DNA of 64,000 nucleotides. Source: Luteolibacter flavescens (GTDB lineage: Bacteria; Verrucomicrobiota; Verrucomicrobiia; Verrucomicrobiales; Akkermansiaceae). The notes under the pieces were generated by a model, which saw only the letters and a program-made list of their open reading frames with translations, had not been told where the DNA came from and did no database searches. This document shows, in pieces, positions 1 to 64,000 of the stretch. A program made the position numbers and the translations under genes. The stretch covers positions 186,001 to 250,000 of the forward strand of contig NZ_JAPDDS010000004.1 in NCBI RefSeq assembly GCF_025950085.1, read 5' to 3'. Within the stretch, counting starts at the first letter, position 1. Each line of letters begins with the position of its first letter.

Positions 1-603
1 CGGGATCCTTTCGGACATCGCGGGATCGACGGCGCGTGCAGCACGCGCTTCACTGGCCCGGTGCGCGAGCTGATCCTGAACGAGGAAATCCACACCCGGG
101 TGATCCGGGAGCTGGTGCCGCAGGCGCGGCGCTTCCTGTGGATCGTGACGGCGGATATCAAGGACATGCACGTCGCGCGCGGCAGGCGGTCCGTGCCCTT
201 CCTCCAGGTGCTCGCGGAGCTGGTGGAGGAGGGCGTGGCGGTGCGGCTGATCCATGCAAAGGAGCCCGGCCCGCGCTTCCGCGAGGACTTCGACCGCTAC
301 CCCGTGCTGGTGGAGAGCGATCTCTTCGAGCGGGTGCTCTGCCCGCGCGTCCACACGAAGGCGGTGATCGCGGACGGCAAGCGCGCCTTCATCGGCTCGC
401 CGAACCTGACCGGCGCGGGCATGGGCGCGAAGCACGCGGACAAGCGGAACTTCGAGGCGGGCTTCCTGACCGACGAGCGCGAGGATCTCGAAAAGCTGGT
501 CGGCTGGGTGGACGAGCTTTTCCTCGGCGACTTCTGCGCGAAGTGCCGCCTCCGCGACAAGTGCCCGGACCCGCTCGACGGCGATCAGGAGCAAGCCGGG
601 TGA
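1..603 (+). CDS. Phospholipase D-like domain protein (5' end cut by window)
   Basis: The frame is open from base 1, so the gene starts before the window; the GTG at 61 is only an internal candidate. The visible 200 residues form a PLD-like fold with one HKD signature, HTKAVIAD followed by IGSPNLTGAGM. HKD proteins hydrolyse or transfer phosphodiester bonds in lipids or nucleic acids, usually pairing two HKD motifs, so a second may lie upstream. The tail carries a cysteine cluster, FCAKCRLRDKC, that could bind a metal. The stop lies 4 bp from the stop of the convergent gene at 608. The substrate cannot be told from the sequence. Confidence 0.8.
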   Translation, partial: RDPFGHRGIDGACSTRFTGPVRELILNEEIHTRVIRELVPQARRFLWIVTADIKDMHVARGRRSVPFLQVLAELVEEGVAVRLIHAKEPGPRFREDFDRYPVLVESDLFERVLCPRVHTKAVIADGKRAFIGSPNLTGAGMGAKHADKRNFEAGFLTDEREDLEKLVGWVDELFLGDFCAKCRLRDKCPDPLDGDQEQAG

Positions 604-607
604 TCCT

Positions 608-3600
608 TCAGTGGTTGTTTTCCTCCGCCCGCATCCGGTAGAATCCCCGCTCGTCACCGGTGGTGAGCATTACCCGTTGTCTCCCAGTCGTGGCGTGATG
701 AAGCTGGAGCTCCGGCCCGACGGAACTCGTCCAGTCGCCCAGCCCGTCGCGGACGGCCACGGTCGTCCAGGATCCCGGGGTGAGGTTGGTTGAGCGCTCG
801 ATGATGAGCCGTACGGAGGCGTTGTATTCGGTGCCGACCTCGAACCAGAGTTCACCCCCATGGTGACCCCACCACGTGCTGTGCGCATCCGGATCGTTCC
901 CCGTGGCCCATTCCATTTGGAGGTCCAGTCCATCCCCGTCCTGATCCTGCGGGGTGCCCTCCGCGTCCATGCCCATTCGTGAGGACCAGGCGGCGAAGGA
1001 TTCGGTGCCGGTCAGGTCGATGGAGTAAATCGCCTGACCTGATCCTACGGGCTGCTGTTCCAATGCGGGAGCGAGCAGGATGCCCTTGCAGAGCATCAGC
1101 GATCCTCCGAGTGCCGAGGTCCGCTCAAGGTTGGTCAGCGGCGTGAAGGCATGGATGGACTTCACGAACGTATATCCGTCCTCGCTGGCGCGGTAGAGAT
1201 GGATGGACCCGGAGTGACTGGAGAAAGGTTCGCCGATCGCCAGCCAGTCACGCTCCGCCACGATGTGGTAGCCGAAGGAACCGATGAAGACCGGATCCGG
1301 AGAAAAGATGATCTGGCGGGTCTCCCACCCCGCGGCGGTTTCTTCCATGATGTACACCGCTCCCGATGAGAGGCCGTCCACCTCCGCCGCAAAGTCGCCT
1401 GCGATCACGAAATTCCCCGAGCACTGGATCGAAGTTCCGAAGGTATTCGTCCAGGTGATGCGCGGGTCCCGTCTGGGGTTCACCGTGCCGAGAGGAATGA
1501 TTCCAGTGGAGGAAAGCTGTGCGACCGAGAGGCAGGCTCCTTGCTCCTTGAAGTCGCGGTAGTAGAGGCGGTCCCTCTGGTCGATGGCGATCAGGGAAGA
1601 TCCGACCATGATCACGGGAGTTGATACCGAGCCGATCATGACGGGTCTCTGACCTGAAATGTCGAAGACATGGAAGAGTGTGTTCCGACCGATGGGCTCC
1701 AGGTTGCTGTCCTTGTTTTGAGCGATCGCGACGAAGCGTCCGTTGCTGGCGGTCTGGTCTCCCAGACTGGAAGCGAAGAAGGGAGCCGGTCCAGGGATGA
1801 CCTCATTCAGAAGCCATTGTCCCGGGCCTGTCTTTCTGCCGAATTGGATCGCATCTTCACGGGCTTGCCCGGGCAGGCCCGGATTGCCGAGCACCACCAG
1901 GTCTCCATGGAGGGCGAGTCCATGCGCATTGCGATCCGTGCGAGGAAAGAGCCCGGGCTCGCTGAAAGCCGGACCATCGTTCACGGAGAAAAGGCCTCCC
2001 GTGCGTGTCCGGGTAGAGTGACCCCCGGCTCCGCCGTAACGGCGGAAGAGCAGGTCATCCCCGTCAAAGGCCACCTTCGCGAAAGACGTGTCTCCATCGG
2101 GAATGATCCGCTGGATCGCTCTCGGCAAGGTGGTCCGTTCCTTCATATAAGCCACGGGCGGGCTCGGCTCATCGGGGTTCGAGAGCCCGAAGCCGACCGC
2201 CGGACGGGCACGCACTGCTGCCCCGGCGACCGGGTGGGGATTGTCCAGCAGCCGGAAGGTGAAGTTGGCGGTGGATTCACCGGCTTCCAGGAAGCGGGTC
2301 TGTGCGTGCGGGACGAAATCGCGGTTCTCCGTGCCGCCGTTGAATCCCTCGATGCCGACCACCAGCGGAAGTGGCGTGGTAGCCGGAGTATCCAGGCTGG
2401 CGGAAAATGAGATGGAATCGCGAGTGGAGCCGACCTGGTTGGTCTCCGGGGTGATGGTCAGCCGGGGCAGGTCGCGGCCCATTTCCACGATCATCACGTC
2501 CCGGCGACTCCATTGGTCAGGATCGCTGTGGACGACGGCGAAGCGGCCGGCCGGGCTGACATTGGAGTATATTTCGCCCCGGGTGTGCCATGGATGGACG
2601 GGGAGATAGGACAGGGTCGGACGCAGCGAGTTCCCGAGGCGCTCGTAGCCGACAGCCTGCGGTACCGCTGCGTAAGTGGCAGTATCCCTGCTTTCCTGCA
2701 TGCCGACCAGGAATCCTGTCGGGGATGGAACGCTCCAATCTTGGAAGATTCCGATTTCCGCCGGTGGGAAGAGGGACGGCACCTCCTGGAAGAGGCCCGT
2801 CGGTTGGGGGACGTAGCAGCGGAGTCTCCCGTTGTCGTGGCCCGCGACCAGCATTCCTTGGGAGAACTCAAGGATCTGGACGGTCGATGCCACCTGGTCG
2901 AATGCGAAGTTCTGGAGGTGCTCGAATTTGCCGGCGTTTTCGTTCCAACGGAAAATAGCCACGCCGCGCTTTTGCAGGGCATTCGCCCCCGGGCTGGTGA
3001 AGCTCGCGGCGAGATAAGGAGGGGACCACGCCAGTTGTCCGCCGATGGTCGCCCGGCTGCTGCCCCAGTCACCACCGGAGAAGCCGGCGTCGGCATGGCT
3101 GAGGACGGAGTGGAGGGTGAGTGTTCCACCCTGCCTGCGGAATGCGTGGATGAAGCCGGAGTGGCCCTGTATCGAGACTCCCTGGTTGGCGAACACCCAA
3201 TCGGACGTGAGGATGATCTCGCTGCCGAAGCTGCCGACAGGGTCGGCGGTGGACCAGAGCGCCGCACCGGGAACCCAGTCGCCCGCTCCATTCTTTACGA
3301 AGCTCCGGATGTGTCCGCGACTGTACAGGTCGCCGTCTTCTCCCAGGAGAATCAGGGTTTCATCGTGGACCAGCGCTCCGGCTCCGACCCGGCGGTCGCC
3401 GGGGACCGAGGAGGGTGGGGTCACGATCTCGGGGGCCGAGACCCACTGCCCGTCCGCCTGACGGATGAAGCGCAGGAGACGGGGCCGGGTATGTCCCCAG
3501 CCCACGTAGTAGCCCAGGATCAGCTCCTCATCGCTCATGGAGATATTCTCGGGCGCGGGGAAAAAGTCCTGGCTTCGGATGTCGGCGACTGGCGGGGTGA

Positions 3601-5158
3601 CGTGGGCGATGACTTGCGTCGGGAGTTCTCCGTTCCGCGGTGCGCGGTCCGCGATGGAGATCACCGGATTGTCACCGAAGCGATCTGCTCCCCACACCTT
3701 GGCCTCGTCCATCCGGATGGTCTCGGTGGGCTCGGCGATGAGGTCCTTTGTGATGAGGACCGGCAATTCATGCCAATCCGTGCCGGGGTAGAGGAAGTCG
3801 ATCCCGGGAGGGGCGACGTAGTCGGAGCCCGCGGTGGCGGTGCCGCCCAGAGGGCCTCGTTCGAGGATCTGGACCGTATTCACCGGCCGGCTCGTGGCGA
3901 TTCCCAGGCGGACCACCGCCGCATCCTCGTCGGTTTCATACGAGGCGGGCAGGTAGGCGTAGGCCAGCCGGGGGCCGGGTTCCAGTGTCCGGAAGACCTT
4001 TCCCCAGCCCTGCAGCTCCACGACGAAGCGGTCGGTCGTCGCGAAGATCCGCGATCCATAGGTCTCGCTGTCCCAGGAAGGATCCGCGATGCAGCCGGTC
4101 CATTCCCAGCCTGTGTCTTCACCCTCACCGCTGCGGTCGGCGATCAGCAGTGCGCCTTGGTTGGCGCGGTTCGGATTGAAGGAGCTGGCCGGAGCCCCGA
4201 TCATGATTCGGCCGTCGTGGTGGGCGATGGCGGTCCCCGCGCCTTTCAGCCAGCCGGGAATCTCAAGTTCGCCAAGGGCTAGCAGCGGTCCCGTGTGTTG
4301 GAGGCGGAATCGGGCGACGCGGCCCGGGCCTGCCGCATTCGGCGCTCCGGCGAGCAATTCGCCATCCGCGAAGCAGAGTGCGCTTCCGAAGCGCTCCGTG
4401 GTGCCTGCCGTGCCGGCGAGTCGCTGCTGTTCCTGCCAGGTCCCGCCGGATTTCCGGTAGAGTATCACCAACCCGCGGTCATTTTCACCACGGCCGATGC
4501 CAGCCAGGAGATTGGTGCCATCCGTGACGAGGCAGGAGAGCACTGCGGGATCGGTGGCGGACGATGCGGCATTCGGATTCGCCGGCAGGTCGCTCGAGCT
4601 GACGAGCGACCATGTACCGCTCCCGGCCGGATGCTGGAACTCATGGAAGCGGCCACCGATCCCTTCGCTTGCCACGAACAAGGAATTTCCATGCAGGAGG
4701 ATCCGGAAGCCGAACCCGTGGTGGGCGGGGTTCGGATTTTCCAGTGTGCCTGCCGGAGTCCAGGTGTCATCTGCTGCCCGGGTGAAACAGTAAACCCGGC
4801 CTACGGGTGTGCCGGAAGCGGTGAAGCCGGGCGCGCCCACCAGCAAGGTGTCGCCATGCCAGGCGCATGAATGTCCGAAGCGTACCGCGCTTCCGCTGGA
4901 TGCGTCCGAAGCGGGGGGGCGGACGAACCCCCGGGACTCGGACAGATCGGCCCCGTAGATGTAGACGAGATTGCTTGTCGGTTGGCCGATGGCTCCGAAG
5001 GAGTCGGAGAAGGCGGCGCCGGGCTCGGGAAAATCCCCGCTCTGATGGTTGCCGAATTCATAGGTCGCGGGCTCCGCTGCACCCAGCGGGGCCGTCATGA
5101 GACAGATGCCGATGAGGATCCGCGGGATACGGGAGATGATGGGGAAGAGGGATCGCAT
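608..5158 (-). CDS. Large secreted protein with propeller-like repeats and Calx-beta domains
   Basis: This 1,516-residue protein starts best at the ATG at 5158, which gives a basic N-terminus, a hydrophobic stretch (IPRILIGICLMTAP) and a likely signal cleavage after LGAA; the frame is open further upstream to 5257. Three blocks of FG-GAP/propeller-like repeats alternate with two Calx-beta-like segments at roughly residues 397-485 and 896-985. Near residue 1404 there is a Ca-binding-like DQDGDGLD hinge followed by a beta-rich C-terminal module ending in RGFYRM. This layout is common in secreted Verrucomicrobia proteins. Calx-beta and propeller folds often bind calcium or act in adhesion; the actual role here is unknown. 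The gene diverges from the gene at 5305. Confidence 0.8.
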   Translation of the reverse strand: MRSLFPIISRIPRILIGICLMTAPLGAAEPATYEFGNHQSGDFPEPGAAFSDSFGAIGQPTSNLVYIYGADLSESRGFVRPPASDASSGSAVRFGHSCAWHGDTLLVGAPGFTASGTPVGRVYCFTRAADDTWTPAGTLENPNPAHHGFGFRILLHGNSLFVASEGIGGRFHEFQHPAGSGTWSLVSSSDLPANPNAASSATDPAVLSCLVTDGTNLLAGIGRGENDRGLVILYRKSGGTWQEQQRLAGTAGTTERFGSALCFADGELLAGAPNAAGPGRVARFRLQHTGPLLALGELEIPGWLKGAGTAIAHHDGRIMIGAPASSFNPNRANQGALLIADRSGEGEDTGWEWTGCIADPSWDSETYGSRIFATTDRFVVELQGWGKVFRTLEPGPRLAYAYLPASYETDEDAAVVRLGIATSRPVNTVQILERGPLGGTATAGSDYVAPPGIDFLYPGTDWHELPVLITKDLIAEPTETIRMDEAKVWGADRFGDNPVISIADRAPRNGELPTQVIAHVTPPVADIRSQDFFPAPENISMSDEELILGYYVGWGHTRPRLLRFIRQADGQWVSAPEIVTPPSSVPGDRRVGAGALVHDETLILLGEDGDLYSRGHIRSFVKNGAGDWVPGAALWSTADPVGSFGSEIILTSDWVFANQGVSIQGHSGFIHAFRRQGGTLTLHSVLSHADAGFSGGDWGSSRATIGGQLAWSPPYLAASFTSPGANALQKRGVAIFRWNENAGKFEHLQNFAFDQVASTVQILEFSQGMLVAGHDNGRLRCYVPQPTGLFQEVPSLFPPAEIGIFQDWSVPSPTGFLVGMQESRDTATYAAVPQAVGYERLGNSLRPTLSYLPVHPWHTRGEIYSNVSPAGRFAVVHSDPDQWSRRDVMIVEMGRDLPRLTITPETNQVGSTRDSISFSASLDTPATTPLPLVVGIEGFNGGTENRDFVPHAQTRFLEAGESTANFTFRLLDNPHPVAGAAVRARPAVGFGLSNPDEPSPPVAYMKERTTLPRAIQRIIPDGDTSFAKVAFDGDDLLFRRYGGAGGHSTRTRTGGLFSVNDGPAFSEPGLFPRTDRNAHGLALHGDLVVLGNPGLPGQAREDAIQFGRKTGPGQWLLNEVIPGPAPFFASSLGDQTASNGRFVAIAQNKDSNLEPIGRNTLFHVFDISGQRPVMIGSVSTPVIMVGSSLIAIDQRDRLYYRDFKEQGACLSVAQLSSTGIIPLGTVNPRRDPRITWTNTFGTSIQCSGNFVIAGDFAAEVDGLSSGAVYIMEETAAGWETRQIIFSPDPVFIGSFGYHIVAERDWLAIGEPFSSHSGSIHLYRASEDGYTFVKSIHAFTPLTNLERTSALGGSLMLCKGILLAPALEQQPVGSGQAIYSIDLTGTESFAAWSSRMGMDAEGTPQDQDGDGLDLQMEWATGNDPDAHSTWWGHHGGELWFEVGTEYNASVRLIIERSTNLTPGSWTTVAVRDGLGDWTSSVGPELQLHHATTGRQRVMLTTGDERGFYRMRAEENNH

Positions 5159-5304
5159 CGCTTTGATGGCACGGGATACCACGCCGGGACTGTGGGGGAA
5201 TGCCGGTGCCGGGGCAAGCTCGTGCGAGGCTGGCCGGGTGTGGAAAAGCACCGGCAATTCCTACTGGTGGTATCCGGAGCGGGCCTGCCAGTATAGGCAG
5301 CATC

Positions 5305-6246
5305 ATGTATCTGCTGACTCGTTCGATTCCTTGTCTCTCTTTTGCCGCCACGGCGCTGCTTTCCTTCATCTCTCCCGTGCATGCGGAGGCGGAGCATCCG
5401 GTGAAGCCGCTGCTGTGGAAGGTGGAGGGGCCGGGCGTGGAGAAGCCTTCCTATCTCTTCGGCACCCTGCACGTGGGCGACAAGAGGGTGGTGACGCTGC
5501 ATCCGGACGCGGAGAAGGCATTCAAGGAATCCGGCGCGGTCCACACCGAGGCCCCGCTGGACATGAAGAGCCAGATCGCCTCGATGCCGCTGATGATGCG
5601 CGGGGATGGAAAGAAGCTCGACGACGTGATCGGCGAGGAACTGGCGAAGCGGGTCGAGAAGGAGTTGAAGACCATCAATCCCGATCTGGATGCGACGCCC
5701 TTCCAGCCGATGAAGACATGGATGGTGGCCTACACGCTGCCCTTCCTCCCCGAGCAGATGAAGGGGATCAAGCCGCTCGACATGGTGCTCTGGGAGCGCG
5801 GGGCGGCAGAGGGGAAGAAGACCTCGGGCATGCAGGAGATCAAGGATCAGGTGGAGGGCTTCAATTCACTCTCGGACGAGGAGCAGACCGCGCTGCTCAA
5901 GTCATCCCTCGACTATCTGGAAAAGGACCGTGCCGCGGGCAAGGACCGGATGAAGGCAGCGGCGGACGTTTACGTCACCGGGGATGTGAAGAAGATCAAT
6001 GACCTCGCCCTTGAATCGATGACCGAACTGTCGGGCGGGGAAGACGCGCCCCTCATGAAGAAGCTCATGGACTCAATCCTCACGAAGCGCGACGGCATCA
6101 TGGCCGACTACGTCGAGGCAACGCTGAAGAAGGATCCGGGCACCGTTCACTTCTTCGCGGCAGGCGCGGCGCACTACGCGGGCAAGGACGGCGTGCCCTC
6201 CCTGCTGGAGAAGAAGGGCTACAAGGTCACGCTTATGCAGGACTGA
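5305..6246 (+). CDS. TraB/GumN family secreted protein
   Basis: This 313-residue protein has a signal peptide ([21 protein letters not shown], cleaved after VHAEA). It opens with LWKVEGPG then [11 protein letters not shown], the N-terminal signature of the TraB/PrgY/GumN family. It ends in [22 protein letters not shown], which matches the family's conserved C-terminal GAxHxxGxxGvxxLL element. Some TraB members are proposed metalloproteases, but the bacterial GumN-type function is not settled. The ATG at 5305 was chosen because it begins the signal peptide; the frame runs open from 5200. The last 14 bp overlap the convergent oxidoreductase gene. Confidence 0.85.
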
Positions 6247-7252
6247 GCGAAGCAGCGAGCGAGGCCGCTTCCGCGACGATCTCGTAGCTGCGCTTGCGGT
6301 CCTCGTGGCGGTAGAAGCCGGAGTGGATCATCAGCTCGTCCGCTCCGGTGGCGGCCACCACTTCCTCCAGCTTTGCCCGCACGGTCTCCGGCCCGCCGAT
6401 GATGGCGGCGCCGAGGTGGTCGTCCACGGCGGCCTTTTCCGCGGAGCTCCAGCGGAAGTCCATCGAGACCACCGGCGGTGGCACCGGGATGGGTGCGTGG
6501 CGGATGAGCTGCAGGATCATCTGCTGCACGGAGGTGGCCAGATGGCGCGCCTCCTCGTCGGTGTCCGCGGCGATGACAGGCAGGCCGACCATGGCGTGCG
6601 GCTCCGGCCATGCGGCGGAGGGCTGGAAATTATCGCGATAGATCTTCAGCGCCTGGTGCAGCAGGCGCGGCGCGAAGTGGGCGGCGAAGGCGAAGGGCAG
6701 GCCGAGGAAAGCGGCGAGCTGCGCGCTGAAGGTGCTGGAGCCCAGCAGCCACACGGGCACATTCGTATTCGCGCCCGGGATCGCCTTCACCCGCTGCGCG
6801 GCACGCACGGGGCCGAGCAGGGCGATGAGCTCCTGCACCTGGTCCGGGAAATCGTCCGCCGCGGAGGGATCGCGGCGCAGCGCTCGCGAGGTCGTCTGGT
6901 CGGTGCCCGGGGCGCGGCCGAGCCCGAGATCGATGCGGCCGGGGAAAAGGGCTTCCAGCGTGCCGAATTGCTCGGCGATGATGAGCGGCGGGTGATTCGG
7001 CAGCATGATGCCGCCGGAGCCGACGCGGATGGTGGAGGTGGCTGCGGCGACGTGGCCGATGAGCACGGAGGTGGCGGCGCTGGCGATGCCCGGGATATTG
7101 TGGTGCTCCGCCAGCCAGAAGCGCCGGTAGCCGAGCGCCTCGACGTGGCGGGCGAGGTCGGCGCTGTTCCGGAAGCTATCGGCGACGGTCCCGCCCTCCG
7201 TGAGCGGCGAGAGATCGAGCACCGAGATGGGGATGTCCGCGAGGCGTTTCAT
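6233..7252 (-). CDS. Luciferase-like (LLM class) flavin-dependent oxidoreductase
   Basis: A 339-residue cytoplasmic enzyme of the bacterial luciferase-like monooxygenase family (TIM barrel, FMN dependent). The N-terminal [14 protein letters not shown], the [16 protein letters not shown] block, the [18 protein letters not shown] block and [13 protein letters not shown] are characteristic of the single-component MsnO8/YhbW-like subgroup. The ATG at 7252 was chosen because the family's N-terminus begins there; upstream the frame is open to 7405 but reads as non-coding. The substrate cannot be predicted. The 3' end overlaps the convergent TraB/GumN gene by 14 bp. Confidence 0.9.
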
Positions 7253-7454
7253 GGCTGGAGAGAGAGGCAGGCGCGCCCGGGTGGCTGGAGTGCCGATGGT
7301 CGGGTGAGCCGGGTGCGCCGGACCTATCCCGCGCGCCCGGGGTGCCCGCAAGTGGTATTCCCCCGTATTCCCCGGCGGGTGTCTCCTTTCGCCCGTGGCC
7401 GGCACCCGCGGGTTTGACCTGCGGGTGGGATTGGGCTTGGCTGCTCCTCATCGC

Positions 7455-8798
7455 ATGAAACGTGTCGCGCTCGCATGGCTCGCCGCGGTGTCGCCACTGG
7501 CTGCATCGCCGAAGCTCGACTTCGCGCTCGGCATCCTGGCCGGGGAGCGGGGGGATCACGAGGCGGCGGCTGCTGCGATGGAAAAGGCACGCGAGGCAGA
7601 CCCAGGGGCCTACCCTCTGGTCGCACGCGTGGCCGGCCAGCGCATGGCGGCGGGGGATGTGGAGGGCGCGTCCACGCTCTATCGCGAGTTCGCCACCGGC
7701 AGCCCCGAGCGGATGGACGCGCAGCTCGCCTATGCGGATTTCTTGCGGGACGCCTCTCCGGACGATGATTTCGCGGCGAAGCTGGCGGTGGAGACCTTGG
7801 AAAAGGCGGCGGGGAAATTTCCCGGCCACCTCCCGATCCAGCAGCGGCTCTTCCGCACCTACGAGTCTCTCGGCCAGCGGGATCGCTCGCTCGGCATCTT
7901 CGAGTCGGTGATGGAGGCTCCGTCCGGTCGTGCCGGGGTCATGGAGGCCGTGGCGATGTCCCGCACCCTTTTCCCAAAGGACGACCTGAAGGCCCGCGAG
8001 CGGGTGGACACGCTGCTGAAGGACTCGTGCGCCCGCATGCCGCAGGATGCCGTGCTGGCACGCACCGCCAGCGAGCACTTCCGCACCACGGGCCGCCTGC
8101 CGGAGGCGGTGGAGATGCTGTCCCGCCATGTGAAGGCGATGCCTTCTTCGCTCGAGATGCGCCGCCAGCTCGGCGTGCTGCAGCTCATGGCCGGTCAGGA
8201 GACCGAGGGCGAGGCGACCCTGCTGGAGGTGGTGGACATCGACATCAATGAAGCGCGCGCCCACACGACACTGGCGAAGCTCTACCGGAAGCACGGCCGC
8301 GCCGCTGAGGCACGCCAGCACGCCGCGCAGGCGCTGAAGTCGCGCGGCGGCAGCGTCTCGGATTTCACGGCGCTGGCGGATGAATTCCTCGACGCGGACC
8401 TGCCCCGGGAAGCCCGCCTGCTGCTGGAGAAAGCGATGTTCTACCACCCGGACGACGCGGCTACCGCGGTGAAGCTGGCGGTGGCATCGCGCCGCGACCC
8501 GGAGTCACGGTCGCAGTCCTCACTGCTCTTCCGCGAGGCCGAGGGGCTGTCCGGGGAAAAGGGCCCGGCGACCGATCCCGTCTTCCTCACGGAATTCGCC
8601 GAGTGCCTGTTGGAAAGCGGCCAGACAAAGGCCGCGGAGGACCGCCTGCGCACTGCCATCCGCACCTACCCGCCTGACCGGAAAAAGGAGACCGCCGCCG
8701 CGCTGCGTCGCCTCGCAGGGATCTGGGAAGGGGAAAAGCGTAACGAAGAAGCCGCAAAAGCCTTGTTGCAACGGGCAAAGTCGCTCGATCCCGGTTAG
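7455..8798 (+). CDS. Tetratricopeptide-repeat protein with signal peptide
   Basis: A 447-residue exported protein. The N-terminus (MKRVALAWLAAVSPLAA) is a short signal peptide. The rest is nearly all alpha-helical, built of degenerate TPR units such as LGILAGERGDHEAAAAAMEKA and LAKLYRKHGRAAEARQHAAQAL, with a final unit EGEKRNEEAAKALLQRAKSLDPG. TPR solenoids mediate protein-protein contacts; no catalytic domain is visible. The ATG at 7455 opens the signal peptide. It diverges from the oxidoreductase at 7252 across about 200 bp and is followed at 60 bp by the L,D-transpeptidase gene. Confidence 0.85.
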   Translation: MKRVALAWLAAVSPLAASPKLDFALGILAGERGDHEAAAAAMEKAREADPGAYPLVARVAGQRMAAGDVEGASTLYREFATGSPERMDAQLAYADFLRDASPDDDFAAKLAVETLEKAAGKFPGHLPIQQRLFRTYESLGQRDRSLGIFESVMEAPSGRAGVMEAVAMSRTLFPKDDLKARERVDTLLKDSCARMPQDAVLARTASEHFRTTGRLPEAVEMLSRHVKAMPSSLEMRRQLGVLQLMAGQETEGEATLLEVVDIDINEARAHTTLAKLYRKHGRAAEARQHAAQALKSRGGSVSDFTALADEFLDADLPREARLLLEKAMFYHPDDAATAVKLAVASRRDPESRSQSSLLFREAEGLSGEKGPATDPVFLTEFAECLLESGQTKAAEDRLRTAIRTYPPDRKKETAAALRRLAGIWEGEKRNEEAAKALLQRAKSLDPG

Positions 8799-8858
8799 AG
8801 GTAAGTGGTTGCGGGACGCCGGGAGGTGGGGTATAGACCCGCGCCCCAACCAGCCCGC

Positions 8859-9521
8859 ATGAATTCATCGACGTCCCTCTTGAGCATCGTTGCCAGTGTC
8901 CTGGCATTGTTTTTGGCCAGTTGCGCGAACAAGCCCGCCGTGACCCTGGGTCCGGATGGCAAGCCGATCGATTCGCAGGGCAAGCCGACGAATCCCTTCC
9001 CGCCGGGCAGCTACGACCACTTCAAGGCCGAGCCGGACTACCCGAAGACGATGAAGACGTGGAAGAACGACCAGCTTCTCCCGCAGACCAATGACTCGAA
9101 CTCGCGGATCGTCATCTCGCTGCCGAAGCAGCGCGGCTTCCTCATGAATGGCGACGAGGTGGTGATGGATTACCCCATCTCCAGCGGAGTGCCTTCCCGC
9201 CCGACGCCTCCGGGGAATTACAAGATCCTCGAGAAGATCGTGGACAAGTCCTCGAATGCCTACGGCAAGGTCTATGACGCCGAGGGCAAGCAGGTCAGCG
9301 GCGAGACGCCGAAGGACGTGCCCGAGGGAGGGAAATTCGTCGGCGCGCCGATGAACTACTGGATGCGCCTCACCTGGGACGGCGTGGGTCACCACATCGG
9401 CCCCATCCCGCGCTCCCGCCGCGCCGCCTCGCACGCCTGCATCCGCGGCCCGAGCGCCATCATGCCGATCGTTTACGGCAAGATGAAGGTCGGCTCGCCG
9501 GTCTCCGTGGTGGAGGAGTGA
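8859..9521 (+). CDS. L,D-transpeptidase (YkuD family) lipoprotein
   Basis: A 220-residue lipoprotein. The lipobox LASC places the lipidated cysteine at residue 22. The YkuD catalytic domain runs from about residue 80, where the SRIVISLPKQRGFL strand begins the fold, to the end. L,D-transpeptidases use a catalytic cysteine to make 3-3 cross-links or attach proteins to peptidoglycan. The usual SHGC(I/V)R motif reads SHACIR here, with the catalytic Cys and Arg kept and Gly replaced by Ala. The upstream histidines (GVGHHIG) are present. A paralogue with the canonical SHGCIR lies at 40145-40723. Confidence 0.92.
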   Translation: MNSSTSLLSIVASVLALFLASCANKPAVTLGPDGKPIDSQGKPTNPFPPGSYDHFKAEPDYPKTMKTWKNDQLLPQTNDSNSRIVISLPKQRGFLMNGDEVVMDYPISSGVPSRPTPPGNYKILEKIVDKSSNAYGKVYDAEGKQVSGETPKDVPEGGKFVGAPMNYWMRLTWDGVGHHIGPIPRSRRAASHACIRGPSAIMPIVYGKMKVGSPVSVVEE

Positions 9522-9633
9522 GTTTTCTTCCGGGGGGGAGTGAAGGCCGGAAGGGTGTAGCTCCAAGGAATGAATCCGGAAGAACGAGGCCCTGGGGAAT
9601 GATACCCATGGTCGCGGGATCACGCCGGATTTT

Positions 9634-9890
9634 TCAGGGCCAACGGCCCGGCCATTCCTCAGCCCGGGGCAAGCGCAGCGTCGCCCCGGGTTTGGTGTGC
9701 CATGGAATGGCGGCCTGAAGGGCCGCGATACGTGTGCGGACGCTCCTGCCTCTTTGATTCCCGATTCACGGTCGTCACCCGTTTTTACCCGCGTCCCCTT
9801 ATCGCGGCCCTACAGGCCGCCAACTTGCCGGCATGAAAAACCCGGGCCGTTGGCCCGGGCTGAGGGATGCTCGGGCCTTTGGCCCTGAAG
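9634..9890. repeat. Modular palindromic (REP-like) intergenic repeat
   Basis: The 533-bp gap between the L,D-transpeptidase and the cytochrome b562-like gene has no convincing gene. It holds palindromic modules instead. Two 22-bp arms at 9709-9730 and 9800-9821 are inverted copies with one mismatch (core GGCGGCCTG...GGGCCGCGATA). G+C-rich hairpins lie at 9656-9690 (around AGCCCGGGGC ... GCCCCGGG), 9841-9859 (CCCGGGCC-gtt-GGCCCGGG) and 9871-9888. The same modules recur at 63126-63222. They resemble REP/BIME elements mobilised by RAYT transposases, but no transposase is present here. Confidence 0.75.
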
Positions 9891-9970
9891 AATTCGGCGG
9901 GTTCTTGCCTTGGAGGTTTCTGGCGTCGTGACTCCGGCGGCCTCCTTGCTCGATCCTTGCCCACGACACG

Positions 9971-10003
9971 AAAAAACCCGGGGCGACGCTGCGCTGCCCC
10001 GGG
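9971..10003 (-). terminator. Rho-independent terminator after the cytochrome b562-like gene
   Basis: Read on the minus strand, an 8-bp G+C-only stem (CCCGGGGC/GCCCCGGG, 9977-9984 with 9996-10003) is followed by six T residues (the A run at 9971-9976). It lies 52 bp past the stop of the gene at 10055. The hairpin also resembles one module of the nearby REP-like repeat, so it may be a repeat copy that now serves as a terminator. Confidence 0.7.
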
Positions 10004-10054
10004 CTAATAGATCGTCGGACCCTTGGCCAAATCCCGCCAAGGCCCATCGCAGGA

Positions 10055-10483
10055 TCACTCCTCGTCTTCGATGAAATCGTCGTGGCCCTTCTTCTTGGAG
10101 CCCTTCACGGTCTCGACGAGCTTGGTCACGGTCGGGATGTCCTTGGCGATGAAGGCGGACTCGACTTCGCAGAAGACGACGAAGAGCTGGCCCATCTGCA
10201 GGCGGTAGGCGGCGATGGCCTTGTCCTTCGCTTCACCGGCGGGCATCTTTGCGATCATGGCCGGGACCAGGGGCAGCGACTTCAGCACGGCCTCCTGGCC
10301 TTCGCGGGCGGCCTTGGCACCCTTCGCCGGGTCGGTCTCGCGGCGGAAGGCCTTGAAGGCGGAGTCGATGCTTTCCATCTCCTTGCCCAGCGCGGTGTCA
10401 TCGGCGCGGACCGGGGTGGGTAGCATCAGGGCGGACGCCAGTAGCATGGCGGGGAAGATCAGTTTTCTCATACGCGTCCGCAT
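10055..10483 (-). CDS. Cytochrome b562-like periplasmic four-helix protein
   Basis: A 142-residue exported protein. The signal peptide is MRTRMRKLIFPAMLLASALML with cleavage after VRA. The mature part is a small helical bundle with a cytochrome b562-like pattern: an N-terminal Met in GKEMESID and a C-terminal His in KKKGHDDF sit where the haem ligands Met7 and His102 of E. coli b562 fall. Whether it binds haem is inference. Starts at 10483 and 10471 are both possible. The frame is open to 11614, but that extension lies antisense to mutS and is rejected. It diverges from mutS with 126 bp between starts. Confidence 0.75.
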   Translation of the reverse strand: MRTRMRKLIFPAMLLASALMLPTPVRADDTALGKEMESIDSAFKAFRRETDPAKGAKAAREGQEAVLKSLPLVPAMIAKMPAGEAKDKAIAAYRLQMGQLFVVFCEVESAFIAKDIPTVTKLVETVKGSKKKGHDDFIEDEE

Positions 10484-10609
10484 ACAGCGTGCCCCCCGGC
10501 GAACTGTCAAGGTAGGGAAAGTGGTAGGTGTTCGCCTGAAAATAACGGGAATAATGGCCTGCCTTTCCGCTTCACCCGCCGCTCTCTGGCCGCTCAAATC
10601 CGCCCACAA

Positions 10610-13084
10610 ATGTCCGCCGCTCCGACGCTCACTCCGATGATGGCGCAGTACCAGGCCATGCGCCGCTCGCTGCCTGACGACGTGCTGCTGCTCTACCGCC
10701 TCGGCGATTTCTACGAGATGTTCTTCGAGGACGCGAAGACCGCGGCCCCCATCCTGAATGTGGCGCTGACGAAGCGGAACGCGATCCCCATGTGCGGCGT
10801 GCCCTACCACGCTGCGGACGCCTACATCGCGAAGCTGGTGAAGGCCTCGAAGCGCGTCGCCATCGCCGAGCAAACCAGCGAGCCGAAGCCGGGGAAGATC
10901 GTCGAGCGCGAGATCACGCGCATCATTTCCGCAGGCTCCATCATCGAGAGCCACCTGCTGGATGACCAGCGGCCGAACTACCTCGCGGCGGTTTTTCACC
11001 TCGGGAAGGCCCGCGGGCTCGCCTGCGTGGACCATTCGACGGGGGAATTCACCGTCGCGGAATTCGCGGACCAGGCGCAGCTCGATGACGAGCTGGCGCG
11101 GCTCACGCCATCGGAGTTGCTGATTTCGGACGAGCAGCTCGCCGTCTTCGGCCACCTGCCCGCGGCGCAGCCGTACGATGGCTATGCCTTCCTGCCGGAC
11201 CCCGCGCGGCAGATGCTGTGCGATCACTTCGGTGTGCACTCGCTGGATGGCTACGGCTGCGGCGAGGCGCATTCGGCGGTCGCGGCTGCGGGGGCCATCC
11301 TTCACTATCTGGTCCATCAGCTCCGCCGCCCGTGCGAGCACATGCGCGCGCTGCGGGTGCGGGAGAATGCGGACCACGTGCTGATCGATGCCGCCTCGCA
11401 ACGGAATCTCGACCTCATCGACTCGCGCTCGGGGAAGAAGCACACGCTGCTCGGCGTGCTGGACCGGACGCGGACGCCGATGGGCGCGCGGTTGCTTCGG
11501 GACTGGATCCTGCACCCGCTGCGGGATCGCGCGGAGTTGGGACGGCGGCATGATTTCATCGCGGCATTGCTCGCGCAGCCCTTCATCCTTTCGAAGTGCC
11601 GTGAATCCCTGCAAGGCATCCGCGACATCGAGCGCACGGTAGGCCGTCTCTCGCAGGGAGCGGGAAATGCGCGCGACCTCCAGGCGCTGTCAGTGTCGCT
11701 CGCGCACATCCCCGCGCTGCAGGAGGATCTCGGCTGCTTGGGCGTGCCACATGCGCCGGGGCTGCGCGCCTTCCCGGAGCTGGTGGATCACCTGCAGGCA
11801 TCGCTTTCCGACGAGCCTCCGGCGACGCTGAAAGATGGCGGCATGATCCGCGACGGACACTCGCCGGAGCTGGACGAGCTGCGCTCGCTCTCGCGCGATG
11901 GCAAGTCGTGGATCGCCAAGCTCCAGGAAGACGAGCGCAAGCGCACGGGCATCGAGTCGCTGAAGGTGAAGTTCAACAACGTCTTCGGCTACTTCATCGA
12001 GATCACCTCGTCGAAGCTGGACAAGGTGCCGGATGACTACACGCGCAAGCAGACGATGGCGAACTGCGAGCGCTACATCACCCCGGCGCTGAAGGAGATG
12101 GAGAACAAGGTGCTGGGCGCCGAGGAGCGCGCGAAGCAACTGGAGCAGGAGCTCTTCCTCCAGCTCCGGAGCGAGGTCTGCCGGGACCTCGTGGCGCTGC
12201 AGGGCGCGGCGGCGGCCATCGCGGAGGTGGACGTGCTGTGCGGACTGGCGGAGACGGCACAGACCCATGGCCACGTGCGCCCGGTGCTGGAGGACTCGCG
12301 GAATCTCATCATCGACAACGGCCGCCACCCCGTGCTGGAGCAGACGCTGGTGGAGGAGAAATTCGTGCCGAACGACACCGCCTTCGATCCCGCCGAGTCG
12401 TTGCTTCAGATTCTAACAGGTCCTAACATGGCGGGCAAATCCACCTACATCCGCCAGGTGGCGCTCATCACGCTGATGGCGCAGACCGGGGCATACGTCC
12501 CCGCGGACCATGCCGTGGTGGGCATGGTGGATCGTATCTTCTGCCGGGTGGGTGCCTCGGATGACCTGTCTCGCGGGCAGTCCACCTTCATGGTGGAGAT
12601 GAATGAAACGGCGCTGATCCTGAATCACGCCACGGATCGCTCGCTGGTCATTCTGGACGAGATCGGCCGCGGCACCGCGACCTTCGATGGCCTGTCCATC
12701 GCGTGGGCGGTGGCGGAGCACCTGCACGATGTGGTGGGCTGCCGGACGCTCTTCGCGACGCATTACCACGAGCTCACGGATCTCGCGAACACGCGGCCCG
12801 CAGTGGCGAATTTCAATGTGGCGGTGCGCGAGTGGAACGACGAGATCATCTTCCTCCGCAAGATCCTGCCCGGCGCTGCGGACAAGAGCTACGGCATCCA
12901 GGTCGCGCGTCTCGCCGGCTTGCCGAAGCCGATCATCGAGCGGGCGAAGTCCATCCTCTCGCACCTCGAGCTGCACTCCGCGAAGCCCGATGCGAAGAAG
13001 CAGGGGCCGAAGGCGAAGAACACGCGCCAGGATGCGATGCCCTCGGCCAATGCACCGCAGCTCGATCTCTTCGCGGATCTGTGA
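10610..13084 (+). CDS. mutS: DNA mismatch repair protein MutS
   Basis: An 824-residue MutS. It recognises mismatches and small loops and starts methyl-independent or MutL-coupled repair. The N-terminal mismatch-binding domain has the Phe-x-Glu motif in GDFYEMFFEDA. The ATPase domain has Walker A GPNMAGKST (residues 604-612), the DDLSRGQSTFMVEM signature, Walker B with D683-E684 in LDEIGRGTATFDG, and ATHYHEL. The length is close to that of other bacterial MutS1 proteins (about 850). It stands alone, with mutL not adjacent. Confidence 0.98.
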   Translation: MSAAPTLTPMMAQYQAMRRSLPDDVLLLYRLGDFYEMFFEDAKTAAPILNVALTKRNAIPMCGVPYHAADAYIAKLVKASKRVAIAEQTSEPKPGKIVEREITRIISAGSIIESHLLDDQRPNYLAAVFHLGKARGLACVDHSTGEFTVAEFADQAQLDDELARLTPSELLISDEQLAVFGHLPAAQPYDGYAFLPDPARQMLCDHFGVHSLDGYGCGEAHSAVAAAGAILHYLVHQLRRPCEHMRALRVRENADHVLIDAASQRNLDLIDSRSGKKHTLLGVLDRTRTPMGARLLRDWILHPLRDRAELGRRHDFIAALLAQPFILSKCRESLQGIRDIERTVGRLSQGAGNARDLQALSVSLAHIPALQEDLGCLGVPHAPGLRAFPELVDHLQASLSDEPPATLKDGGMIRDGHSPELDELRSLSRDGKSWIAKLQEDERKRTGIESLKVKFNNVFGYFIEITSSKLDKVPDDYTRKQTMANCERYITPALKEMENKVLGAEERAKQLEQELFLQLRSEVCRDLVALQGAAAAIAEVDVLCGLAETAQTHGHVRPVLEDSRNLIIDNGRHPVLEQTLVEEKFVPNDTAFDPAESLLQILTGPNMAGKSTYIRQVALITLMAQTGAYVPADHAVVGMVDRIFCRVGASDDLSRGQSTFMVEMNETALILNHATDRSLVILDEIGRGTATFDGLSIAWAVAEHLHDVVGCRTLFATHYHELTDLANTRPAVANFNVAVREWNDEIIFLRKILPGAADKSYGIQVARLAGLPKPIIERAKSILSHLELHSAKPDAKKQGPKAKNTRQDAMPSANAPQLDLFADL

Positions 13085-13289
13085 GGGGGCAGAGGCATGG
13101 CTTTACATGGGTCGCGTCCCTGTGGGGATGACCGGGGAGACGCAGAGGTCGCGGAGAGACGCGGAGGGGAGGAATTGATGAATCACCGGGACGCCGGGGA
13201 TGCGGCGTCTCGTAAGGAAGGGCGAAGTAGAGCTGCAACGGTTGAAGGCGAGCTGTTGTGGAATCTGCTTCTACGAGGGGATTCAATAT

Positions 13290-13311
13290 GAGATCTGAAA
13301 TTTCAGATCTC
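13290..13311. repeat. 22-bp perfect palindrome upstream of the IVP gene
   Basis: A perfect palindrome centred on AAATTT with arms GAGATCTG lies 24 bp before the IVP start codon. Related sequence recurs inside the gene and after it. The rest of the 250-bp gap after mutS contains a quasi-tandem GACGCAGAGG-type stretch around 13138-13168, another kind of short repeat seen in many bacterial intergenic regions. Confidence 0.8.
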
Positions 13312-13334
13312 AAATTTTCCATCATCACCTACCA

Positions 13335-13874
13335 ATGACTTATCAGCGCTTCGAAGATGTGCCCGTGTGGCAGGATGCCATCCGGCTGGCGGAGGGATGC
13401 GAGGACTTCCTCATTGCTGCGAAGGACCGGATCACCTACTCGAAGCGCGATCAACTCGACCGCTGCTCGCTGTCAGTGTCGAACAACATCGCCGAGGGCT
13501 TCGAGCGGGGGACGACGAATGAGTTGCTGGCCTTTCTCTACATCGCCCGCGGCTCGGCGGGGGAGGTCAGGTCGATGCTTTGCTTCTTCGGGCGCAGGCC
13601 TGCGCTGGTGGATTTCAAATCCGAGATCTCAAATTTGAGATCCCTCGCGGAGAGCTGCTCCCGTCAGATGTGGGGTTGGGCGGACTCGCTTCAAAACAGC
13701 GATATCACCGGTCAACGCCACCTGAATGACCGGACACGCGAGGAATGGCAAAAGCGCAAGACCGGGGAGGAAGGCCGGAAGGCTTTCGCGGCCAGGGAGA
13801 AGGAGATGGTTTCAAAGCTCCCGCCCGAGCATCCCGCGAGAAGATTGTGGGAACAGCGGAATGGCCCGCTTTGA
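13335..13874 (+). CDS. Four-helix bundle protein (IVP / S23 family)
   Basis: The first 100 residues match the four-helix bundle family first found as ORFs in intervening sequences of 23S rRNA: FEDVPVWQDAIRLA, a SKRDQLDRCSLSVSNNIAEGFERG core, then FLYIARGSAGEVRSML. The family forms small homopentameric helical bundles of unknown role. This copy is 179 residues, longer than the usual 115-130, because of a charged C-terminal extension (REEWQKRKTGEEGRKAFAAREKE). Near residue 95 the reading frame passes through an A+T-rich palindrome of the kind that flanks the gene, encoding FKSEISNLRS. Confidence 0.88.
   Translation: MTYQRFEDVPVWQDAIRLAEGCEDFLIAAKDRITYSKRDQLDRCSLSVSNNIAEGFERGTTNELLAFLYIARGSAGEVRSMLCFFGRRPALVDFKSEISNLRSLAESCSRQMWGWADSLQNSDITGQRHLNDRTREEWQKRKTGEEGRKAFAAREKEMVSKLPPEHPARRLWEQRNGPL
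13613..13642. repeat. Palindromic repeat inside the IVP coding region
   Basis: An 18-bp perfect palindrome (GATCTCAAATTTGAGATC, 13625-13642), preceded by TTTCAAATCC, lies in frame within the four-helix bundle gene. It has the same words (GATCT, AAATTT, GAGATC) as the copies before and after the gene. Confidence 0.8.
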
Positions 13875-13889
13875 TGGAAGTCCGTCCCG

Positions 13890-13959
13890 ATTCGAGATCT
13901 GAGGTTAGGGATCTGAAATTTAAAATCTGAAATTTGAGATCTGAGATCTCAGATTCGAG
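13890..13959. repeat. A+T-rich GATCTGAAATTT repeat cluster after the IVP gene
   Basis: About 70 bp immediately after the IVP gene is made almost only of GAGATCTGAG, ATCTGAAATTT, AATTTGAGATCT and CTCAGATT words in both orientations, able to fold into hairpins. It contrasts sharply with the G+C-rich surroundings. Confidence 0.8.
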
Positions 13960-14030
13960 GTGAAGTTCCCGACGAACACCCCAATGAAATCCTCTGGCCC
14001 CGCGGGGATAAAGCGGCCAGCTTTCCCCGC

Positions 14031-15596
14031 ATGAGCCGGAGAGAAAGGCGCAAGAAGGCCGCGGGGGCGAAAGGTGGCAGCAGCAATCGCTGGCTGGTGC
14101 GCGGCGCGGTGATCGCCTTTGGCGGTGCGGTGGCCCTGCTCGGCGGCGGCTACATCGGCCTGCGGAGCTGGCTGCACGGGGAGAGCTTCCGCCACATGCT
14201 GGCGACGGAGGCAGGCAAGGCGATCGGCGTGACCTGTGAGTTCAGCCCCTTCCGCTGGGCGGGCACGAGCATGACCACGGACTCCTTCACCGCATCCGGC
14301 GAGGCGATCGTGCAGTCGATCAATTCCGAGGGCCTGCGCGTGGACGTGGGCCTCGGCGGATGGTGGGAGGGCGTGTGGCGCATCGACGAGGCGCGTGCGC
14401 GGAAGATCGAGGTGGTCATCGACACCACCGCCGCGGACCGCGTGAAGGATCTGCCCCCGGCCACGGTGCAACCCCCGCCACCACCGCGGGGAAAGAAGTG
14501 GTACGACAGCCTCGTGCCCGACGAGGTGGACCTGCGGAAGGTGGACGTGGGAAATTCCGCCCTCAAGGTGATCACCCGCAGCGGACCCGTCAGCATCTCG
14601 GGAACCTCGTGGAAGGTCACCCCGGATGAAGCGAAGGGCAGCTATCGCGCGGAGGGCACCGATGGCACGGTGAAGCTGCCGTGGGAATGGGCCCCGCCGA
14701 TGAATCTGGGCAAGGCCCGCCTGCGCTATCACCAGGACACCGTCTCGCTCTCCGCCGCGGATTTCCAAGTCTATCAAAGCGGGCGGCTCGACCTGAATGG
14801 CGAGATGTCCGTGAAGGGCGACGGCTATGTCTTCAATGGCCACCTGCGCGACGTGATGTGCGACGAGATCCTGCCGGAAGATTGGAAGCAGCGCGTGGCG
14901 GGAAAGGTGGACACGGAATTCACCGTCGAGTCCGGGAAGAACGGCCCGATCGTGGAGGGCAGCCTGACGCATGCGAATGGCGTGCTGACCGCGCTGCCGC
15001 TGCTCGACTCGCTCGCGGCGTATGCGGACACCACGCGCTTCCGCCGGATCGCGCTCGAGAAGGGCTCGCTGGATTATCGCTGGGAAGACGGCGCGATGAC
15101 GCTGAAGAATATCATCCTCTCCAGCGAGGGGCTCGTGCGGCTGGAAGGCTCGCTGCAGGTGGACAAGCAGGAGCGCATCGACGGGCGCTTCCGCCTCGGC
15201 CTGGTGCCCGGCATCCTGGCGCGCATCCCCGGCGCGGAGACCATCGTCTTCGCCCCCGGCGAGCGCGGCCTGCTGTGGACCACGCTGCACATCTCCGGCA
15301 CGCTGGAGGATCCGGAGGAGGATCTGTCCCAGCGCCTCATCGCGGCGGCCGGCATGCGGATGATCGAGATCATCCCGGAGACCGGGGAGAAGGTGCTGAA
15401 ATTCACCACGCAGGCGCTCGATCAGGACATGCAGGCGCAGTTGAAGCAAAGCGCCGACACCGTGATCGAGCAGGGCAAGGGAGTCATCGAGCAAGGCAAG
15501 GGCGTGATCGACGAAGCGGCGGGCGTGGTGAAGGAAGTCGGTGGATTGCTGGACATCTTCGGCGGGAAGGAAGAGAAGAAGAAAGAAGATGAGTGA
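14031..15596 (+). CDS. AsmA-like single-pass membrane-anchored protein
   Basis: A 521-residue protein with a basic cytoplasmic N-terminus (MSRRERRKKAAGAKGG), one transmembrane segment at about residues 24-46, and a long beta-rich extracytoplasmic part resembling AsmA/DUF3971-type repeats (LRLEGSLQVDKQERIDGRFRLGLVPG). AsmA-like proteins are linked to outer-membrane lipid or protein homeostasis. A proline run (QPPPPPRGKK) separates two parts. The C-terminal helix repeats VIEQGKG twice. The next gene starts inside its last codons, so they are likely cotranslated. Confidence 0.65.
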   Translation: MSRRERRKKAAGAKGGSSNRWLVRGAVIAFGGAVALLGGGYIGLRSWLHGESFRHMLATEAGKAIGVTCEFSPFRWAGTSMTTDSFTASGEAIVQSINSEGLRVDVGLGGWWEGVWRIDEARARKIEVVIDTTAADRVKDLPPATVQPPPPPRGKKWYDSLVPDEVDLRKVDVGNSALKVITRSGPVSISGTSWKVTPDEAKGSYRAEGTDGTVKLPWEWAPPMNLGKARLRYHQDTVSLSAADFQVYQSGRLDLNGEMSVKGDGYVFNGHLRDVMCDEILPEDWKQRVAGKVDTEFTVESGKNGPIVEGSLTHANGVLTALPLLDSLAAYADTTRFRRIALEKGSLDYRWEDGAMTLKNIILSSEGLVRLEGSLQVDKQERIDGRFRLGLVPGILARIPGAETIVFAPGERGLLWTTLHISGTLEDPEEDLSQRLIAAAGMRMIEIIPETGEKVLKFTTQALDQDMQAQLKQSADTVIEQGKGVIEQGKGVIDEAAGVVKEVGGLLDIFGGKEEKKKEDE

Positions 15597-15987
15597 ACCC
15601 ATCGAGATAACCGTCGAGCGCTCGGCGGCCCAGGCTTCTCAGGGCCTGTTGCTGGCCCGGATCTTTGCGTCGGTGCTGACGCTCATCCTCCTGCTGCTCG
15701 CGATGATGGTGAGTTCCATCGCCGGGAAGTTCGGCGCGATGTATGCGGAGCTGGGAGACGCGGAGCTGCCGGCGCTCAGCATGATGGTGACGCGGAATGG
15801 CGGCACGATCCTGCTGCTGGTGCTCGTCCTCGCCGCGGTCACGGCGTTCTTCATCTGGTCGAAGGGCAAGATGGCCGCATGGATGGCAGGCATCGGCCTC
15901 CTGCTGATGTCGGTCTTCATCCCGGTAATGGTGTTCGCGATCTTCCTGCCTCTCGTGAAGATCGTGTCGGACATGGGGAACATGTGA
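15589..15987 (+). CDS. Small three-helix membrane protein of unknown function
   Basis: A 132-residue protein with three hydrophobic segments (around residues 21-45, 72-92 and 97-122). The ATG at 15589 overlaps the end of the AsmA-like gene by 8 bp and is preceded by a purine-rich AAGAAAGAAG, which supports this start over the open frame upstream. I recognise no family. The overlap suggests it works with, or is dosed by, the AsmA-like protein. Confidence 0.7.
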   Translation: MSEPIEITVERSAAQASQGLLLARIFASVLTLILLLLAMMVSSIAGKFGAMYAELGDAELPALSMMVTRNGGTILLLVLVLAAVTAFFIWSKGKMAAWMAGIGLLLMSVFIPVMVFAIFLPLVKIVSDMGNM

Positions 15988-16031
15988 TCGCGCAGAGTCC
16001 CTCGTGCATGTGTCGAGGGCGCTGAACGGTC

Positions 16032-16454
16032 TCATGATCCATCTGCCAGGAGAACGCAGACATGCTGGCTGGATTCGTACACATGGATGACGTGCATCCG
16101 ATCCCTTGATTCCAAGCAGTAGTGCCTTGTGATGTTGGCGGAGTATTGCTCCTCGAATCCTTTCGGGGGACCGGGCGGGTGTCCAAACTTGCCGAGCTCG
16201 AACTTCACCGAACCGGGATTGAATCCACTATCAGTATCGTACTTTCCGGAGAGCTTTGCACAGATGGAGTCGAAGTTGCTGGCTCCGTCCTTCGACGTCT
16301 TGTTGTAAACGTAGTACTCCCTGTGGAAGCGGACTCCGGATTCTTCCCGTGAACTCACGAGGGGCTCTTCCACTCCGACGAGCTTTTCAAATTTCGAGGG
16401 CCCGGAGCATCCTGTCAGCAGGAGGGAAACAAGGACGGCTGCGATCCGTTTCAT
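16032..16454 (-). CDS. Lipoprotein of unknown function
   Basis: A 140-residue putative lipoprotein: MKRIAAVLVSLLLTGCSG gives a lipobox LTGC with the lipidated cysteine at residue 16. The mature part is soluble and contains HREYYVYNKTS and NITRHYCLESRDRMHVIHVYES. Base composition is clearly lower in G+C than its neighbours, hinting at recent acquisition. The ATG at 16454 begins the signal peptide; the longer open frame to 16697 lacks one. No known family recognised. Confidence 0.7.
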   Translation of the reverse strand: MKRIAAVLVSLLLTGCSGPSKFEKLVGVEEPLVSSREESGVRFHREYYVYNKTSKDGASNFDSICAKLSGKYDTDSGFNPGSVKFELGKFGHPPGPPKGFEEQYSANITRHYCLESRDRMHVIHVYESSQHVCVLLADGS

Positions 16455-16518
16455 CTGAGGGGCGCTGTTACGATATGGCTTCCGGGATCCCGGGGCTGCG
16501 GGTGGGGGAAGCGTGGCC

Positions 16519-16815
16519 TCACCTACAGAGCGCGCGGGCGATCTCCATCCACTCGGCCTCGAGCGGGGCATTGCGGGATGGGGCGGGCTTCCCGGCGCGG
16601 GAGTACCAGTAGCAGGCATTCCCGTAGTCGCCTTCCTCGCGGTGGAGCCAGGCGTGGATCCAGGCGCCGGCGGGGTCGGGGAGATCCTGGCAGGCATCGT
16701 GGGCGGCGTCCCATTTCCCGGCGCGGGCGAGCCACAGGGTCTCCTCCGTCGGGCTCAGGCCTGCGGGCAGGGTGGCATCGGTGCGGGCGGAGTCGGCGAG
16801 GGAGGCGGCGTTCAT
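16519..16815 (-). CDS. Small conserved-looking hypothetical protein
   Basis: A 98-residue soluble protein containing LSPTEETLWLARAGKWDAAHDACQ and then HREEGDYGNACYWYSRAGKP, a pattern like two short TPR-type helical hairpins. The ATG at 16815 is favoured because upstream sequence up to 16953 reads as non-coding. The function is unknown. Its start faces the A+T-rich region upstream of mraZ. Confidence 0.6.
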   Translation of the reverse strand: MNAASLADSARTDATLPAGLSPTEETLWLARAGKWDAAHDACQDLPDPAGAWIHAWLHREEGDYGNACYWYSRAGKPAPSRNAPLEAEWMEIARALCR

Positions 16816-17216
16816 GAAGGAAGTAGGCAGCAGGTGGCGCGGGACCGGAAGGCGTTTCTTTCTACCGGGGGGCATTCTGCGGGAGCGCTGGAAATCGCTC
16901 CGGACCCGGACCGATTCCCGGGCTTCGGCGGGGATCAGTACACCGGAACACACAAATTGGCTTTCAAGTACACTCCAGATGCACGACAGTCCGCCGCGAG
17001 TGCTCGGAGGCCAAATTTTAGGGTCAATTTTTCAAAAAATTAGCCATCCGGGTGTTTGAAAAAGTGAATCCGGCAGTGGTGATGCATCCAAATTCACAAT
17101 ACAAATCACTGATTTATAGTGATTTAAAATTTCAACAGGGAAATTCTGAATTTGGTTTGACGGTGTTAGTGTACTTTGGTGAACTCTAGGGCATTCCGCG
17201 GGCGTTCCCGCCTCTG
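16816..17216 (+). promoter_or_regulatory. Gene-free A+T-rich region upstream of the dcw cluster, with an inverted repeat
   Basis: These 401 bp hold no gene. From about 16955 the sequence becomes A+T rich, unlike the surrounding DNA, as expected of a promoter region for the whole dcw cluster. A perfect 8-bp inverted repeat, AAATCACT (17103-17110) and AGTGATTT (17118-17125) with a 7-bp spacer, looks like an operator. A TTGACG at 17157-17162 is a possible -35 box, but I see no convincing -10 at the right distance. I could not identify the direct repeats bound by MraZ in other bacteria. Confidence 0.45.
17103..17125. promoter_or_regulatory. Operator-like inverted repeat upstream of mraZ
   Basis: AAATCACT and AGTGATTT are exact inverted copies separated by GATTTAT, about 90 bp before the mraZ start. 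The size and symmetry suit a dimeric repressor, but the binding protein is unknown. Confidence 0.35.
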
Positions 17217-17669
17217 ATGTCCTCCAAGTCCAAAGTCCACGAGAGTCATTTCGACTACAAGATGGACCCGAAGTTTCGGGTTTCCGTCCCTGTCGAGTGG
17301 CGCCCGGAGACCGAGGAGACGCCGATCCGGTTGCAGCTCTCCAAGGAGCACGACCTGCCGGTGATCAAGGTGTACGGCGAGGCGGAGTTCGACCTGAAGT
17401 TCGAGCAGGTGGAGCAGAGCAATCTGACCCCTGCGAAGAAGCAGCAGATCGTCGGGCACCTGCGGATGATGTCGAAGAAGGCCAGCGTCAGCAGCCAGGG
17501 CAAGCTCACCGTCCCGAAGGACTGGAGCGAGCGGGTCGGGCTGAAGGCGGATGGTCCGGTGATCCTCGCCGGCCGCGGCCCCTTCTACATGCTCTGCACG
17601 CAGGAGACCTTCGAACGCATCACCGAGATCGAGCTCGGCATGGACGACGGCGACCTCGGCGTCCTGTGA
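17217..17669 (+). CDS. mraZ: MraZ-like transcriptional regulator (SpoVT-AbrB fold)
   Basis: A 150-residue protein heading the dcw cluster. MraZ proteins carry two SpoVT/AbrB-like swapped-hairpin domains; here the repeats are visible as HFDYKMDPKFRVSVPVEW near the N-terminus and VSSQGKLTVPKDW near residue 95, the second close to the family D-x-x-G-R-(V/L)-x-I-P signature. MraZ binds the promoter of its own operon and represses it. The gene order (mraZ then rsmH) supports the call. The distance to the rsmH catalytic domain is unusually large because of a tandem repeat. Confidence 0.85.
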   Translation: MSSKSKVHESHFDYKMDPKFRVSVPVEWRPETEETPIRLQLSKEHDLPVIKVYGEAEFDLKFEQVEQSNLTPAKKQQIVGHLRMMSKKASVSSQGKLTVPKDWSERVGLKADGPVILAGRGPFYMLCTQETFERITEIELGMDDGDLGVL

Positions 17670-17718
17670 CAGACCACCCTTTTCCAGAAGATTTCACCCA
17701 CACCCACGAAGCGACAAC

Positions 17719-19314
17719 ATGCTGTTCGCCCCTCCAACCCTGGCATCCGCACAAGGCGGACTCGCGGCACCCACCGCGGGAGAAAGCCGGGTGCCGGGGT
17801 TGGCATCTGTTTTCCCATCGGTCCGGACCGGCGCACTCGGGACAGCGCGCCCTTCCGGCCATCCCTACACGGCTGTCCGTCTCGCGTTCCATGGCTGGTT
17901 GGCGGGGCGGCGGCCGGAGATTTTCCAGGCTGGGCGGATGAGGCTACTCGGGACAGTGCCTCCTTCGTCCCTTACATCGGTGATCCGCGCGGCTTCTGGC
18001 TGGTTGTCCGCGCGGGTCGCCGGCGATTTTCCATCCGAAACGACGGGCGCACTCGGGACAGCGCGCCTCTCGCTTCACACCCAAACGGCTGTCCGCCCCG
18101 CATTCCATGGCTGGTTGGCGGGTCGGCGGCCGATGGCTTTCCTGGCTGGGCGGAAGGGGTCACTCGGGACAGTACCCCTTTCGCTTTTCAATCCGTTGAT
18201 CCGCGCGGCTTCTGGCTGGTTGTCCGCGCGGGTCACCGGAAATTTTCCATCGGCACGGACCGGCGCACTCGGGACAGCGCGCCCTTCCGGCCATTCCCAA
18301 ACGGCTGTCCGCCCCGCATTCCATGGCTGGTTGGCGGGGCGGCGGCCGTCGGAGGGAGTTTTCCAGACAAATGAAGCGAACGGCTATCACCTCTCCGTGC
18401 TCCCTGCCGAGACGGTGGAGTGGATGGCCGCGCAGGAGGGCAAGCTGATCATCGACGGCACCCTCGGCGGTGGCGGTCACAGCGAGGCTTTCCTGAAGGC
18501 CGGCGCGTCCGTCATCGGCATCGACCGCGATCCCGAGGCACTCGCCTTCGCATCGCAGCGGCTGGCCGCCTATGGCGACCGCTTCCGCACCTGGCAGGGA
18601 AATTTCGCAGATCTCCGGGACATCCCCGAGGTCCGGGGGGAAACGCGGGCCGATGGCCTGCTTTTGGACCTCGGGGTCTCGTCCCGGCAGCTCGACGCCG
18701 CGGAGCGGGGCTTCTCGTTCCGCGGCGCGGGCCCCCTCGACATGCGCATGGGACCTGCATGTCCCTTTGACGCCGCGCACGTGGTGAATACGTGGGCGGA
18801 GTCGGAGCTGGTCCGTATTTTCTTCGAGCTCGGCGAGGAGCCAAAGGCCCGCCGAATCGCCGCCGCCATCGTGAAACGCCGCGCCGAGCGCGAGTTCACG
18901 ACCACGACGGATCTGGCCGAGTGCATCGAAAAGGTCATCGGCCGCCACGGCCGCATCCACCCGGCGACGAAGGCCTTCCAAGCCATCCGCATGACGGTGA
19001 ATGACGAGCTCGGCTCGCTGGAGCGCGCGATGGAAGCCGCGCTCGACGTGCTGAAGCCGGGAGGCCGCCTGCTGATCATCACTTTCCACAGCCTGGAGGA
19101 CCGCATGGTGAAGCGCTTCATGCAGCACCGCGCGAAGCCTTGGCTGGACCAGCCCGACTGGCCGGCACCGCGGCCGAATCCCGACTGGTGCCTGCACCTT
19201 CCTGTTAGAAAAGCGATCGCAGCCAGCGACGCAGAGATCCGAATCAACCCGCGGGCCCGCAGTGCAAAACTGCGGGTCGCCGAGCTTCTGGACCCCACCG
19301 TCTCACCCCGATGA
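17719..19314 (+). CDS. rsmH: 16S rRNA (cytosine1402-N4)-methyltransferase RsmH with a repeat-encoded N-terminal extension
   Basis: RsmH N4-methylates C1402 in the 16S rRNA decoding centre. The SAM-dependent fold begins at YHLSVLPAETVEW (from 18385) and has DGTLGGGGHSEAF, IDRDPEA, LLLDLGVSSRQLD, RGFSFRGAGPLDMRM and a late ITFHSLEDRMVKRF. From 18385 it is about 310 residues, the usual length. The start is unresolved. The frame is open from an ATG at 17719 through 222 extra codons made of tandem repeat; a TTG at 18331 and GTG at 18397 lack ribosome-binding sites. An ATG at 18371, 12 bp after GGAGGGAG, is out of frame. The extension may not be translated. The stop overlaps the ftsL start. Confidence 0.9.
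   Translation: MLFAPPTLASAQGGLAAPTAGESRVPGLASVFPSVRTGALGTARPSGHPYTAVRLAFHGWLAGRRPEIFQAGRMRLLGTVPPSSLTSVIRAASGWLSARVAGDFPSETTGALGTARLSLHTQTAVRPAFHGWLAGRRPMAFLAGRKGSLGTVPLSLFNPLIRAASGWLSARVTGNFPSARTGALGTARPSGHSQTAVRPAFHGWLAGRRPSEGVFQTNEANGYHLSVLPAETVEWMAAQEGKLIIDGTLGGGGHSEAFLKAGASVIGIDRDPEALAFASQRLAAYGDRFRTWQGNFADLRDIPEVRGETRADGLLLDLGVSSRQLDAAERGFSFRGAGPLDMRMGPACPFDAAHVVNTWAESELVRIFFELGEEPKARRIAAAIVKRRAEREFTTTTDLAECIEKVIGRHGRIHPATKAFQAIRMTVNDELGSLERAMEAALDVLKPGGRLLIITFHSLEDRMVKRFMQHRAKPWLDQPDWPAPRPNPDWCLHLPVRKAIAASDAEIRINPRARSAKLRVAELLDPTVSPR
17812..18348. repeat. 216-bp-period tandem repeat between mraZ and the rsmH domain
   Basis: The word ACTCGGGACAG recurs at about 17835, 17946, 18051, 18162 and 18267. 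The spacings alternate 111 and 105 bp, so the true unit is 216 bp with two related halves, present about 2.5 times. One half carries CATTCCATGGCTGGTTGGCG followed by GGCGGCCG; the other carries GCGGCTTCTGGCTGGTTGTC. Both half-units and the full unit are divisible by three, so the frame fused to rsmH stays open. Units differ by scattered substitutions. Confidence 0.9.
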
Positions 19315-19670
19315 ATCGACTCCGCTCCGAGCCCACGACTCATATCTCCGTTTTCATCACGCTGATCCTCGCCGCACTGGTGGTGATCGCCGGCGGCATC
19401 ATGCACGCGGTGGCGAAGAACTCGCAGGTGCAGGTGGAGCGCCAGATCGACCAGGCGCAGACGCGCATCGAGCAGACGAAGGTGAAGATCCGCATGATCG
19501 AGGTGCGGACGGACAAGCTGCTCGACCGATTTGAAATGAAGGAGCGGCTCAAGGAGTCCGGCTCCGGTCTCGTACCCATCACTCCCGCCGACATCGAGGA
19601 GGTCCGCCCGCGGCAGTTGCCCGTGGCCCGGCCCGGCTCGGAGGTCGCCGATGTCCGCGAGCCATCATGA
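19311..19670 (+). CDS. ftsL: FtsL-like division protein
   Basis: A 119-residue bitopic membrane protein in the position of ftsL, overlapping rsmH (ATGA at 19311-19314) and ftsI. A short basic N-terminus precedes one transmembrane helix (about residues 13-32, VFITLILAALVVIAGGIMHA). A coiled coil (VERQIDQAQTRIEQTKVKIRMIEVRTDKLLDRF) follows, and a proline-rich tail ends it. FtsL pairs with FtsB/DivIC in the divisome. The FtsL sequence is poorly conserved, so the call rests on topology and position. Confidence 0.75.
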   Translation: MNRLRSEPTTHISVFITLILAALVVIAGGIMHAVAKNSQVQVERQIDQAQTRIEQTKVKIRMIEVRTDKLLDRFEMKERLKESGSGLVPITPADIEEVRPRQLPVARPGSEVADVREPS

Positions 19671-21625
19671 CCCGGAGACACTTTCAGACCAGGTGTGTGT
19701 TGCTGTGCTCGGTCCTTGTGACCGGGCTCAGCGTGCTTTCAGTGCGCTTGATCCAGATCCAGGTGTGGGATCGGAAACACTACGCGAACAAGGCCCGCCA
19801 GACCTTCGAGCGCCGCGAGGTGCTCGCGGGTCTGCGCGGGACGATCGTGGACCGGAATGAGGAAGTGCTGGCGAAGAGCATGCCGGTGGCCTCCGTCTTC
19901 GTGGACCTGAATCACCTGACGGACCCGCTTCTCGTCTCCTTCCCGCTGGCCTACGAGCGCGCGAGCGCGGAGGCGGACTGGGAGACCCTCTCGCCGCAGG
20001 ACCGGAAGAGCCGCGTGTATGCCGAGCGCAGCGTCATCCTGAAGGACGCCGAGGACATGCCGCCCGGCACGCTGGTCGAAAAGGGCATCGCCCAGGCGGT
20101 GAGCCTGCTCGCGCGCCCGCTGGGCATGAAGCGCGAGGACATGCACTCGCAGATCAAGAAGGCGGTCGATCGCCGCTCGATGGAGTTTTGCCTGGTGAAG
20201 GATCGCCCCGCCGACGACATCGAGCGCGTCCGCGAGATCATCTCGAAGCACTGGCTGGAAGGCTTCTTCCTGCGCGAGTCCTTCAAGCGCTGGTACACCT
20301 CGCCGGATCTGGCGACGCACGTCGTGGGCTTCACGGGCGAGCAGGAGGATATCGATGAGAACGGACGCAAGACCTTCCGTCCGGTGGGGAAATTCGGCAT
20401 CGAGTCCGCGCTGGAGGAATATCTCGCCGGCAGCGATGGCTGGCAGGAGCACCGCCGTGCGCCGAACGGTGCGCGCATCCCCGGGGATACGAGCAGCCTG
20501 AAGCCGCCGCGCGCCGGGCTGGACGTGCAGCTCACGCTGGACATGGGCGTGCAGGCGATCGTGGAGGAAGAGCTGGATGCCGCGCTCACCGACTGGGAGA
20601 GCAAGCGCGGGTGCATCATCGTGATGGACCCGAAGACCAGCGAGATCCTCGGCATGGCCAGCAGGCCGCATTTCAATCTCAACACGCTGAAGGACATCGG
20701 CAAGGACCAGCGCGGCATGAATTTCGCCATGCAGGCGATCTACGAGCCGGGTAGTACCATCAAGATCGTGGCAGCAGCCGCCGCCATGAACGAGAGGCTC
20801 GTCACGCCGCAGACCTCCATCTTTTGCCACAACGGCCTCTACCAGCAGGGGAAGGTCCGCGTGCCGGATCACCACCCCTACGGCTACCTCTCCGTGGAAG
20901 GCGTGCTCGCGAAGTCGAGCAACATCGGTGCCTACAAGCTGGGCCAGCAGCTCGGCTCGGGCCGCTTCTACGAATACATGGCCGACTTCGGCTTTGGGAA
21001 AAAATCCGGCATCCTCCTCAGCGGCGAGAGCCGCGGCGTGGTGCGGAATTCCGGGAATCCGGTGGACTTCTCCCGTGCGACCTATGGCTACGCACTGGCG
21101 GTGACGCCGCTGCAGGTGGCCTCCGCCTACTGCGCCATCGCGAGCGACGGCAAGCTGCGCAAGCCGCACATCGTGAAATCGATCACCGCGAACAACGGCG
21201 TGGTGGTCGAAGAATTCGAGCCCGAGGTGGTAAGCGAGGTCCTGCGCCCGGAGACGGCGAAGGCCATGCGCGGCGCACTGCAGAAGGTGGTGGACGTGAA
21301 GGGCACCGCTCTGCAGGCAAAGGTGCCGGGCTACAGCGGCGCGGGGAAAACCGGGACCGCCGTCCGCATCGAAAAAGGCCGATATCAGGCCGGGCACTAC
21401 ACCGTATCCTACGCGGGCATGCTGCCGGCAAAGGATCCCGCCTTCGTGTGCGTGGTGGTCATCGACGATCCGCTCACCACGAAGGTCTCCCGCTACGGCG
21501 GCACCATCGCCGCTCCCGTTTTCGCCAAGGTCGGCACCCGACTCGCCGCCCACATGAATCTCACCCCGGACGAGCCGGTGGAGGAGAAGGACAAGGACAA
21601 GCTCGCCGGAACCAAGAAACCGTGA
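19667..21625 (+). CDS. ftsI: Peptidoglycan D,D-transpeptidase FtsI (class B PBP3)
   Basis: A 652-residue penicillin-binding protein that cross-links septal peptidoglycan. The N-terminal membrane anchor is at about residues 11-29, followed by the dimerisation domain and the transpeptidase domain. The catalytic motifs are S363-T-I-K (with K366), S417-S-N, and K561-T-G. The ATG overlaps the ftsL stop (ATGA), and the stop overlaps the GTG start of murE. The order ftsL-ftsI-murE-murF is that of the classical dcw cluster. Confidence 0.96.
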   Translation: MTRRHFQTRCVLLCSVLVTGLSVLSVRLIQIQVWDRKHYANKARQTFERREVLAGLRGTIVDRNEEVLAKSMPVASVFVDLNHLTDPLLVSFPLAYERASAEADWETLSPQDRKSRVYAERSVILKDAEDMPPGTLVEKGIAQAVSLLARPLGMKREDMHSQIKKAVDRRSMEFCLVKDRPADDIERVREIISKHWLEGFFLRESFKRWYTSPDLATHVVGFTGEQEDIDENGRKTFRPVGKFGIESALEEYLAGSDGWQEHRRAPNGARIPGDTSSLKPPRAGLDVQLTLDMGVQAIVEEELDAALTDWESKRGCIIVMDPKTSEILGMASRPHFNLNTLKDIGKDQRGMNFAMQAIYEPGSTIKIVAAAAAMNERLVTPQTSIFCHNGLYQQGKVRVPDHHPYGYLSVEGVLAKSSNIGAYKLGQQLGSGRFYEYMADFGFGKKSGILLSGESRGVVRNSGNPVDFSRATYGYALAVTPLQVASAYCAIASDGKLRKPHIVKSITANNGVVVEEFEPEVVSEVLRPETAKAMRGALQKVVDVKGTALQAKVPGYSGAGKTGTAVRIEKGRYQAGHYTVSYAGMLPAKDPAFVCVVVIDDPLTTKVSRYGGTIAAPVFAKVGTRLAAHMNLTPDEPVEEKDKDKLAGTKKP

Positions 21626-23121
21626 TTTTACGCGATCTCATCGCCCACCTCGACCGGCCTTTGCACGCTGGTAATCTCGACACCGAAATCCAAGCGGTGA
21701 CGTCTGACTCACGCCTTGTGGGGCCGGGCGTTGCCTTCGTGGCCGTGCGTGGTGAAAGCCAGGACGGTCGCGATTTCATCCCTGCGGCGCTGTCGCGCGG
21801 AGCTGCCGTCATCATCTCCGACACGGCGGCGGACGAGGGCCACCCGGACGAGACTCCCTTCATCCAGGTCAGCGATACACGGCACGCGCTCGCGGCCTTC
21901 GCGCGCCTGCTCGCGGGCGAGCCCTCGAAAAAGCTGCGCCTCGCCGGTGTGACCGGGACGAATGGCAAGACCACGACTGCCTTCCTGCTCCATCACCTGA
22001 TGAAGCGGGTGTGGCACCGCGCCGGCATGATCGGCACGGTGGTGGTGGACGATGGCGAGCAGGCGAAGCCCGCGAATTTCACCACGCCGGGACCGGTGGA
22101 GTTGAATGCCCTGCTGGCCAGCATGGTGGAGCACGGCTGCCGCGGCGCGGCCATGGAGGTGTCCTCGCACGGCATCGACCAGAAGCGCATCGACGGCGTC
22201 GCCTTCGACGCGGCCGTCTTCACGAATCTCACGCAGGATCACCTGGACTACCACGGCACGCTGGACGCGTATGCCGCGACGAAGTTCTCGTGGTTCGAGT
22301 CGCTGGCCATCGACCCGCTCGGCAAAAAGCCGGTGGCGGTGGTGAATTTCGACGACGGCTACGGCGAGAAGCTGGTGGACCTGCTGGGTGACCGCCTGCC
22401 GCTCATCAAGTACGGCTTCAACGTCCACTGCGACTTCCGCGCGAACAACTTCAAGCAGAGCGCGCGCGGCATGGAATTCGAGCTGACGGCGAAGGGGAAA
22501 TCCTACCTCGTCCGCGCCCCGCTCATCGGCCGCTTCAATGTCTATAACATCCTCTCCGCACTCGCCGCTGCGAGCGCGATGAAGATCAAGGTGCGCGACG
22601 CCGTCGCTGCCATCGCCGAGGCCCCGCAGGTGCCCGGACGCATGGAATTCTGCGGGACGAAGGACGGTGTGACCGTCTTCGTGGACTATGCGCACACGCC
22701 GGATGCGGTGACGAATGCGTGCCGCACGCTGAAGGAGCTGAATCCGAACCGCCTCATCACCGTCTTCGGCTGTGGCGGGGATCGCGACAAGAAGAAGCGC
22801 CCGCTGATGGGCAAGGCCGCGTCCGAGATCAGCGACGCCTGCATCATCACCTCGGACAATCCGCGCAGCGAGGAGCCGGAAGCCATTCTCAAGGAGATCG
22901 AGTCCGGCATGACCGGCACCCGCTACCGCAGCGTGGTGGATCGCGCCGAGGCGATCCGCATCGCGATCCATGCCGCAGGGCAGGGGGACATCGTCCTGAT
23001 CGCGGGCAAGGGCCACGAGACCTACCAGCAATTCTCCGACCGCACCATCGACTTCGACGACCGTCGCGAGGCGCGCCGCGCCCTGGCCGAGCGTCCCGAA
23101 CCACCGCAGCGCAAGCGATGA
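21622..23121 (+). CDS. murE: UDP-MurNAc-L-Ala-D-Glu ligase MurE (meso-diaminopimelate type)
   Basis: A 499-residue cytoplasmic Mur ligase that adds the third peptide residue to the peptidoglycan precursor. The ATP site is GVTGTNGKTTTAF near residue 110. The substrate motif reads SDNPRSEEP; DNPR is the signature of enzymes that add meso-diaminopimelate rather than lysine, so this wall is predicted to be DAP type. The start is a GTG at 21622 overlapping the ftsI stop (GTGA), chosen because family sequence begins exactly there; the open frame to 20824 is antisense-like ftsI sequence in another frame. The stop overlaps murF. Confidence 0.96.
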   Translation: MILRDLIAHLDRPLHAGNLDTEIQAVTSDSRLVGPGVAFVAVRGESQDGRDFIPAALSRGAAVIISDTAADEGHPDETPFIQVSDTRHALAAFARLLAGEPSKKLRLAGVTGTNGKTTTAFLLHHLMKRVWHRAGMIGTVVVDDGEQAKPANFTTPGPVELNALLASMVEHGCRGAAMEVSSHGIDQKRIDGVAFDAAVFTNLTQDHLDYHGTLDAYAATKFSWFESLAIDPLGKKPVAVVNFDDGYGEKLVDLLGDRLPLIKYGFNVHCDFRANNFKQSARGMEFELTAKGKSYLVRAPLIGRFNVYNILSALAAASAMKIKVRDAVAAIAEAPQVPGRMEFCGTKDGVTVFVDYAHTPDAVTNACRTLKELNPNRLITVFGCGGDRDKKKRPLMGKAASEISDACIITSDNPRSEEPEAILKEIESGMTGTRYRSVVDRAEAIRIAIHAAGQGDIVLIAGKGHETYQQFSDRTIDFDDRREARRALAERPEPPQRKR

Positions 23122-24485
23122 CACCCATCGACGCAAGCACCCTGGCCCGGCATGCCGGCGGCGTGATCGCTGCCGGACGTGGCGACGTGCTTGCTTCAGC
23201 TGTCTCCACGGACACGCGGACGATTCCCCCCGGCTCGGCATTCTTTGCCCTGCGCGGCGACCGCTTCGATGCGAATGACTTCGCCTGCCAGGCGATCGCG
23301 GCGGGAGCCTCGGTCGCCGTGGTGGAGCGCTGGGAAGGTGATTGCCTGGAGGATACCGCGGTGGTGCAGGTGCCGGATGGCCTGGCCGCGCTGCAGCGCT
23401 TCGCCGCATGGTATCGCCGCCAGCGCGAGATCCCGGTGGTGGGCATCACGGGCTCGAATGGCAAGACGAGCACGAAGGACTTCACCACTGCCGTGCTTGG
23501 CCGCGCCTTCAGCGTGTGCGCCACCCGGGGGAACCTGAACAATCACATCGGCGTGCCGCTCAGCGTGCTCTCGCTGGAGGACAGCCATACGGCCGCCGTC
23601 TTCGAGATGGGGATGAATCACCCCGGCGAGATCGCGCCGCTGTGCGAGATCGCGCGGCCCGGGCTGGGCATCATCACGAATATCGGCACCGCCCACATCG
23701 AGTACATGGGCAGCCGCGAATCGATCGCCGAGGAAAAGGGCGCGCTAGCCCGCAGCCTGCCGGAAGACGGTGCGCTGTTCATTCCCGCCGGCTGCGATTT
23801 CCACGACTACTTCAAGCGTCGTACCAAGGCCCGCGTGATCTGTGTGGGAAATGGCCGCGGCGAGATCCGTGCGGAAAACCTGGTCACCTCGGAAAGCGGC
23901 TCGCGCTTCACGCTGGTCATCTCCGGCAAGCCTGCCGCGGAGGTGGACCTGCCGGTGGCCGGCCGCCACATGGTGACGAATGCCCTGCTCGCCGCAGGGG
24001 CCGGATGGTTCCTCGGCATCGATCCGGAGGAGATCGCCGCCGGGCTGTCGGGTGCCGTGCTGACCAGCGGCCGCCTGCGTCGTTTCACCAGCGGCGGCGT
24101 CGTGGTCTTCGACGATACCTACAATGCAAATCCCGAGTCGATGGCCGCGGCGATCGACACGCTGGCGGAGACGCCGGTGCGGAGTGGCAGTGGCAAGCGC
24201 ATCGCGGTGCTGGGCCGCATGGGCGAGCTCGGCAGCCATGGCCCGGAGGCGCACCTGAAGGTGGGCCGCCTCGCCGCCTCGCGCGGACTTACGGTGGTTG
24301 CCGTAGGTCCGGGGTCCGAGGGCATCGCCGAGGGGGCCGTCACGGTCGAGCATTTCCCCGACCAAGCCGAAGCCGCCGCCTGGCTCGCCAGCCACGCCGT
24401 CGCCGGTGACGTCGTCCTTTTCAAAGCCAGCCGCAGCGCCGCGATGGAGCGCGTGATGCAGCAGGCATTCCCGACTCAAGACTGA
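23118..24485 (+). CDS. murF: UDP-MurNAc-tripeptide--D-Ala-D-Ala ligase MurF
   Basis: A 455-residue Mur ligase that adds D-Ala-D-Ala to complete the pentapeptide precursor. N-terminal UDP-binding part has STDTRTIPPGSAFFALRG; the ATP site is GITGSNGKTSTKDF; the central NRGNLNNHIGVPL-type segment reads TRGNLNNHIGVPLS; the C-terminal domain has DDTYNANPESMAAAI. The ATG overlaps the murE stop (ATGA at 23118-23121). mraY follows after 3 bp. Confidence 0.96.
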   Translation: MTPIDASTLARHAGGVIAAGRGDVLASAVSTDTRTIPPGSAFFALRGDRFDANDFACQAIAAGASVAVVERWEGDCLEDTAVVQVPDGLAALQRFAAWYRRQREIPVVGITGSNGKTSTKDFTTAVLGRAFSVCATRGNLNNHIGVPLSVLSLEDSHTAAVFEMGMNHPGEIAPLCEIARPGLGIITNIGTAHIEYMGSRESIAEEKGALARSLPEDGALFIPAGCDFHDYFKRRTKARVICVGNGRGEIRAENLVTSESGSRFTLVISGKPAAEVDLPVAGRHMVTNALLAAGAGWFLGIDPEEIAAGLSGAVLTSGRLRRFTSGGVVVFDDTYNANPESMAAAIDTLAETPVRSGSGKRIAVLGRMGELGSHGPEAHLKVGRLAASRGLTVVAVGPGSEGIAEGAVTVEHFPDQAEAAAWLASHAVAGDVVLFKASRSAAMERVMQQAFPTQD

Positions 24486-24488
24486 CCC

Positions 24489-25703
24489 ATGCTCTACTGG
24501 ATTTACGAATGGTGGAAAGCCGCTTTCGAGGCGGAGAAGGCGAGCGGCGTCCAGGAGTGGGCGCACACCTTCTCGTTCCTCAATCTGCTCGGCTACATCA
24601 CCTTCCGGGCCGCGGCGGGTTGCTTGCTTGCCTTCGTCATCAGCATCTTCGCCGGGCCGCGCGTGATCCGTCGTCTCATCTCGCTGAAGGTGGGCCAGCC
24701 GATCCGCACGGCGGAGGAAGTCCACAAGCTCGCCGAGCTTCACGGCGGCAAGGTGGGCACCCCCACGATGGGTGGCGTGCTCATCCTCGGCTCGGTGCTC
24801 ATCTCGGTCTTCGTGTGCGCGCAGCCGTTGAATCCCTTCGTGGCCGTGTGCTCGTGCACGATGGCGGCGCTCGGCCTGCTCGGCTTCTGCGATGACTACA
24901 AGAAGGTGAAGCAGAAGAAGTCCGACGGCGTCAGCGCGCGGACGAAGCTCTTCTGGCAGCTCGTCATCGCGGTGGTCGCGGCGTGCTTCATCTATTTCAA
25001 AAAGGAGATCAGCGGCTACGGCGCGACTCCCGAGGAGATCGAGGCGGGGCGCGCGGGCTTCAAGCTGGGTGCGAGCCACATCGGCATCGGCCAGATCTGC
25101 TTCCCGCTTTTCAAGTCGCCCATCATCGACCTCGGCATCCTGGTCATCCCGTTCTTCGCGGCGATCATCATCGGCAGCTCGAATGCGGTGAACCTGACCG
25201 ACGGTCTCGACGGCCTGGCGATCGGCTGCACCATCACGGTGGCGCTTGCTTACGCGGCGCTCGCTTACCTCGGCGGTCACGCCTACATGGCCCGGGAATA
25301 TCTGGTCATCCCCTACAATCTCTACATCGGCGAGCTGGCCGTGCTGCTGCTCGCGCTGGCCGGTGCGGGCTTCGGCTTCCTGTGGTTCAATTGCCACCCG
25401 GCGAAGGTTTTCATGGGCGACACCGGTTCGCTGGCCATCGGCGGCGCGCTCGGCACCGCGGCCATCTGCGTGAAGCAGGAGCTGCTGCTCGTCATCATCG
25501 GCGGTGTCTTCGTCATGGAAGCCTTGTCGGTGATGCTGCAGGTCGGCAGCTTCAAGCTCCGCCGCAAGCGCATCTTCGCGATGGCGCCCATCCACCATCA
25601 CTTCGAGCTCCGCGGCTGGCATGAGAGCCAGGTGATCATCCGTTTCTGGATCATCTCCATCATGCTGGCCCTCTTCGGACTCGCACTGCTCAAGATCGCC
25701 TGA
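24489..25703 (+). CDS. mraY: Phospho-N-acetylmuramoyl-pentapeptide-transferase MraY
   Basis: A 404-residue polytopic membrane enzyme that transfers phospho-MurNAc-pentapeptide to undecaprenyl phosphate, forming lipid I. Conserved stretches include KVGTPTMGGVLIL, the DDYKK catalytic aspartates (FCDDYKKVKQKKSDG), NAVNLTDGLDGLAIG, and the C-terminal HHHFELRGWHESQV. The last base of its TGA is the first base of the murD ATG, implying translational coupling. The length is somewhat above the usual 360, due to a longer N-terminal region and an insertion after residue 175. Confidence 0.96.
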   Translation: MLYWIYEWWKAAFEAEKASGVQEWAHTFSFLNLLGYITFRAAAGCLLAFVISIFAGPRVIRRLISLKVGQPIRTAEEVHKLAELHGGKVGTPTMGGVLILGSVLISVFVCAQPLNPFVAVCSCTMAALGLLGFCDDYKKVKQKKSDGVSARTKLFWQLVIAVVAACFIYFKKEISGYGATPEEIEAGRAGFKLGASHIGIGQICFPLFKSPIIDLGILVIPFFAAIIIGSSNAVNLTDGLDGLAIGCTITVALAYAALAYLGGHAYMAREYLVIPYNLYIGELAVLLLALAGAGFGFLWFNCHPAKVFMGDTGSLAIGGALGTAAICVKQELLLVIIGGVFVMEALSVMLQVGSFKLRRKRIFAMAPIHHHFELRGWHESQVIIRFWIISIMLALFGLALLKIA

Positions 25704-27007
25704 TGACCCTGTCCGGAAAAATCGTCGTCGTCCTCGGTGCCGGCCGCAGCGGCCGTGCAGCCGCCGCCCTCGCCCTGCGCGAGGGTGCGGAGGTCCACGT
25801 CCACGATGCATCGCCGTCCATCGACGGCATGCCCGTCGGCGTGCAGGTGCATCCGGGAGCCACGGTGGAAAAGGGCGGCGGGGTGACCTCCGACCTGCTC
25901 GTCATCAGCCCCGGCATCGACACCTACGGCCCGCTCGTCGCTGCCTACTCGCAGGGTGCGGGCGAGGTGATCGGCGAGACGGAGCTCGGCTACCGCTACT
26001 ACGAGGGCCGTATCGTCGGCATCACCGGCACGAATGGCAAGACGACCACGACCGAACTGGTCGAGCGCATCCTGAAGGCAGGCGGCTACGATGCCGCACC
26101 ATGTGGCAACTACGGCCACCCGCTGTGCGAGATCGTGCTGCGCGACCCGATGCCGAATGCGGTGGCGCTGGAGCTGAGCTCCTTCCAGCTCGAGACGATC
26201 AAGGACTTCCGCCCGGATGTCTCCATCTGGCTGAATTTCGCGCCGGACCACATGGACCGCTATCCCACGGTGCAGTCCTACTTCGATGCGAAGTTCCGCA
26301 TCTTCATGAACCAGACCGCGGACCAGAAGGCCATCGTCCGCACGGGGGAGAATCTCCCGGCGATCCTGCCGGAGCTGGTGACCTTCTCCACGGAAGATCC
26401 CGAGGCGGATTGGTTCTCCGATGGACGTCGTATCACGCGCCGCGGCGTGGAGGTGCTGGACCTGGAGGCGAGCACGCGCATGCGCGGCCTGCACAATGCG
26501 GAGAACGCGATGGCGGCCATCGCCGCGTGCGAGGCGATCGGCATCCCCATCGGGGCCGCGCGCACCGCGCTCGATGGCTACGCGCCGCCGCTCCACCGTT
26601 GCGAGCTGGTGCGCACGCTGGATGGCGTGGAATATCTCAATGATTCCAAGGCTACGAACTTGCATGCCCTGGAGAGCGCGCTACGCTCGCAGACCCGCCC
26701 GGTGGTGCTCATCGCCGGGGGAAAGGAAAAGGGCCTCGACTACGCGCCGGTGGTTCCTTTGTTAGAAAAGAAGGCGGTGGCTGCCGTGACCTATGGCCAG
26801 ATCGCCGCACCCCTCGCCGGGATCTTTTCCGCAGCTGTCCCCGTCAACCAGGTGACCACCCTCGCCGAGGCCGTGGAAGCCGCCCGCAAGCTCGCGCCGC
26901 GCGGGGCCACCGTCCTGCTGTCGCCGGGCACCTCATCCTTCGACCAGTTCTCCGGCTACGAGCAGCGCGGGGATGTCTTCCGTGATCTCGTTCTCAATCT
27001 TCGTTGA
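25703..27007 (+). CDS. murD: UDP-MurNAc-L-alanine--D-glutamate ligase MurD
   Basis: A 434-residue Mur ligase that adds D-glutamate to UDP-MurNAc-L-Ala. The N-terminal Rossmann-like domain begins VVVLGAGRSGRAAA; the ATP site is GITGTNGKTTTTEL; ELSSFQLETI and LNFAPDHMDRY follow; the C-terminal domain has NDSKATNLHA and LLSPGTSSFDQF. It shares one base with the mraY stop and is followed after 9 bp by the LysM gene. Confidence 0.96.
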   Translation: MTLSGKIVVVLGAGRSGRAAAALALREGAEVHVHDASPSIDGMPVGVQVHPGATVEKGGGVTSDLLVISPGIDTYGPLVAAYSQGAGEVIGETELGYRYYEGRIVGITGTNGKTTTTELVERILKAGGYDAAPCGNYGHPLCEIVLRDPMPNAVALELSSFQLETIKDFRPDVSIWLNFAPDHMDRYPTVQSYFDAKFRIFMNQTADQKAIVRTGENLPAILPELVTFSTEDPEADWFSDGRRITRRGVEVLDLEASTRMRGLHNAENAMAAIAACEAIGIPIGAARTALDGYAPPLHRCELVRTLDGVEYLNDSKATNLHALESALRSQTRPVVLIAGGKEKGLDYAPVVPLLEKKAVAAVTYGQIAAPLAGIFSAAVPVNQVTTLAEAVEAARKLAPRGATVLLSPGTSSFDQFSGYEQRGDVFRDLVLNLR

Positions 27008-27016
27008 TTTGCACCC

Positions 27017-27883
27017 ATGAAATTCTCCGATCTTTCCGTGAAGCGCCGTCCGGCAAAGAAGCCGGTCTTCCGCAAGCTTTTCGCCAACGTCCGCCGCAAG
27101 CAGCAGAAGGTCGCCGTGTCCGCGCCGATGCCGGATGCCGATGGCGACGTGCCGAACCTGGGCATCGCCCGTGCGCTGGTGGTCATCCTCATCATCCACG
27201 TCATCGCCATCGGTGGTATCTTCGCCCACAGCAAGTGGTTCGAGAAGGACTCCGTGATCGTGCAGGAAGGCTCGGCCATCGTGCCGGCCAAGCAACTGCG
27301 CGATGCCGGCGAGCCGCTGCCGAAGATCGACAAGAACGACGAGCCCTACCAGCCGAAGGCCGGTGAGACCTACGCCTCCATCGCTCGTGACAAGGGCGTG
27401 AGCGAGCAGGCGCTGCGCGAGGCGAACAATAACATCGAGATCCGCCCGAGCCGCATCCTGCGCATCCCGCAGCAGGCAATCACCGCGCTGGAGCCGCAGG
27501 AACTCATCGCCGCCCGCAATGGCAGCGTCGTGCTGGAGAATGCGGATGCGATGCCGAACGAGGAAGCCGCCCCTGCCCCGACCCCGGTGGTGATGGACGA
27601 GATCCGCAACGCCCCGATGGTCGAGACCGCTGCCGCAAGCTCCGGCACCGTCTTCAAGCCGCGCGTCCAGCGCGAGACCGCCGCCTCGCAAGCTGCTCCA
27701 TCCACCCCGGTGAAGCCGCAGGCCCAGACGTCCGCGATGAACCGCAGCTACAAGGTGAAGTCCGGTGACACCTTCTGGAAAATCGCCCAGGCACACAAGA
27801 CCACGCCGGATGCCATCATGAAGGCGAACGGCATCTCCGACCCGCGCAAGCTGAAGCCGGGCATGAATCTGAAAGTGCCCTGA
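27017..27883 (+). CDS. Membrane-anchored protein with two LysM domains, inside the dcw cluster
   Basis: A 288-residue protein with a basic cytoplasmic tail (residues 1-50), one transmembrane helix (about 53-70) and an extracytoplasmic part with two LysM peptidoglycan-binding domains, at about residues 110-155 (KAGETYASIARDKGVSEQAL) and 240-288 (KVKSGDTFWKIAQAHKTTPDA). The linker is rich in Ala, Pro and Val. No hydrolase domain is present. The position between murD and ftsW suggests a septal or wall-binding role in division, which is inference. The gene sits 9 bp after murD and 48 bp before ftsW. Confidence 0.88.
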   Translation: MKFSDLSVKRRPAKKPVFRKLFANVRRKQQKVAVSAPMPDADGDVPNLGIARALVVILIIHVIAIGGIFAHSKWFEKDSVIVQEGSAIVPAKQLRDAGEPLPKIDKNDEPYQPKAGETYASIARDKGVSEQALREANNNIEIRPSRILRIPQQAITALEPQELIAARNGSVVLENADAMPNEEAAPAPTPVVMDEIRNAPMVETAAASSGTVFKPRVQRETAASQAAPSTPVKPQAQTSAMNRSYKVKSGDTFWKIAQAHKTTPDAIMKANGISDPRKLKPGMNLKVP

Positions 27884-27931
27884 TCCTCTCTCCCCGCCGT
27901 CGGTCGTCAGCGCTCTCTCCCCCCCAACGCC

Positions 27932-29074
27932 ATGAATCGCAGCGCTTCCATCCTCCTTTGCACCGCCGTAGCCGCCCTCGTCTCGCTCGGGCTGGTCATG
28001 CTGACCAGTACCGGAGCGTGGGTGAAAAGCGCGGCGACGCCGTATGCCTTTGTCATCGACCAATCGAAGTATGCGGTGGTCGGCCTGATCGCGGCGTTCA
28101 TCGCGGCGAAGCTGGATCCGATCTGGCTGCGCCGGGCGTGGCCGTGGGCACTCGCCTTTGCGTGCGTATTGCTGGTGCTGTGTTTCGTTCCCGGCGTGGG
28201 AGTCGAGTACCTCGGGGCGAACCGCTGGATCAGGGTTCCCGGCATCGGCACCTTCCAGCCATCCGAGTTGGCAAAGGTGATCGCGCTCATCGCGATGGCC
28301 GGATGGTTTGCCCGCTGGCAGACGGAGGTTCACACCTTCTGGCGCGGCTTCGTGCTGCCCGGCATGCTGGTGGGGCTGCCGGTCGCGCTCATCGCGATCG
28401 AGACCGACGTGGGCTCCGCGCTCGCACTCTCGGTTGCGGCAGGTGCGTTATTCTTCTGCGTCGGCACTCGGCTTCTCTTCATCATCCCCACCGCTGTCAC
28501 CGGTATCACGGGGGCGATTTGGTACATCATGTCGGATCCGGTGCGAAGCTCCCGCATCGAGGCCTGGCTGGATCTGGAGACCTACCAGCGCGGGAAGGGC
28601 CAGCAGCAATGGCGCGCCCTACTCGCCTTCGGCAACGGAGGCCCGGAAGGCGTCGGCCTCGGCAATGGCTCGGAGAAATTCGGCACGCTCACCTTCGCCT
28701 ACAGCGACTTCATCTTCCCGGTGGTGGGCGAGGAACTCGGGCTGCCATTCACCCTCGGCACCGTGCTGTGCTACGTGATCATCGCGGTGTGCGGTTGCTC
28801 GATCGCTATCCGTGCCTCGAATCTCTTCGACCGCTGCCTGGCGCTTGGCATGACCTGCGCGCTGGTGATTCCCGCGATGGTGAACATCGCCGTGACCACC
28901 GCGGCCCTGCCGAATGACGGACTGCCCTTGCCCTTCGTCAGCCACGGCGGCACCAGCCTCATGATCTGCCTCGGCGTCGTCGGACTGCTGTGCGGCATCC
29001 ATCGCCGCTCCTACGTCACGCACGACAGCGGCGAGCCGGTCCTTGGCAACAAGGTCTATGCGGTGAAGCTCTGA
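27932..29074 (+). CDS. ftsW: Septal peptidoglycan glycosyltransferase FtsW
   Basis: A 380-residue SEDS-family polytopic membrane protein that polymerises lipid II at the septum with FtsI. Family markers include RWIRVPGIGTFQPSELAKV, the extracytoplasmic loop with GNGSEKFGTLTFAYSDFIFPVVGEELG, and the late PLPFVSHGGTSLM. No murG or murC follows; the next gene is an unrelated zinc-ribbon membrane protein, so the cluster ends here. Confidence 0.95.
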   Translation: MNRSASILLCTAVAALVSLGLVMLTSTGAWVKSAATPYAFVIDQSKYAVVGLIAAFIAAKLDPIWLRRAWPWALAFACVLLVLCFVPGVGVEYLGANRWIRVPGIGTFQPSELAKVIALIAMAGWFARWQTEVHTFWRGFVLPGMLVGLPVALIAIETDVGSALALSVAAGALFFCVGTRLLFIIPTAVTGITGAIWYIMSDPVRSSRIEAWLDLETYQRGKGQQQWRALLAFGNGGPEGVGLGNGSEKFGTLTFAYSDFIFPVVGEELGLPFTLGTVLCYVIIAVCGCSIAIRASNLFDRCLALGMTCALVIPAMVNIAVTTAALPNDGLPLPFVSHGGTSLMICLGVVGLLCGIHRRSYVTHDSGEPVLGNKVYAVKL

Positions 29075-29164
29075 TCCCGCCATCGCGTGATTCCAAAGCG
29101 GGGGCGCAGGAGCTAGTATTCTGGTTTCCTTCCGCTCCCACCTCACCCCAATAGCACCACTGCG

Positions 29165-29611
29165 ATGGACGACGAGAGATGTGCCTTTGGTGACCCGGTC
29201 GTGGCGAATGATCTCATCGCCGTCTCGGACAAGCTGGCCGGGCCGCTGCGTGTGCAGAGGCTGAAGATGAAGGTGGCCTTCTGGCTGCTGATCCCCGTCA
29301 TCACGCTGCCATTGCTGGCGATGGAACTCATGGGCGTGAGCCTGCGGGTCACGGGCTGGAAAGGGGTGGCGCTTTTCCTCGTCGCCCCGTGGCCCATCAT
29401 CGGGATCCTCCTTTGGCAGATCTTCGGCGAGAAGCGGGTGCGGCGAAAGATCTACCGCGAGGAAGGCCTCTATTGCCTGAACTGCGGCAAGATGCCCTCG
29501 GGCTCCGGTGCGGATCAATACGAGGACTGGATCGCCTGGCGGAGCTGCCCCCGCTGCGAGGGCAAGCTGAAGCGATTTGAGAACGACCGCACGACGCCTC
29601 CGCTCGGTTGA
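29165..29611 (+). CDS. Two-helix membrane protein with a zinc ribbon
   Basis: A 148-residue protein with two hydrophobic segments (about residues 37-58 and 69-90) and then a cytoplasmic zinc-ribbon-like domain with two CxxC knuckles, YCLNCGK and SCPRCEG, about 27 residues apart. I recognise no named family. It follows ftsW by 90 bp on the same strand but shows no coupling to it. Confidence 0.7.
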   Translation: MDDERCAFGDPVVANDLIAVSDKLAGPLRVQRLKMKVAFWLLIPVITLPLLAMELMGVSLRVTGWKGVALFLVAPWPIIGILLWQIFGEKRVRRKIYREEGLYCLNCGKMPSGSGADQYEDWIAWRSCPRCEGKLKRFENDRTTPPLG

Positions 29612-29635
29612 TCAGCGGAGGCGCGTGGTATCGGC

Positions 29636-30094
29636 TCACGCCTGATTCTGCTCGGCCCACGTTTTCGCGGCCTCGTCCATTTCTTCCGGCGAGACGTCGC
29701 GGACGTGGGAAGCGAGGGTCCAGCGATAGCCGAAGGGGTCGTTCACCTTGCCGCTGCGGTCGCCCCAGAACATGTCGGTCGGCGCTTGCACCACCGTGGC
29801 ACCGGCAGCGATGGCCTGCTCGAAGGCGGCATCGATGTCCGTGACGTAGAGCATGAAGGAACATCCCTCGCCCACCGCAGGGGCGAGCGCGCCATGGTGG
29901 GGATACTCGTCGGAGAGCATGATGCGCGAGTCGCCGATATTGAACTCCGCATGCATGATCTTCCCCGTCGGCTCCGGCATGCGGAAGACCTCCACGGCAC
30001 CGAATGCCTTCGCGTAGAAATCCAGCGCGGCCACGCCATCGCGGACGGTGAGGGACGGGGTGACGGTGTGGTAGCCTTGGGGAATCTCGCTCAT
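29636..30094 (-). CDS. VOC-family (glyoxalase/bleomycin-resistance-like) protein
   Basis: A 152-residue protein of the PhnB-like VOC family, with the paired beta-alpha-beta-beta-beta layout: VTPSLTVRDGVAALDFYAKAFG, then MHAEFNIGDSRIMLSDEYP, then SFMLYVTDIDAAFEQAIAAGATVVQ, and a late WGDRSGKVNDPFGYRWTLASH. VOC proteins are metal-dependent lyases, dioxygenases or resistance proteins; the substrate cannot be told here. The gene ends 24 bp from the convergent zinc-ribbon gene. Confidence 0.9.
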   Translation of the reverse strand: MSEIPQGYHTVTPSLTVRDGVAALDFYAKAFGAVEVFRMPEPTGKIMHAEFNIGDSRIMLSDEYPHHGALAPAVGEGCSFMLYVTDIDAAFEQAIAAGATVVQAPTDMFWGDRSGKVNDPFGYRWTLASHVRDVSPEEMDEAAKTWAEQNQA

Positions 30095-30145
30095 GCGGCA
30101 TGGCCTAGCATGGCGAGGCGGCTTTGACGAAGGAAACCGCAGCCA

Positions 30146-31735
30146 TCAGCGCATCGCCGCCGCGATTTCCTCCGCGGTCAGCGCGCGGGTGAGCAGGGCG
30201 AATTCATCGATGCGGCCGTTGAAATTCCGCACCATGCCATTGGTTGGCGAGGTCGGGCTGGAGGCGTCGAAGTTGCCGAGGTTCGCGAGGCCGAGCTGGA
30301 TCGGCACCTTGCGCGTCATGCTGCCCGCGGCGACCTCGCTGCCATTCATGTAATGCCTCATCATCCCGGTATCGCCATCGATGACGGTGGCCAGATGCAG
30401 CCAGCGGCCGAAGTCCTGCGGGGTGACGACGGGCGGGCTCTCCAGGCGCTCCCACGAGGGGTAGGCGTGCTCGGGCTCCGCCCGCAGGCCGAGCAGCATG
30501 CGCCCGTCGCGATCGAGCTTCCAGTGGATCTCGCCGATCTGCTCCGGTGCCATGGAGAGCAGGGCATTGTGCTCAAGCGGCAGGCTATCCACGCGGACCC
30601 ATGCCATGAGGGTCACGGACGGGGTGACGCCCTCCGCGCGGAATCGCACGCGGTCGGAGGTCTTGGCAAAGCCGAGCGCGCCCTTCCTGTCCCAGCGGCC
30701 GGAGAGCGTTTCGCAGCCGATGATGGTGCCGTGGGAATTTCCCGCCGCACCCGCGGCGCGATTCGTCAGGATCATCGACGTGCGGTCGAGTCCCTCGAAG
30801 TCGAAGTGGATCTGCAGGTCCGGCGTGGTGCTGAATGCCTGCGAAGCAGTCTGCCAGTCTCCCCGCTGCGCCTCATTCACGCGGGCGGTCTCCTGCATCA
30901 GGCGCGAGGGATCGGTGAAGGCCTCGCGGCTCGCGGGAAAGGCCTCGGATTTCCCGTGGCGGATCGAGACGGCATGTCCTTCGAAGAGCTCGCGGGCGGT
31001 GGCTTCCGGCACCTCGCCCTGCAACTCCACCTCGCCATCGAAGACGTGGACCTCGCAGTCGTCGGCGTTCGTGACGCTCATGCCGAATTCCGTGCCGCGG
31101 TCCACGACGCGCATCTTCGCATTGATCACGGTGAAGCCCTCGGCGGGCGGCGGGACCTTTGCGGTCAGCTTGCCATTGTCGAGGCGTGCCAGATTCGGCG
31201 AGAGCAATTCCAGCGTGGCGGGACCTTCCAAGACGACACGCGCGCCGCTGTAGAAGTCGAGCTGGAGCGTGCCCTTGCGGATCTTGATGAAGCCCTTTGG
31301 CAAGGCCTCGCCGGGCGCATACGCGGTGCTGTCCCACTCCACGTCGAAGGCCTGGTCCAGCAGCGCGACCTCGTGGCTGTGACTGTCGGCCTTTGAGGCG
31401 ATGTCGGTTCCGGTGCCGGGCTGCTCCTTCGAGGGCACCAGCCACCACCCGAGGGCGAGGCATGCGGCGAGCCCCGCGGAGATCCATGCCCGGCGGGAAA
31501 ACGGGATCACCTTCCGTGCGGGCGGAGATGGCGCGGTGTCTTCGAGCAACGACGCGCCGCCTGCCTGCAGCGCCTGCTCGCGCAGCAGGCCGTGCCACTC
31601 CGAGTGCTCCAGGAAAAGCTGCCGGGCCTTTGACGACGAGAGGAGCATGGCCTCCAGCTCGCGTCGTTCTTCCTCCGTCAGCTCACGGTCGAAGTGGGCG
31701 GAGATCAGTCGATCAAGTCGTGCTTCGTCGAACAT
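30146..31735 (-). CDS. FecR-domain anti-sigma-like protein with C-terminal LamG domain
   Basis: A 529-residue membrane protein. The N-terminal 60 residues (FDEARLDRLISAHFDRELTEEERRELE) resemble the anti-sigma segment of Planctomycetes/Verrucomicrobia FecR proteins. One transmembrane helix follows at about residues 84-101. A FecR domain spans about 145-240 (ARVVLEGPATLEL, KMRVVDRGTEFGMSV), and a LamG/concanavalin-like domain fills about 305-529. It follows the sigma-factor gene by 7 bp. By analogy the pair senses an extracytoplasmic ligand, perhaps a glycan bound by LamG, and controls the sigma factor; this is inference. Confidence 0.85.
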   Translation of the reverse strand: MFDEARLDRLISAHFDRELTEEERRELEAMLLSSSKARQLFLEHSEWHGLLREQALQAGGASLLEDTAPSPPARKVIPFSRRAWISAGLAACLALGWWLVPSKEQPGTGTDIASKADSHSHEVALLDQAFDVEWDSTAYAPGEALPKGFIKIRKGTLQLDFYSGARVVLEGPATLELLSPNLARLDNGKLTAKVPPPAEGFTVINAKMRVVDRGTEFGMSVTNADDCEVHVFDGEVELQGEVPEATARELFEGHAVSIRHGKSEAFPASREAFTDPSRLMQETARVNEAQRGDWQTASQAFSTTPDLQIHFDFEGLDRTSMILTNRAAGAAGNSHGTIIGCETLSGRWDRKGALGFAKTSDRVRFRAEGVTPSVTLMAWVRVDSLPLEHNALLSMAPEQIGEIHWKLDRDGRMLLGLRAEPEHAYPSWERLESPPVVTPQDFGRWLHLATVIDGDTGMMRHYMNGSEVAAGSMTRKVPIQLGLANLGNFDASSPTSPTNGMVRNFNGRIDEFALLTRALTAEEIAAAMR

Positions 31736-31742
31736 GGAGGCA

Positions 31743-32279
31743 TCAGGAAGGATTCGCTGACATCTTGCGCATCACGCACTCGCGGAGGAAAGCCCGCGCG
31801 CGGGAGAGTGTCACATTCACGGACTGCACGGTGCAGCCCATCAGGTCCGCGATCTGTGGCGGCAGGTGGTCGTTCTGGTAGCGGTAGTCGATGGACCGGC
31901 GCGCCTGCGGGGCGAGCTGGCTCAGGCAGGAGCGCAGCAGGGCCAGCCGCTCATCCGCATCCGCGCGGAATTCCCGGGGCTCCGCGCCGAGCGCCTGGAG
32001 CACTTCCTCCGACAGGCTCTCGAAGCGCCGCGCGCGGAGTGCTTCCAGCGACTTGTAGCGCGCGATGGTCTTCACCCAAGCGGCGAAGCTGGTGCCGATC
32101 TCGAAGGAGGCCGCCTTCCTCGTCACGGTGAGAAAGGTCTCCTGCATCACATCGTCCGCCACGGAGAAATCCGGGATCATGGCGAGGATGTAGCCGCGCA
32201 CCGCCGGCTGATACTGGACGAAAAGGCCCTGCACCTTGGCGGTGTGGGCTTCCTCGGGTGTCGGCGGGTCGTCGTGCAT
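31743..32279 (-). CDS. ECF-like RNA polymerase sigma factor
   Basis: A 178-residue sigma-70 family protein of the Planctomycetes/Verrucomicrobia extracytoplasmic type. Region 2 reads YILAMIPDFSVADDVMQETFLTV and SFAAWVKTIARYKSLEALRARR; region 4 reads LAPQARRSIDYRYQNDHLPPQIADLMGCTVQSVNVTLSRARAFLREC with a helix-turn-helix. There is no region 1 or 3. The FecR/LamG gene follows after 7 bp and is presumably its regulator. The gene diverges from the secreted-protein genes that start at 32436. Confidence 0.92.
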   Translation of the reverse strand: MHDDPPTPEEAHTAKVQGLFVQYQPAVRGYILAMIPDFSVADDVMQETFLTVTRKAASFEIGTSFAAWVKTIARYKSLEALRARRFESLSEEVLQALGAEPREFRADADERLALLRSCLSQLAPQARRSIDYRYQNDHLPPQIADLMGCTVQSVNVTLSRARAFLRECVMRKMSANPS

Positions 32280-32435
32280 CGTTTCCTGTCCGGGGATAGG
32301 ATGATGCCAGAGCCGCCGGACTTAGCAGTGAAAATCCGGGGGGCGGATCATCGCTTGTCCCGTTTACCGGGAGTTTCATCCAACGGGTTCTTGATTGCGC
32401 ACAGCTTCCTTCGGATGGGAGGATAGGGAGACCAG

Positions 32436-33110
32436 ATGAGAATGATCCTTGCTGCTTTCATGTTCCCTCTTCTCGCATTCGCGGAGACGAAGGAGTTTCC
32501 GTTGGCCGTGGCGGATTCGGGTTCGAAGAACGTGGACGAGATCGTGAAAGGACTGGTGTCACTTCGTCCCGCCCCGGCACCTACCTCTACCGAAGTTCCG
32601 GGCGGATGGGCCGATGGCTTCACGTCATCCACGGGCCGCTATTCCACCCCGGAAGTGGAGACGTCGATAAAGAAGCTGAAGGATCTGGGCCCGGCTGCAT
32701 TTCCCTATCTCATCAAGCATCTGGAAGATGATCGCTACTCCTACAGCGACCAGCCTTTCATTTCCAACTCCGACGGTCCCGGGTGGTCGAATAATTCGGT
32801 TGGCTCCGCCGTGTATCTCGTTCTCACCAACGGGATCACTTTCGCAGGGGGATACAAAATTCGTGAAGGGCCTGATGGAAAGGATCTGATTCCACTGACT
32901 ATTACAGACTTCATCGCTGTGCGCGGTGGCATGAAGGCGTGGGTGGAGGCTGTGAAAGACCGGTCTCGCGCAGCAGTCTTCACCGAGTTCATCGACTGGT
33001 GCATCGCAGAAGAAAAGAAGCGGGGATTCAAGGACAAGGAAGACGAGGATCGGATAGTCTCCGTGTATTTGAAGAAGCGAGCGGAGATTGAGACGCCGGG
33101 AAAGAAGTAG
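32436..33110 (+). CDS. Exported protein of unknown function
   Basis: A 224-residue protein with a signal peptide (MRMILAAFMFPLLAFAETK). The mature part has STPEVETSIKKLKDLGPAAFPYLIKHLEDDRYSYS, a HEAT-like helical stretch common in Verrucomicrobia and Planctomycetes exported proteins, and a lysine-rich C-terminus. Base composition is lower in G+C than neighbours. The ATG at 32436 is the only start that gives a signal peptide. The function is unknown. Confidence 0.75.
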   Translation: MRMILAAFMFPLLAFAETKEFPLAVADSGSKNVDEIVKGLVSLRPAPAPTSTEVPGGWADGFTSSTGRYSTPEVETSIKKLKDLGPAAFPYLIKHLEDDRYSYSDQPFISNSDGPGWSNNSVGSAVYLVLTNGITFAGGYKIREGPDGKDLIPLTITDFIAVRGGMKAWVEAVKDRSRAAVFTEFIDWCIAEEKKRGFKDKEDEDRIVSVYLKKRAEIETPGKK

Positions 33111-33264
33111 GAGTAACCGGCGGATTTTTGCCGTGTTGGCAGGAGGTCCGTGAGGGAAGGGTGGCGCATTTTTTTTCGCGCCGTCTGCTAAGTCTCCGCG
33201 GTGAGCGGGCATTCAAGGTGATCGCTCGCCGGATTTACCCACCGGGGGGCGATGGTAGAAACCC

Positions 33265-36003
33265 ATGAAACCGTTCCCCGTCCTCGCGTCGTCGCTTGCC
33301 CTCGTGGCAGGCTTTCCTGTCTCGCTCTCGGCCAGCAGCCTCATGTTCGACTTCGGCAATCCGGCACCCAATACGGGCGTCCCCGAAACGAACGTCGCGG
33401 CAAGCCCCGGACCTGTCGCCACCGGCAGCTACCGGACCCTCAGTCCCGGGCATGCCATCGGTGCCGTTCCACTTTCCGATACGACCTGGAACACCATCAC
33501 GACTTCCAGCCCGCGCTCCGATCTCAGCTATTCCGACGGGACCGCCGCGACGGGCGTGACCCTGACGTTGGGGCAGGAGGCATCCGCGGGGGACAACATC
33601 ATCAGCTACTCCACCGCAATCTCGACGCTCACCCTGATCGGGAACGGCGGCGGCACCGCGGGCCGGCAGAGCATGCTCGCACCCGGATCCATCTACGGGG
33701 ATAGCCGTCTCGCTTCCTCGGCCGTGGGGCGCGATGGATTCTTCGGCGGGACGGGTGCCGCCATCGGCTTCCGCGTCGATGGCCTGGCTGCGGGCGACTA
33801 CATCGTGTACCTGATGGGCCGGAACACGAACTCGAATACCGCGAGCCTTTCCGGCATGACCTTCCACGCGACCGCCGAGCCGCTTTCGGGCACCTTCACC
33901 GATTTCGTTTTCTCGTCCTCCGCATTCCAGTCAAATACGACCTACACCACCGCAGCCTATGCGGGGCAGTACGGGACCTTCACCGCGGGTGAAAGCTATG
34001 TGGCCATCCCCGTGACGGTCACTGCCGGGCAGTCGATCTATGTGGCCGTGGATGGCACGCAGACGGAGCTGCGCGGATTCCTCAACATGGCGCAGATCAC
34101 TCCGGCTGCCGCCACGCCGGTGGAATTCAGTTGGTGGAACGGTGACGGCGACTGGGACACGACATCCCTCAACTGGAACGGCAATTCGCAGGCCTACGCC
34201 GAACCCGCGCGCGTGATCTTCCCGAATCTCGATGAGCCGGTCGATGGCATCAATACGGTGAACCTCACCGCTGCATTCGCCCCGCATTCGGTGAGCATCA
34301 CGAACAACGGCGACTTCGACACGGCCGCGTATCACTTCACCGGCACCGGCGAGATCACCGGTGCCACGGGTATCGTGAAGAGCGGCTCGGGCATCGCGCG
34401 GTTTTCCAATGCCAGCAACTCGTATGCCGGGCTGCTCTCGGTAAGCGGTGGAGCGGTGGTGAAGGATGTGGCGGATAACACCACGGGAGGCATCAGCGTC
34501 TCGAATGGTGCCACCTTCATGCTCTCCGGAGGCGTCACGGATGGCAGCGGCCAGATCCTCACCCTCGCAGGACCGGGTCAGACCGCGCAGAATTATTTCT
34601 ACACCGGCGCGCTCAACCAACGCGGCGCACTGCAGTCGAATGCGGGGGCGAATACCTGGGCGGGCGACATTGTGCTGACCGGCACCGCGGGAGCCAGCGG
34701 CACCACGCGCATCGGCGTGCAGAATGGTTCATCGCTCACGCTGACGGGTGCGATCTCCGAAGCGATCGCCGGGATGAGCCCTTACTTCCGCGCGGGTGAC
34801 AGTCCCTCCGACTCCATCACCATCGCAGGCAGCGGCTCATGGACCGGTGCCACCCGCATCTACTCGAACGGAGGCGTGGTGAAGATCGGCGGCGACAACA
34901 AGCTGCCAACCACCGTGGACCTCATCGTGGGAAACACGGCGAGCCTGACCGGTTCGCCTACTTTTGACCTCGCGGGATTCAATCAGACCGCCGCGGGACT
35001 CGGTGGTGTGGGCGGCACGCATCCGCCCGTCGTCCAGAATTCCGGAAGCACCCTGTCCACCCTCACGCTCAATCCTACGGCGGCGAGCACCTTCCCGGGG
35101 ATCATCCGGGATGCCGTGCAGCTCGTCATCGGCGGCACTGCCACGCAGACGCTCACGGGTGACAATACCCACACGGCCGACACGGTCATCAATGCCGGTG
35201 CCCACCTGATCGTCGGCGATGGTGGCGAGCTGCTCTTCCACCCGACCACGAACGGGATCACGAACTCGGTCGGCGGTGCGGGCACCCTCAACTACGATGG
35301 CATCCTCCGCATCGACGTGTCCGGCGCTTCCGTTGCCACGGGGAATTCGTGGACGCTGGTGAAGGTGGGCAGCCTAGCGAGCGCGACCTTTGGCACCACC
35401 TTCTCGGTGGCAGGTTCCTCCGCACCCTTCACCGAGACCCCGGTGGACTCCGGGATCTGGAAGCTCTCGGCGGGTGGCTCCGAGTGGACCTTCACCGAGT
35501 CCACGGGAGCACTGACGGTCGTCGGCGGGGGCGTGCAGCCTCCTTTCGATGCGTGGATCAGCGCCCGTTTTCCCGGCGTGACCGATCCTGCCATCATCGG
35601 AAAGGGTGCGGACCCGGATGGCGACGGTCGTGACAATCTCACGGAGTTCGCCCTGAACGGCGATCCCGACGATGGCTCCGACAATGGTCATCACGTCGTG
35701 GCGCTGGAGGACACCAATGCCAACGGGCAGAAGGAACTGACGCTCACGCTCGCGGTGCGCAAGGCGGGCGGCTCGCCGGTCTTCTCGGGCTCCCCGCTGT
35801 CTGCCATTTCGGATGGCGTGAAATACACGATTGAAGGATCGCTCGATCTGGTCTTCCCCGGCAGCGCCACGAGCGAGGCCGCGCCTGCCTCGGGTCCCGC
35901 CGGACTGCCATCGGACTACGAGTACCGCCGCTTCCGTCTCGATGCCTCCGAAGGCCTCTCGGGCAAGGGCTTCCTCCGCGTGAAAATCGAGCAAGCCCCG
36001 TGA
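33265..36003 (+). CDS. Secreted protein with autotransporter-type beta-strand repeats
   Basis: A 912-residue exported protein. Signal peptide MKPFPVLASSLALVAGF, cleaved near LSA. The first third is a beta-rich domain (FDFGNPAPNTGVPETN). The central part has autotransporter-associated beta-strand repeats (TGIVKSGSGIARFSNASNSYAGLLSVSGG and a later TVINAGAHLIVGDGG). The end has a Ca-binding-like hinge DPDGDGRDNLTEFALNGDPDDG and a C-terminal module ending RRFRLDASEGLSGKGFLRVKIE. No translocator barrel is visible, so secretion probably uses another route. It is the first of three adjacent secreted-protein genes on one strand. Confidence 0.82.
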   Translation: MKPFPVLASSLALVAGFPVSLSASSLMFDFGNPAPNTGVPETNVAASPGPVATGSYRTLSPGHAIGAVPLSDTTWNTITTSSPRSDLSYSDGTAATGVTLTLGQEASAGDNIISYSTAISTLTLIGNGGGTAGRQSMLAPGSIYGDSRLASSAVGRDGFFGGTGAAIGFRVDGLAAGDYIVYLMGRNTNSNTASLSGMTFHATAEPLSGTFTDFVFSSSAFQSNTTYTTAAYAGQYGTFTAGESYVAIPVTVTAGQSIYVAVDGTQTELRGFLNMAQITPAAATPVEFSWWNGDGDWDTTSLNWNGNSQAYAEPARVIFPNLDEPVDGINTVNLTAAFAPHSVSITNNGDFDTAAYHFTGTGEITGATGIVKSGSGIARFSNASNSYAGLLSVSGGAVVKDVADNTTGGISVSNGATFMLSGGVTDGSGQILTLAGPGQTAQNYFYTGALNQRGALQSNAGANTWAGDIVLTGTAGASGTTRIGVQNGSSLTLTGAISEAIAGMSPYFRAGDSPSDSITIAGSGSWTGATRIYSNGGVVKIGGDNKLPTTVDLIVGNTASLTGSPTFDLAGFNQTAAGLGGVGGTHPPVVQNSGSTLSTLTLNPTAASTFPGIIRDAVQLVIGGTATQTLTGDNTHTADTVINAGAHLIVGDGGELLFHPTTNGITNSVGGAGTLNYDGILRIDVSGASVATGNSWTLVKVGSLASATFGTTFSVAGSSAPFTETPVDSGIWKLSAGGSEWTFTESTGALTVVGGGVQPPFDAWISARFPGVTDPAIIGKGADPDGDGRDNLTEFALNGDPDDGSDNGHHVVALEDTNANGQKELTLTLAVRKAGGSPVFSGSPLSAISDGVKYTIEGSLDLVFPGSATSEAAPASGPAGLPSDYEYRRFRLDASEGLSGKGFLRVKIEQAP

Positions 36004-36004
36004 C

Positions 36005-37054
36005 ATGAAGCGCCCGTGCTTTCACCTGGCTGCCATCGGCCTGATCCTGCCCTGCCATGCGGCGCCGTTGGCGCACGAGTCATTCGACTACGGTGCCGGC
36101 TCGGCGCTGACCTCCCGCGATGGCGGCGGTGGGTGGGCCGGTGCTTGGTATCAGGACGGGCAATCCGGCGTCGCCGGTGCCGACGGCCTGGGCTTCACCG
36201 ATGCGCTGGGCAATGTGCTGGATGCGACGGGGCGATGCGCCGACACCACGGGCACGGCGACCACCCGCAGCCTGCGCGTGCTGGGAAGCGGCGTGACGAA
36301 TGACGTGTGGATCTCCTTCCTGTGGCGGCTCCCCGCTTCTAACAGGAAGTTCGAGGGCGTGTCCTTTTATCGTGCGTCGCAGCAGGTCTTCACCGTCAGC
36401 AATCCCAGCACGACCACCACGTCGCAGATCTCGCTCACCAGCAATCTCACGGCGAACAACAGCGTGAACACGCAGAAGGGCGACTTCGGCACGACGCACT
36501 TCGTGGTGCTGAAGCTGACCAAGGGCGGCGGTGCGGGCGGCGCGGACCGGGTGGACCTCTTCCTCGATCCGGTACTGGCCGGCACCCCGTCCTCGCCGGA
36601 TGCCGTGATCAGCGGCAGCAATTTCGACATCGACCGGGTGAGGATCGCCGGGGAGGACGGCGCGACGCTCCTGGTGGACGAGCTCCGCGTCGGCGAGACC
36701 TTCGCCGATGTGGCCCCGCACGATCCGGCGGGCGGTCCCGACAGCGACGGCGACGGCCTCACCGATGCGCAGGAAGCCGTGCTGGGCCTGAATCCGAATG
36801 TGGACGACTCCGCGCTCATTGCCGCCATCCGGGCGAATCCCGGATGGTTCGGCCTCCACGACCGCGCCGGCATCCTGGCGCAGGGGAATGGCGGGGTGGT
36901 GCTCGGGAAAGAGGGCGAGGGGCCGGTGAACCTGATCTTCGAGGTCCAGCACGGCGAGAACCTCGTCTCGTGGCGAGTGCTCGAAACTTTCAACCGCCAG
37001 GTCATGATCCCCCCGGGAAAGCAGTTCCTCCGCATCACTCCTGCAAGCCCGTGA
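36005..37054 (+). CDS. Secreted beta-sandwich protein with Ca-binding-like hinge
   Basis: A 349-residue exported protein starting one base after the upstream stop codon. The signal peptide is MKRPCFHLAAIGLILPCHA. The beta-rich N-terminal 235 residues start LAHESFDYGAGSALTSRDGG, the opening of a family of secreted verrucomicrobial lectin-like domains. A hinge PDSDGDGLTDAQEAVLGLNPNVDD follows, and the C-terminal module (SALIAAIRANPGWFGLH) resembles an internal part of the next protein. Tight spacing suggests cotranscription with its neighbours. The ligand is unknown. Confidence 0.78.
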   Translation: MKRPCFHLAAIGLILPCHAAPLAHESFDYGAGSALTSRDGGGGWAGAWYQDGQSGVAGADGLGFTDALGNVLDATGRCADTTGTATTRSLRVLGSGVTNDVWISFLWRLPASNRKFEGVSFYRASQQVFTVSNPSTTTTSQISLTSNLTANNSVNTQKGDFGTTHFVVLKLTKGGGAGGADRVDLFLDPVLAGTPSSPDAVISGSNFDIDRVRIAGEDGATLLVDELRVGETFADVAPHDPAGGPDSDGDGLTDAQEAVLGLNPNVDDSALIAAIRANPGWFGLHDRAGILAQGNGGVVLGKEGEGPVNLIFEVQHGENLVSWRVLETFNRQVMIPPGKQFLRITPASP

Positions 37055-37138
37055 TACTATGAATGTAGTAATCCGGCATCACCCGCCGCACGCCGCCGTG
37101 CGGGCAGACGACTTCCATCGCACCAACCTCGACACGCC

Positions 37139-40123
37139 TTGAACCGCATCCTCATCCTTGCCGTATCCCTCTGTTTCCCGCTGCCCGCCGTGGCGGCCGA
37201 TCCCGTGTCCCGTGACGTCGTCGTGTATGGCGGCACATCCGGCGGCGTGATCGCCGCCGTGCAGGTGGCGAAGTCGGGCCGCTCCGTGGTCCTCATCTCG
37301 CCGACGCAGCACCTCGGCGGTCTCACGACCAGCGGGCTCGGCTGGACGGATCTTGGCGAGAGCTCCATCCTCGGCGGGCTCAGCCGCGAATTCTACCACC
37401 GCGTGTACCAGCACTACCAGCAGGGCAGCGCGTGGAATTGGCAGACGCGCGCGAGCTTTGGCAATGCGGGGCAGGGCGGACCGGCCTTCAATGCGACCAC
37501 CGAGGTCGCCTCGGTCTTCGAGCCGAAGGTGGCGGAGGCGGTCTTCAGCGCGATGATCTCGGAGGCCCAGGTGCAGGTCATCACCGGTCGTCTCGACCTG
37601 GACGATGGCGTGGTTATGGACGGCGGGAAGATCGAGCGGCTGAAGCTGGAGGACGGCCGCGAGTTCGCGGGGAAGATCTTCATCGACGCGAGCTACGAGG
37701 GCGACCTGCTGCCCGGCGCGGGCGTGAGCTTCACCATCGGCCGCGAGGCAAATGCGACCCATGGCGAGACCTACAGCGGCATCCAATCGGCACGCGCGAC
37801 GAAGAACCAGCTCCGCGACGGCATCGACCCGTATGTGGTCCCGGGGAATCCGGCGAGCGGCCTGCTGCCCGGCGTGAATCCGGATGCGGGCGGCGTGGAT
37901 GGCAGCGCCGACACGCGCCTGCAGGCGTATTGCTTCCGCATGGTGCTGACGGACGTGGCGGCGAACCGGGTGGCGGTCGCGCAGCCGCCGGGCTACAACG
38001 AGGCGGACTACGAGCTGGTCTTCCGCTCGATCGCCGCGGGTCAGACGACGGGCTTCTTCAAGCTCGACCTGATGCCGAACCGCAAGACGGACTCGAACAA
38101 CACGGGTGGTATCTCCACCGACTACATCGGCAAGAACTACGGCCCCGGCTGGAACTGGGCCACGCTGGATCACGACGAGCGCCTCGCGTTGGCAAAGCAG
38201 CACGAGAACTGGCAGCGCGGCCTGATCTGGACGCTGCAGAACCACGAGCGGGTGCCCGCGTCTATCCGCAATGCATACGCGAAGTGGGGCCTGCCTGCCG
38301 ATGAATTCACCGACAATGGCAACTGGCCGTGGCAGCTCTACGTCCGCGAGGCACGGCGCATGGTCTCCGACCACGTGATGAACGAGAGCCACTGCAACGG
38401 CAGCGTCGTGGTTCCGGACTCGGTGGGCCTCGCCGCCTACGCGATGGACTCCCACCACGTGCAGCGCCAGGTGAAGAATGGCATGGTGAAGAACGAGGGC
38501 GACGTGCAGATGCCGGTGGCGAATGCTTACCCGGTCTCCTACCGGTCCATCGTGCCGAAGGCCGGGGAATGCCCGAACCTGCTGGTGCCGTGGAGCCTTT
38601 CCGCGAGCCACATGGCCTTCGGGTCCATCCGCATGGAGCCGGTCTTCATGATCCTCGCGCAGTCCGCGGCGCTCGCGGCGGACATGGCGCTGGATGACGG
38701 GCTGACCGTGCAGCAGGTGCCCTACTCGCGCCTGCGTCCGGTGCTGCTCGCTGCGGGACAGGCGCTCGGTGCGCCGGCCGTGGGCTTCCCGACGGCGGTC
38801 GTGGACAATACGGATGCCGGGCAGGTGACGGCCACCGGGGCATGGATCGCGGCCAGCTCCTCCTCCGGCTTCCTCGGCAGCGACTACCTGCACAATGACA
38901 ATGCGGGCCAGGGTGCGAAGCAGGTGGCCTATGCGGCACCGGCGGGCACGGCGGGGATGCAGCGCGTCTTCCTGCGGTGGACCTCGCACTCGAACCGCGC
39001 GTCGAACGTGCCGGTGGAGATCGTGACCGCGGGTGGAAGTACGACGGTCACCGTAGATCAGCGGTCCAATGGCGGGAAATGGAACCTGCTCGGCTACTTC
39101 AGCGGCGTGCAGCAGGTGATCGTGAAGACGACCGGGGTGAACGGCTATGTCATCGCCGATGCGGTGGGATTTTCCACCGTGGCGGAGGACGACGACAGCG
39201 ACTTCGACGGGATGAGCGACCTGCGCGAGCTGGAGCTGGGGCTCGATCCCATGTCGCCGGACACGGCATTCATCGATGCGGTGAAGCGGCATCCGGAGTT
39301 CTTCGACCTGCATTCCGCCGGGGAGATCCACGACCTGCGCATCGCGGGCTCCACCTATACGCCGGGACTGTATGGCTTTCGCATCGAGGGTGGTCCCGCG
39401 TGGGAGCTGCTGGAGGATTTCCAGCTCGCGGTGCCGCAGGACGGGCCGCGGCGCTTCTATCGCGTGGCACTGCAGGGGACGCCCTCGGGGCTGATCTCCG
39501 CGCTGGAGTCCGGCCAGCCGCGGAAGGTGGTGGTCTATGGCACCAGCCTCACCGCGGGCGGTGCCTGGGTCTCCCAGATGAATTCATGGCTCTCCACGAA
39601 GTATCCCGGCCTGCTCACGGTGGTGAACAGCGGTCTCAGCGGGAAAAACTCCGCGGAGGGGGTCGCCCAGCTCCAGTCAAAGGTGCTGGCCCACCAGCCT
39701 GACGTGGTCTTCATCGAGTTCGCGATGAACGATGCCTTCCGCTACAGCGATGGTACGCCGCAGCTCAGCGTGGAGCAGGCGCGGGCGAACCTGGTCTCGA
39801 TGATCGACTCCATCCTCGCGCAGAATCCGCAGGCGGAGGTCATCCTCCAGACGATGAATACGGTCTGGGACTCGCCGTCCGGCAGCAACCAGTCCGCCAC
39901 GCTGCGTCCGGATCTGGCCGCCTACTACGAGATGTATCGTAGCGTCGCCGCGGAGCGCGGGCTGATGCTCGTGGATCACGAGCCGAATTGGGAGGCGCTG
40001 CAGCAGGGCGACCTTGCCGCATTCCGAGCCTGGGTCCCGGACGGGGTTCATCCGGTTGCGCAAGGTCTCGGCAAGGTCGCCCTGCCGTTGCTGAAATGGA
40101 AGCTGACGGGCGGGAAGCCATAG
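37139..40123 (+). CDS. Secreted FAD-dependent oxidoreductase fused to an SGNH hydrolase
   Basis: A 994-residue exported fusion protein. It starts at a TTG (37139), which gives a clean signal peptide MNRILILAVSLCFPLPAVAA. Residues 27-53 are a dinucleotide-binding motif (VVYGGTSGGVIAAVQ) of the FAD_oxidored family, whose domain runs to about 570. A golvesin/Xly-like beta domain (about 575-680) follows, then a DDDSDFDGMSD hinge and module (about 685-790), then an SGNH hydrolase (about 797-990). The hydrolase shows GTSLT in place of GDS(L), GLSGKN (block II), EFAMND (block III Asn) and DGVHP (block V His). The FAD part may oxidise a sugar or similar substrate and the SGNH part may remove acyl groups; both are inference. 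Confidence 0.88.
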   Translation: MNRILILAVSLCFPLPAVAADPVSRDVVVYGGTSGGVIAAVQVAKSGRSVVLISPTQHLGGLTTSGLGWTDLGESSILGGLSREFYHRVYQHYQQGSAWNWQTRASFGNAGQGGPAFNATTEVASVFEPKVAEAVFSAMISEAQVQVITGRLDLDDGVVMDGGKIERLKLEDGREFAGKIFIDASYEGDLLPGAGVSFTIGREANATHGETYSGIQSARATKNQLRDGIDPYVVPGNPASGLLPGVNPDAGGVDGSADTRLQAYCFRMVLTDVAANRVAVAQPPGYNEADYELVFRSIAAGQTTGFFKLDLMPNRKTDSNNTGGISTDYIGKNYGPGWNWATLDHDERLALAKQHENWQRGLIWTLQNHERVPASIRNAYAKWGLPADEFTDNGNWPWQLYVREARRMVSDHVMNESHCNGSVVVPDSVGLAAYAMDSHHVQRQVKNGMVKNEGDVQMPVANAYPVSYRSIVPKAGECPNLLVPWSLSASHMAFGSIRMEPVFMILAQSAALAADMALDDGLTVQQVPYSRLRPVLLAAGQALGAPAVGFPTAVVDNTDAGQVTATGAWIAASSSSGFLGSDYLHNDNAGQGAKQVAYAAPAGTAGMQRVFLRWTSHSNRASNVPVEIVTAGGSTTVTVDQRSNGGKWNLLGYFSGVQQVIVKTTGVNGYVIADAVGFSTVAEDDDSDFDGMSDLRELELGLDPMSPDTAFIDAVKRHPEFFDLHSAGEIHDLRIAGSTYTPGLYGFRIEGGPAWELLEDFQLAVPQDGPRRFYRVALQGTPSGLISALESGQPRKVVVYGTSLTAGGAWVSQMNSWLSTKYPGLLTVVNSGLSGKNSAEGVAQLQSKVLAHQPDVVFIEFAMNDAFRYSDGTPQLSVEQARANLVSMIDSILAQNPQAEVILQTMNTVWDSPSGSNQSATLRPDLAAYYEMYRSVAAERGLMLVDHEPNWEALQQGDLAAFRAWVPDGVHPVAQGLGKVALPLLKWKLTGGKP

Positions 40124-40144
40124 CTTCCGTGCGTCTGTCCGCCG

Positions 40145-40723
40145 TTAGTAAGAGATCGTGACCGGCGTGCCGACCTTCACCGCGTGGTGGAGCACGGGGG
40201 CGAAGTCCTTTGGCAGGCGGATGCAGCCGTGGGATGCGGTTTCACCGGGCTTCGGGATGACACCGGCATGCATGCCGATGCCGTAGCTGGTGAGGCGCAT
40301 CCAGTAGGGCATGGGGGCTGGGACGTAGCGCTCGCCGGGCGGCACCTTCGTGCGCGGGGTGGCGTCGCCATTGGTGACATTTCCCCACTCGTCCTCGATC
40401 CAGCCGTAGCGGTTCGAGTGCTTGTCCACGATCTTCTCGGTGATCTTGTAGGTGCCCGCGGGGGTGCCGTGGCCTTCCTTGCCGGTGGCGACGAAGCACC
40501 AGCCGATGTCCCGTCCGCCGCGGGTGAAGAATGCCTGCTGCTCGGAGAGCTTGATGAGGACCTTCACCTCGCCCGGGCCGGCGTCGTCATACCATTGGTA
40601 GAGGACGTGCTCGGCCTTCTGGGCCGTGGGCGGGGTCTTCGTGATGATATTCGTGGGGCCGCAGGAGATCAGGGTCAGGCCTGTGGCGGCGATGGCGATG
40701 CGGGACAGCAGCGAGGTCATCAT
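40145..40723 (-). CDS. L,D-transpeptidase (YkuD family) lipoprotein
   Basis: A 192-residue lipoprotein with lipobox LISC (MMTSLLSRIAIAATGLTLISCG). The YkuD domain has VKVLIKLSEQQAFFTRGG, GTPAGTYKITEKIVDKHSNRYG, GIGMHAGVIPKPGETASHGCIRLPKDFAPVL with catalytic Cys in SHGCIR. It is close in layout to the paralogue at 8859-9521, including the GTYKI..EKIVDK(H/S)SN segment, suggesting duplication. The start at 40723 begins the signal peptide. Confidence 0.93.
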   Translation of the reverse strand: MMTSLLSRIAIAATGLTLISCGPTNIITKTPPTAQKAEHVLYQWYDDAGPGEVKVLIKLSEQQAFFTRGGRDIGWCFVATGKEGHGTPAGTYKITEKIVDKHSNRYGWIEDEWGNVTNGDATPRTKVPPGERYVPAPMPYWMRLTSYGIGMHAGVIPKPGETASHGCIRLPKDFAPVLHHAVKVGTPVTISY

Positions 40724-40809
40724 GCTGGGGACGAGAGAGGACGGGACTGTTAGCACGGAATGCGCCGGTGGCCAAGTCCTTCGGACATCGGAAAATCAAT
40801 CCCGCCGCC

Positions 40810-41205
40810 TCAGAGTGCCATCGCGAGGACGATCCCGCCGAAAATCGCGAAGCAGAAGAGGGAAATCCCCGTCACCAGCGGCATCGAGCGCCGGAGCTTT
40901 GGCACGAGGAAAACCAGCGGGGCGAGGCAGGAGGCGAAAAGGATCGCGTAGATCCACCAGAAGGGCCCGTCGAGCCGGGGCGTGTCCGGGATGTATTTCG
41001 CCCCGCTGTAGTGCGCGATGAACCATTCCATGCCGACCAGATAGCCGAGCAGGGCGGCGCAGAGGGCCTGCAGGATGAGCAGCGGGCCGAGCATCCGCGC
41101 CGCCGCGGCGTCCTCCAGCTTCCGGCAAATCCACATCAGGGAAATGACGGTGCCCGCGCAGAGGAGTGCCGTCTGGGTGACCCCGATGATGACCCAGGCG
41201 TCCAT
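40810..41205 (-). CDS. Four-helix membrane protein of unknown function
   Basis: A 131-residue protein with four hydrophobic helices (starting WVIIGVTQTALLCAGTV; LGPLLILQALCAALLGYLVG; FWWIYAILFASCLAPLVFLV; VTGISLFCFAIFGGIVLAM). The ATG at 41205 lies 10 bp after the stop of the next gene upstream, so the two are probably cotranscribed. No known family recognised. Confidence 0.68.
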   Translation of the reverse strand: MDAWVIIGVTQTALLCAGTVISLMWICRKLEDAAAARMLGPLLILQALCAALLGYLVGMEWFIAHYSGAKYIPDTPRLDGPFWWIYAILFASCLAPLVFLVPKLRRSMPLVTGISLFCFAIFGGIVLAMAL

Positions 41206-41215
41206 GGGCCGCGCC

Positions 41216-41653
41216 TCAGTCGAGGTATTCCACGCGGCAGTCGGCGGCTTCCAGCAGGGCATCGCGGCCGGTCAGCACCGGATCGTCCGCGCGGATGATC
41301 CGGGCGCGCAGGTACTGGAAGGGCCGGGGGGCGGAGACTTCCCAGTCAAAGAAGGAAATGAGCCGCAGGTCCACCGTGGCGGCGTCCAGGTGGGTCACGG
41401 GGTGATCCCAGGTCTCCGCCGCCGGGATGTCAGTCGAGACCAGCGCGGTGATGCTCGGGGAGGCGGGGGTGACCCGGTAGCGCTCCAGTGCCTCGCCGCC
41501 GGTGGTGCCGGGGATGGCCTCCGCATCCGCTGGCAGGGGATAGGTGACCCACACGCGGAGCAGGGTGGCCACGTCCTCCGGCGAGGAGGCGTCTGCGAGC
41601 TGCTGGCCCGCCTGGCGGAAGAGCTGGATGCGGTCGGTGAGATCGATGGGCAT
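41216..41653 (-). CDS. Hypothetical soluble protein
   Basis: A 145-residue protein without signal or membrane segment. The start at 41653 follows a GGAAAG ribosome-binding site and reads MPIDLTDRIQLFRQAGQQLADASS. The rest includes DVATLLRVWVTYPLPADAEAI and TVDLRLISFFDWEVSAPRPFQY. No family recognised. It is followed closely by the four-helix membrane protein gene. Confidence 0.6.
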   Translation of the reverse strand: MPIDLTDRIQLFRQAGQQLADASSPEDVATLLRVWVTYPLPADAEAIPGTTGGEALERYRVTPASPSITALVSTDIPAAETWDHPVTHLDAATVDLRLISFFDWEVSAPRPFQYLRARIIRADDPVLTGRDALLEAADCRVEYLD

Positions 41654-41714
41654 GGCTTTCCGCGATGCTGACGGATGGCCCCGGCGGATGTCGAGGCCGG
41701 GCCCTGACTCCACG

Positions 41715-41746
41715 AAAAAGCGGCCGGGAGACGTGCTCCGGGCCGC
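41715..41746 (-). terminator. Rho-independent terminator after the YceI gene
   Basis: On the minus strand an 11-bp stem (GCGGCCCGGAG pairing with CTCCCGGCCGC, 41720-41730 with 41736-41746, one mismatch) with a 5-base loop is followed by five T residues (41715-41719). It lies 25 bp after the stop of the YceI-like gene. Confidence 0.85.
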
Positions 41747-41770
41747 TCGGGAGGTATGTTCCGGGGAAAA

Positions 41771-42406
41771 TCAGGCGCCCGGCTTGGCAGTGAGGTCGAG
41801 GCGGATCACGACTTCGTCGCGGATGAGGTCCTCGGCCTTGCCCGGGTAGACGATGCCGAAGTCCTTACGCTTGATGTCGAACTCCGCCTTGATCGTCACG
41901 GTGTCGCCGCTCTCGGTCACGGTGGCAGGGAAGGTGATGTTCTTCGTCACGCCGTGGAGGGTGAAGTTGCCAGCGACGGTGTAGGCACCGTTCTCACCGG
42001 CGGTCAGCTCGGTCACGTCAAACGTGGTCTGCGGGAACTTCTCCACGTCGAAGAAATCCGGGGCCTTCAGGTGCTCGGTGAGCTTGTCGGAGTCGGACCA
42101 GGTGGAGTTCATGTCGATCACCACCTTGTGGTCGTTGCCCACGGGCTTGCCGTCCTTCACGGTGAAGTGGCCGGTGAAGGTCTTGAAGCCGCCGTCGTGC
42201 TTGCCGGTGACCTTGGAGCCCGTGAATTCGACCTTCGACTCCGGGGTGAAGACATACTTCGTGCCCGCGGCGGTGTCGGTGGTGGTTTCGGTCTTCTCGA
42301 CCGCGTCCTTCACGGCTGCGGCTTCGGTCTTGTCGGCCGGGTTCTCGCAGGAGACCAGGGTCAGGGCGAAGATGGCGGCGGGGACGGTCAGGATGTTGGT
42401 TTTCAT
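41771..42406 (-). CDS. YceI-family lipoprotein
   Basis: A 211-residue lipoprotein; the signal MKTNILTVPAAIFALTLVSC gives a lipobox LVSC. An acidic linker (about residues 22-48) precedes a YceI lipocalin-like beta-barrel (about 50-210), with VEFTGSKVTGKHDGGFKTFTG, HLKAPDFFDVEKFPQTTFDV and FTLHGVTKNITFPATV. YceI barrels bind isoprenoid-type lipids such as polyprenyl chains. The C-terminal lysine/aspartate-rich strands end IRLDLTAKPGA. A strong terminator follows. Confidence 0.95.
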   Translation of the reverse strand: MKTNILTVPAAIFALTLVSCENPADKTEAAAVKDAVEKTETTTDTAAGTKYVFTPESKVEFTGSKVTGKHDGGFKTFTGHFTVKDGKPVGNDHKVVIDMNSTWSDSDKLTEHLKAPDFFDVEKFPQTTFDVTELTAGENGAYTVAGNFTLHGVTKNITFPATVTESGDTVTIKAEFDIKRKDFGIVYPGKAEDLIRDEVVIRLDLTAKPGA

Positions 42407-42481
42407 GGAATGACGGGAGACGTTAGAGGTTCGATGGAAATTGGCAAACGATGGTTGGAATGACGAGACGGGAGGTGATTT

Positions 42482-43207
42482 TCAGACCCCGAGGTCGAAG
42501 AGCAGCGCCTCGACCGGGGTGGAGGTGGCGGTGAGGGTGTAGTCTCCGGCGCGTTCACTGGAGGCGGCATCGCCGGGAAAAATTCCCGCGCCGTTCAGTT
42601 CCGCCTCGCCGTGGATGACGTGGAGCCAGAGGCCGCGGCCGGGCGAGAGGGCGTGGGTGACGGTTTCGCCGGGCTGGAGCTTCAGCCGGTAGATGTCGGC
42701 ATCCTGGGCGATGGTGGCGGAGTGGTCGCGGCCATCGGGCGAGATGACGAGCACCTTCGATGCCGACTCCTGCTCCGGGGTGGGGGTCCACTCGGTGTAG
42801 CGGGGCTGGAGGCCGCGCTGGCGGGGCAGGAGCCAGATCTGGAGCAGGTGGGCGGTCTCGCTCCCGGAGGGATTGAATTCCGAGTGGGTCACGCCGCTGC
42901 CCGCGCTCATGAGCTGGATCTGGCCGGGCTTCAGCACGCGAGCATTTCCCATGCTGTCCTGGTGGGCGAGGCTGCCCTCCAGGATGTAGGAAAAGATTTC
43001 CATGTCCCGGTGCGGGTGCGTGGGGAAGCCGCCGTGCGGGGCGATGCGGTCGTCATTGATGACGCGCAGCGAGCGGAAGCCCATGTGCGCGGGATCGTAG
43101 TAGTCGGCGAAGGAAAAGGTGAAATGGCTGTCGAGCCAGCCGTGGTTCACATGACCGCGCTCGCCGGAGCGGCGGATGTTGAGGTCGGTGTTCGTGTTCG
43201 CTTTCAC
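42482..43207 (-). CDS. Pirin family bicupin protein
   Basis: A 241-residue pirin of the YhhW type. The N-terminal cupin has HMGFRSLRVINDDRIAPHGGFPTHPHRDMEIFSYILEGSLAHQDS with metal ligands HPHRD and a following His/Glu (VTHSEFNPSG). Members bind one divalent metal, and some have quercetin 2,3-dioxygenase activity. The second cupin is degenerate, as in the family. It stands alone, upstream of the repeat region at 43.2-43.8 kb. Confidence 0.94.
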   Translation of the reverse strand: MKANTNTDLNIRRSGERGHVNHGWLDSHFTFSFADYYDPAHMGFRSLRVINDDRIAPHGGFPTHPHRDMEIFSYILEGSLAHQDSMGNARVLKPGQIQLMSAGSGVTHSEFNPSGSETAHLLQIWLLPRQRGLQPRYTEWTPTPEQESASKVLVISPDGRDHSATIAQDADIYRLKLQPGETVTHALSPGRGLWLHVIHGEAELNGAGIFPGDAASSERAGDYTLTATSTPVEALLFDLGV

Positions 43208-43503
43208 GTCCCCATCCTGCCATGGAATCGCCGGGCGGCTAATGCCGTGTGGGTAGGCTGAGCATGCGGGAAGCGGGGGGGAAGACAGTGTGCCGGGTGA
43301 TCAGTGACCAGTGATCGGTGGAAAGGCAGGCGGGTCGGTGGAGCGAGCGGTGACGAGTTGGAGGGGCGCGCGGGAGTGCTGTCGGTTCAGTTGGAGTCGC
43401 TCGTGGGATCGGGGCGGCTTGGGTCGAATGTCTTTTATAACAAGGATGTCGTCGCGCTGAACGAATCCGGCGGTCGCGGACTGTGGCGGACAGATCGCGC
43501 GGG

Positions 43504-43726
43504 ACCGCGTAGCGGTCAAGGAGGGTAGCCGTGGGTTTCAACCCACGGACCCCGGGGCGTGGTCCGCATGGTGTCACGTCGTGACACAGGAACCGGCCCG
43601 GTGCGGATCGGCATCCGGAGGGCGGTCCGCCCGTGGGGTTCCGGTGTCGCTACGCGACACGTTGCGCACGCCGGTCCTCATCCGTGGGTTGAAACCCACG
43701 GCTACCGTCCTTCACCGCTACGCGGT
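43504..43726. repeat. Inverted-repeat intergenic element with 45-bp arms
   Basis: The 553-bp gap between the pirin and ppc genes has no gene. Its second half is an element with 45-bp arms (43504-43548 and 43682-43726) in inverted orientation and only a few mismatches; each arm joins the palindrome CCGTGGGTT-GAAACCCACGG to a CCGCTACGCGG hairpin. Between them are further small hairpins GTGTC-acgt-GACAC and GTGTCGC-ta-GCGACAC. Read through, such arms give spurious peptides of the RGLKPTAT type. The first half (43208-43500) shows only a short GATCAGTGACCAGTGATC repeat near 43299-43316. Confidence 0.8.
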
Positions 43727-43760
43727 GGTAGAGGGTCACGCGTCTGCGCGAAACCATCTT

Positions 43761-46514
43761 TCAGCCCGTCGTGCGGAGGCCGGAGGCAATGGCGTTGATG
43801 GAGAGCAGCATCTTCGGGAACATCGCCTCGGCTTCGGCTTCCTTCTCGTCGGCCACAAGTCTGCGCCATTCGCGGAGGATGGCGATCTGCTGGCGGTGCA
43901 GCGTTTTCAGCGGGGCCTCGCGGATGGCGAGGGTCTTCGCCATGCGCGGGCGGCGGCCATTCAGGTGGCCGTCGTAGAGGCTCTCCAGGAGATCGCGCGT
44001 GCGGTGGAATTCCGCGACGATGATGTCCATGAATCTCGCCCGCAGCGCCGGGTCCTCCACCAGCGAGGCATACTCGTTCATCAGGTCGAGGTTCGCGGAG
44101 GCGAGGTTCGTTTCCACGTTCGTGAAGACGTAGCCGAGGAAGGTGGACTTCTTCAGCGCGTCCTTCAGCGCCTGGAATTCACCGGGCGTGGTGGTTTGCA
44201 GCGCCTCCAGCGCGGAGCCGACGCCGAACCATCCGGGCAGGTAAAAGCGCGCCTGGGTCCATGAGAAGACCCACGGGATCGCGCGGAGGTCGGCGATCGA
44301 GTGGCCCTTCTTGCCGGTGCGGCGTGCGGGGCGGGAGCCGATGCGGGAGTTCTCCAGCGCATCGATCGGCGTGGCTTGGCGGTAGAAGTCGATGAAGCCG
44401 TCCGTGCGGAGTAGCGCCTGGTAGGCCTGCTGGCTCTTCTCCGCGAGGAAGGGCAGGAAGGGCTCGGCGGGGTCCGCCTTTGGCTCGGTGTGGCGGTGCG
44501 TCGCGGTGGTGATGGCGGCACCGGCAAGCAGCAGTTCCAGGTTGTAGGTGGCGTTGGCGAGGTTCGCGTATTTCTGGGCGATCGTCTCGCCCTGCTCCGT
44601 CATGCGGAATTCCCCGCTCATCGCGCCGTGTGGGAGCGAGGCCATGAACCAATGCGTGGGACCCGCGCCGCGGGAAATCGTGCCGCCGCGGCCGTGGAAG
44701 AAGCAGAGCTTCACGCCGTGCTCGTTGCCGGTCACGGTCAGTGCCTCCTGCCCGCGGTGGAGCGCCCATTGCGCGGCGAGGATGCCGCAGTCCTTGTTCG
44801 AGTCGGAGTAGCCGAGCATCACCTGCTGGCTGGGCTTGCCGGTGCCGGCGCGCATCGCATTCGTGCGCCGGGTGATGGGGTGATCGAGGAAGGGGCCGAG
44901 GATGCCGGGCGAGCGGTCGAGATCGTCCATCGTCTCGAAGAGCGGCACCACCTCCAGCGCGCACCACGAGCCCTCGGCATCGTGCTCCATCAGGCCGGCC
45001 TCGCGGGCCAGCAGGAAGACGCCGAGCAGGTCGGAAAGCTGGCGCGTCATCGAGACGATCAGCGCGCCGAGGCCCGCATCGCCCCACTCCGCGCGGTGCT
45101 TCACCAGCACTCGGTAGCAATCGAGCACCAGATCCGCCTCGCCGCCGATGCGGGCGGTGTCGTGGAGGAAGGGGCGCGGGGACTTCAGCTCCTCCATGAG
45201 GAAGGCGAGGCGCTTCTCCTCCGGCCACGAGGCGTAGCTGTCGCCCTCGGGAATGCTGGCCGCGGAAAGCAGCAGCGAGATCGCCTTGTCGTGGAATTCG
45301 GAATTCTGCCGCACGTCCAGCAGCGCGAGGTGGAAGCCGAAGATATCCAGCTTTTGCCGCAGCGGGCGGATGAGCTGTTCATCGATGAGCGCGCAGCCGG
45401 TGCCGCGGATGCCGGTGGCCAGCAGCTCCAGGTCGGCGTCGAGTTCCTTCGGCGTCCTGTAGCCGTCCTTCCCGTCGATCTGGCGCTGCAGGCGGGCTGC
45501 GATCAGGCCGCCGAGGTGGCGCCACGGCTCCTCGTGGTGGCGGTCGTGCAGGTCGTTTGCCACGTCCTCGTCGCCGAGGGAGAAGGTGATCTCGTCGATG
45601 CGGCGCTCGAGCGCGTCCGGGATCTCATTGAGCTGGCGGGAGAGGGTGAGCTGCCCGGCGGTCTGCTCGACCTCGCGCTTGATGAGCTGGAAGGCGGCGC
45701 GGCGCATCATTTCCAGCGCCTTGCCCGTCACGTCCGGCGTCACGAGCGGGTGGCCGTCGCGGTCGCCACCGATCCACGAGCCAAAGGACAGGCGCGGGAT
45801 GTTCCCGGCGGCGCGCAGCATCTCCAGCGGGAAGCCGGCGTCGCGCCACGCCTCGGTGAAGTGCATGTCGAGGCGGTTCAGCGCGGCGGGGAAAAGGTCG
45901 CGGAGGTAGTGGATGGCATCCCGCAGCTCGCGGAAGATGTCCGGGCGGACGAGGTGGATTTCTCCCGTGCGCCACAGCGTCTCCAGTGCGGTCACGATGC
46001 GCTCGCGGATGCGGTTCCGCTCGCGGTCCGTGTACTTCGGGTATTCGTTGCGGACGAGCTCCTCGTAGAGCGCGCGGTGGCGCTCGCGGACGGAGGCGCG
46101 CTTCGCCTCGGTCGGGTGGGCGGTCAGTACGGGCTGCACGTCCACCTCGGCCAGCACTTCCAGGATTTCCTTCGGCCCCAGGCCGAGCGACGTCATGTCG
46201 CGCAGCGCGCGGGGCCAGAGGCCGCGGATGGAGCCGGCGCCGAGCACCTTTTCGCGTTCGCGGCGGATCGCGGCGGCCACGCGTTCTTCCACCATGTTCA
46301 GTAGCTGGAAGCCGATCGAGTAGAGCTGCTGGGTGCCCTCCGGCGGGTGGCTGTCCGGCACGGTGCCGGACCACGGCAGGTAGGGGAGCAGGGCTTCCTC
46401 GCCCATGCTTTTCAGGGCATCCCCCAGACAGCCGATCAGGAAGGCGAGGGTGTCATCGATCAATTCGAAGCCTTCAAGGCGGAGCTGTTCGCGGGTCGGC
46501 TGGGGTTCAGTCAT
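43761..46514 (-). CDS. ppc: Phosphoenolpyruvate carboxylase
   Basis: A 917-residue PEP carboxylase that forms oxaloacetate from PEP and bicarbonate to refill the TCA cycle. The family sites are present: QPVLTAHPTEAKR with catalytic His133, SFGSWIGGDRDGHP, GYSDSNKDCGI, FHGRGGTISRGAGPTH with the second catalytic His and Arg, and a C-terminal SGLRTTG (usually NTG). The ATG at 46514 was chosen because family sequence begins there; the frame stays open to 46673. It diverges from the PLD lipoprotein gene. Confidence 0.97.
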   Translation of the reverse strand: MTEPQPTREQLRLEGFELIDDTLAFLIGCLGDALKSMGEEALLPYLPWSGTVPDSHPPEGTQQLYSIGFQLLNMVEERVAAAIRREREKVLGAGSIRGLWPRALRDMTSLGLGPKEILEVLAEVDVQPVLTAHPTEAKRASVRERHRALYEELVRNEYPKYTDRERNRIRERIVTALETLWRTGEIHLVRPDIFRELRDAIHYLRDLFPAALNRLDMHFTEAWRDAGFPLEMLRAAGNIPRLSFGSWIGGDRDGHPLVTPDVTGKALEMMRRAAFQLIKREVEQTAGQLTLSRQLNEIPDALERRIDEITFSLGDEDVANDLHDRHHEEPWRHLGGLIAARLQRQIDGKDGYRTPKELDADLELLATGIRGTGCALIDEQLIRPLRQKLDIFGFHLALLDVRQNSEFHDKAISLLLSAASIPEGDSYASWPEEKRLAFLMEELKSPRPFLHDTARIGGEADLVLDCYRVLVKHRAEWGDAGLGALIVSMTRQLSDLLGVFLLAREAGLMEHDAEGSWCALEVVPLFETMDDLDRSPGILGPFLDHPITRRTNAMRAGTGKPSQQVMLGYSDSNKDCGILAAQWALHRGQEALTVTGNEHGVKLCFFHGRGGTISRGAGPTHWFMASLPHGAMSGEFRMTEQGETIAQKYANLANATYNLELLLAGAAITTATHRHTEPKADPAEPFLPFLAEKSQQAYQALLRTDGFIDFYRQATPIDALENSRIGSRPARRTGKKGHSIADLRAIPWVFSWTQARFYLPGWFGVGSALEALQTTTPGEFQALKDALKKSTFLGYVFTNVETNLASANLDLMNEYASLVEDPALRARFMDIIVAEFHRTRDLLESLYDGHLNGRRPRMAKTLAIREAPLKTLHRQQIAILREWRRLVADEKEAEAEAMFPKMLLSINAIASGLRTTG

Positions 46515-46663
46515 CGGCGCGGCCAGTGAAGCAGCACGGATGCCGGGGCGTGAAGCCGAATGAGTGGCAGGGGCGTCACTCCTTGGATTTGTGGGAAAAA
46601 GAACGCCGGGCAATGACACGAAAGCCCGCCTTGCAAGACGGCTGTCCCCGGCTTGATTGGTGG

Positions 46664-48112
46664 ATGCTGTCATTCTCCCGGCGGGTGCCCCGGCTGCTCC
46701 TGCCCCTCTCCCCGCTGCTTTTCTCCGCCTGCGCCTCGCTGCACTCGAATGCCGACCGCTCCACGGACCGTCGTCCGGCGGCCAGCGACCCTGTCACGGG
46801 GAATACCCAACTGGTGGTGAGTGCCTTCCGCGCGACCACCCTGGCCGCGGTGCGCCAGCCCTACACCACCGTGCGCACCGGTCTCGCCGTCTTCTGGCAC
46901 CGGCCAAAGGAGATCGTGAGCGGGAATATCCCCGTCCGCCTGGAGCTGACCCCGCCGCCGACCGAGGTGCCGGGAACGCCTGAATTCGAGGCGCTGCTCG
47001 ACCGCTCGGGGCTGCCGGAGACGGAGACCGGGCGGCTGACGTGGCTGGTGGACGGGCCGGGATTTTTCCCGGAATTCGACCGCCAACTCGAGGCCGCCCA
47101 GCACCGGGTGGACATGCAGTTCTTCATCTACGACAACGATGACATCGCGGTGAAGTACTCCGACCGCCTGAAGGCAAAGGCGGAAAAGGTGCCGGTGCGC
47201 ATCCTCTTCGACGATCTCGGCAGCACCTTCGCCCACACCGCGGCACCCGAGACGCCCGCACCGCCGGGATTTGTCCCGCCGCCGGACATCGCCGCGTATT
47301 TGAAAAAGGACTCGGAGCTGGAGGTGCGCCGCACGCTGAATCCGTGGCTGGTGTGCGACCACACGAAGCTGCTCGTCTTCGACCACCGCGTCGCCTTCAT
47401 GGGCGGCATGAACATGGGCCGCGAGTACTACTCGGAGTGGCACGACCTGATGGTGAAGGTGGAGGGCCCGATCGTGGGGACGCTCCAGCGGGAATTCAGC
47501 CGGGCGTGGCGGAAGGCGGGACCGTGGGGCGACCTGGCGATGTTTCAGAAGCCGCGGTTCTTCCGGGAGCCGAAGCCGGTGGCGGACGGAGTGCCGCTGC
47601 GCCTGCTGCGCACGGATGCCGCGGCCGGGCAGGAGCACGTGCTGAAGGCGACACTGCTGGGCATCCGTGCCGCGAAGAAGCGCATCTGGATCGAGAATCC
47701 CTACTTCGCCCACGATGACATCGCCATCGCTTTGGAGGCGGCGGCCCGCCGTGGCGTGGACGTGCGCGTCATCTTGCCCGCGCGAGGCGACTCGACCATC
47801 ATGGACGTGGGGAATCTCGGCACCGCCCGCGGTCTCATCGCGGCGGGGGCGCGGGTCTATCGCTACCCGAAGATGACCCACATGAAGGTGATGATCTGCG
47901 ACGGCTGGGCACAGATCGGCTCGGCGAATCTCGACATCCTCAGCATGAGGATCAACCGCGAGCTGAACATCGCCTTCTCCGACCCCGCCACGCTGCGGGA
48001 GCTGGAGCGCAAGGTCTTCCTGCCGGACTTCCGCGCCTCGGAAAGGATCCGCTACGAGGAGACCACCATCCCCATCGCGCCAATCGCGGAGGCGGTGGCG
48101 GACCAGCTCTAA
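46664..48112 (+). CDS. Cardiolipin-synthase-like phospholipase D lipoprotein
   Basis: A 482-residue PLD-superfamily protein with both HKD motifs: WLVCDHTKLLVFDHRVAFMGG and KMTHMKVMICDGWAQIGSANLD. Such proteins make cardiolipin or transfer phosphatidyl groups; the exact substrate is unknown. The ATG at 46664 begins a lipoprotein signal (MLSFSRRVPRLLLPLSPLLFSAC) with the lipidated cysteine at residue 23; an ATG at 46613, after GGGAAAAAGAA, is the alternative. The frame open to 45986 lies antisense to ppc and is not used. Confidence 0.88.
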   Translation: MLSFSRRVPRLLLPLSPLLFSACASLHSNADRSTDRRPAASDPVTGNTQLVVSAFRATTLAAVRQPYTTVRTGLAVFWHRPKEIVSGNIPVRLELTPPPTEVPGTPEFEALLDRSGLPETETGRLTWLVDGPGFFPEFDRQLEAAQHRVDMQFFIYDNDDIAVKYSDRLKAKAEKVPVRILFDDLGSTFAHTAAPETPAPPGFVPPPDIAAYLKKDSELEVRRTLNPWLVCDHTKLLVFDHRVAFMGGMNMGREYYSEWHDLMVKVEGPIVGTLQREFSRAWRKAGPWGDLAMFQKPRFFREPKPVADGVPLRLLRTDAAAGQEHVLKATLLGIRAAKKRIWIENPYFAHDDIAIALEAAARRGVDVRVILPARGDSTIMDVGNLGTARGLIAAGARVYRYPKMTHMKVMICDGWAQIGSANLDILSMRINRELNIAFSDPATLRELERKVFLPDFRASERIRYEETTIPIAPIAEAVADQL

Positions 48113-48215
48113 CAGGTGCGGGAAGCCCATCTGGGTGTGCAGGGCGAGATATGGTTTTCCTGAGGGAACGAAGGTAGTGGTGACATTTCCGGTTCATCGG
48201 TTAGAGCACTGCGTC

Positions 48216-48659
48216 ATGAACAGGATACCCATATATGCGAGCCAGCTGATGGCGGGGCTCGTGCCGGCTCGGTTTGACAAATGGAAGCTCGCACGATGGA
48301 AGGTGGGAGACGGCGAGGTCGTGGAGGGTCCGGTGATCATTGCCGAACTGCAGTGCGACTTTGCTGTCGTGCGGCATGAGGTGTTCTACAGCGGGCGGCT
48401 CCATCATCGGATTGCCGAGGGGGAGTCGTTCATGGTTTACCAACCTATTGCATCCATCAGCTGCTCCGATGAGGAATATGCGGCTTATCTCCAGGCAGAG
48501 AACGCGCGCCATATTCGCGTCTACATCGAGCCGGATGAGCTCCGGGAAGTGGAGGAGTTCAAGTCCGAGGAGACCAACGAAGCTTTCGTGACCCGCATTT
48601 TCCGAGCCGGCCTGAAGCAACTCAGGAAGAATCGTGAATCCGCGGAGGACCCGCTTTGA
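48216..48659 (+). CDS. Hypothetical protein
   Basis: A 147-residue soluble protein beginning MNRIPIYASQLMAGLVPARFDKWKL, with DEEYAAYLQAENARHIRVYIEPDELREVEEF near the end. Lower G+C than neighbours. The ATG at 48216 is preferred over 48135 because the intervening sequence reads as non-coding. No family recognised; it lies between the PLD lipoprotein and the PIN-like gene. Confidence 0.62.
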   Translation: MNRIPIYASQLMAGLVPARFDKWKLARWKVGDGEVVEGPVIIAELQCDFAVVRHEVFYSGRLHHRIAEGESFMVYQPIASISCSDEEYAAYLQAENARHIRVYIEPDELREVEEFKSEETNEAFVTRIFRAGLKQLRKNRESAEDPL

Positions 48660-48751
48660 AATCCGTCAACGCGCGAGGAGGCGGCGATGGTTGAAAGATC
48701 GAAGCTACTTGTGGCGTCAGAGGCGACTTGCTGTTAGACTGAAGCTTCCCC

Positions 48752-49462
48752 ATGCATTCCGACCCCGCCAGCTCCCCGGTGAACCACTTCTTCGTGGATT
48801 TTGAAAATGTGAAGGAGAAGGACCTGCCCGTGCTCGGGCGGGAGGACCACATCGTGTACCTCTTCCTCGGTCCCCTGCACAAGAAGCTGGACGTGGGCAT
48901 GGTGGAGCGGTTGTTGCAGAACTCGCAGGCGGTGAAGATGATCCGCAGCCCGAGGCCGGGGAAGAATGCCCTGGACTTCGTGCTGGCGTATCACTTGGGT
49001 CAGGCGGTGCAGACCGATCCGCGTGGCATCTTCCACCTGATCTCCCGCGACGAGGGATTCGACTCGCTGGTGGACCTGCTGAAAGGCCGGGGCGTGCGGG
49101 TGAAGCGCCATGATAGCTGGGCCGCACTGGAGAGTCCAAAGCCCGCGGAGAATGGGAATCATGCCGCCTCGCGGACAGGCGATCTGAACGGCGGCCCGGC
49201 GACGAACGGCTCCGGCCGGGTGCCGGAGAGCGATGAGGAAGCGGAGGCGTCCGCCATTTCCTACGGCGCGGAGAAATTCCTGCGGAACCTGAAGAAGTCC
49301 GCGAAGAACCGCCCGAAAAAGAAGTCCACGCTGGTGAGCCACGCCAAGAGCATGCTCGATAAGGACGCGGGCGAGGAGGAGGCGGAGAAGGTGGTGGAGG
49401 AGTTGCTGAAAGCCGGCAGCCTGAAATTCGACAGCAAGGGCGAGGTGACTTACTTGCTGTAG
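48752..49462 (+). CDS. PIN-like domain protein
   Basis: A 236-residue protein. The first 125 residues form a PIN/NYN-like nuclease fold: NHFFVDFENVKEKDL with the first acidic pair (D, E), then GKNALDFVLAYHLG with the central Asp, and HLISRDEGFDSLVDLLKGRG with the last acidic cluster. PIN enzymes cut RNA. The linker is disordered and acidic, and the C-terminal 70 residues (KFLRNLKKSAKNRPKKKSTL, then a helical segment) may form a winged or helical RNA-binding module. It is not beside a partner antitoxin-like gene. Confidence 0.75.
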   Translation: MHSDPASSPVNHFFVDFENVKEKDLPVLGREDHIVYLFLGPLHKKLDVGMVERLLQNSQAVKMIRSPRPGKNALDFVLAYHLGQAVQTDPRGIFHLISRDEGFDSLVDLLKGRGVRVKRHDSWAALESPKPAENGNHAASRTGDLNGGPATNGSGRVPESDEEAEASAISYGAEKFLRNLKKSAKNRPKKKSTLVSHAKSMLDKDAGEEEAEKVVEELLKAGSLKFDSKGEVTYLL

Positions 49463-49525
49463 TTGCGCGCCTGCGTCACCTCACTTTCGTGCTTGGACCC
49501 GCGCCGCGGCGTGGGAGGATGGCAC

Positions 49526-49651
49526 ATGCTCCGTGCGATCCTGATTGGTCTGGCGATTTTGCCCCTTGCTTCCTGTGTCCGGACGGTGGAACCCACCGCG
49601 GAGGAGCGCTTGCAGATCGACGCGGGTAGGGAGCTTGAGAAGATGGAGTGA
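49526..49651 (+). CDS. 41-residue small lipoprotein
   Basis: A very short gene with strong translation signals: GGGAGGA at 49513-49519, 6 bp before the ATG. The product begins MLRAILIGLAILPLASC, a lipoprotein signal with lipobox LASC and lipidated cysteine 17, and its mature part (CVRTVEPTAEERLQIDAGRE...) is 25 residues, charged. The open frame to 49463 runs through non-coding sequence. Entericidin-like or LPP-like small lipoproteins have a similar size, but no family can be assigned. Confidence 0.7.
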   Translation: MLRAILIGLAILPLASCVRTVEPTAEERLQIDAGRELEKME

Positions 49652-49721
49652 AGGCTGCATCGGCAGCCATGGAGCTGCCCGGATACATCACCCGCCAAGT
49701 GCATCGTCCCGGCATCGTGGT

Positions 49722-49848
49722 CCGCATCGCTCAGCGTGCGGTGCGCCGGTGGGGAAGTCATCAATGAAGTCCGCATTCCCTCTCGTCCTCCAAGAGCCGA
49801 AGTTAAAGCCCTCCGCCATATGGCTTCGCCGCACGCGGAGCGATGCGG
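49722..49848. repeat. Inverted repeat in the gap before rapA
   Basis: Arms at 49722-49741 (CCGCATCGCTCAGCGTGCGG) and 49829-49848 are inverted copies with one mismatch over 20 bp, about 87 bp apart. The gap 49652-49928 has no gene. A small perfect hairpin GCCGGTC-taat-GACCGGC follows at about 49894-49911. Confidence 0.75.
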
Positions 49849-49928
49849 ACCACTATGGCACCGGGTCTCTATCAGCTTCGCGGGTGGCTTCGGGCCGGTC
49901 TAATGACCGGCGCTCCGAGTGTCTGATC

Positions 49929-52664
49929 TCACACGGCCGGGGCCTTCCAGACGAGGCGCACGGCATCGACGCGGACGCGGGCGTTCGTGATGGCGGTGGC
50001 GAGTTCCACCTCGCGGGCGACGAGTGCGGCGACTTCCTCGGGGCGCACGTGGTCGTTCGCGGCGGCGAGGTCCTTCAGGCGGTTGATCTCGCTGTCGAGC
50101 TGGGTACGCATGGCCTGCATGGCGCGGTCGATGACGGCGCGGCTGGCCTCGGTGCCCAGCTCGCGGACGCGGTCGAGCATGGCGGGCAGCACCTTGCGCT
50201 TCACGGCTTCATTCCGCAGCAGGGCGGCCGGGTCGCCGCGGCGCAGCTTCGCCGAGGCGAGCGAGGCATCCGCGGTCTGGTCGCCGCCGGCGTGGTCCAC
50301 GGCGATGCGCAGCGGCACGGGCGGCAGGAAGCGCTCCGCGTGCAGGTGGGCGGGGGCGACGCACTCGACGACCACCCATGCCTCCAGCAGCATGCGCTTC
50401 TCGGACGGCGACTCCCAGATGCCAAAGGTGGCATTCCCCGCCTCCGAGCCGAGCAGCAGATCGAGAGCCGCGCGGGTCATCGGGTGATCCCACGTGAGGA
50501 AGGCCTCCTGCTCGCGCTCCAGCGCGCGCTGGCGATCCAGCGTCACGGTGATGCCTTCATTCGGCAGCGCGGGGAAGGCGTCCGATTTCAGGTTCCCCGG
50601 CAGCAGGAAGTAGCGGCGGCGGCCCAGCTCCTCGATGTGCAGGCCGCAGTGCTCGAAGAGACGGAGCAGGAATTCCTCGAACTCCGCATCGTCATCCCAC
50701 GCCTTGATGGCGGCCACGGCCTGCGCGGCTTCCTCGGGACGATGCGAGCATTTCTCTAACAGACGGTCCTGCCCGCGGGCGAGGCGTTCGGAGATCCGCT
50801 CGCGGCATGCCTGGGTCTCCGCCAGCAGGCCTTTCAGCTTGCGTGAGTTTCCGAGGGCGGCTTCGAGGGAGTCTGCGAGTTCCCGCTGGATCTCCGCGGC
50901 ACCGTGCGGGCTGGCGCGGAAGGCATCCAAGCCCTCGTCCATCCAGCGCACGCGCGTCTCCTCCTCCGTGCCCTTCAGGTAGGGGACGTGAATGTTGATC
51001 GTGCCTTTTTGCCCGATGCGGTCGAGTCGTCCGATGCGCTGCTCCAGCAGGTCGAGATTCTCCGGCAGGTCGAAGAGTACGAGGTGGCGGGCGAATTGGA
51101 AATTGCGGCCCTCGCTGCCGATCTCCGAGCAGGCGAGCACGCGCGCGCCATCCTCATCGGCGAAGAAGGCGGCATTCCGGTCTCGCTGGATGAGCGTGAG
51201 GTCCTCGTGGAAAAGCGCGGCGACCGAGCCGGTGGCATCGCGCAGGGACTCCACGATCTGCTCCGCAAGCTCGCGCGTGCGTGCGATGACGAGCACCTTT
51301 TCCTCGGCGGGAAGCTTTTTCAGCAAGCTGCCGAGCCACTTGATCTTCGTGGCGACCTCGTCCTCGCCCTTCAGCGGGGCGAGCAGCGGCAGGCGCTCCG
51401 GGAAGCCGCCGAGGCGGGCCCGGGTATTCCGGAACATGACGCGGCCGATGCCGCAGCTATCGAGCAGGTCGCGGGTCAGCCGTTCGCGTGCGCCGGGCTT
51501 GTCCAGCATGAAGTCGGCGGCGGCCTTCATCAGGCGCGGGCGACCCTTCGTCAGCGCGCCGAGGCGGTCGCTGCCCTTGCCGCCCCCGGCGAGCGATTCC
51601 ACCACGTCCGCGACTTCCTCGTAGTGGCGCGTCTCCTCGCGATAGCGGGCGAGATCTCCGTAGCGGCCGGGATCGAGGAGCTGCAGGCGGGCGAAGTGGC
51701 CTTCCGGGCCGAGCTGTTGCGGCGTGGCGGTCAGCAGCAGCAGGCCTGCCGTCTCCGCGGCCAAAGTACGGACCACCTCGTAGTTCGCCCCGGCTTCCTC
51801 CGGCGACCACTCCAGGTGGTGCGCCTCATCGACCACGAGCACGTCCCAGCCCGCCTCGCGTGCCTGGGCGGCGCGGGCCTCGTCCTCGGCGAGGAAGTCG
51901 AGCGGCGCGAGCACGAGCTGGCTGTCCAGGAAGGGATTGCACTCCGGATCACCCTCCTCGATGGCGATGCAGCGCTCCTCATCGAAGAGGTCGAAAGTGA
52001 GATTGAAGCGGCGCAGCAGCTCCACGAACCACTGGTGGACCAGCGGCTCCGGCACCAGAATGAGCACGCGGGACGCGCGGCCGGTGAGCAGCAGGCGGTG
52101 GACGATGAGGCAGGCCTCGATGGTCTTGCCGAGGCCGACTTCATCGGCGAGCAGCACGCGCGGCTGCAGGCGGCCCGACACCTCGTCGGCGATGAAGAGC
52201 TGGTGCGGGATGAGATCCACGCGGGCGCCCGCCAGGCCGCGGGCCGGGGAGCGGCGCATCTCGGCGCGGCGGCGCAGTGCCTCGCCGCGCAGGTCGAAGT
52301 CACCGGGGTCATCCAGCTTCCCGCCGAAGAGCCTTTCCTCCGGCTTGCTGAAGCACATGGAGTCCGCGAGCTGGGCCTCCGTCACCTCGCCATCCGCGGT
52401 CTGGTAGATGCGCAGGCCGCTCTCCTCGCGCACCTGGTCCACCACCGTCTCCACGCCCTCGTGGGTCGTGATTTTGTCACCCGGCTGGAATTTCACGCGG
52501 CGCAGCGGCGCGGTGTCCACGGCGTAGCAGCGCTGCTCCCCGGCGGCGGGGAAGACGATCTCCACGCGGCCGTGGGAGCCATCGAGGATGATGCCGAGGC
52601 CGAGCTCCGGTTCGCTATCGCTGACCCAGCGCTGGCCGCGCTTCCATGTGGTGGTGACTGGCAT
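49929..52664 (-). CDS. rapA: RNA polymerase-associated SNF2-family ATPase RapA
   Basis: A 911-residue Swi2/Snf2 ATPase of the RapA/HepA type, which helps recycle RNA polymerase. N-terminal Tudor-like segment (MPVTTTWKRGQRWVSDSEPELGLGII), helicase lobe 1 with LADEVGLGKTIEACL (Walker A), LVVDEAHHLEW (DEAH) and LLLTATPQQL, lobe 2 with EIGSEGRNFQFARHLVLFDLP and LEQRIGRLDRIGQ (motif VI), and a C-terminal region unlike other SNF2 proteins. Length is near the 968 of E. coli RapA. Confidence 0.93.
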   Translation of the reverse strand: MPVTTTWKRGQRWVSDSEPELGLGIILDGSHGRVEIVFPAAGEQRCYAVDTAPLRRVKFQPGDKITTHEGVETVVDQVREESGLRIYQTADGEVTEAQLADSMCFSKPEERLFGGKLDDPGDFDLRGEALRRRAEMRRSPARGLAGARVDLIPHQLFIADEVSGRLQPRVLLADEVGLGKTIEACLIVHRLLLTGRASRVLILVPEPLVHQWFVELLRRFNLTFDLFDEERCIAIEEGDPECNPFLDSQLVLAPLDFLAEDEARAAQAREAGWDVLVVDEAHHLEWSPEEAGANYEVVRTLAAETAGLLLLTATPQQLGPEGHFARLQLLDPGRYGDLARYREETRHYEEVADVVESLAGGGKGSDRLGALTKGRPRLMKAAADFMLDKPGARERLTRDLLDSCGIGRVMFRNTRARLGGFPERLPLLAPLKGEDEVATKIKWLGSLLKKLPAEEKVLVIARTRELAEQIVESLRDATGSVAALFHEDLTLIQRDRNAAFFADEDGARVLACSEIGSEGRNFQFARHLVLFDLPENLDLLEQRIGRLDRIGQKGTINIHVPYLKGTEEETRVRWMDEGLDAFRASPHGAAEIQRELADSLEAALGNSRKLKGLLAETQACRERISERLARGQDRLLEKCSHRPEEAAQAVAAIKAWDDDAEFEEFLLRLFEHCGLHIEELGRRRYFLLPGNLKSDAFPALPNEGITVTLDRQRALEREQEAFLTWDHPMTRAALDLLLGSEAGNATFGIWESPSEKRMLLEAWVVVECVAPAHLHAERFLPPVPLRIAVDHAGGDQTADASLASAKLRRGDPAALLRNEAVKRKVLPAMLDRVRELGTEASRAVIDRAMQAMRTQLDSEINRLKDLAAANDHVRPEEVAALVAREVELATAITNARVRVDAVRLVWKAPAV

Positions 52665-52780
52665 TCGTGGGGAAAAGGGGCGCGCACCCTACGCACGACG
52701 CCCGACTCCGCAAGCACCGGGAGCGGGAAGTTCGGAATTCACGGAGGCTCATCCGCAGACCGGTGCTCCCGCAGAAAGGA

Positions 52781-52810
52781 AAAAGCCGCCCGGGCGGACC
52801 CGGGCGGCTG
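52781..52810 (-). terminator. Rho-independent terminator after the thioredoxin-fold gene
   Basis: Perfect 11-bp stem AGCCGCCCGGG (52785-52795) with CCCGGGCGGCT (52800-52810), 4-base loop, and on the minus strand a T run from 52781-52785. It lies about 31 bp beyond the stop codon at 52842. Confidence 0.88.
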
Positions 52811-52841
52811 GGAAATGTCGGTGAGGACAGGTGGATGCGGC

Positions 52842-53798
52842 TTATTCGCCCGCGTCTTCCTTGCCTTCTTCTTTCGGAGCGGCGGCAGCCTTGGCCTTGG
52901 CGGCTTCGACGTTCTTCTTGAAGTTTTCGAGTTGGCCGACCATCGCGCTATCGGGAGCGATCGCCTTGGCCTCGTCGGCGGTCTTGATCGCCTCGTCGAA
53001 CTTGCCGGTCATCGCGTAGATCTGTGCCTTGATGCCGACGATCTGCTGCTTCTGCTCGCCCTCGAACTCACCCTCGGACTTCTCGACGAAGGCCAGTGCT
53101 TCGTCGTGGTTCTTGGATTCGTTGAGCTTCTTGCCGAATTCAGCGAACTTCTGCTTCATGGCCAGCTTCTTGGCGTAGCCGGTCTCGTCCTTCGGGTCGG
53201 CAGTCTTGATCTGCTCCACCACGTCGCCGTAGAAGGCACCAACGGTCTCGTCCTCGAGCTCCATGGCATCGAGGGCGGCCACGAGGGCCTTTGCCTTGGC
53301 GGTGCCTTCAGCCTTGCCGGCATCGGCGAAGGCCTTGTCGCGGGTCTCCTTCTTCGCGCGGAGTTCGTCGAGGTGGGCGACGTACTTCTCCGGGCCGCCG
53401 GCCTGGTAGCCGGTCTTCGCGAAGGGCTTGCCCTCGGCGTCGCAGAGCAGGATGGTCGGGAAGCCTTGGATGCCGTACTTGCCCTGCAGCTCCTCGTTCT
53501 GCTTCTGGGTCTCTTCGGAAAGCTTGGACTTGTCCTCCGGGTAATCGAGCTCCACGAGGACGAATTTGTCCTTCACGCCGGTCTTGAAGGCGTCGTGCTT
53601 GAAGACCTCGTCATTCAGCTTGATGCACCAGCCGCACCAGTCCGAGCCGGTGAAGTCCATGAGCAGGTCCTTCTTCTCGCTGTCGGCCTGTTTCTTGGCC
53701 GCGGCGAAGTCGTGGGTCCATCCCTCGCCGCCAGCGAAGGCGGAGGTGACGGCGAAGGTGGCGGCACAGGCGGCCGCGAGGATGTGTCTGGTATTCAT
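52842..53798 (-). CDS. Exported thioredoxin-fold protein
   Basis: A 318-residue exported protein with signal MNTRHILAAACAATFAVTSAFA. The thioredoxin-like domain (about 30-145) has GSDWCGWCIKLND, a CxxC active site of WCGWC type, and QGKYGIQGFPTILLCD with the cis-Pro (GFPT). It resembles the DsbD C-terminal or thioredoxin_7 class that works in the periplasm. The second half is a charged helical TPR-like tail (FDEAIKTADEAKAIAPDSAMVGQ) ending in an acidic, Ala/Lys-rich stretch. The frame open to 54104 upstream is not coding. A strong terminator follows. Confidence 0.88.
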   Translation of the reverse strand: MNTRHILAAACAATFAVTSAFAGGEGWTHDFAAAKKQADSEKKDLLMDFTGSDWCGWCIKLNDEVFKHDAFKTGVKDKFVLVELDYPEDKSKLSEETQKQNEELQGKYGIQGFPTILLCDAEGKPFAKTGYQAGGPEKYVAHLDELRAKKETRDKAFADAGKAEGTAKAKALVAALDAMELEDETVGAFYGDVVEQIKTADPKDETGYAKKLAMKQKFAEFGKKLNESKNHDEALAFVEKSEGEFEGEQKQQIVGIKAQIYAMTGKFDEAIKTADEAKAIAPDSAMVGQLENFKKNVEAAKAKAAAAPKEEGKEDAGE

Positions 53799-54085
53799 TA
53801 TGGTATCGGGACGGATTGCCCTCGTCTGAGACGAGCCGAGAGCGTTGCAGGTGACGCCCTTTTTCCAACTATTTCTCGGAGGCGTTATAAAATATTCCTG
53901 TGACGAAAGCGGTCTATTCCGGGTGGAAAACTCAGGATTCCCGGCGGGCGGAACAACGTGCGTGTCCGGGCAGTCCGCCAGCGGAATTTTCAACGGGCGG
54001 CAATACCTTGAACCGATGAACCGCATGGAAAATCGGTCGTAGATCATCATGGCATCGCCCGGGCGATCGAGATGAGGATGTGAAC

Positions 54086-54550
54086 ATGATCGAGTGTCTG
54101 CCACGCGGGATTTGTTCGTGGGACTATGAGTTGCGCGGCTCAGCTCATCACGCTCGCACCGAGATGCGTTGGTATAGTGAGCGAGGAGGACTGTGGGTGG
54201 ATGGCGAATCCTTCACGGTGTGCAAGGGCGGGGCATGGAGCGGCCATTGGCGTCTGGAAGGGGCGGAGGGAGTGCTATTCACCGCGCAGAAGATATCCGC
54301 TTTCCGAAGAAGCTTCGAGATCAGCGGTCATGGGGTGAAGGCCACGCTGTGTGCCGAGTCGGCCTTTGGCCGGGCGATGAGGCTGGAAGGCGGAGGGATG
54401 AACGTGCTGATCCGGCCCGTGCATCCCTTCACCCGCCGTGCGGAAATCCATGGGGAGGTGCGCGACTTCCGGCTGGTAGCCTTTGCCTTCTGGCTGACGG
54501 CCCTGATCTGGCGGCGCGCGGCGTCTTCGAATAACGGTGCGGGCTCCTGA
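54086..54550 (+). CDS. Hypothetical protein
   Basis: A 154-residue beta-rich protein (MIECLPRGICSWDYELRGSAHHARTEMRWYSERGG, later FTAQKISAFRRSFEISGHG) with a hydrophobic C-terminal segment (LVAFAFWLTALIWRRAA). It may resemble tubby C-terminal or LURP-one-like folds, but this is weak. The ATG at 54086 follows GAGGAT at 54075-54080; a GTG at 54080 is the alternative. Confidence 0.65.
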   Translation: MIECLPRGICSWDYELRGSAHHARTEMRWYSERGGLWVDGESFTVCKGGAWSGHWRLEGAEGVLFTAQKISAFRRSFEISGHGVKATLCAESAFGRAMRLEGGGMNVLIRPVHPFTRRAEIHGEVRDFRLVAFAFWLTALIWRRAASSNNGAGS

Positions 54551-54597
54551 ACGCGCATCAGGCAACGGGGGATATGGCGCGACTGCCCGTCACCCAT

Positions 54598-55032
54598 TCA
54601 AGCGCCGTATCCGATGATGAAGGAAACGAGATTCCCGACCGCGGAGATCACCAGCGCTTGCTTTGGCGTGAGGGGCTTCTCGGAAAACCGCCGGGTGATG
54701 GCGACCATCCCTCCGGCCTCCACCAGCCAGATCAGGAGCTCGATGAGCAGCACCAGCCCGGTGATGGGATAGAGCATGCGGATGAAGACGGTGTAGCTGA
54801 GCGCATTCAGCACGGCGAAGGCGAGGACCACCTGCGGGCGCTGTGCGCCACGGCAGATCAGGATGGCGGCCGTGGATGTCACGACGACTTCTGCGGCCAG
54901 CGCGAAGACCACCGCCGCGATCCCGATGCCATTGGCGAGGCCTGAGGTGGGATCGAGCGAGACGGGGTTCGCCAAAAGAGTACCGGTCAGCAGGAAGGGC
55001 AGGGCACACAGGGCGATCCGGAGTCGAGGCAT
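54598..55032 (-). CDS. Multi-pass membrane protein of unknown function
   Basis: A 144-residue protein with an N-terminal signal-like helix (MPRLRIALCALPFLLTGTLLA) and three more hydrophobic helices (IGIAAVVFALAAEVVVTSTAAILI; VLAFAVLNALSYTVFI; ITGLVLLIELLIWLV), then a conserved-looking ISAVGNLVSFIIG end. No family recognised. It diverges from the EI24-like gene. Confidence 0.7.
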   Translation of the reverse strand: MPRLRIALCALPFLLTGTLLANPVSLDPTSGLANGIGIAAVVFALAAEVVVTSTAAILICRGAQRPQVVLAFAVLNALSYTVFIRMLYPITGLVLLIELLIWLVEAGGMVAITRRFSEKPLTPKQALVISAVGNLVSFIIGYGA

Positions 55033-55204
55033 CGGGGCAGGGGAGGGTAAGGGAATGTCTCATGCGAGCGTGCCCGCCACTGCCAGACAAGTGCGGATTT
55101 ACCGGGGTGACGTCAGATCGCGCGTGCACCGACCGGGTCGAGAATCCGGGCGCTTTTATACTTCTACCGATCCTGCCCGCGATTGAAGGATAGGAGGAGC
55201 AACG

Positions 55205-55993
55205 ATGGAACTTCCTCCCCCCGGTCCTACCCGTGCCCCGGCGCTTGGCTTCGGCCATGGCGTGCGGGCGGTGCCGCAGGCGCTCGGCATCATCCGGCGG
55301 CGGCCGGGGGTGCTGCTGTGGATGGTGCCGCCCTTCCTGATCACGCTGCTGCTGGACGTGCTGGTCTTCTGGTTCGCCTTTGGCTGGATGCAGGAGCGCA
55401 TCGGCGGGTGGCTGCCGTCGTGGGCACAGGCCGGCTGGGTGATCACCGGCGCGCAGGCCTTTGCGGCCATCGGGCTGCTCTTCGTGCTGGGGTGGACCTT
55501 TGCGTGGAGCTTCCTGCTGCTTTCCAGCCCCTTCCAGGACTACATCTCCGCCGCGGTGGAAAAGGACCGCGGGAACTACGTGCCAGATCCCGAGGGCATC
55601 CGCGGCTTCCTGAAATCCACCTCTCTCGGCGCCTTCCAGGCCCTCGTGCTGATGGTGCTCACCCTGCCGGTGATGCTTCTCGGCATCATCCCGGTCTTCG
55701 GCACCATCATCGTCTTCGCTTGGAGCGCCTTTGTCATGGGCTTCTCCTTCTTCACCATCCCCGCCGGGCGCACCGCCCGGCGCCTCTCCGACCGCGTCGC
55801 CCTCGTCCGCCAACACCTCCCGGCCATGCTCGGCCTCGGTGCCCTCGTCGCCGCCGCCGCCCTCGTCCCGCTGCTGAATGTCCTCTGCCTGCCCGTCTTC
55901 ATCGTCGCCGGGACGCTGCTCTATCTGGAAGGAGAAGGCGTGGTCCCGGAAGACAGGCCGACCCCCGATGGCGAGGCGAATGCCGATGGGTGA
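55205..55993 (+). CDS. EI24/CysZ-like membrane protein
   Basis: A 262-residue polytopic membrane protein of the EI24 family (CysZ-like). It begins with GFGHGVRAVPQALGIIRRRPGVLLWMVPPFLI, with PFQDYISAAVEK and GIIPVFGTIIVFAWSAFVMGFSFF later. Bacterial CysZ is linked to sulfate uptake, but membership alone does not prove that. Its stop at 55991-55993 lies 7 bp before a tRNA fragment. Confidence 0.85.
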   Translation: MELPPPGPTRAPALGFGHGVRAVPQALGIIRRRPGVLLWMVPPFLITLLLDVLVFWFAFGWMQERIGGWLPSWAQAGWVITGAQAFAAIGLLFVLGWTFAWSFLLLSSPFQDYISAAVEKDRGNYVPDPEGIRGFLKSTSLGAFQALVLMVLTLPVMLLGIIPVFGTIIVFAWSAFVMGFSFFTIPAGRTARRLSDRVALVRQHLPAMLGLGALVAAAALVPLLNVLCLPVFIVAGTLLYLEGEGVVPEDRPTPDGEANADG

Positions 55994-56000
55994 GGTGACG

Positions 56001-56045
56001 CTGTTAACCACTAGGTCGTAGGTTCGATCCCTACCGCCGGAGCCA
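56001..56045 (+). pseudogene. 3' fragment of tRNA-Asn(GUU), attachment-site-like
   Basis: The sequence holds only the 3' part of a tRNA. It begins in the anticodon loop (CTGTTAA, anticodon GTT at 56003-56005), then CCACT as the 3' anticodon stem, a variable loop, a perfect T arm (GTAGG-TTCGATC-CCTAC at 56018-56034), acceptor strand CGCCGGA, G73 discriminator and encoded CCA. Upstream there is no matching 5' half; the bases there belong to the EI24 gene. Tyrosine recombinase elements often recombine into tRNA 3' ends and leave such a copy. Confidence 0.75.
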
Positions 56046-56091
56046 ATCAGGAGATTTTATCCCACTCTCGCAACTGGGCACGGGATTGAGT

Positions 56092-56889
56092 TCATTCCGA
56101 GGGTTCCGATTGATGACGAGGATCGCCATGACCCGGTTCGGGCCCGGAAGGAGCGGCGGGTCGTTCAGCATCGCCATGTCCGCCTCCGTTTTGTTCCGGA
56201 CGATCGCCGAGGTAATGGACTGCTCCATGTTGCGATAGCCCGAACAGTGCCTTTTTGCCCCAGCCCGAATACAAGGCTATCACAATCAGCTTCTCGGTCT
56301 TCGCTTCGCCAATGGGTTCGGTGAAGGTCGTGCCGAGGATGAAGGGTACGCCCACCTCTGTCGCGAAAACCACCTTCGACCTCCACCTGCCAGTGTTGCT
56401 CCTTGAGAGAAGATAGGCTTTCCCTTCAGTGATGCTGAGATGCGCCAGACCACCCGCCACAAGGTAAGTGTCTCCCTCGAATCTCTCCAGGTGCGTCACA
56501 TGGGCATCGACGACCTTGGTCCACCGCTTTGCCCCGTGCTGTGAAAAAAAGAGAGCGCCACCGAACTCCCCGGCGTCAAACGAGGCGAGAAATCCTCCAT
56601 CGATGCGCCAGATCTTGTCAGGGGTTTCGAAAGCTTGATTGAATGTCGTCGGTGCTGCCACATCAGGCCAGTCTTCCTGAGGCACGAGTGGTGGACTCCA
56701 TCCCTCGGGCGGCTTCACCTTCAGTCCGAGATCGGTCATCAATTCTCCTTTGAGTGGCTTCGGCTCATCGACGTAATGACTGACGGAAGAATCCGATCCT
56801 GCGTCCGGCGCAGGATCGGCAACTCCCGTGATCGTTGCGAAATTCGCAATCGCAAGCGAGTAGATCAGGCCGTGCATTTGATTCTTCAT
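56092..56889 (-). CDS. Exported hypothetical protein in a low-G+C segment
   Basis: A 265-residue protein with a signal-like start (MKNQMHGLIYSLAIANFATI); it has KIWRIDGGFLASFDAG, YLVAGGLAHLSITEGKAYLLS and VFATEVGVPFILGTTFTEPIG, a propeller-like repetitive beta pattern. Its last 40 residues (about ...DRPEQNGGGHG...) are of different, G+C-rich-looking composition, and another frame from 56228 reads well there, so the 3' end may carry a frameshift. It is notably lower in G+C than the core genes. No family recognised. Confidence 0.55.
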   Translation of the reverse strand: MKNQMHGLIYSLAIANFATITGVADPAPDAGSDSSVSHYVDEPKPLKGELMTDLGLKVKPPEGWSPPLVPQEDWPDVAAPTTFNQAFETPDKIWRIDGGFLASFDAGEFGGALFFSQHGAKRWTKVVDAHVTHLERFEGDTYLVAGGLAHLSITEGKAYLLSRSNTGRWRSKVVFATEVGVPFILGTTFTEPIGEAKTEKLIVIALYSGWGKKALFGLSQHGAVHYLGDRPEQNGGGHGDAERPAAPSGPEPGHGDPRHQSEPSE

Positions 56890-57020
56890 TTTGGAGCGAA
56901 AGATTTTTACTCGAGCGGGTAAGGATCTAGCCAACTCGATCGGGAGATGCCAGAGATTCCTATCTGTCGTTTTCAAGCCGACTTGAAGGATGGCTTCTGA
57001 AACACTGACGTGTCACGATC

Positions 57021-57485
57021 ATGAAACGCACAACCGCGAACCGTTTTCTTTTCGCCGGGGTGGCCTTGTCGCTGGTGTCTCTCTTGTATTGCGGTTCGGC
57101 ACTCAGGCCGTTTCTCATTTCGCCCATCTTGGTAATCGAGGCGAACGTGCCTCGCGATGCATTCCCATTGGCTGGCAGCGTCTATATGGATTACGGGATG
57201 GGAAAGAGGTTGAAGTTTGATCTGGATGCCTATGTCGATATGCTCAAGGAACCGTCCAGGCACAAGGTTCGGAATGTCGTGGTCCGATATCCCATGGATG
57301 ATGCTGTCCTCGTCCAAGATTTGAACAAGGATTACGAGATTATGCTTTTGAATTTGGAGGATCCACCCGAACGCCTCTGGCGCATAAGCAGTGGCGGCTC
57401 CCTGCATGCGACTTGGTTTAGGGGGAAGCTGATCAGTCTGCAGAATGGCGGGGGGGAATCGGATACCCGCTCCGGGGACAAATGA
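57021..57485 (+). CDS. Exported or anchored hypothetical protein in a low-G+C segment
   Basis: A 154-residue protein with an N-terminal membrane or signal segment (FLFAGVALSLVSLLYCGSA) and a soluble rest, with MDYGMGKRLKFDLDAYVDMLKEPSRHK and DDAVLVQDLNKDYEIMLLNLED. It diverges from the gene ending at 56092. Lower G+C and lack of homology suggest it belongs to the same acquired segment. The function is unknown. Confidence 0.6.
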   Translation: MKRTTANRFLFAGVALSLVSLLYCGSALRPFLISPILVIEANVPRDAFPLAGSVYMDYGMGKRLKFDLDAYVDMLKEPSRHKVRNVVVRYPMDDAVLVQDLNKDYEIMLLNLEDPPERLWRISSGGSLHATWFRGKLISLQNGGGESDTRSGDK

Positions 57486-57540
57486 CGGTCTTGGCGGCAG
57501 ACGTCGGCACTATGCCGGGTTGCATGCTTCATGCGGCTTC

Positions 57541-59127
57541 CTAATGATGCCGACGTGGCCCGAAGTTTCCGGGCATCTTCGGGGCGTGGACGCTTTGGAA
57601 GAAGAGTTGACGTTCGAGGAGTTCCGCGATCAGAAGCAGAGGCAGCGACAGCCATGGCTGGATCAACGCGACGGCGACGGCGGTGATCGCGAGGATCATG
57701 CGGCCTTCGTAGATCCGGCCGAGCGGGCCGCGCTGGAGTCTCGCGGTGTGGAGGTCGGGCGACCACGGGGCATTGCGGTCATTGGCGAGATGGGCGATGC
57801 GGGCTTCGGGGATGATTTTCGCGATCACGGCGAGGGCGAAGAGCATCATGGCGAGCGGCGACGGGGACGCTAGCGCATGACCGAGGGCGGCGAAGGAGGC
57901 CACGGTGCCGAAGAAGCGTGCGGCGGTGAGCGGGAAGCGCCACGAAGTACGACGGGTATCGTGGTAAATCATCACGCTGGTGAAGACGGCGAGCAGGCCG
58001 AGGGGCGGAGCCGAGAGCGCGGCGATGCGGGCGGTAAGATCCTTGTAAGGAAAATCGGGCGCAAAGGGCAGCGCGGCGATGACCATGGGGACAGGCGCGA
58101 ACATGGAGAAAGCCAGGATCTCCCGGGACAGCCACGAAGTGCGCAGGCCGAGGAAGAACCGCCACGCCTTCAGCGGCTGGCCGAGGTGGAGCAGCGAGGC
58201 CCCCATGCCTGCGAAGAAGAGCACGTTTCCCAGGATGGCGGTGGCGGTGTTTCCCATGCCAATGCCACCGAGCAGCATGCCGACGCCTGCCTGCGTGAGC
58301 ATGAGCATCAGGACAAGCGGCCAGTGCGCGTGCTCCGGCACCAGCGCCTCGCGATCGGCGGCGATGGCGCCCTGCGGCACCTCGCGCCCGACATAGCGGG
58401 TGGTAGGCCGGGTGATCGTGGGGTCCGGCGCGCCGGGGAGGAAATCCTGCGGGATGGCACTCGCGCCGGTCCTTACCTTCACGATGCGGATGGCCTCGGT
58501 CGGGCAGGACTGCACGCACGCGGGAGCTTCTCCCTCCGCGAGGCGCTGGTGGCACATGTCGCACTTGCGGACGATGCCGCGCTTCGCCGAGTACTTCGGC
58601 ACGTCGAAGGGGCACTTGAGGATGCAGTAGGAGCAGCCGATGCACTGGTCATCCAGATGACGGACGATGCCGGTGTCGCGGTCCTTTTCATACGCGCCGA
58701 CCGGGCAGCCATTCATGCAGCCGGGGTCCTCGCAGTGGTGGCAGGCGGTGGTGACGGTCTGCTGCCAGCCGGGCGTCGCGCTGCCGCCATGGATCATGCC
58801 GACATCGCGCCATGCTTCCTCGTCATCCAGTCCATTGAGCGAGTGGCATGCGGAGACGCAGGCCTTGCAGCCGGTGCAGCGGTCGAGCGCGACCTCGAAG
58901 GCATACTGCTCGCCCTCGCGGGGCTTCGTCAGCGGGATCAGCGTGCGATAGTGCTCGGCCAGGTCCGGCGCGGCATCGTGGTAGTCGGAGTAGCGGGCGA
59001 TGGGGGTTTGCAGCGTCTTCTGCTCCGCGATGAGCTGGTCGATCAGCGTGCGGACCTCCGTGGACGGGTGCGGGTCCGCCTTCCGGGAGGCGGGGATCGC
59101 GGGCAGGCGCTGGAGGGTGCCGGGCAC
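57541..59127 (-). CDS. Fused DmsB-DmsC-type iron-sulfur/membrane subunit
   Basis: A 528-residue fusion protein. Residues 75-230 form a four-cluster ferredoxin domain (CTGCKACVSAC, CHHCEDPGCMNGCP, CIGCSYCILKCP, CDMCHQRL...CVQSCP), as in DmsB/NrfC. From about residue 265 there is a DmsC-like membrane anchor with eight or so helices. Such subunits pass electrons from the quinone pool to a molybdopterin catalytic subunit, which is not next to it here. The GTG start at 59127 is weak. It lies 27 bp after the nitrite reductase gene. Confidence 0.9.
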   Translation of the reverse strand: MPGTLQRLPAIPASRKADPHPSTEVRTLIDQLIAEQKTLQTPIARYSDYHDAAPDLAEHYRTLIPLTKPREGEQYAFEVALDRCTGCKACVSACHSLNGLDDEEAWRDVGMIHGGSATPGWQQTVTTACHHCEDPGCMNGCPVGAYEKDRDTGIVRHLDDQCIGCSYCILKCPFDVPKYSAKRGIVRKCDMCHQRLAEGEAPACVQSCPTEAIRIVKVRTGASAIPQDFLPGAPDPTITRPTTRYVGREVPQGAIAADREALVPEHAHWPLVLMLMLTQAGVGMLLGGIGMGNTATAILGNVLFFAGMGASLLHLGQPLKAWRFFLGLRTSWLSREILAFSMFAPVPMVIAALPFAPDFPYKDLTARIAALSAPPLGLLAVFTSVMIYHDTRRTSWRFPLTAARFFGTVASFAALGHALASPSPLAMMLFALAVIAKIIPEARIAHLANDRNAPWSPDLHTARLQRGPLGRIYEGRMILAITAVAVALIQPWLSLPLLLIAELLERQLFFQSVHAPKMPGNFGPRRHH

Positions 59128-59154
59128 GGGGCGGGGGCTGGGATGAGATTGAAA

Positions 59155-60912
59155 TTAGGCTGCGGCGCGGAGGGAGACGAGGCCCTGCAGCTCCGCAATG
59201 GATAGCCGGCGGGTGAAGGCGGCGAAGGATTCATCACCCTCGCGCCGGGCGAGGTAGGCGCAGAGCAGTTGCTCGATGAGGGCATTCATCTCGTCCGCCT
59301 TCACCGACTTCCACACCTCGCGGGCGATGGCCTGCTGGTCATCACACCCGCCGCCGAGGACGACGTGGTAGCCATCCACGGTGGTGCCGTCGGCGGCCTT
59401 CACGCGCGTGCCCATCAGGCCGATGTCGCCGATGTAGTGCTGCGCGCAGGAATGGTGGCAGCCGGTGAGGTGGATATTCACCGGCCGGTCGAGGATCATG
59501 CGGGAAGCCAAATGCGCGCCGAGCGCGACGGCGTGGCCCTTCGTATCGGCGGCGGCATACTTGCACCCGCGGCTGCCGGTGCAGGCGATGAGCCCGCCGG
59601 TGAGGTTGTGATTCCGGTGGTCGAGGCCCGTCGCCTGGATCGCGGTGAGCGCGGCCTGCAGGTCCTCCTCCGCGACGCCGGGGATGATGAGATTTTGCCA
59701 CACCGTCAGGCGGATCTCCCCGCGGCCGAAGTGATCCGCGACATCGGCCAGCGCGAGCATCTGCGACACGGTCATGCGGCCGACCGGCGTGCAGATGCCG
59801 ATGTAGTGCTTGCCGTCCTTTTGCGGGTGGATGCCGAGGTAGCCTTGCTTGTCCTTTGGCGCGGGCGGCTCGCAGGACTCCAGCGGGAGATGGCGGAGGG
59901 GAAAGGCGAGCTTCTCCTGCGTCGCGGCCAGCGTCCTCGGGATGCCCCAGTCGTCCACGAGGTACTTCAGGCGGGCCCGCTTGCGATTCGTGCGGTCGCC
60001 ATGCTCGATGAAGACGCGGATGAGGGCAGCGGCCACGGGAATGGTCTCCGCCGGGGTGAGCAGCACGCCACAGTCGGTGGCGAATTGCTGATGGCCGGTG
60101 ATGCCGCAGAGCTGCATGCGGAAGTAGATGCCGGGCGCGATGCCCTCGACATTTGCCCCCACCTTCACGGCATAGAAGCCGATGTCATTCGTATCCGCGC
60201 AGACGGAGACGCAGCCGCCGGAGTCATAGGAAATGTTGAATTTCCGCGGCAGGCCGTAGAGGTCGCGGTTCTTCAGGATGTAGTGATGCATCGCGCGGGC
60301 GTAGGGCATCACGTCGATGAGTTCCGCGGGGTCGAATCCGGTGGTGGGCGTGGCGGTGATGTTGCGGATATTGTCCGCGCCGGAGCCCTGCGAGGTCAGG
60401 CCGAGGTCGGCGAGCTTCATGAGGACGGCGGGGCAATTCTCCGGCATCAGCTCGCGCACCTGCACGTTCGCCCGCGTGGTGAGATCCACGTGCCCCGGCC
60501 CCCAGTCCTGCGCGATCTCGGCGATGCCGCGGAATTGATACGTGCTCAGCGCTCCCCCCGCGACGCGGCAGCGGAGCATGATGCTCTCCTGCGCGGGCGA
60601 GACGAAGAAGAGCCCGTGGAACTTGTAGCGGAAGACATCGCCGTCCTGCGGGAAGTCACCGGTGGCGGCATTGGCGAGGATGCTGTCGTAGCAGTCGAGC
60701 CCGTGCTTCTCGTGCTTGATGCGCTCCTCCTTGCAGAGGTCGTCGAGCGGCGTGCCGTGGACGGCCTGCGCGGGCTCGTGGGTGAAGCGGCGCGCCTCAT
60801 CCTGCCCCAGGAAGGGCAGCTCGCGTCCCTGCAGGATGCCGGAGACGAAGCCGGAGAGGTAGGAGGATTGTTCGGTGGTGAAGCCGGATTCGCTGGGGCT
60901 GGGCATGACCAT
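59155..60912 (-). CDS. nirA: NirA-family nitrite/sulfite reductase
   Basis: A 585-residue siroheme and 4Fe-4S reductase of the ferredoxin-type NirA/CysI fold, with duplicated half-domains. The cluster and siroheme ligands are C-x5-C in ACTGSRGCKY (about residues 442-448) and C-x3-C in TGCHHSCAQH (about 483-487). It reduces nitrite to ammonia; adjacency to a DmsBC-like subunit favours nitrite/nitrate assimilation over sulfite. The ATG at 60912 follows GAAAGGA. Its product and the DmsBC fusion likely form an operon. Confidence 0.92.
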   Translation of the reverse strand: MVMPSPSESGFTTEQSSYLSGFVSGILQGRELPFLGQDEARRFTHEPAQAVHGTPLDDLCKEERIKHEKHGLDCYDSILANAATGDFPQDGDVFRYKFHGLFFVSPAQESIMLRCRVAGGALSTYQFRGIAEIAQDWGPGHVDLTTRANVQVRELMPENCPAVLMKLADLGLTSQGSGADNIRNITATPTTGFDPAELIDVMPYARAMHHYILKNRDLYGLPRKFNISYDSGGCVSVCADTNDIGFYAVKVGANVEGIAPGIYFRMQLCGITGHQQFATDCGVLLTPAETIPVAAALIRVFIEHGDRTNRKRARLKYLVDDWGIPRTLAATQEKLAFPLRHLPLESCEPPAPKDKQGYLGIHPQKDGKHYIGICTPVGRMTVSQMLALADVADHFGRGEIRLTVWQNLIIPGVAEEDLQAALTAIQATGLDHRNHNLTGGLIACTGSRGCKYAAADTKGHAVALGAHLASRMILDRPVNIHLTGCHHSCAQHYIGDIGLMGTRVKAADGTTVDGYHVVLGGGCDDQQAIAREVWKSVKADEMNALIEQLLCAYLARREGDESFAAFTRRLSIAELQGLVSLRAAA

Positions 60913-61043
60913 GGCAGTAGTCCTTTCTGCCATGGGGAAGAGCATCCGGCGTGCGGGGACGACCGGATGCACGCGGACCGGCGATGAATTCACCGGGGGC
61001 TCATCGATGAATCCGGCTCACATCGGGCCGGCTGCTGTCTCGG

Positions 61044-61652
61044 TCAGGGTGTGCGGTCCCACCAGACAGCGAGTGCCTGGCGGGCGCGGTAGAGGCGGCC
61101 CTCGATGGCGCGCGGGGAGCACTTCAGGATGGCGGCGCACTCGGCGTGCTCCAGGCCCTCGAGGCAGGAGAGGACGAGCACTTCACGGAATTTCTGCGGC
61201 AGGGTGGCGAGCCCGCGGTCGAGCTTCGCGAGGTCGGCATCGCGCATCGCCGCCTCATCGGGCGCGGCGCGGTGGCAGGGCAGCTCCGGCGCGAGGTCGT
61301 GCAGGGCAAGGTGGGGCCGGGTCCTCGCGGTGGGGCGCTTGCGGTCGCGGCAGAGATTCAGCGCGATCTGGAAGAGCCAGGTGCTCAGCCGGGCGCGGGG
61401 CTTGTAGCGGGCGATGGCCCCGTGGGCTCGGATGAAGGTGTCCTGGCAGGCCTCGCGTGCGTCGCCCGCGTCGCCGAGGTAGTGGTGGCAAAAGTGATAG
61501 ACGCGCTGCTGGTGGCGCTCCACGAGCGCGCGGAAGGCCTGCGTGCATCCGCCCTGCGCGGCGTGGACCAGCGCGAGCTCCGCGGCCTCGTCAGGCGTCT
61601 CCACCGCGGGCATCGGCAGTGAGATGGGGAAATCCGCAGCGGAGCCATTCAT
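61044..61652 (-). CDS. ECF sigma factor of a CnrYXH-like system (CnrH-like)
   Basis: A 202-residue ECF sigma factor. Region 2 reads AFRALVERHQQRVYHFCHHYLGDAGDAREACQDTFIRAH and RLSTWLFQIALNLCRDRKR; region 4 reads LPQKFREVLVLSCLEGLEHAECAAILKCSPRAIEGRLYRARQAL. It is the last gene of a three-gene operon with ATGA overlaps. In Cupriavidus, CnrH is released by nickel or cobalt acting on CnrX and CnrY. Its start at 61652 is 4 bp inside the preceding gene, which supports the choice. Target promoters are not known. Confidence 0.9.
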   Translation of the reverse strand: MNGSAADFPISLPMPAVETPDEAAELALVHAAQGGCTQAFRALVERHQQRVYHFCHHYLGDAGDAREACQDTFIRAHGAIARYKPRARLSTWLFQIALNLCRDRKRPTARTRPHLALHDLAPELPCHRAAPDEAAMRDADLAKLDRGLATLPQKFREVLVLSCLEGLEHAECAAILKCSPRAIEGRLYRARQALAVWWDRTP

Positions 61653-62140
61653 TTCGCGAGAATGCTGTCGTGGGTCCACTGCAGGAGCTTCCCGGACTGC
61701 TCGGGGTCCAGGTGCTCCTTCATCGCGAAGAAGTGGTCGAGCGTGGCGCGTTGCAGGCGGGCCTGGGCGTCATTCAGGCGATGCAGTGCGGCGTCGATTT
61801 CCGGCGCGGCGGACTTCCCCGTGCGGACGGCCGTGGCGAGGTCGCGACCGGCGGCGGCGATCTCTTCCTCCAGCCGCTGCTTCTCGACCTCGTAGGCGTG
61901 CTCGATGGGCTCCAGCGTGGCGTGCTGCTCATCGGTCAGGCCGAGATTGTCGTGCATCCACTGGTGGAAGTCCGCTGCGGCATCATGAGCCGCGTGTCCT
62001 TCCCCGTGGGCATGGGTATGGGCATGGGAATGCGCGGCCTGCCGTGGCACGGCGAGCGTGACCAGCCAGGCGGTGATGCCCGCGAGCGCGATGGTGGCCA
62101 GGGACCACGCGAGGCGTTGCTTGCCCGGGACCGGCGTCAT
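61649..62140 (-). CDS. CnrX-like periplasmic nickel/cobalt sensor
   Basis: A 163-residue protein anchored by an N-terminal helix (about 11-31), with a histidine-rich segment (HSHAHTHAHGEGH, residues 37-49) and a four-helix sensor domain. All five metal ligands of Cupriavidus CnrX (H42, H46, E63, H119, M123) have counterparts: H59, H63, E80, H136 and M140, at exactly the same spacings of 4, 17, 56 and 4. Metal is thus probably bound the same way. ATGA overlaps link it to both neighbours. Confidence 0.92.
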   Translation of the reverse strand: MTPVPGKQRLAWSLATIALAGITAWLVTLAVPRQAAHSHAHTHAHGEGHAAHDAAADFHQWMHDNLGLTDEQHATLEPIEHAYEVEKQRLEEEIAAAGRDLATAVRTGKSAAPEIDAALHRLNDAQARLQRATLDHFFAMKEHLDPEQSGKLLQWTHDSILAK

Positions 62141-62442
62141 CGCGTCGCGAAGAGGGACGGGCCGGAGAACATCGTCAGCGGCGGCGGGGCCGATGGCGAG
62201 GACGATGGAGCGGAGGTGTGAGCCCGCGGAGCAGGCGATCCCCCGAGGAAGCCGATGCCGCCCGCGACGAGCATCGCCATGGCGGCGAGCGCCACGAGGT
62301 CCCGTGGGCGGGGAAGCGCCACGGGCGCGGATTTCGCCGCGGCATGCAGGCGTGCCATCACCTCGTCCGCGAAGTTTGCGGGGAGTGGATCAGGGCGAGA
62401 TCGCCGCGCCTGTGCGAGTGCTTCCTGTGCGGAAACGGGCAT
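62137..62442 (-). CDS. CnrY-like membrane anti-sigma factor
   Basis: A 101-residue protein with a cytoplasmic N-terminus (about residues 1-45, with PLPANFADEVMARLHA), one transmembrane helix (about 48-67) and a short periplasmic tail rich in Ser and Pro. Topology and position match CnrY, which holds CnrH and is relieved by CnrX. Sequence is short and divergent, so the call rests mainly on layout. It is the first gene of the operon; the ATG at 62442 is chosen because upstream sequence reads as non-coding. Confidence 0.72.
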   Translation of the reverse strand: MPVSAQEALAQARRSRPDPLPANFADEVMARLHAAAKSAPVALPRPRDLVALAAMAMLVAGGIGFLGGSPAPRAHTSAPSSSPSAPPPLTMFSGPSLFATR

Positions 62443-62543
62443 GCCCGGCAGGCTGACAGGATCACGGCGCGGGGCGAGATGAAATGAATCGCGGCTTCTC
62501 AGATGAGGATGGGTTTTTGTAGTTTCGCAAGGAGGTTCAGGAG

Positions 62544-63104
62544 ATGCGTGAAGACGACCCATTGTCAGACGAGGCAGAGGAAGAAATCGGGACGCTCAGG
62601 CAGCGGGGTGAGGAAAGTGGCTGGGCTGAGTTGGACCGGGCTGCGCTTTTCCACGCCTTTGACAGGTGGCTTGCCCATCCGCGGTTGCTGGATCATGCCG
62701 ACAAGAGCTTCCTGCGATTCCTCGTCCTGAATGAAATCACGTTTCTGATCTCGCACCCGTTGATAGGGGATCACGCGTGGGAATACATCCGGAATGCGGC
62801 GAGGCAGCTCGGGCCGGAGGATCCGCACGGGCTGCGCGATGCGTGGATCATCTCGACATTCGAGCTGGCGGCCGAGTCTCCCGAGGATCCGGATTTCCTG
62901 GAGAAGCTCTTCAGCCTCGCGGCGGACGAGGGGACGCGTTGGGCGGTCTTCGGTGCTTATAAAAATCTACCATGGCGGCTGAGGCTCCACGCGCACCGGT
63001 ATTCGAAGGGCCTGATCACGGATGAGGATTGCGACCTGTGGCTGATCGAGCAGGGCCACGGGGAGGACGAGATATTGATGCAGAAGAGCGGGCCGGGGGA
63101 GTGA
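62544..63104 (+). CDS. Hypothetical protein
   Basis: A 186-residue soluble, mostly helical, acidic protein (MREDDPLSDEAEEEIGTLRQRG, DKSFLRFLVLNEITFLISHPLIG, LRDAWIISTFELAAESPEDPDFLEKLFSLAADEGTRW). A strong AGGAGG at 62530-62535 precedes the ATG at 62544. It diverges from the CnrYXH-like operon. The function is unknown; helical hairpins suggest an interaction protein. Confidence 0.7.
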   Translation: MREDDPLSDEAEEEIGTLRQRGEESGWAELDRAALFHAFDRWLAHPRLLDHADKSFLRFLVLNEITFLISHPLIGDHAWEYIRNAARQLGPEDPHGLRDAWIISTFELAAESPEDPDFLEKLFSLAADEGTRWAVFGAYKNLPWRLRLHAHRYSKGLITDEDCDLWLIEQGHGEDEILMQKSGPGE

Positions 63105-63125
63105 TAGGAGAGGGCTCGTTCCTCA

Positions 63126-63222
63126 TATCGCGTCCCTACAGGCCGCCTTGCCAGGCGTGGGAAATGGCGGGGCGGCGCTGCGCTTGCCCTGGGCTGAGGG
63201 ATGGTGCCCCGTTGGGGCGTTG
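63126..63222. repeat. Second copy of the REP-like modular repeat
   Basis: The module TATCGCG.CCCTACAGGCCGCC (63126-63147) matches 9800-9821 with one mismatch, and GCTGCGCTTGCCCTGGGCTGAGGGATG followed by a GCCCC-gtt-GGGGC hairpin matches the hairpins near 9.66 and 9.84 kb. The two sites lie about 53 kb apart. Confidence 0.7.
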
Positions 63223-63261
63223 GATCTGGATGTCCGGTTCAGTTCAGTCACCCGGCAAAAG

Positions 63262-63295
63262 AAAAACGCGGCACCCTGCCGGGAGCCGCGTTTTT
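63262..63295 (-). terminator. Rho-independent terminator after rplI
   Basis: Perfect 11-bp stem AAAAACGCGGC (63262-63272) with GCCGCGTTTTT (63285-63295) and a 12-base loop, giving a T run on the minus strand just after the rplI stop at 63323. Confidence 0.9.
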
Positions 63296-63322
63296 GGAAA
63301 TCTGGTGCTTCTCGCAGCCGAA

Positions 63323-63796
63323 TCAGCCTTCCTCTTCCTCTTCGCCGTTTGCTTCGACGTTGATGGTGAGGATGACGCTGACGTCCGGGTGGACGCGGAC
63401 GACCACGTCGCTCTTGCCGGACTTCTTGATCGGCTTCTCGAGTTCGATCGCGTGGCGGTCGAGCTGGATGCCTGCGGCTTCGAGTTCCTTGTGGATGTCG
63501 AGCGAGGTGACGGAGCCGAAAGCCTTGCCACCCTGGCCGAGTTCGAGCGTGAACTTCGGACGGAGCTTGGCGATCTTGTTGCCGAGTTCCTTCGCTTCTT
63601 CGAGCTCGGTGGCTTCGCGCTGGGCGCGGGCGGCCTTGAGGTTCTCGACGTGGCGGAGGTTCGCGCGGGTCGCTTCGTAGGCCTTGCCCTGTGGGATCAG
63701 GAAGTTACGGGCGTAACCGGCACGGACCTTGACGACATCGGCCTCGGCACCGAGACCTTCGATTTTTTCTTTGAGAATGACTTGAGCGTTGGCCAT
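63323..63796 (-). CDS. rplI: 50S ribosomal protein L9
   Basis: A 157-residue L9: the N-terminal domain reads QVILKEKIEGLGAEADVVKVRAGYARNFLIPQGKAYEAT (with the glycine-rich loop that binds 23S rRNA), then a long connecting helix (residues about 40-75), and a C-terminal domain with GKAFGSVTSLDIHKEL. The tail is an acidic EEEEEG. The usual partners rpsF, ssb and rpsR are not directly upstream: 63797-64000 holds no gene, only sequence becoming A+T rich toward the window end, suggesting its own promoter there. Confidence 0.97.
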   Translation of the reverse strand: MANAQVILKEKIEGLGAEADVVKVRAGYARNFLIPQGKAYEATRANLRHVENLKAARAQREATELEEAKELGNKIAKLRPKFTLELGQGGKAFGSVTSLDIHKELEAAGIQLDRHAIELEKPIKKSGKSDVVVRVHPDVSVILTINVEANGEEEEEG

Positions 63797-64000
63797 GAGC
63801 GTCGCGGGTCGTTTGTTGGGGCGGCGGAGTTAGGCTCCCGGCCGCTTTCAGTCAAGGAAAGATTCGGTTTTGGGGTGAGCGGGGTTTTGAAATTTTACGC
63901 GGGAGGGGGATTTCGCGCGGGGTGGAAACCTGAGTTTTTAGCTCTGGATGGAGGTGGAAAGGGGCGATTTTTTGGGATTCGCGCTCTTGTGGTAGCCGCT

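Follow-up and report, generated by a model that had tools for sequence, protein, structure and literature searches.

In Luteolibacter flavescens, the gene for the methyltransferase RsmH opens with a long in-frame extension whose RNA is organized as a leader stem-loop, P0, followed by a tandem array of five two-hairpin units. The region lies within a window of 64,000 nucleotides, the whole stretch of DNA that was analyzed, between mraZ and the part of the gene encoding the RsmH domain (Table 1). We are highly confident that the extension is both translated and structured as RNA. That P0 and the array together form a translated, cis-acting mRNA element is a reading we hold with moderate confidence, and the specific mechanism proposed below, in which P0 is a starting block and the loops are a platform, is offered tentatively.

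Tandem Repeats Finder places a tandem repeat at 17826-18348, with a period of 216, 2.4 copies, 83% matches, and a score of 723; a second solution for the same array has a period of 111 in 3.1 copies. Successive units start 111, 105, 111, and 105 nt apart, which bears out a preliminary description of about 2.5 copies of a 216-bp unit, with halves of 111 and 105 bp, between mraZ and the RsmH domain. Every half-unit comprises two hairpins, H1 with the loop CUCGGGACAG and H2 with a loop ending in UGGCUGGUU, and these loops are nearly invariant. The H1 loop, ACTCGGGACAG, occurs five times in the window, always inside the array, against a chance expectation of 1.4 (at most one mismatch allowed), and none of the shuffles reached five. 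The array is no assembly oddity, because independently assembled species carry it too, including the single-contig genomes G002 and G010.

Table 1. Features of the mraZ-ftsI region, in window positions.
Feature	Position	Strand	Details
mraZ	17217-17669	+	ORF; 49 nt upstream of rsmH start; gene order conserved in relatives
rsmH reading frame with N-terminal extension	17719-19314	+	ORF, 531 aa; RsmH domain from about 18379
Conserved start ATGCTGTTCGCCC (MLFA)	17719-17731	+	Start conserved across species
P0 leader stem-loop	17734-17803	+	Outer stem 17734-17748 with 17789-17803; inner hairpin 17761-17767 with 17774-17780
Unit 1, type A, 111 nt	17827-17937	+	H1 17830-17851, loop core 17836-17845; H2 17870-17916, loop core 17893-17901
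Unit 2, type B, 105 nt	17938-18042	+	H1 17938-17964, loop core 17947-17956; H2 17978-18022, loop core 17998-18006
Unit 3, type A, 111 nt	18043-18153	+	H1 18046-18067; H2 18086-18132
Unit 4, type B, 105 nt	18154-18258	+	H1 18154-18180; H2 18194-18238
Unit 5, type A, last	18259-18348	+	H1 18262-18283; H2 18302-18348
ftsL	19311-19670	+	4-nt overlap with rsmH; FtsL family match only weak
ftsI-type transpeptidase	19667-21625	+	4-nt overlap with ftsL; penicillin-binding protein families strong

Comparison among relatives indicates that RsmH bears a translated N-terminal extension, because in 30 species the rsmH frame contains no stop (0 in 5,737 codons), whereas the other two forward frames hold 144. 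These species belong to two genera of Verrucomicrobiales, one Haloferula/Neoluteolibacter-like and the other Luteolibacter, genus names being taken from the record titles. The first 15 species have no stop in 3,253 codons of frame 0 and 25-52 in each of the five other frames, and 15 sister-genus loci have none in 2,484 codons and 44 and 37 in the others; shared ancestry makes these counts non-independent, yet it does not account for a contrast between frames of one and the same DNA. The sole apparent frame break, in locus L116, is a run of 100 Ns marking a scaffold gap within the array. In the 15 species measured, the conserved ATG(C/T)TGTTC lies 453-942 nt before the RsmH domain, a multiple of three in every case, whereas the spacing from the mraZ stop to that ATG (28-56 nt) is not restricted to multiples of three. 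The RsmH domain itself matches TIGR00006 at residues 222-522 (E 1.6e-93; 313.6 bits against a curated cut-off of 154.3). No obvious Shine-Dalgarno sequence lies upstream of the start at 17719. A start downstream of the array was rejected, since the ATG nearest the domain, at 18371, is not in the rsmH frame, and 24 of 29 species lack an in-frame ATG after the array or last hairpin. Both the open frame running through the repeat into rsmH and the repetitive N-terminal segment of RsmH, as first described, are thus upheld.

The hairpins of the units are marked by compensatory change. In type A units, 96.2% of cells are paired and double changes occur at 10 of 20 pairs, giving 41 double-change cells compared with 14.3 in shuffles; the corresponding values for type B units are 94.3%, 10 of 22 pairs, and 38 compared with 11.9. 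For both types, the signal collapses when the pairing partners are slid. H2 was also followed in 72 sister-genus units, nearly all outside model building (a few from L099 and L065 repeat model sequences), where 129 double-change cells were counted against 40.9 (e.g., A-U 33 and U-A 27) in an alignment that was fitted to the model and hence leans towards it. The folded molecule is evidently the + strand RNA, because G-U outnumbers A-C in the stems by 71 cells to 10. The window strand has an overall fold z of -9.6, but the reverse strand also scores (-7.2), so the strand call rests on the G-U/A-C test.

Within the 5' arm of H2, a UCCG segment (e.g., 17876-17879) is nearly invariant (67, 66, 75, and 75 of 75 units), in contrast to the remainder of the stem, which covaries; the U of the segment is bulged in type A units. 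Because the invariant H1 loop contains GGA, to which UCCG is complementary, an alternative pairing of the H1 loop with the H2 arm is possible, one without covariation by which to assess it.

P0 begins at ORF nucleotide +16, inside an 85-nt block that is almost indel-free among 22 aligned species. Pairing across these species reaches 94.8% in the outer stem, where double changes are seen at 10 of 15 pairs; over the entire leader, double-change cells number 54, compared with 16.8 in shuffles. A strong stem-loop just after a similarly placed start is also seen in several other, array-less genera of the family (fold z -2.3 to -4.2 in L020, L023, L024, L028, L031, and L041). The activating stem-loop of fepA likewise lies inside the ORF, at around +20 (Jagodnik et al., 2017, as described in PMC12692685). 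As far as that description goes, the fepA and bamA stem-loops resemble P0 in lying within the ORF at a defined spacing from the start codon, which for P0 is fixed at +16 in the 22 species. In contrast to fepA and bamA, P0, whose activating role is putative, is followed by between one and eight two-hairpin units whose loops are conserved.

Selection acts mainly on the RNA, the peptide being less strictly kept. In close pairs of species, dS is 0.10-0.32 in the extension and 0.38-0.86 in the RsmH domain, whereas dN/dS is 0.46-0.88 and 0.04-0.20, respectively; synonymous sites of the extension thus change 2-5 times more slowly than those of the domain, whereas its amino-acid sequence changes 1.3-3.6 times faster. 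Within the loop codons (CTC GGG ACA; GGC), the wobble bases are the same in 73-75 of 75 units. The H1 loop is read out of its usual frame in 6 of 116 units, which represent at least two independent lineages; SGQ then replaces LGT, and compensating indels restore the frame before H2.

The distribution of the array was traced by extracting the mraZ-rsmH gaps of relatives with RsmH as a guide and by searching genomes with a covariance model of the unit, R1, whose E-values are rough owing to a shortened calibration. In the L. flavescens genome, R1 finds only the five local units and nothing else above noise. Of 260 genomes from the family, 88 are positive; all 88 fall within two genera, and they include Luteolibacter pohnpeiensis, Haloferula rosea, and 'Luteolibacter marinus' (now Neoluteolibacter marinus). 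Wherever rsmH shares their contig, the units immediately precede the RsmH domain, in frame with it. Almost every member of the window's genus has the array, usually of five units, although G004 and G006 have three and G016 has four, and the sister genus has up to eight (eight in G029). The preliminary description had also suggested a variable repeat, and these copy numbers do not support a fast-changing one; it had further overlooked the RNA hairpins, P0, and the family-wide conservation. Three draft assemblies are broken inside the array (G001, G013, and G014; loci L015, L019, and L013), so many MAGs probably understate the copy number. In the incomplete assembly G011, no match to the array was found. 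Elsewhere in the family, most genera have no array, and it is therefore not required for rsmH expression in general. Isolated pattern matches in other phyla look like chance, the pattern being loose. MAGs labeled Prosthecobacter debontii (L054, L068, and L103) bear a Luteolibacter-type array, and their labels are probably wrong.

The gene upstream, mraZ, encodes a product with a weak match to NF001477 (E 6e-7, below cut-off). MraZ proteins of this group gave no match to Pfam MraZ and matched NCBIfam MraZ models only below their cut-offs; MraZ is very divergent here. A sigma-70-like promoter match, TTCACA-16-TATAGT, lies in A+T-rich sequence upstream of mraZ at 17093-17120 (one found, 0.5 expected).

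These features would fit an element that acts on the mRNA in which it resides. RsmH translation very probably starts at the ATG at 17719, so that ribosomes cross P0 and then the five two-hairpin units on their way to the methyltransferase domain. P0, at its fixed distance from the AUG, may serve as a starting block that aids 30S initiation, similar to those of fepA and bamA, although it could instead be inhibitory to initiation. The H1 and H2 loops are probably recognized by a factor, because stem stability alone conserves no loop sequence. Repeated in every unit, the loops could form a multivalent platform for a trans factor, protein or RNA, that would set the translation efficiency or lifetime of the rsmH mRNA. 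Folding of the array under continual ribosome traffic would need time or a low ribosome density. It is plausible, as first suggested, that the array tunes rsmH and the genes downstream; changes in rsmH translation may pass through the two 4-nt overlaps to the amounts of FtsL and FtsI.

An unlikely alternative is that stable RNA fragments are cut from the array in the rsmH mRNA and act in trans, for instance as sponges or as protein decoys that display the two loops in many copies. In E. coli, decRNAs are fragments detected by RNA-seq from the coding sequence of mraZ-rsmH-ftsL-ftsI-murE (PMC6156199), and FtsO comes from the same operon (PMC7815308). Like the array, these are structured RNAs in coding sequence with constrained synonymous sites, and the lower dS of the extension relative to the rest of rsmH and its nearly invariant loops are consistent with such a role. 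UpsM of Rhodobacter sphaeroides, a leader RNA of the dcw cluster, adds a precedent for structured RNA at the start of this cluster (PMC5089854). The likeness has limits, however: the E. coli RNAs lie within ordinary domains, whereas the array is a dedicated repetitive extension, and UpsM is an untranslated 5' leader that ends in a terminator upstream of mraZ, whereas the array is translated and lies downstream of mraZ. A purely trans role leaves the fixed distance between P0 and the AUG unexplained.

It is less probable still that the element senses RsmH activity, in that the structured early codons of rsmH would be translated well only by ribosomes marked with m4C1402, the mark made by RsmH, and rsmH would thereby depend on its own product for expression. 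In Bacillus subtilis, mRNAs with early stem-loops, among them those of cmpA, isp, and yukJ, need MraW-modified ribosomes to be translated efficiently, including one whose stem-loop is confined to codons 2-11 (preprint, PMC13317604). P0 similarly sits in early codons, and RsmH/MraW is the link in both cases; here, however, the mRNA is that of rsmH itself, and a dependence on methylation is hypothetical. Such sensing would create a positive loop that gives no homeostasis and would work without conserved loop sequences, and the effect is known from another phylum and from other genes. A combined form, in which P0 and the array sense the methylation of C1402 by RsmH and the loop modules add a dedicated factor, seems rather improbable. 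If true, it would link the modification state of ribosomes to FtsL and FtsI production through the overlapping genes. Mimicry of, or antisense pairing to, the RsmH target in 16S rRNA, an idea raised by CCATGGCTGGTTG, was rejected as no better than shuffled sequence.

Tandem two-hairpin RNA elements that act on RNA polymerase are represented by the put sites of phage HK022. By analogy, the nascent array could promote processive antitermination or pausing near the start of a long division operon, and a long cluster does follow it. Nevertheless, this is very improbable: the array lies in translated sequence, where ribosomes would disrupt the hairpins, and the + strand has no intrinsic terminator-like site in 16900-19800, which also led us to reject an intrinsic terminator or attenuator.

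We give even less credence to the view that the repeat peptide is the functional part, for example as a basic tail of RsmH, with the RNA hairpins secondary. The frame is strictly kept, and the peptide has recurring LGT, GWL, and R-rich motifs. However, dN/dS is 0.46-0.88 with slow synonymous sites, the stems covary at the expense of the amino acids, and the loops are kept even when read in another frame. The extension has no Pfam or NCBIfam domain match and is predicted to be disordered, with an AlphaFold2 pLDDT of about 25 for residues 1-221 compared with mostly 70-97 for the enzyme.

Rickettsia palindromic elements are palindromic sequences found in frame in protein-coding genes and dispersed over many of them. 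That the array is a selfish repeat of this kind, landed in frame by chance, is hardly credible despite its palindromic in-frame units and a copy number that differs among species, since the five units occupy a single locus in their own genome, occur only at rsmH in relatives, show long-term conservation and covariation across two genera, and have no match in plasmid and phage collections; a dispersed mobile element is largely refuted.

The array looks undescribed in Rfam and the literature searched, although parallels to its possible working exist. Among open-licence papers, no description of it in Luteolibacter or Verrucomicrobia was found. Rfam 15 returned no family at or near its gathering score, the only matches being chance-level ones on the - strand below gathering. 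The mraW RNA motif (RF01746) is a structured RNA associated with mraW in Actinomycetales (PMC2864571). The array also adjoins the RsmH domain, but it is tandem, lies inside the translated frame, and belongs to another phylum. The RF01746 covariance model had no match in the L. flavescens genome, nor in the region at E up to 10, and detected its Corynebacterium glutamicum positive control. In kind, the element is a cis-acting structured mRNA; its tandem array inside a translated frame is what is unusual. It lends itself to studying how ribosomes cross, and are controlled by, hairpins within an ORF, as well as possible feedback of rRNA methylation on the enzyme that carries it out. In addition, gene finders would tend to call an oddly long RsmH or to shift the start into the array, which would hide the RNA.

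Three further observations concern rsmH and similar genes. In locus L021 (G026), from another genus, rsmH can be read in the final 190 nt before the RsmH domain as starting MAGREEEQGTAPF, and hairpins with a AAGGGACGG loop at the CATGGCTGGGCGG start region resemble the MAGR...LGT part of the array; this hints that the array may have originated by duplication of the rsmH start. The mraZ-rsmH gap of L028 (G028) contains a different hairpin, GG(C/T)CGGGATGACTTGGAGGGAGTCCCGCC, twice, once at the start of the rsmH frame. Finally, many genomes encode, besides the dcw copy, a second RsmH-like methyltransferase that is 35-40% identical to RsmH (in G000, at C1:516932-517699, outside the window, with comparable positions in relatives).
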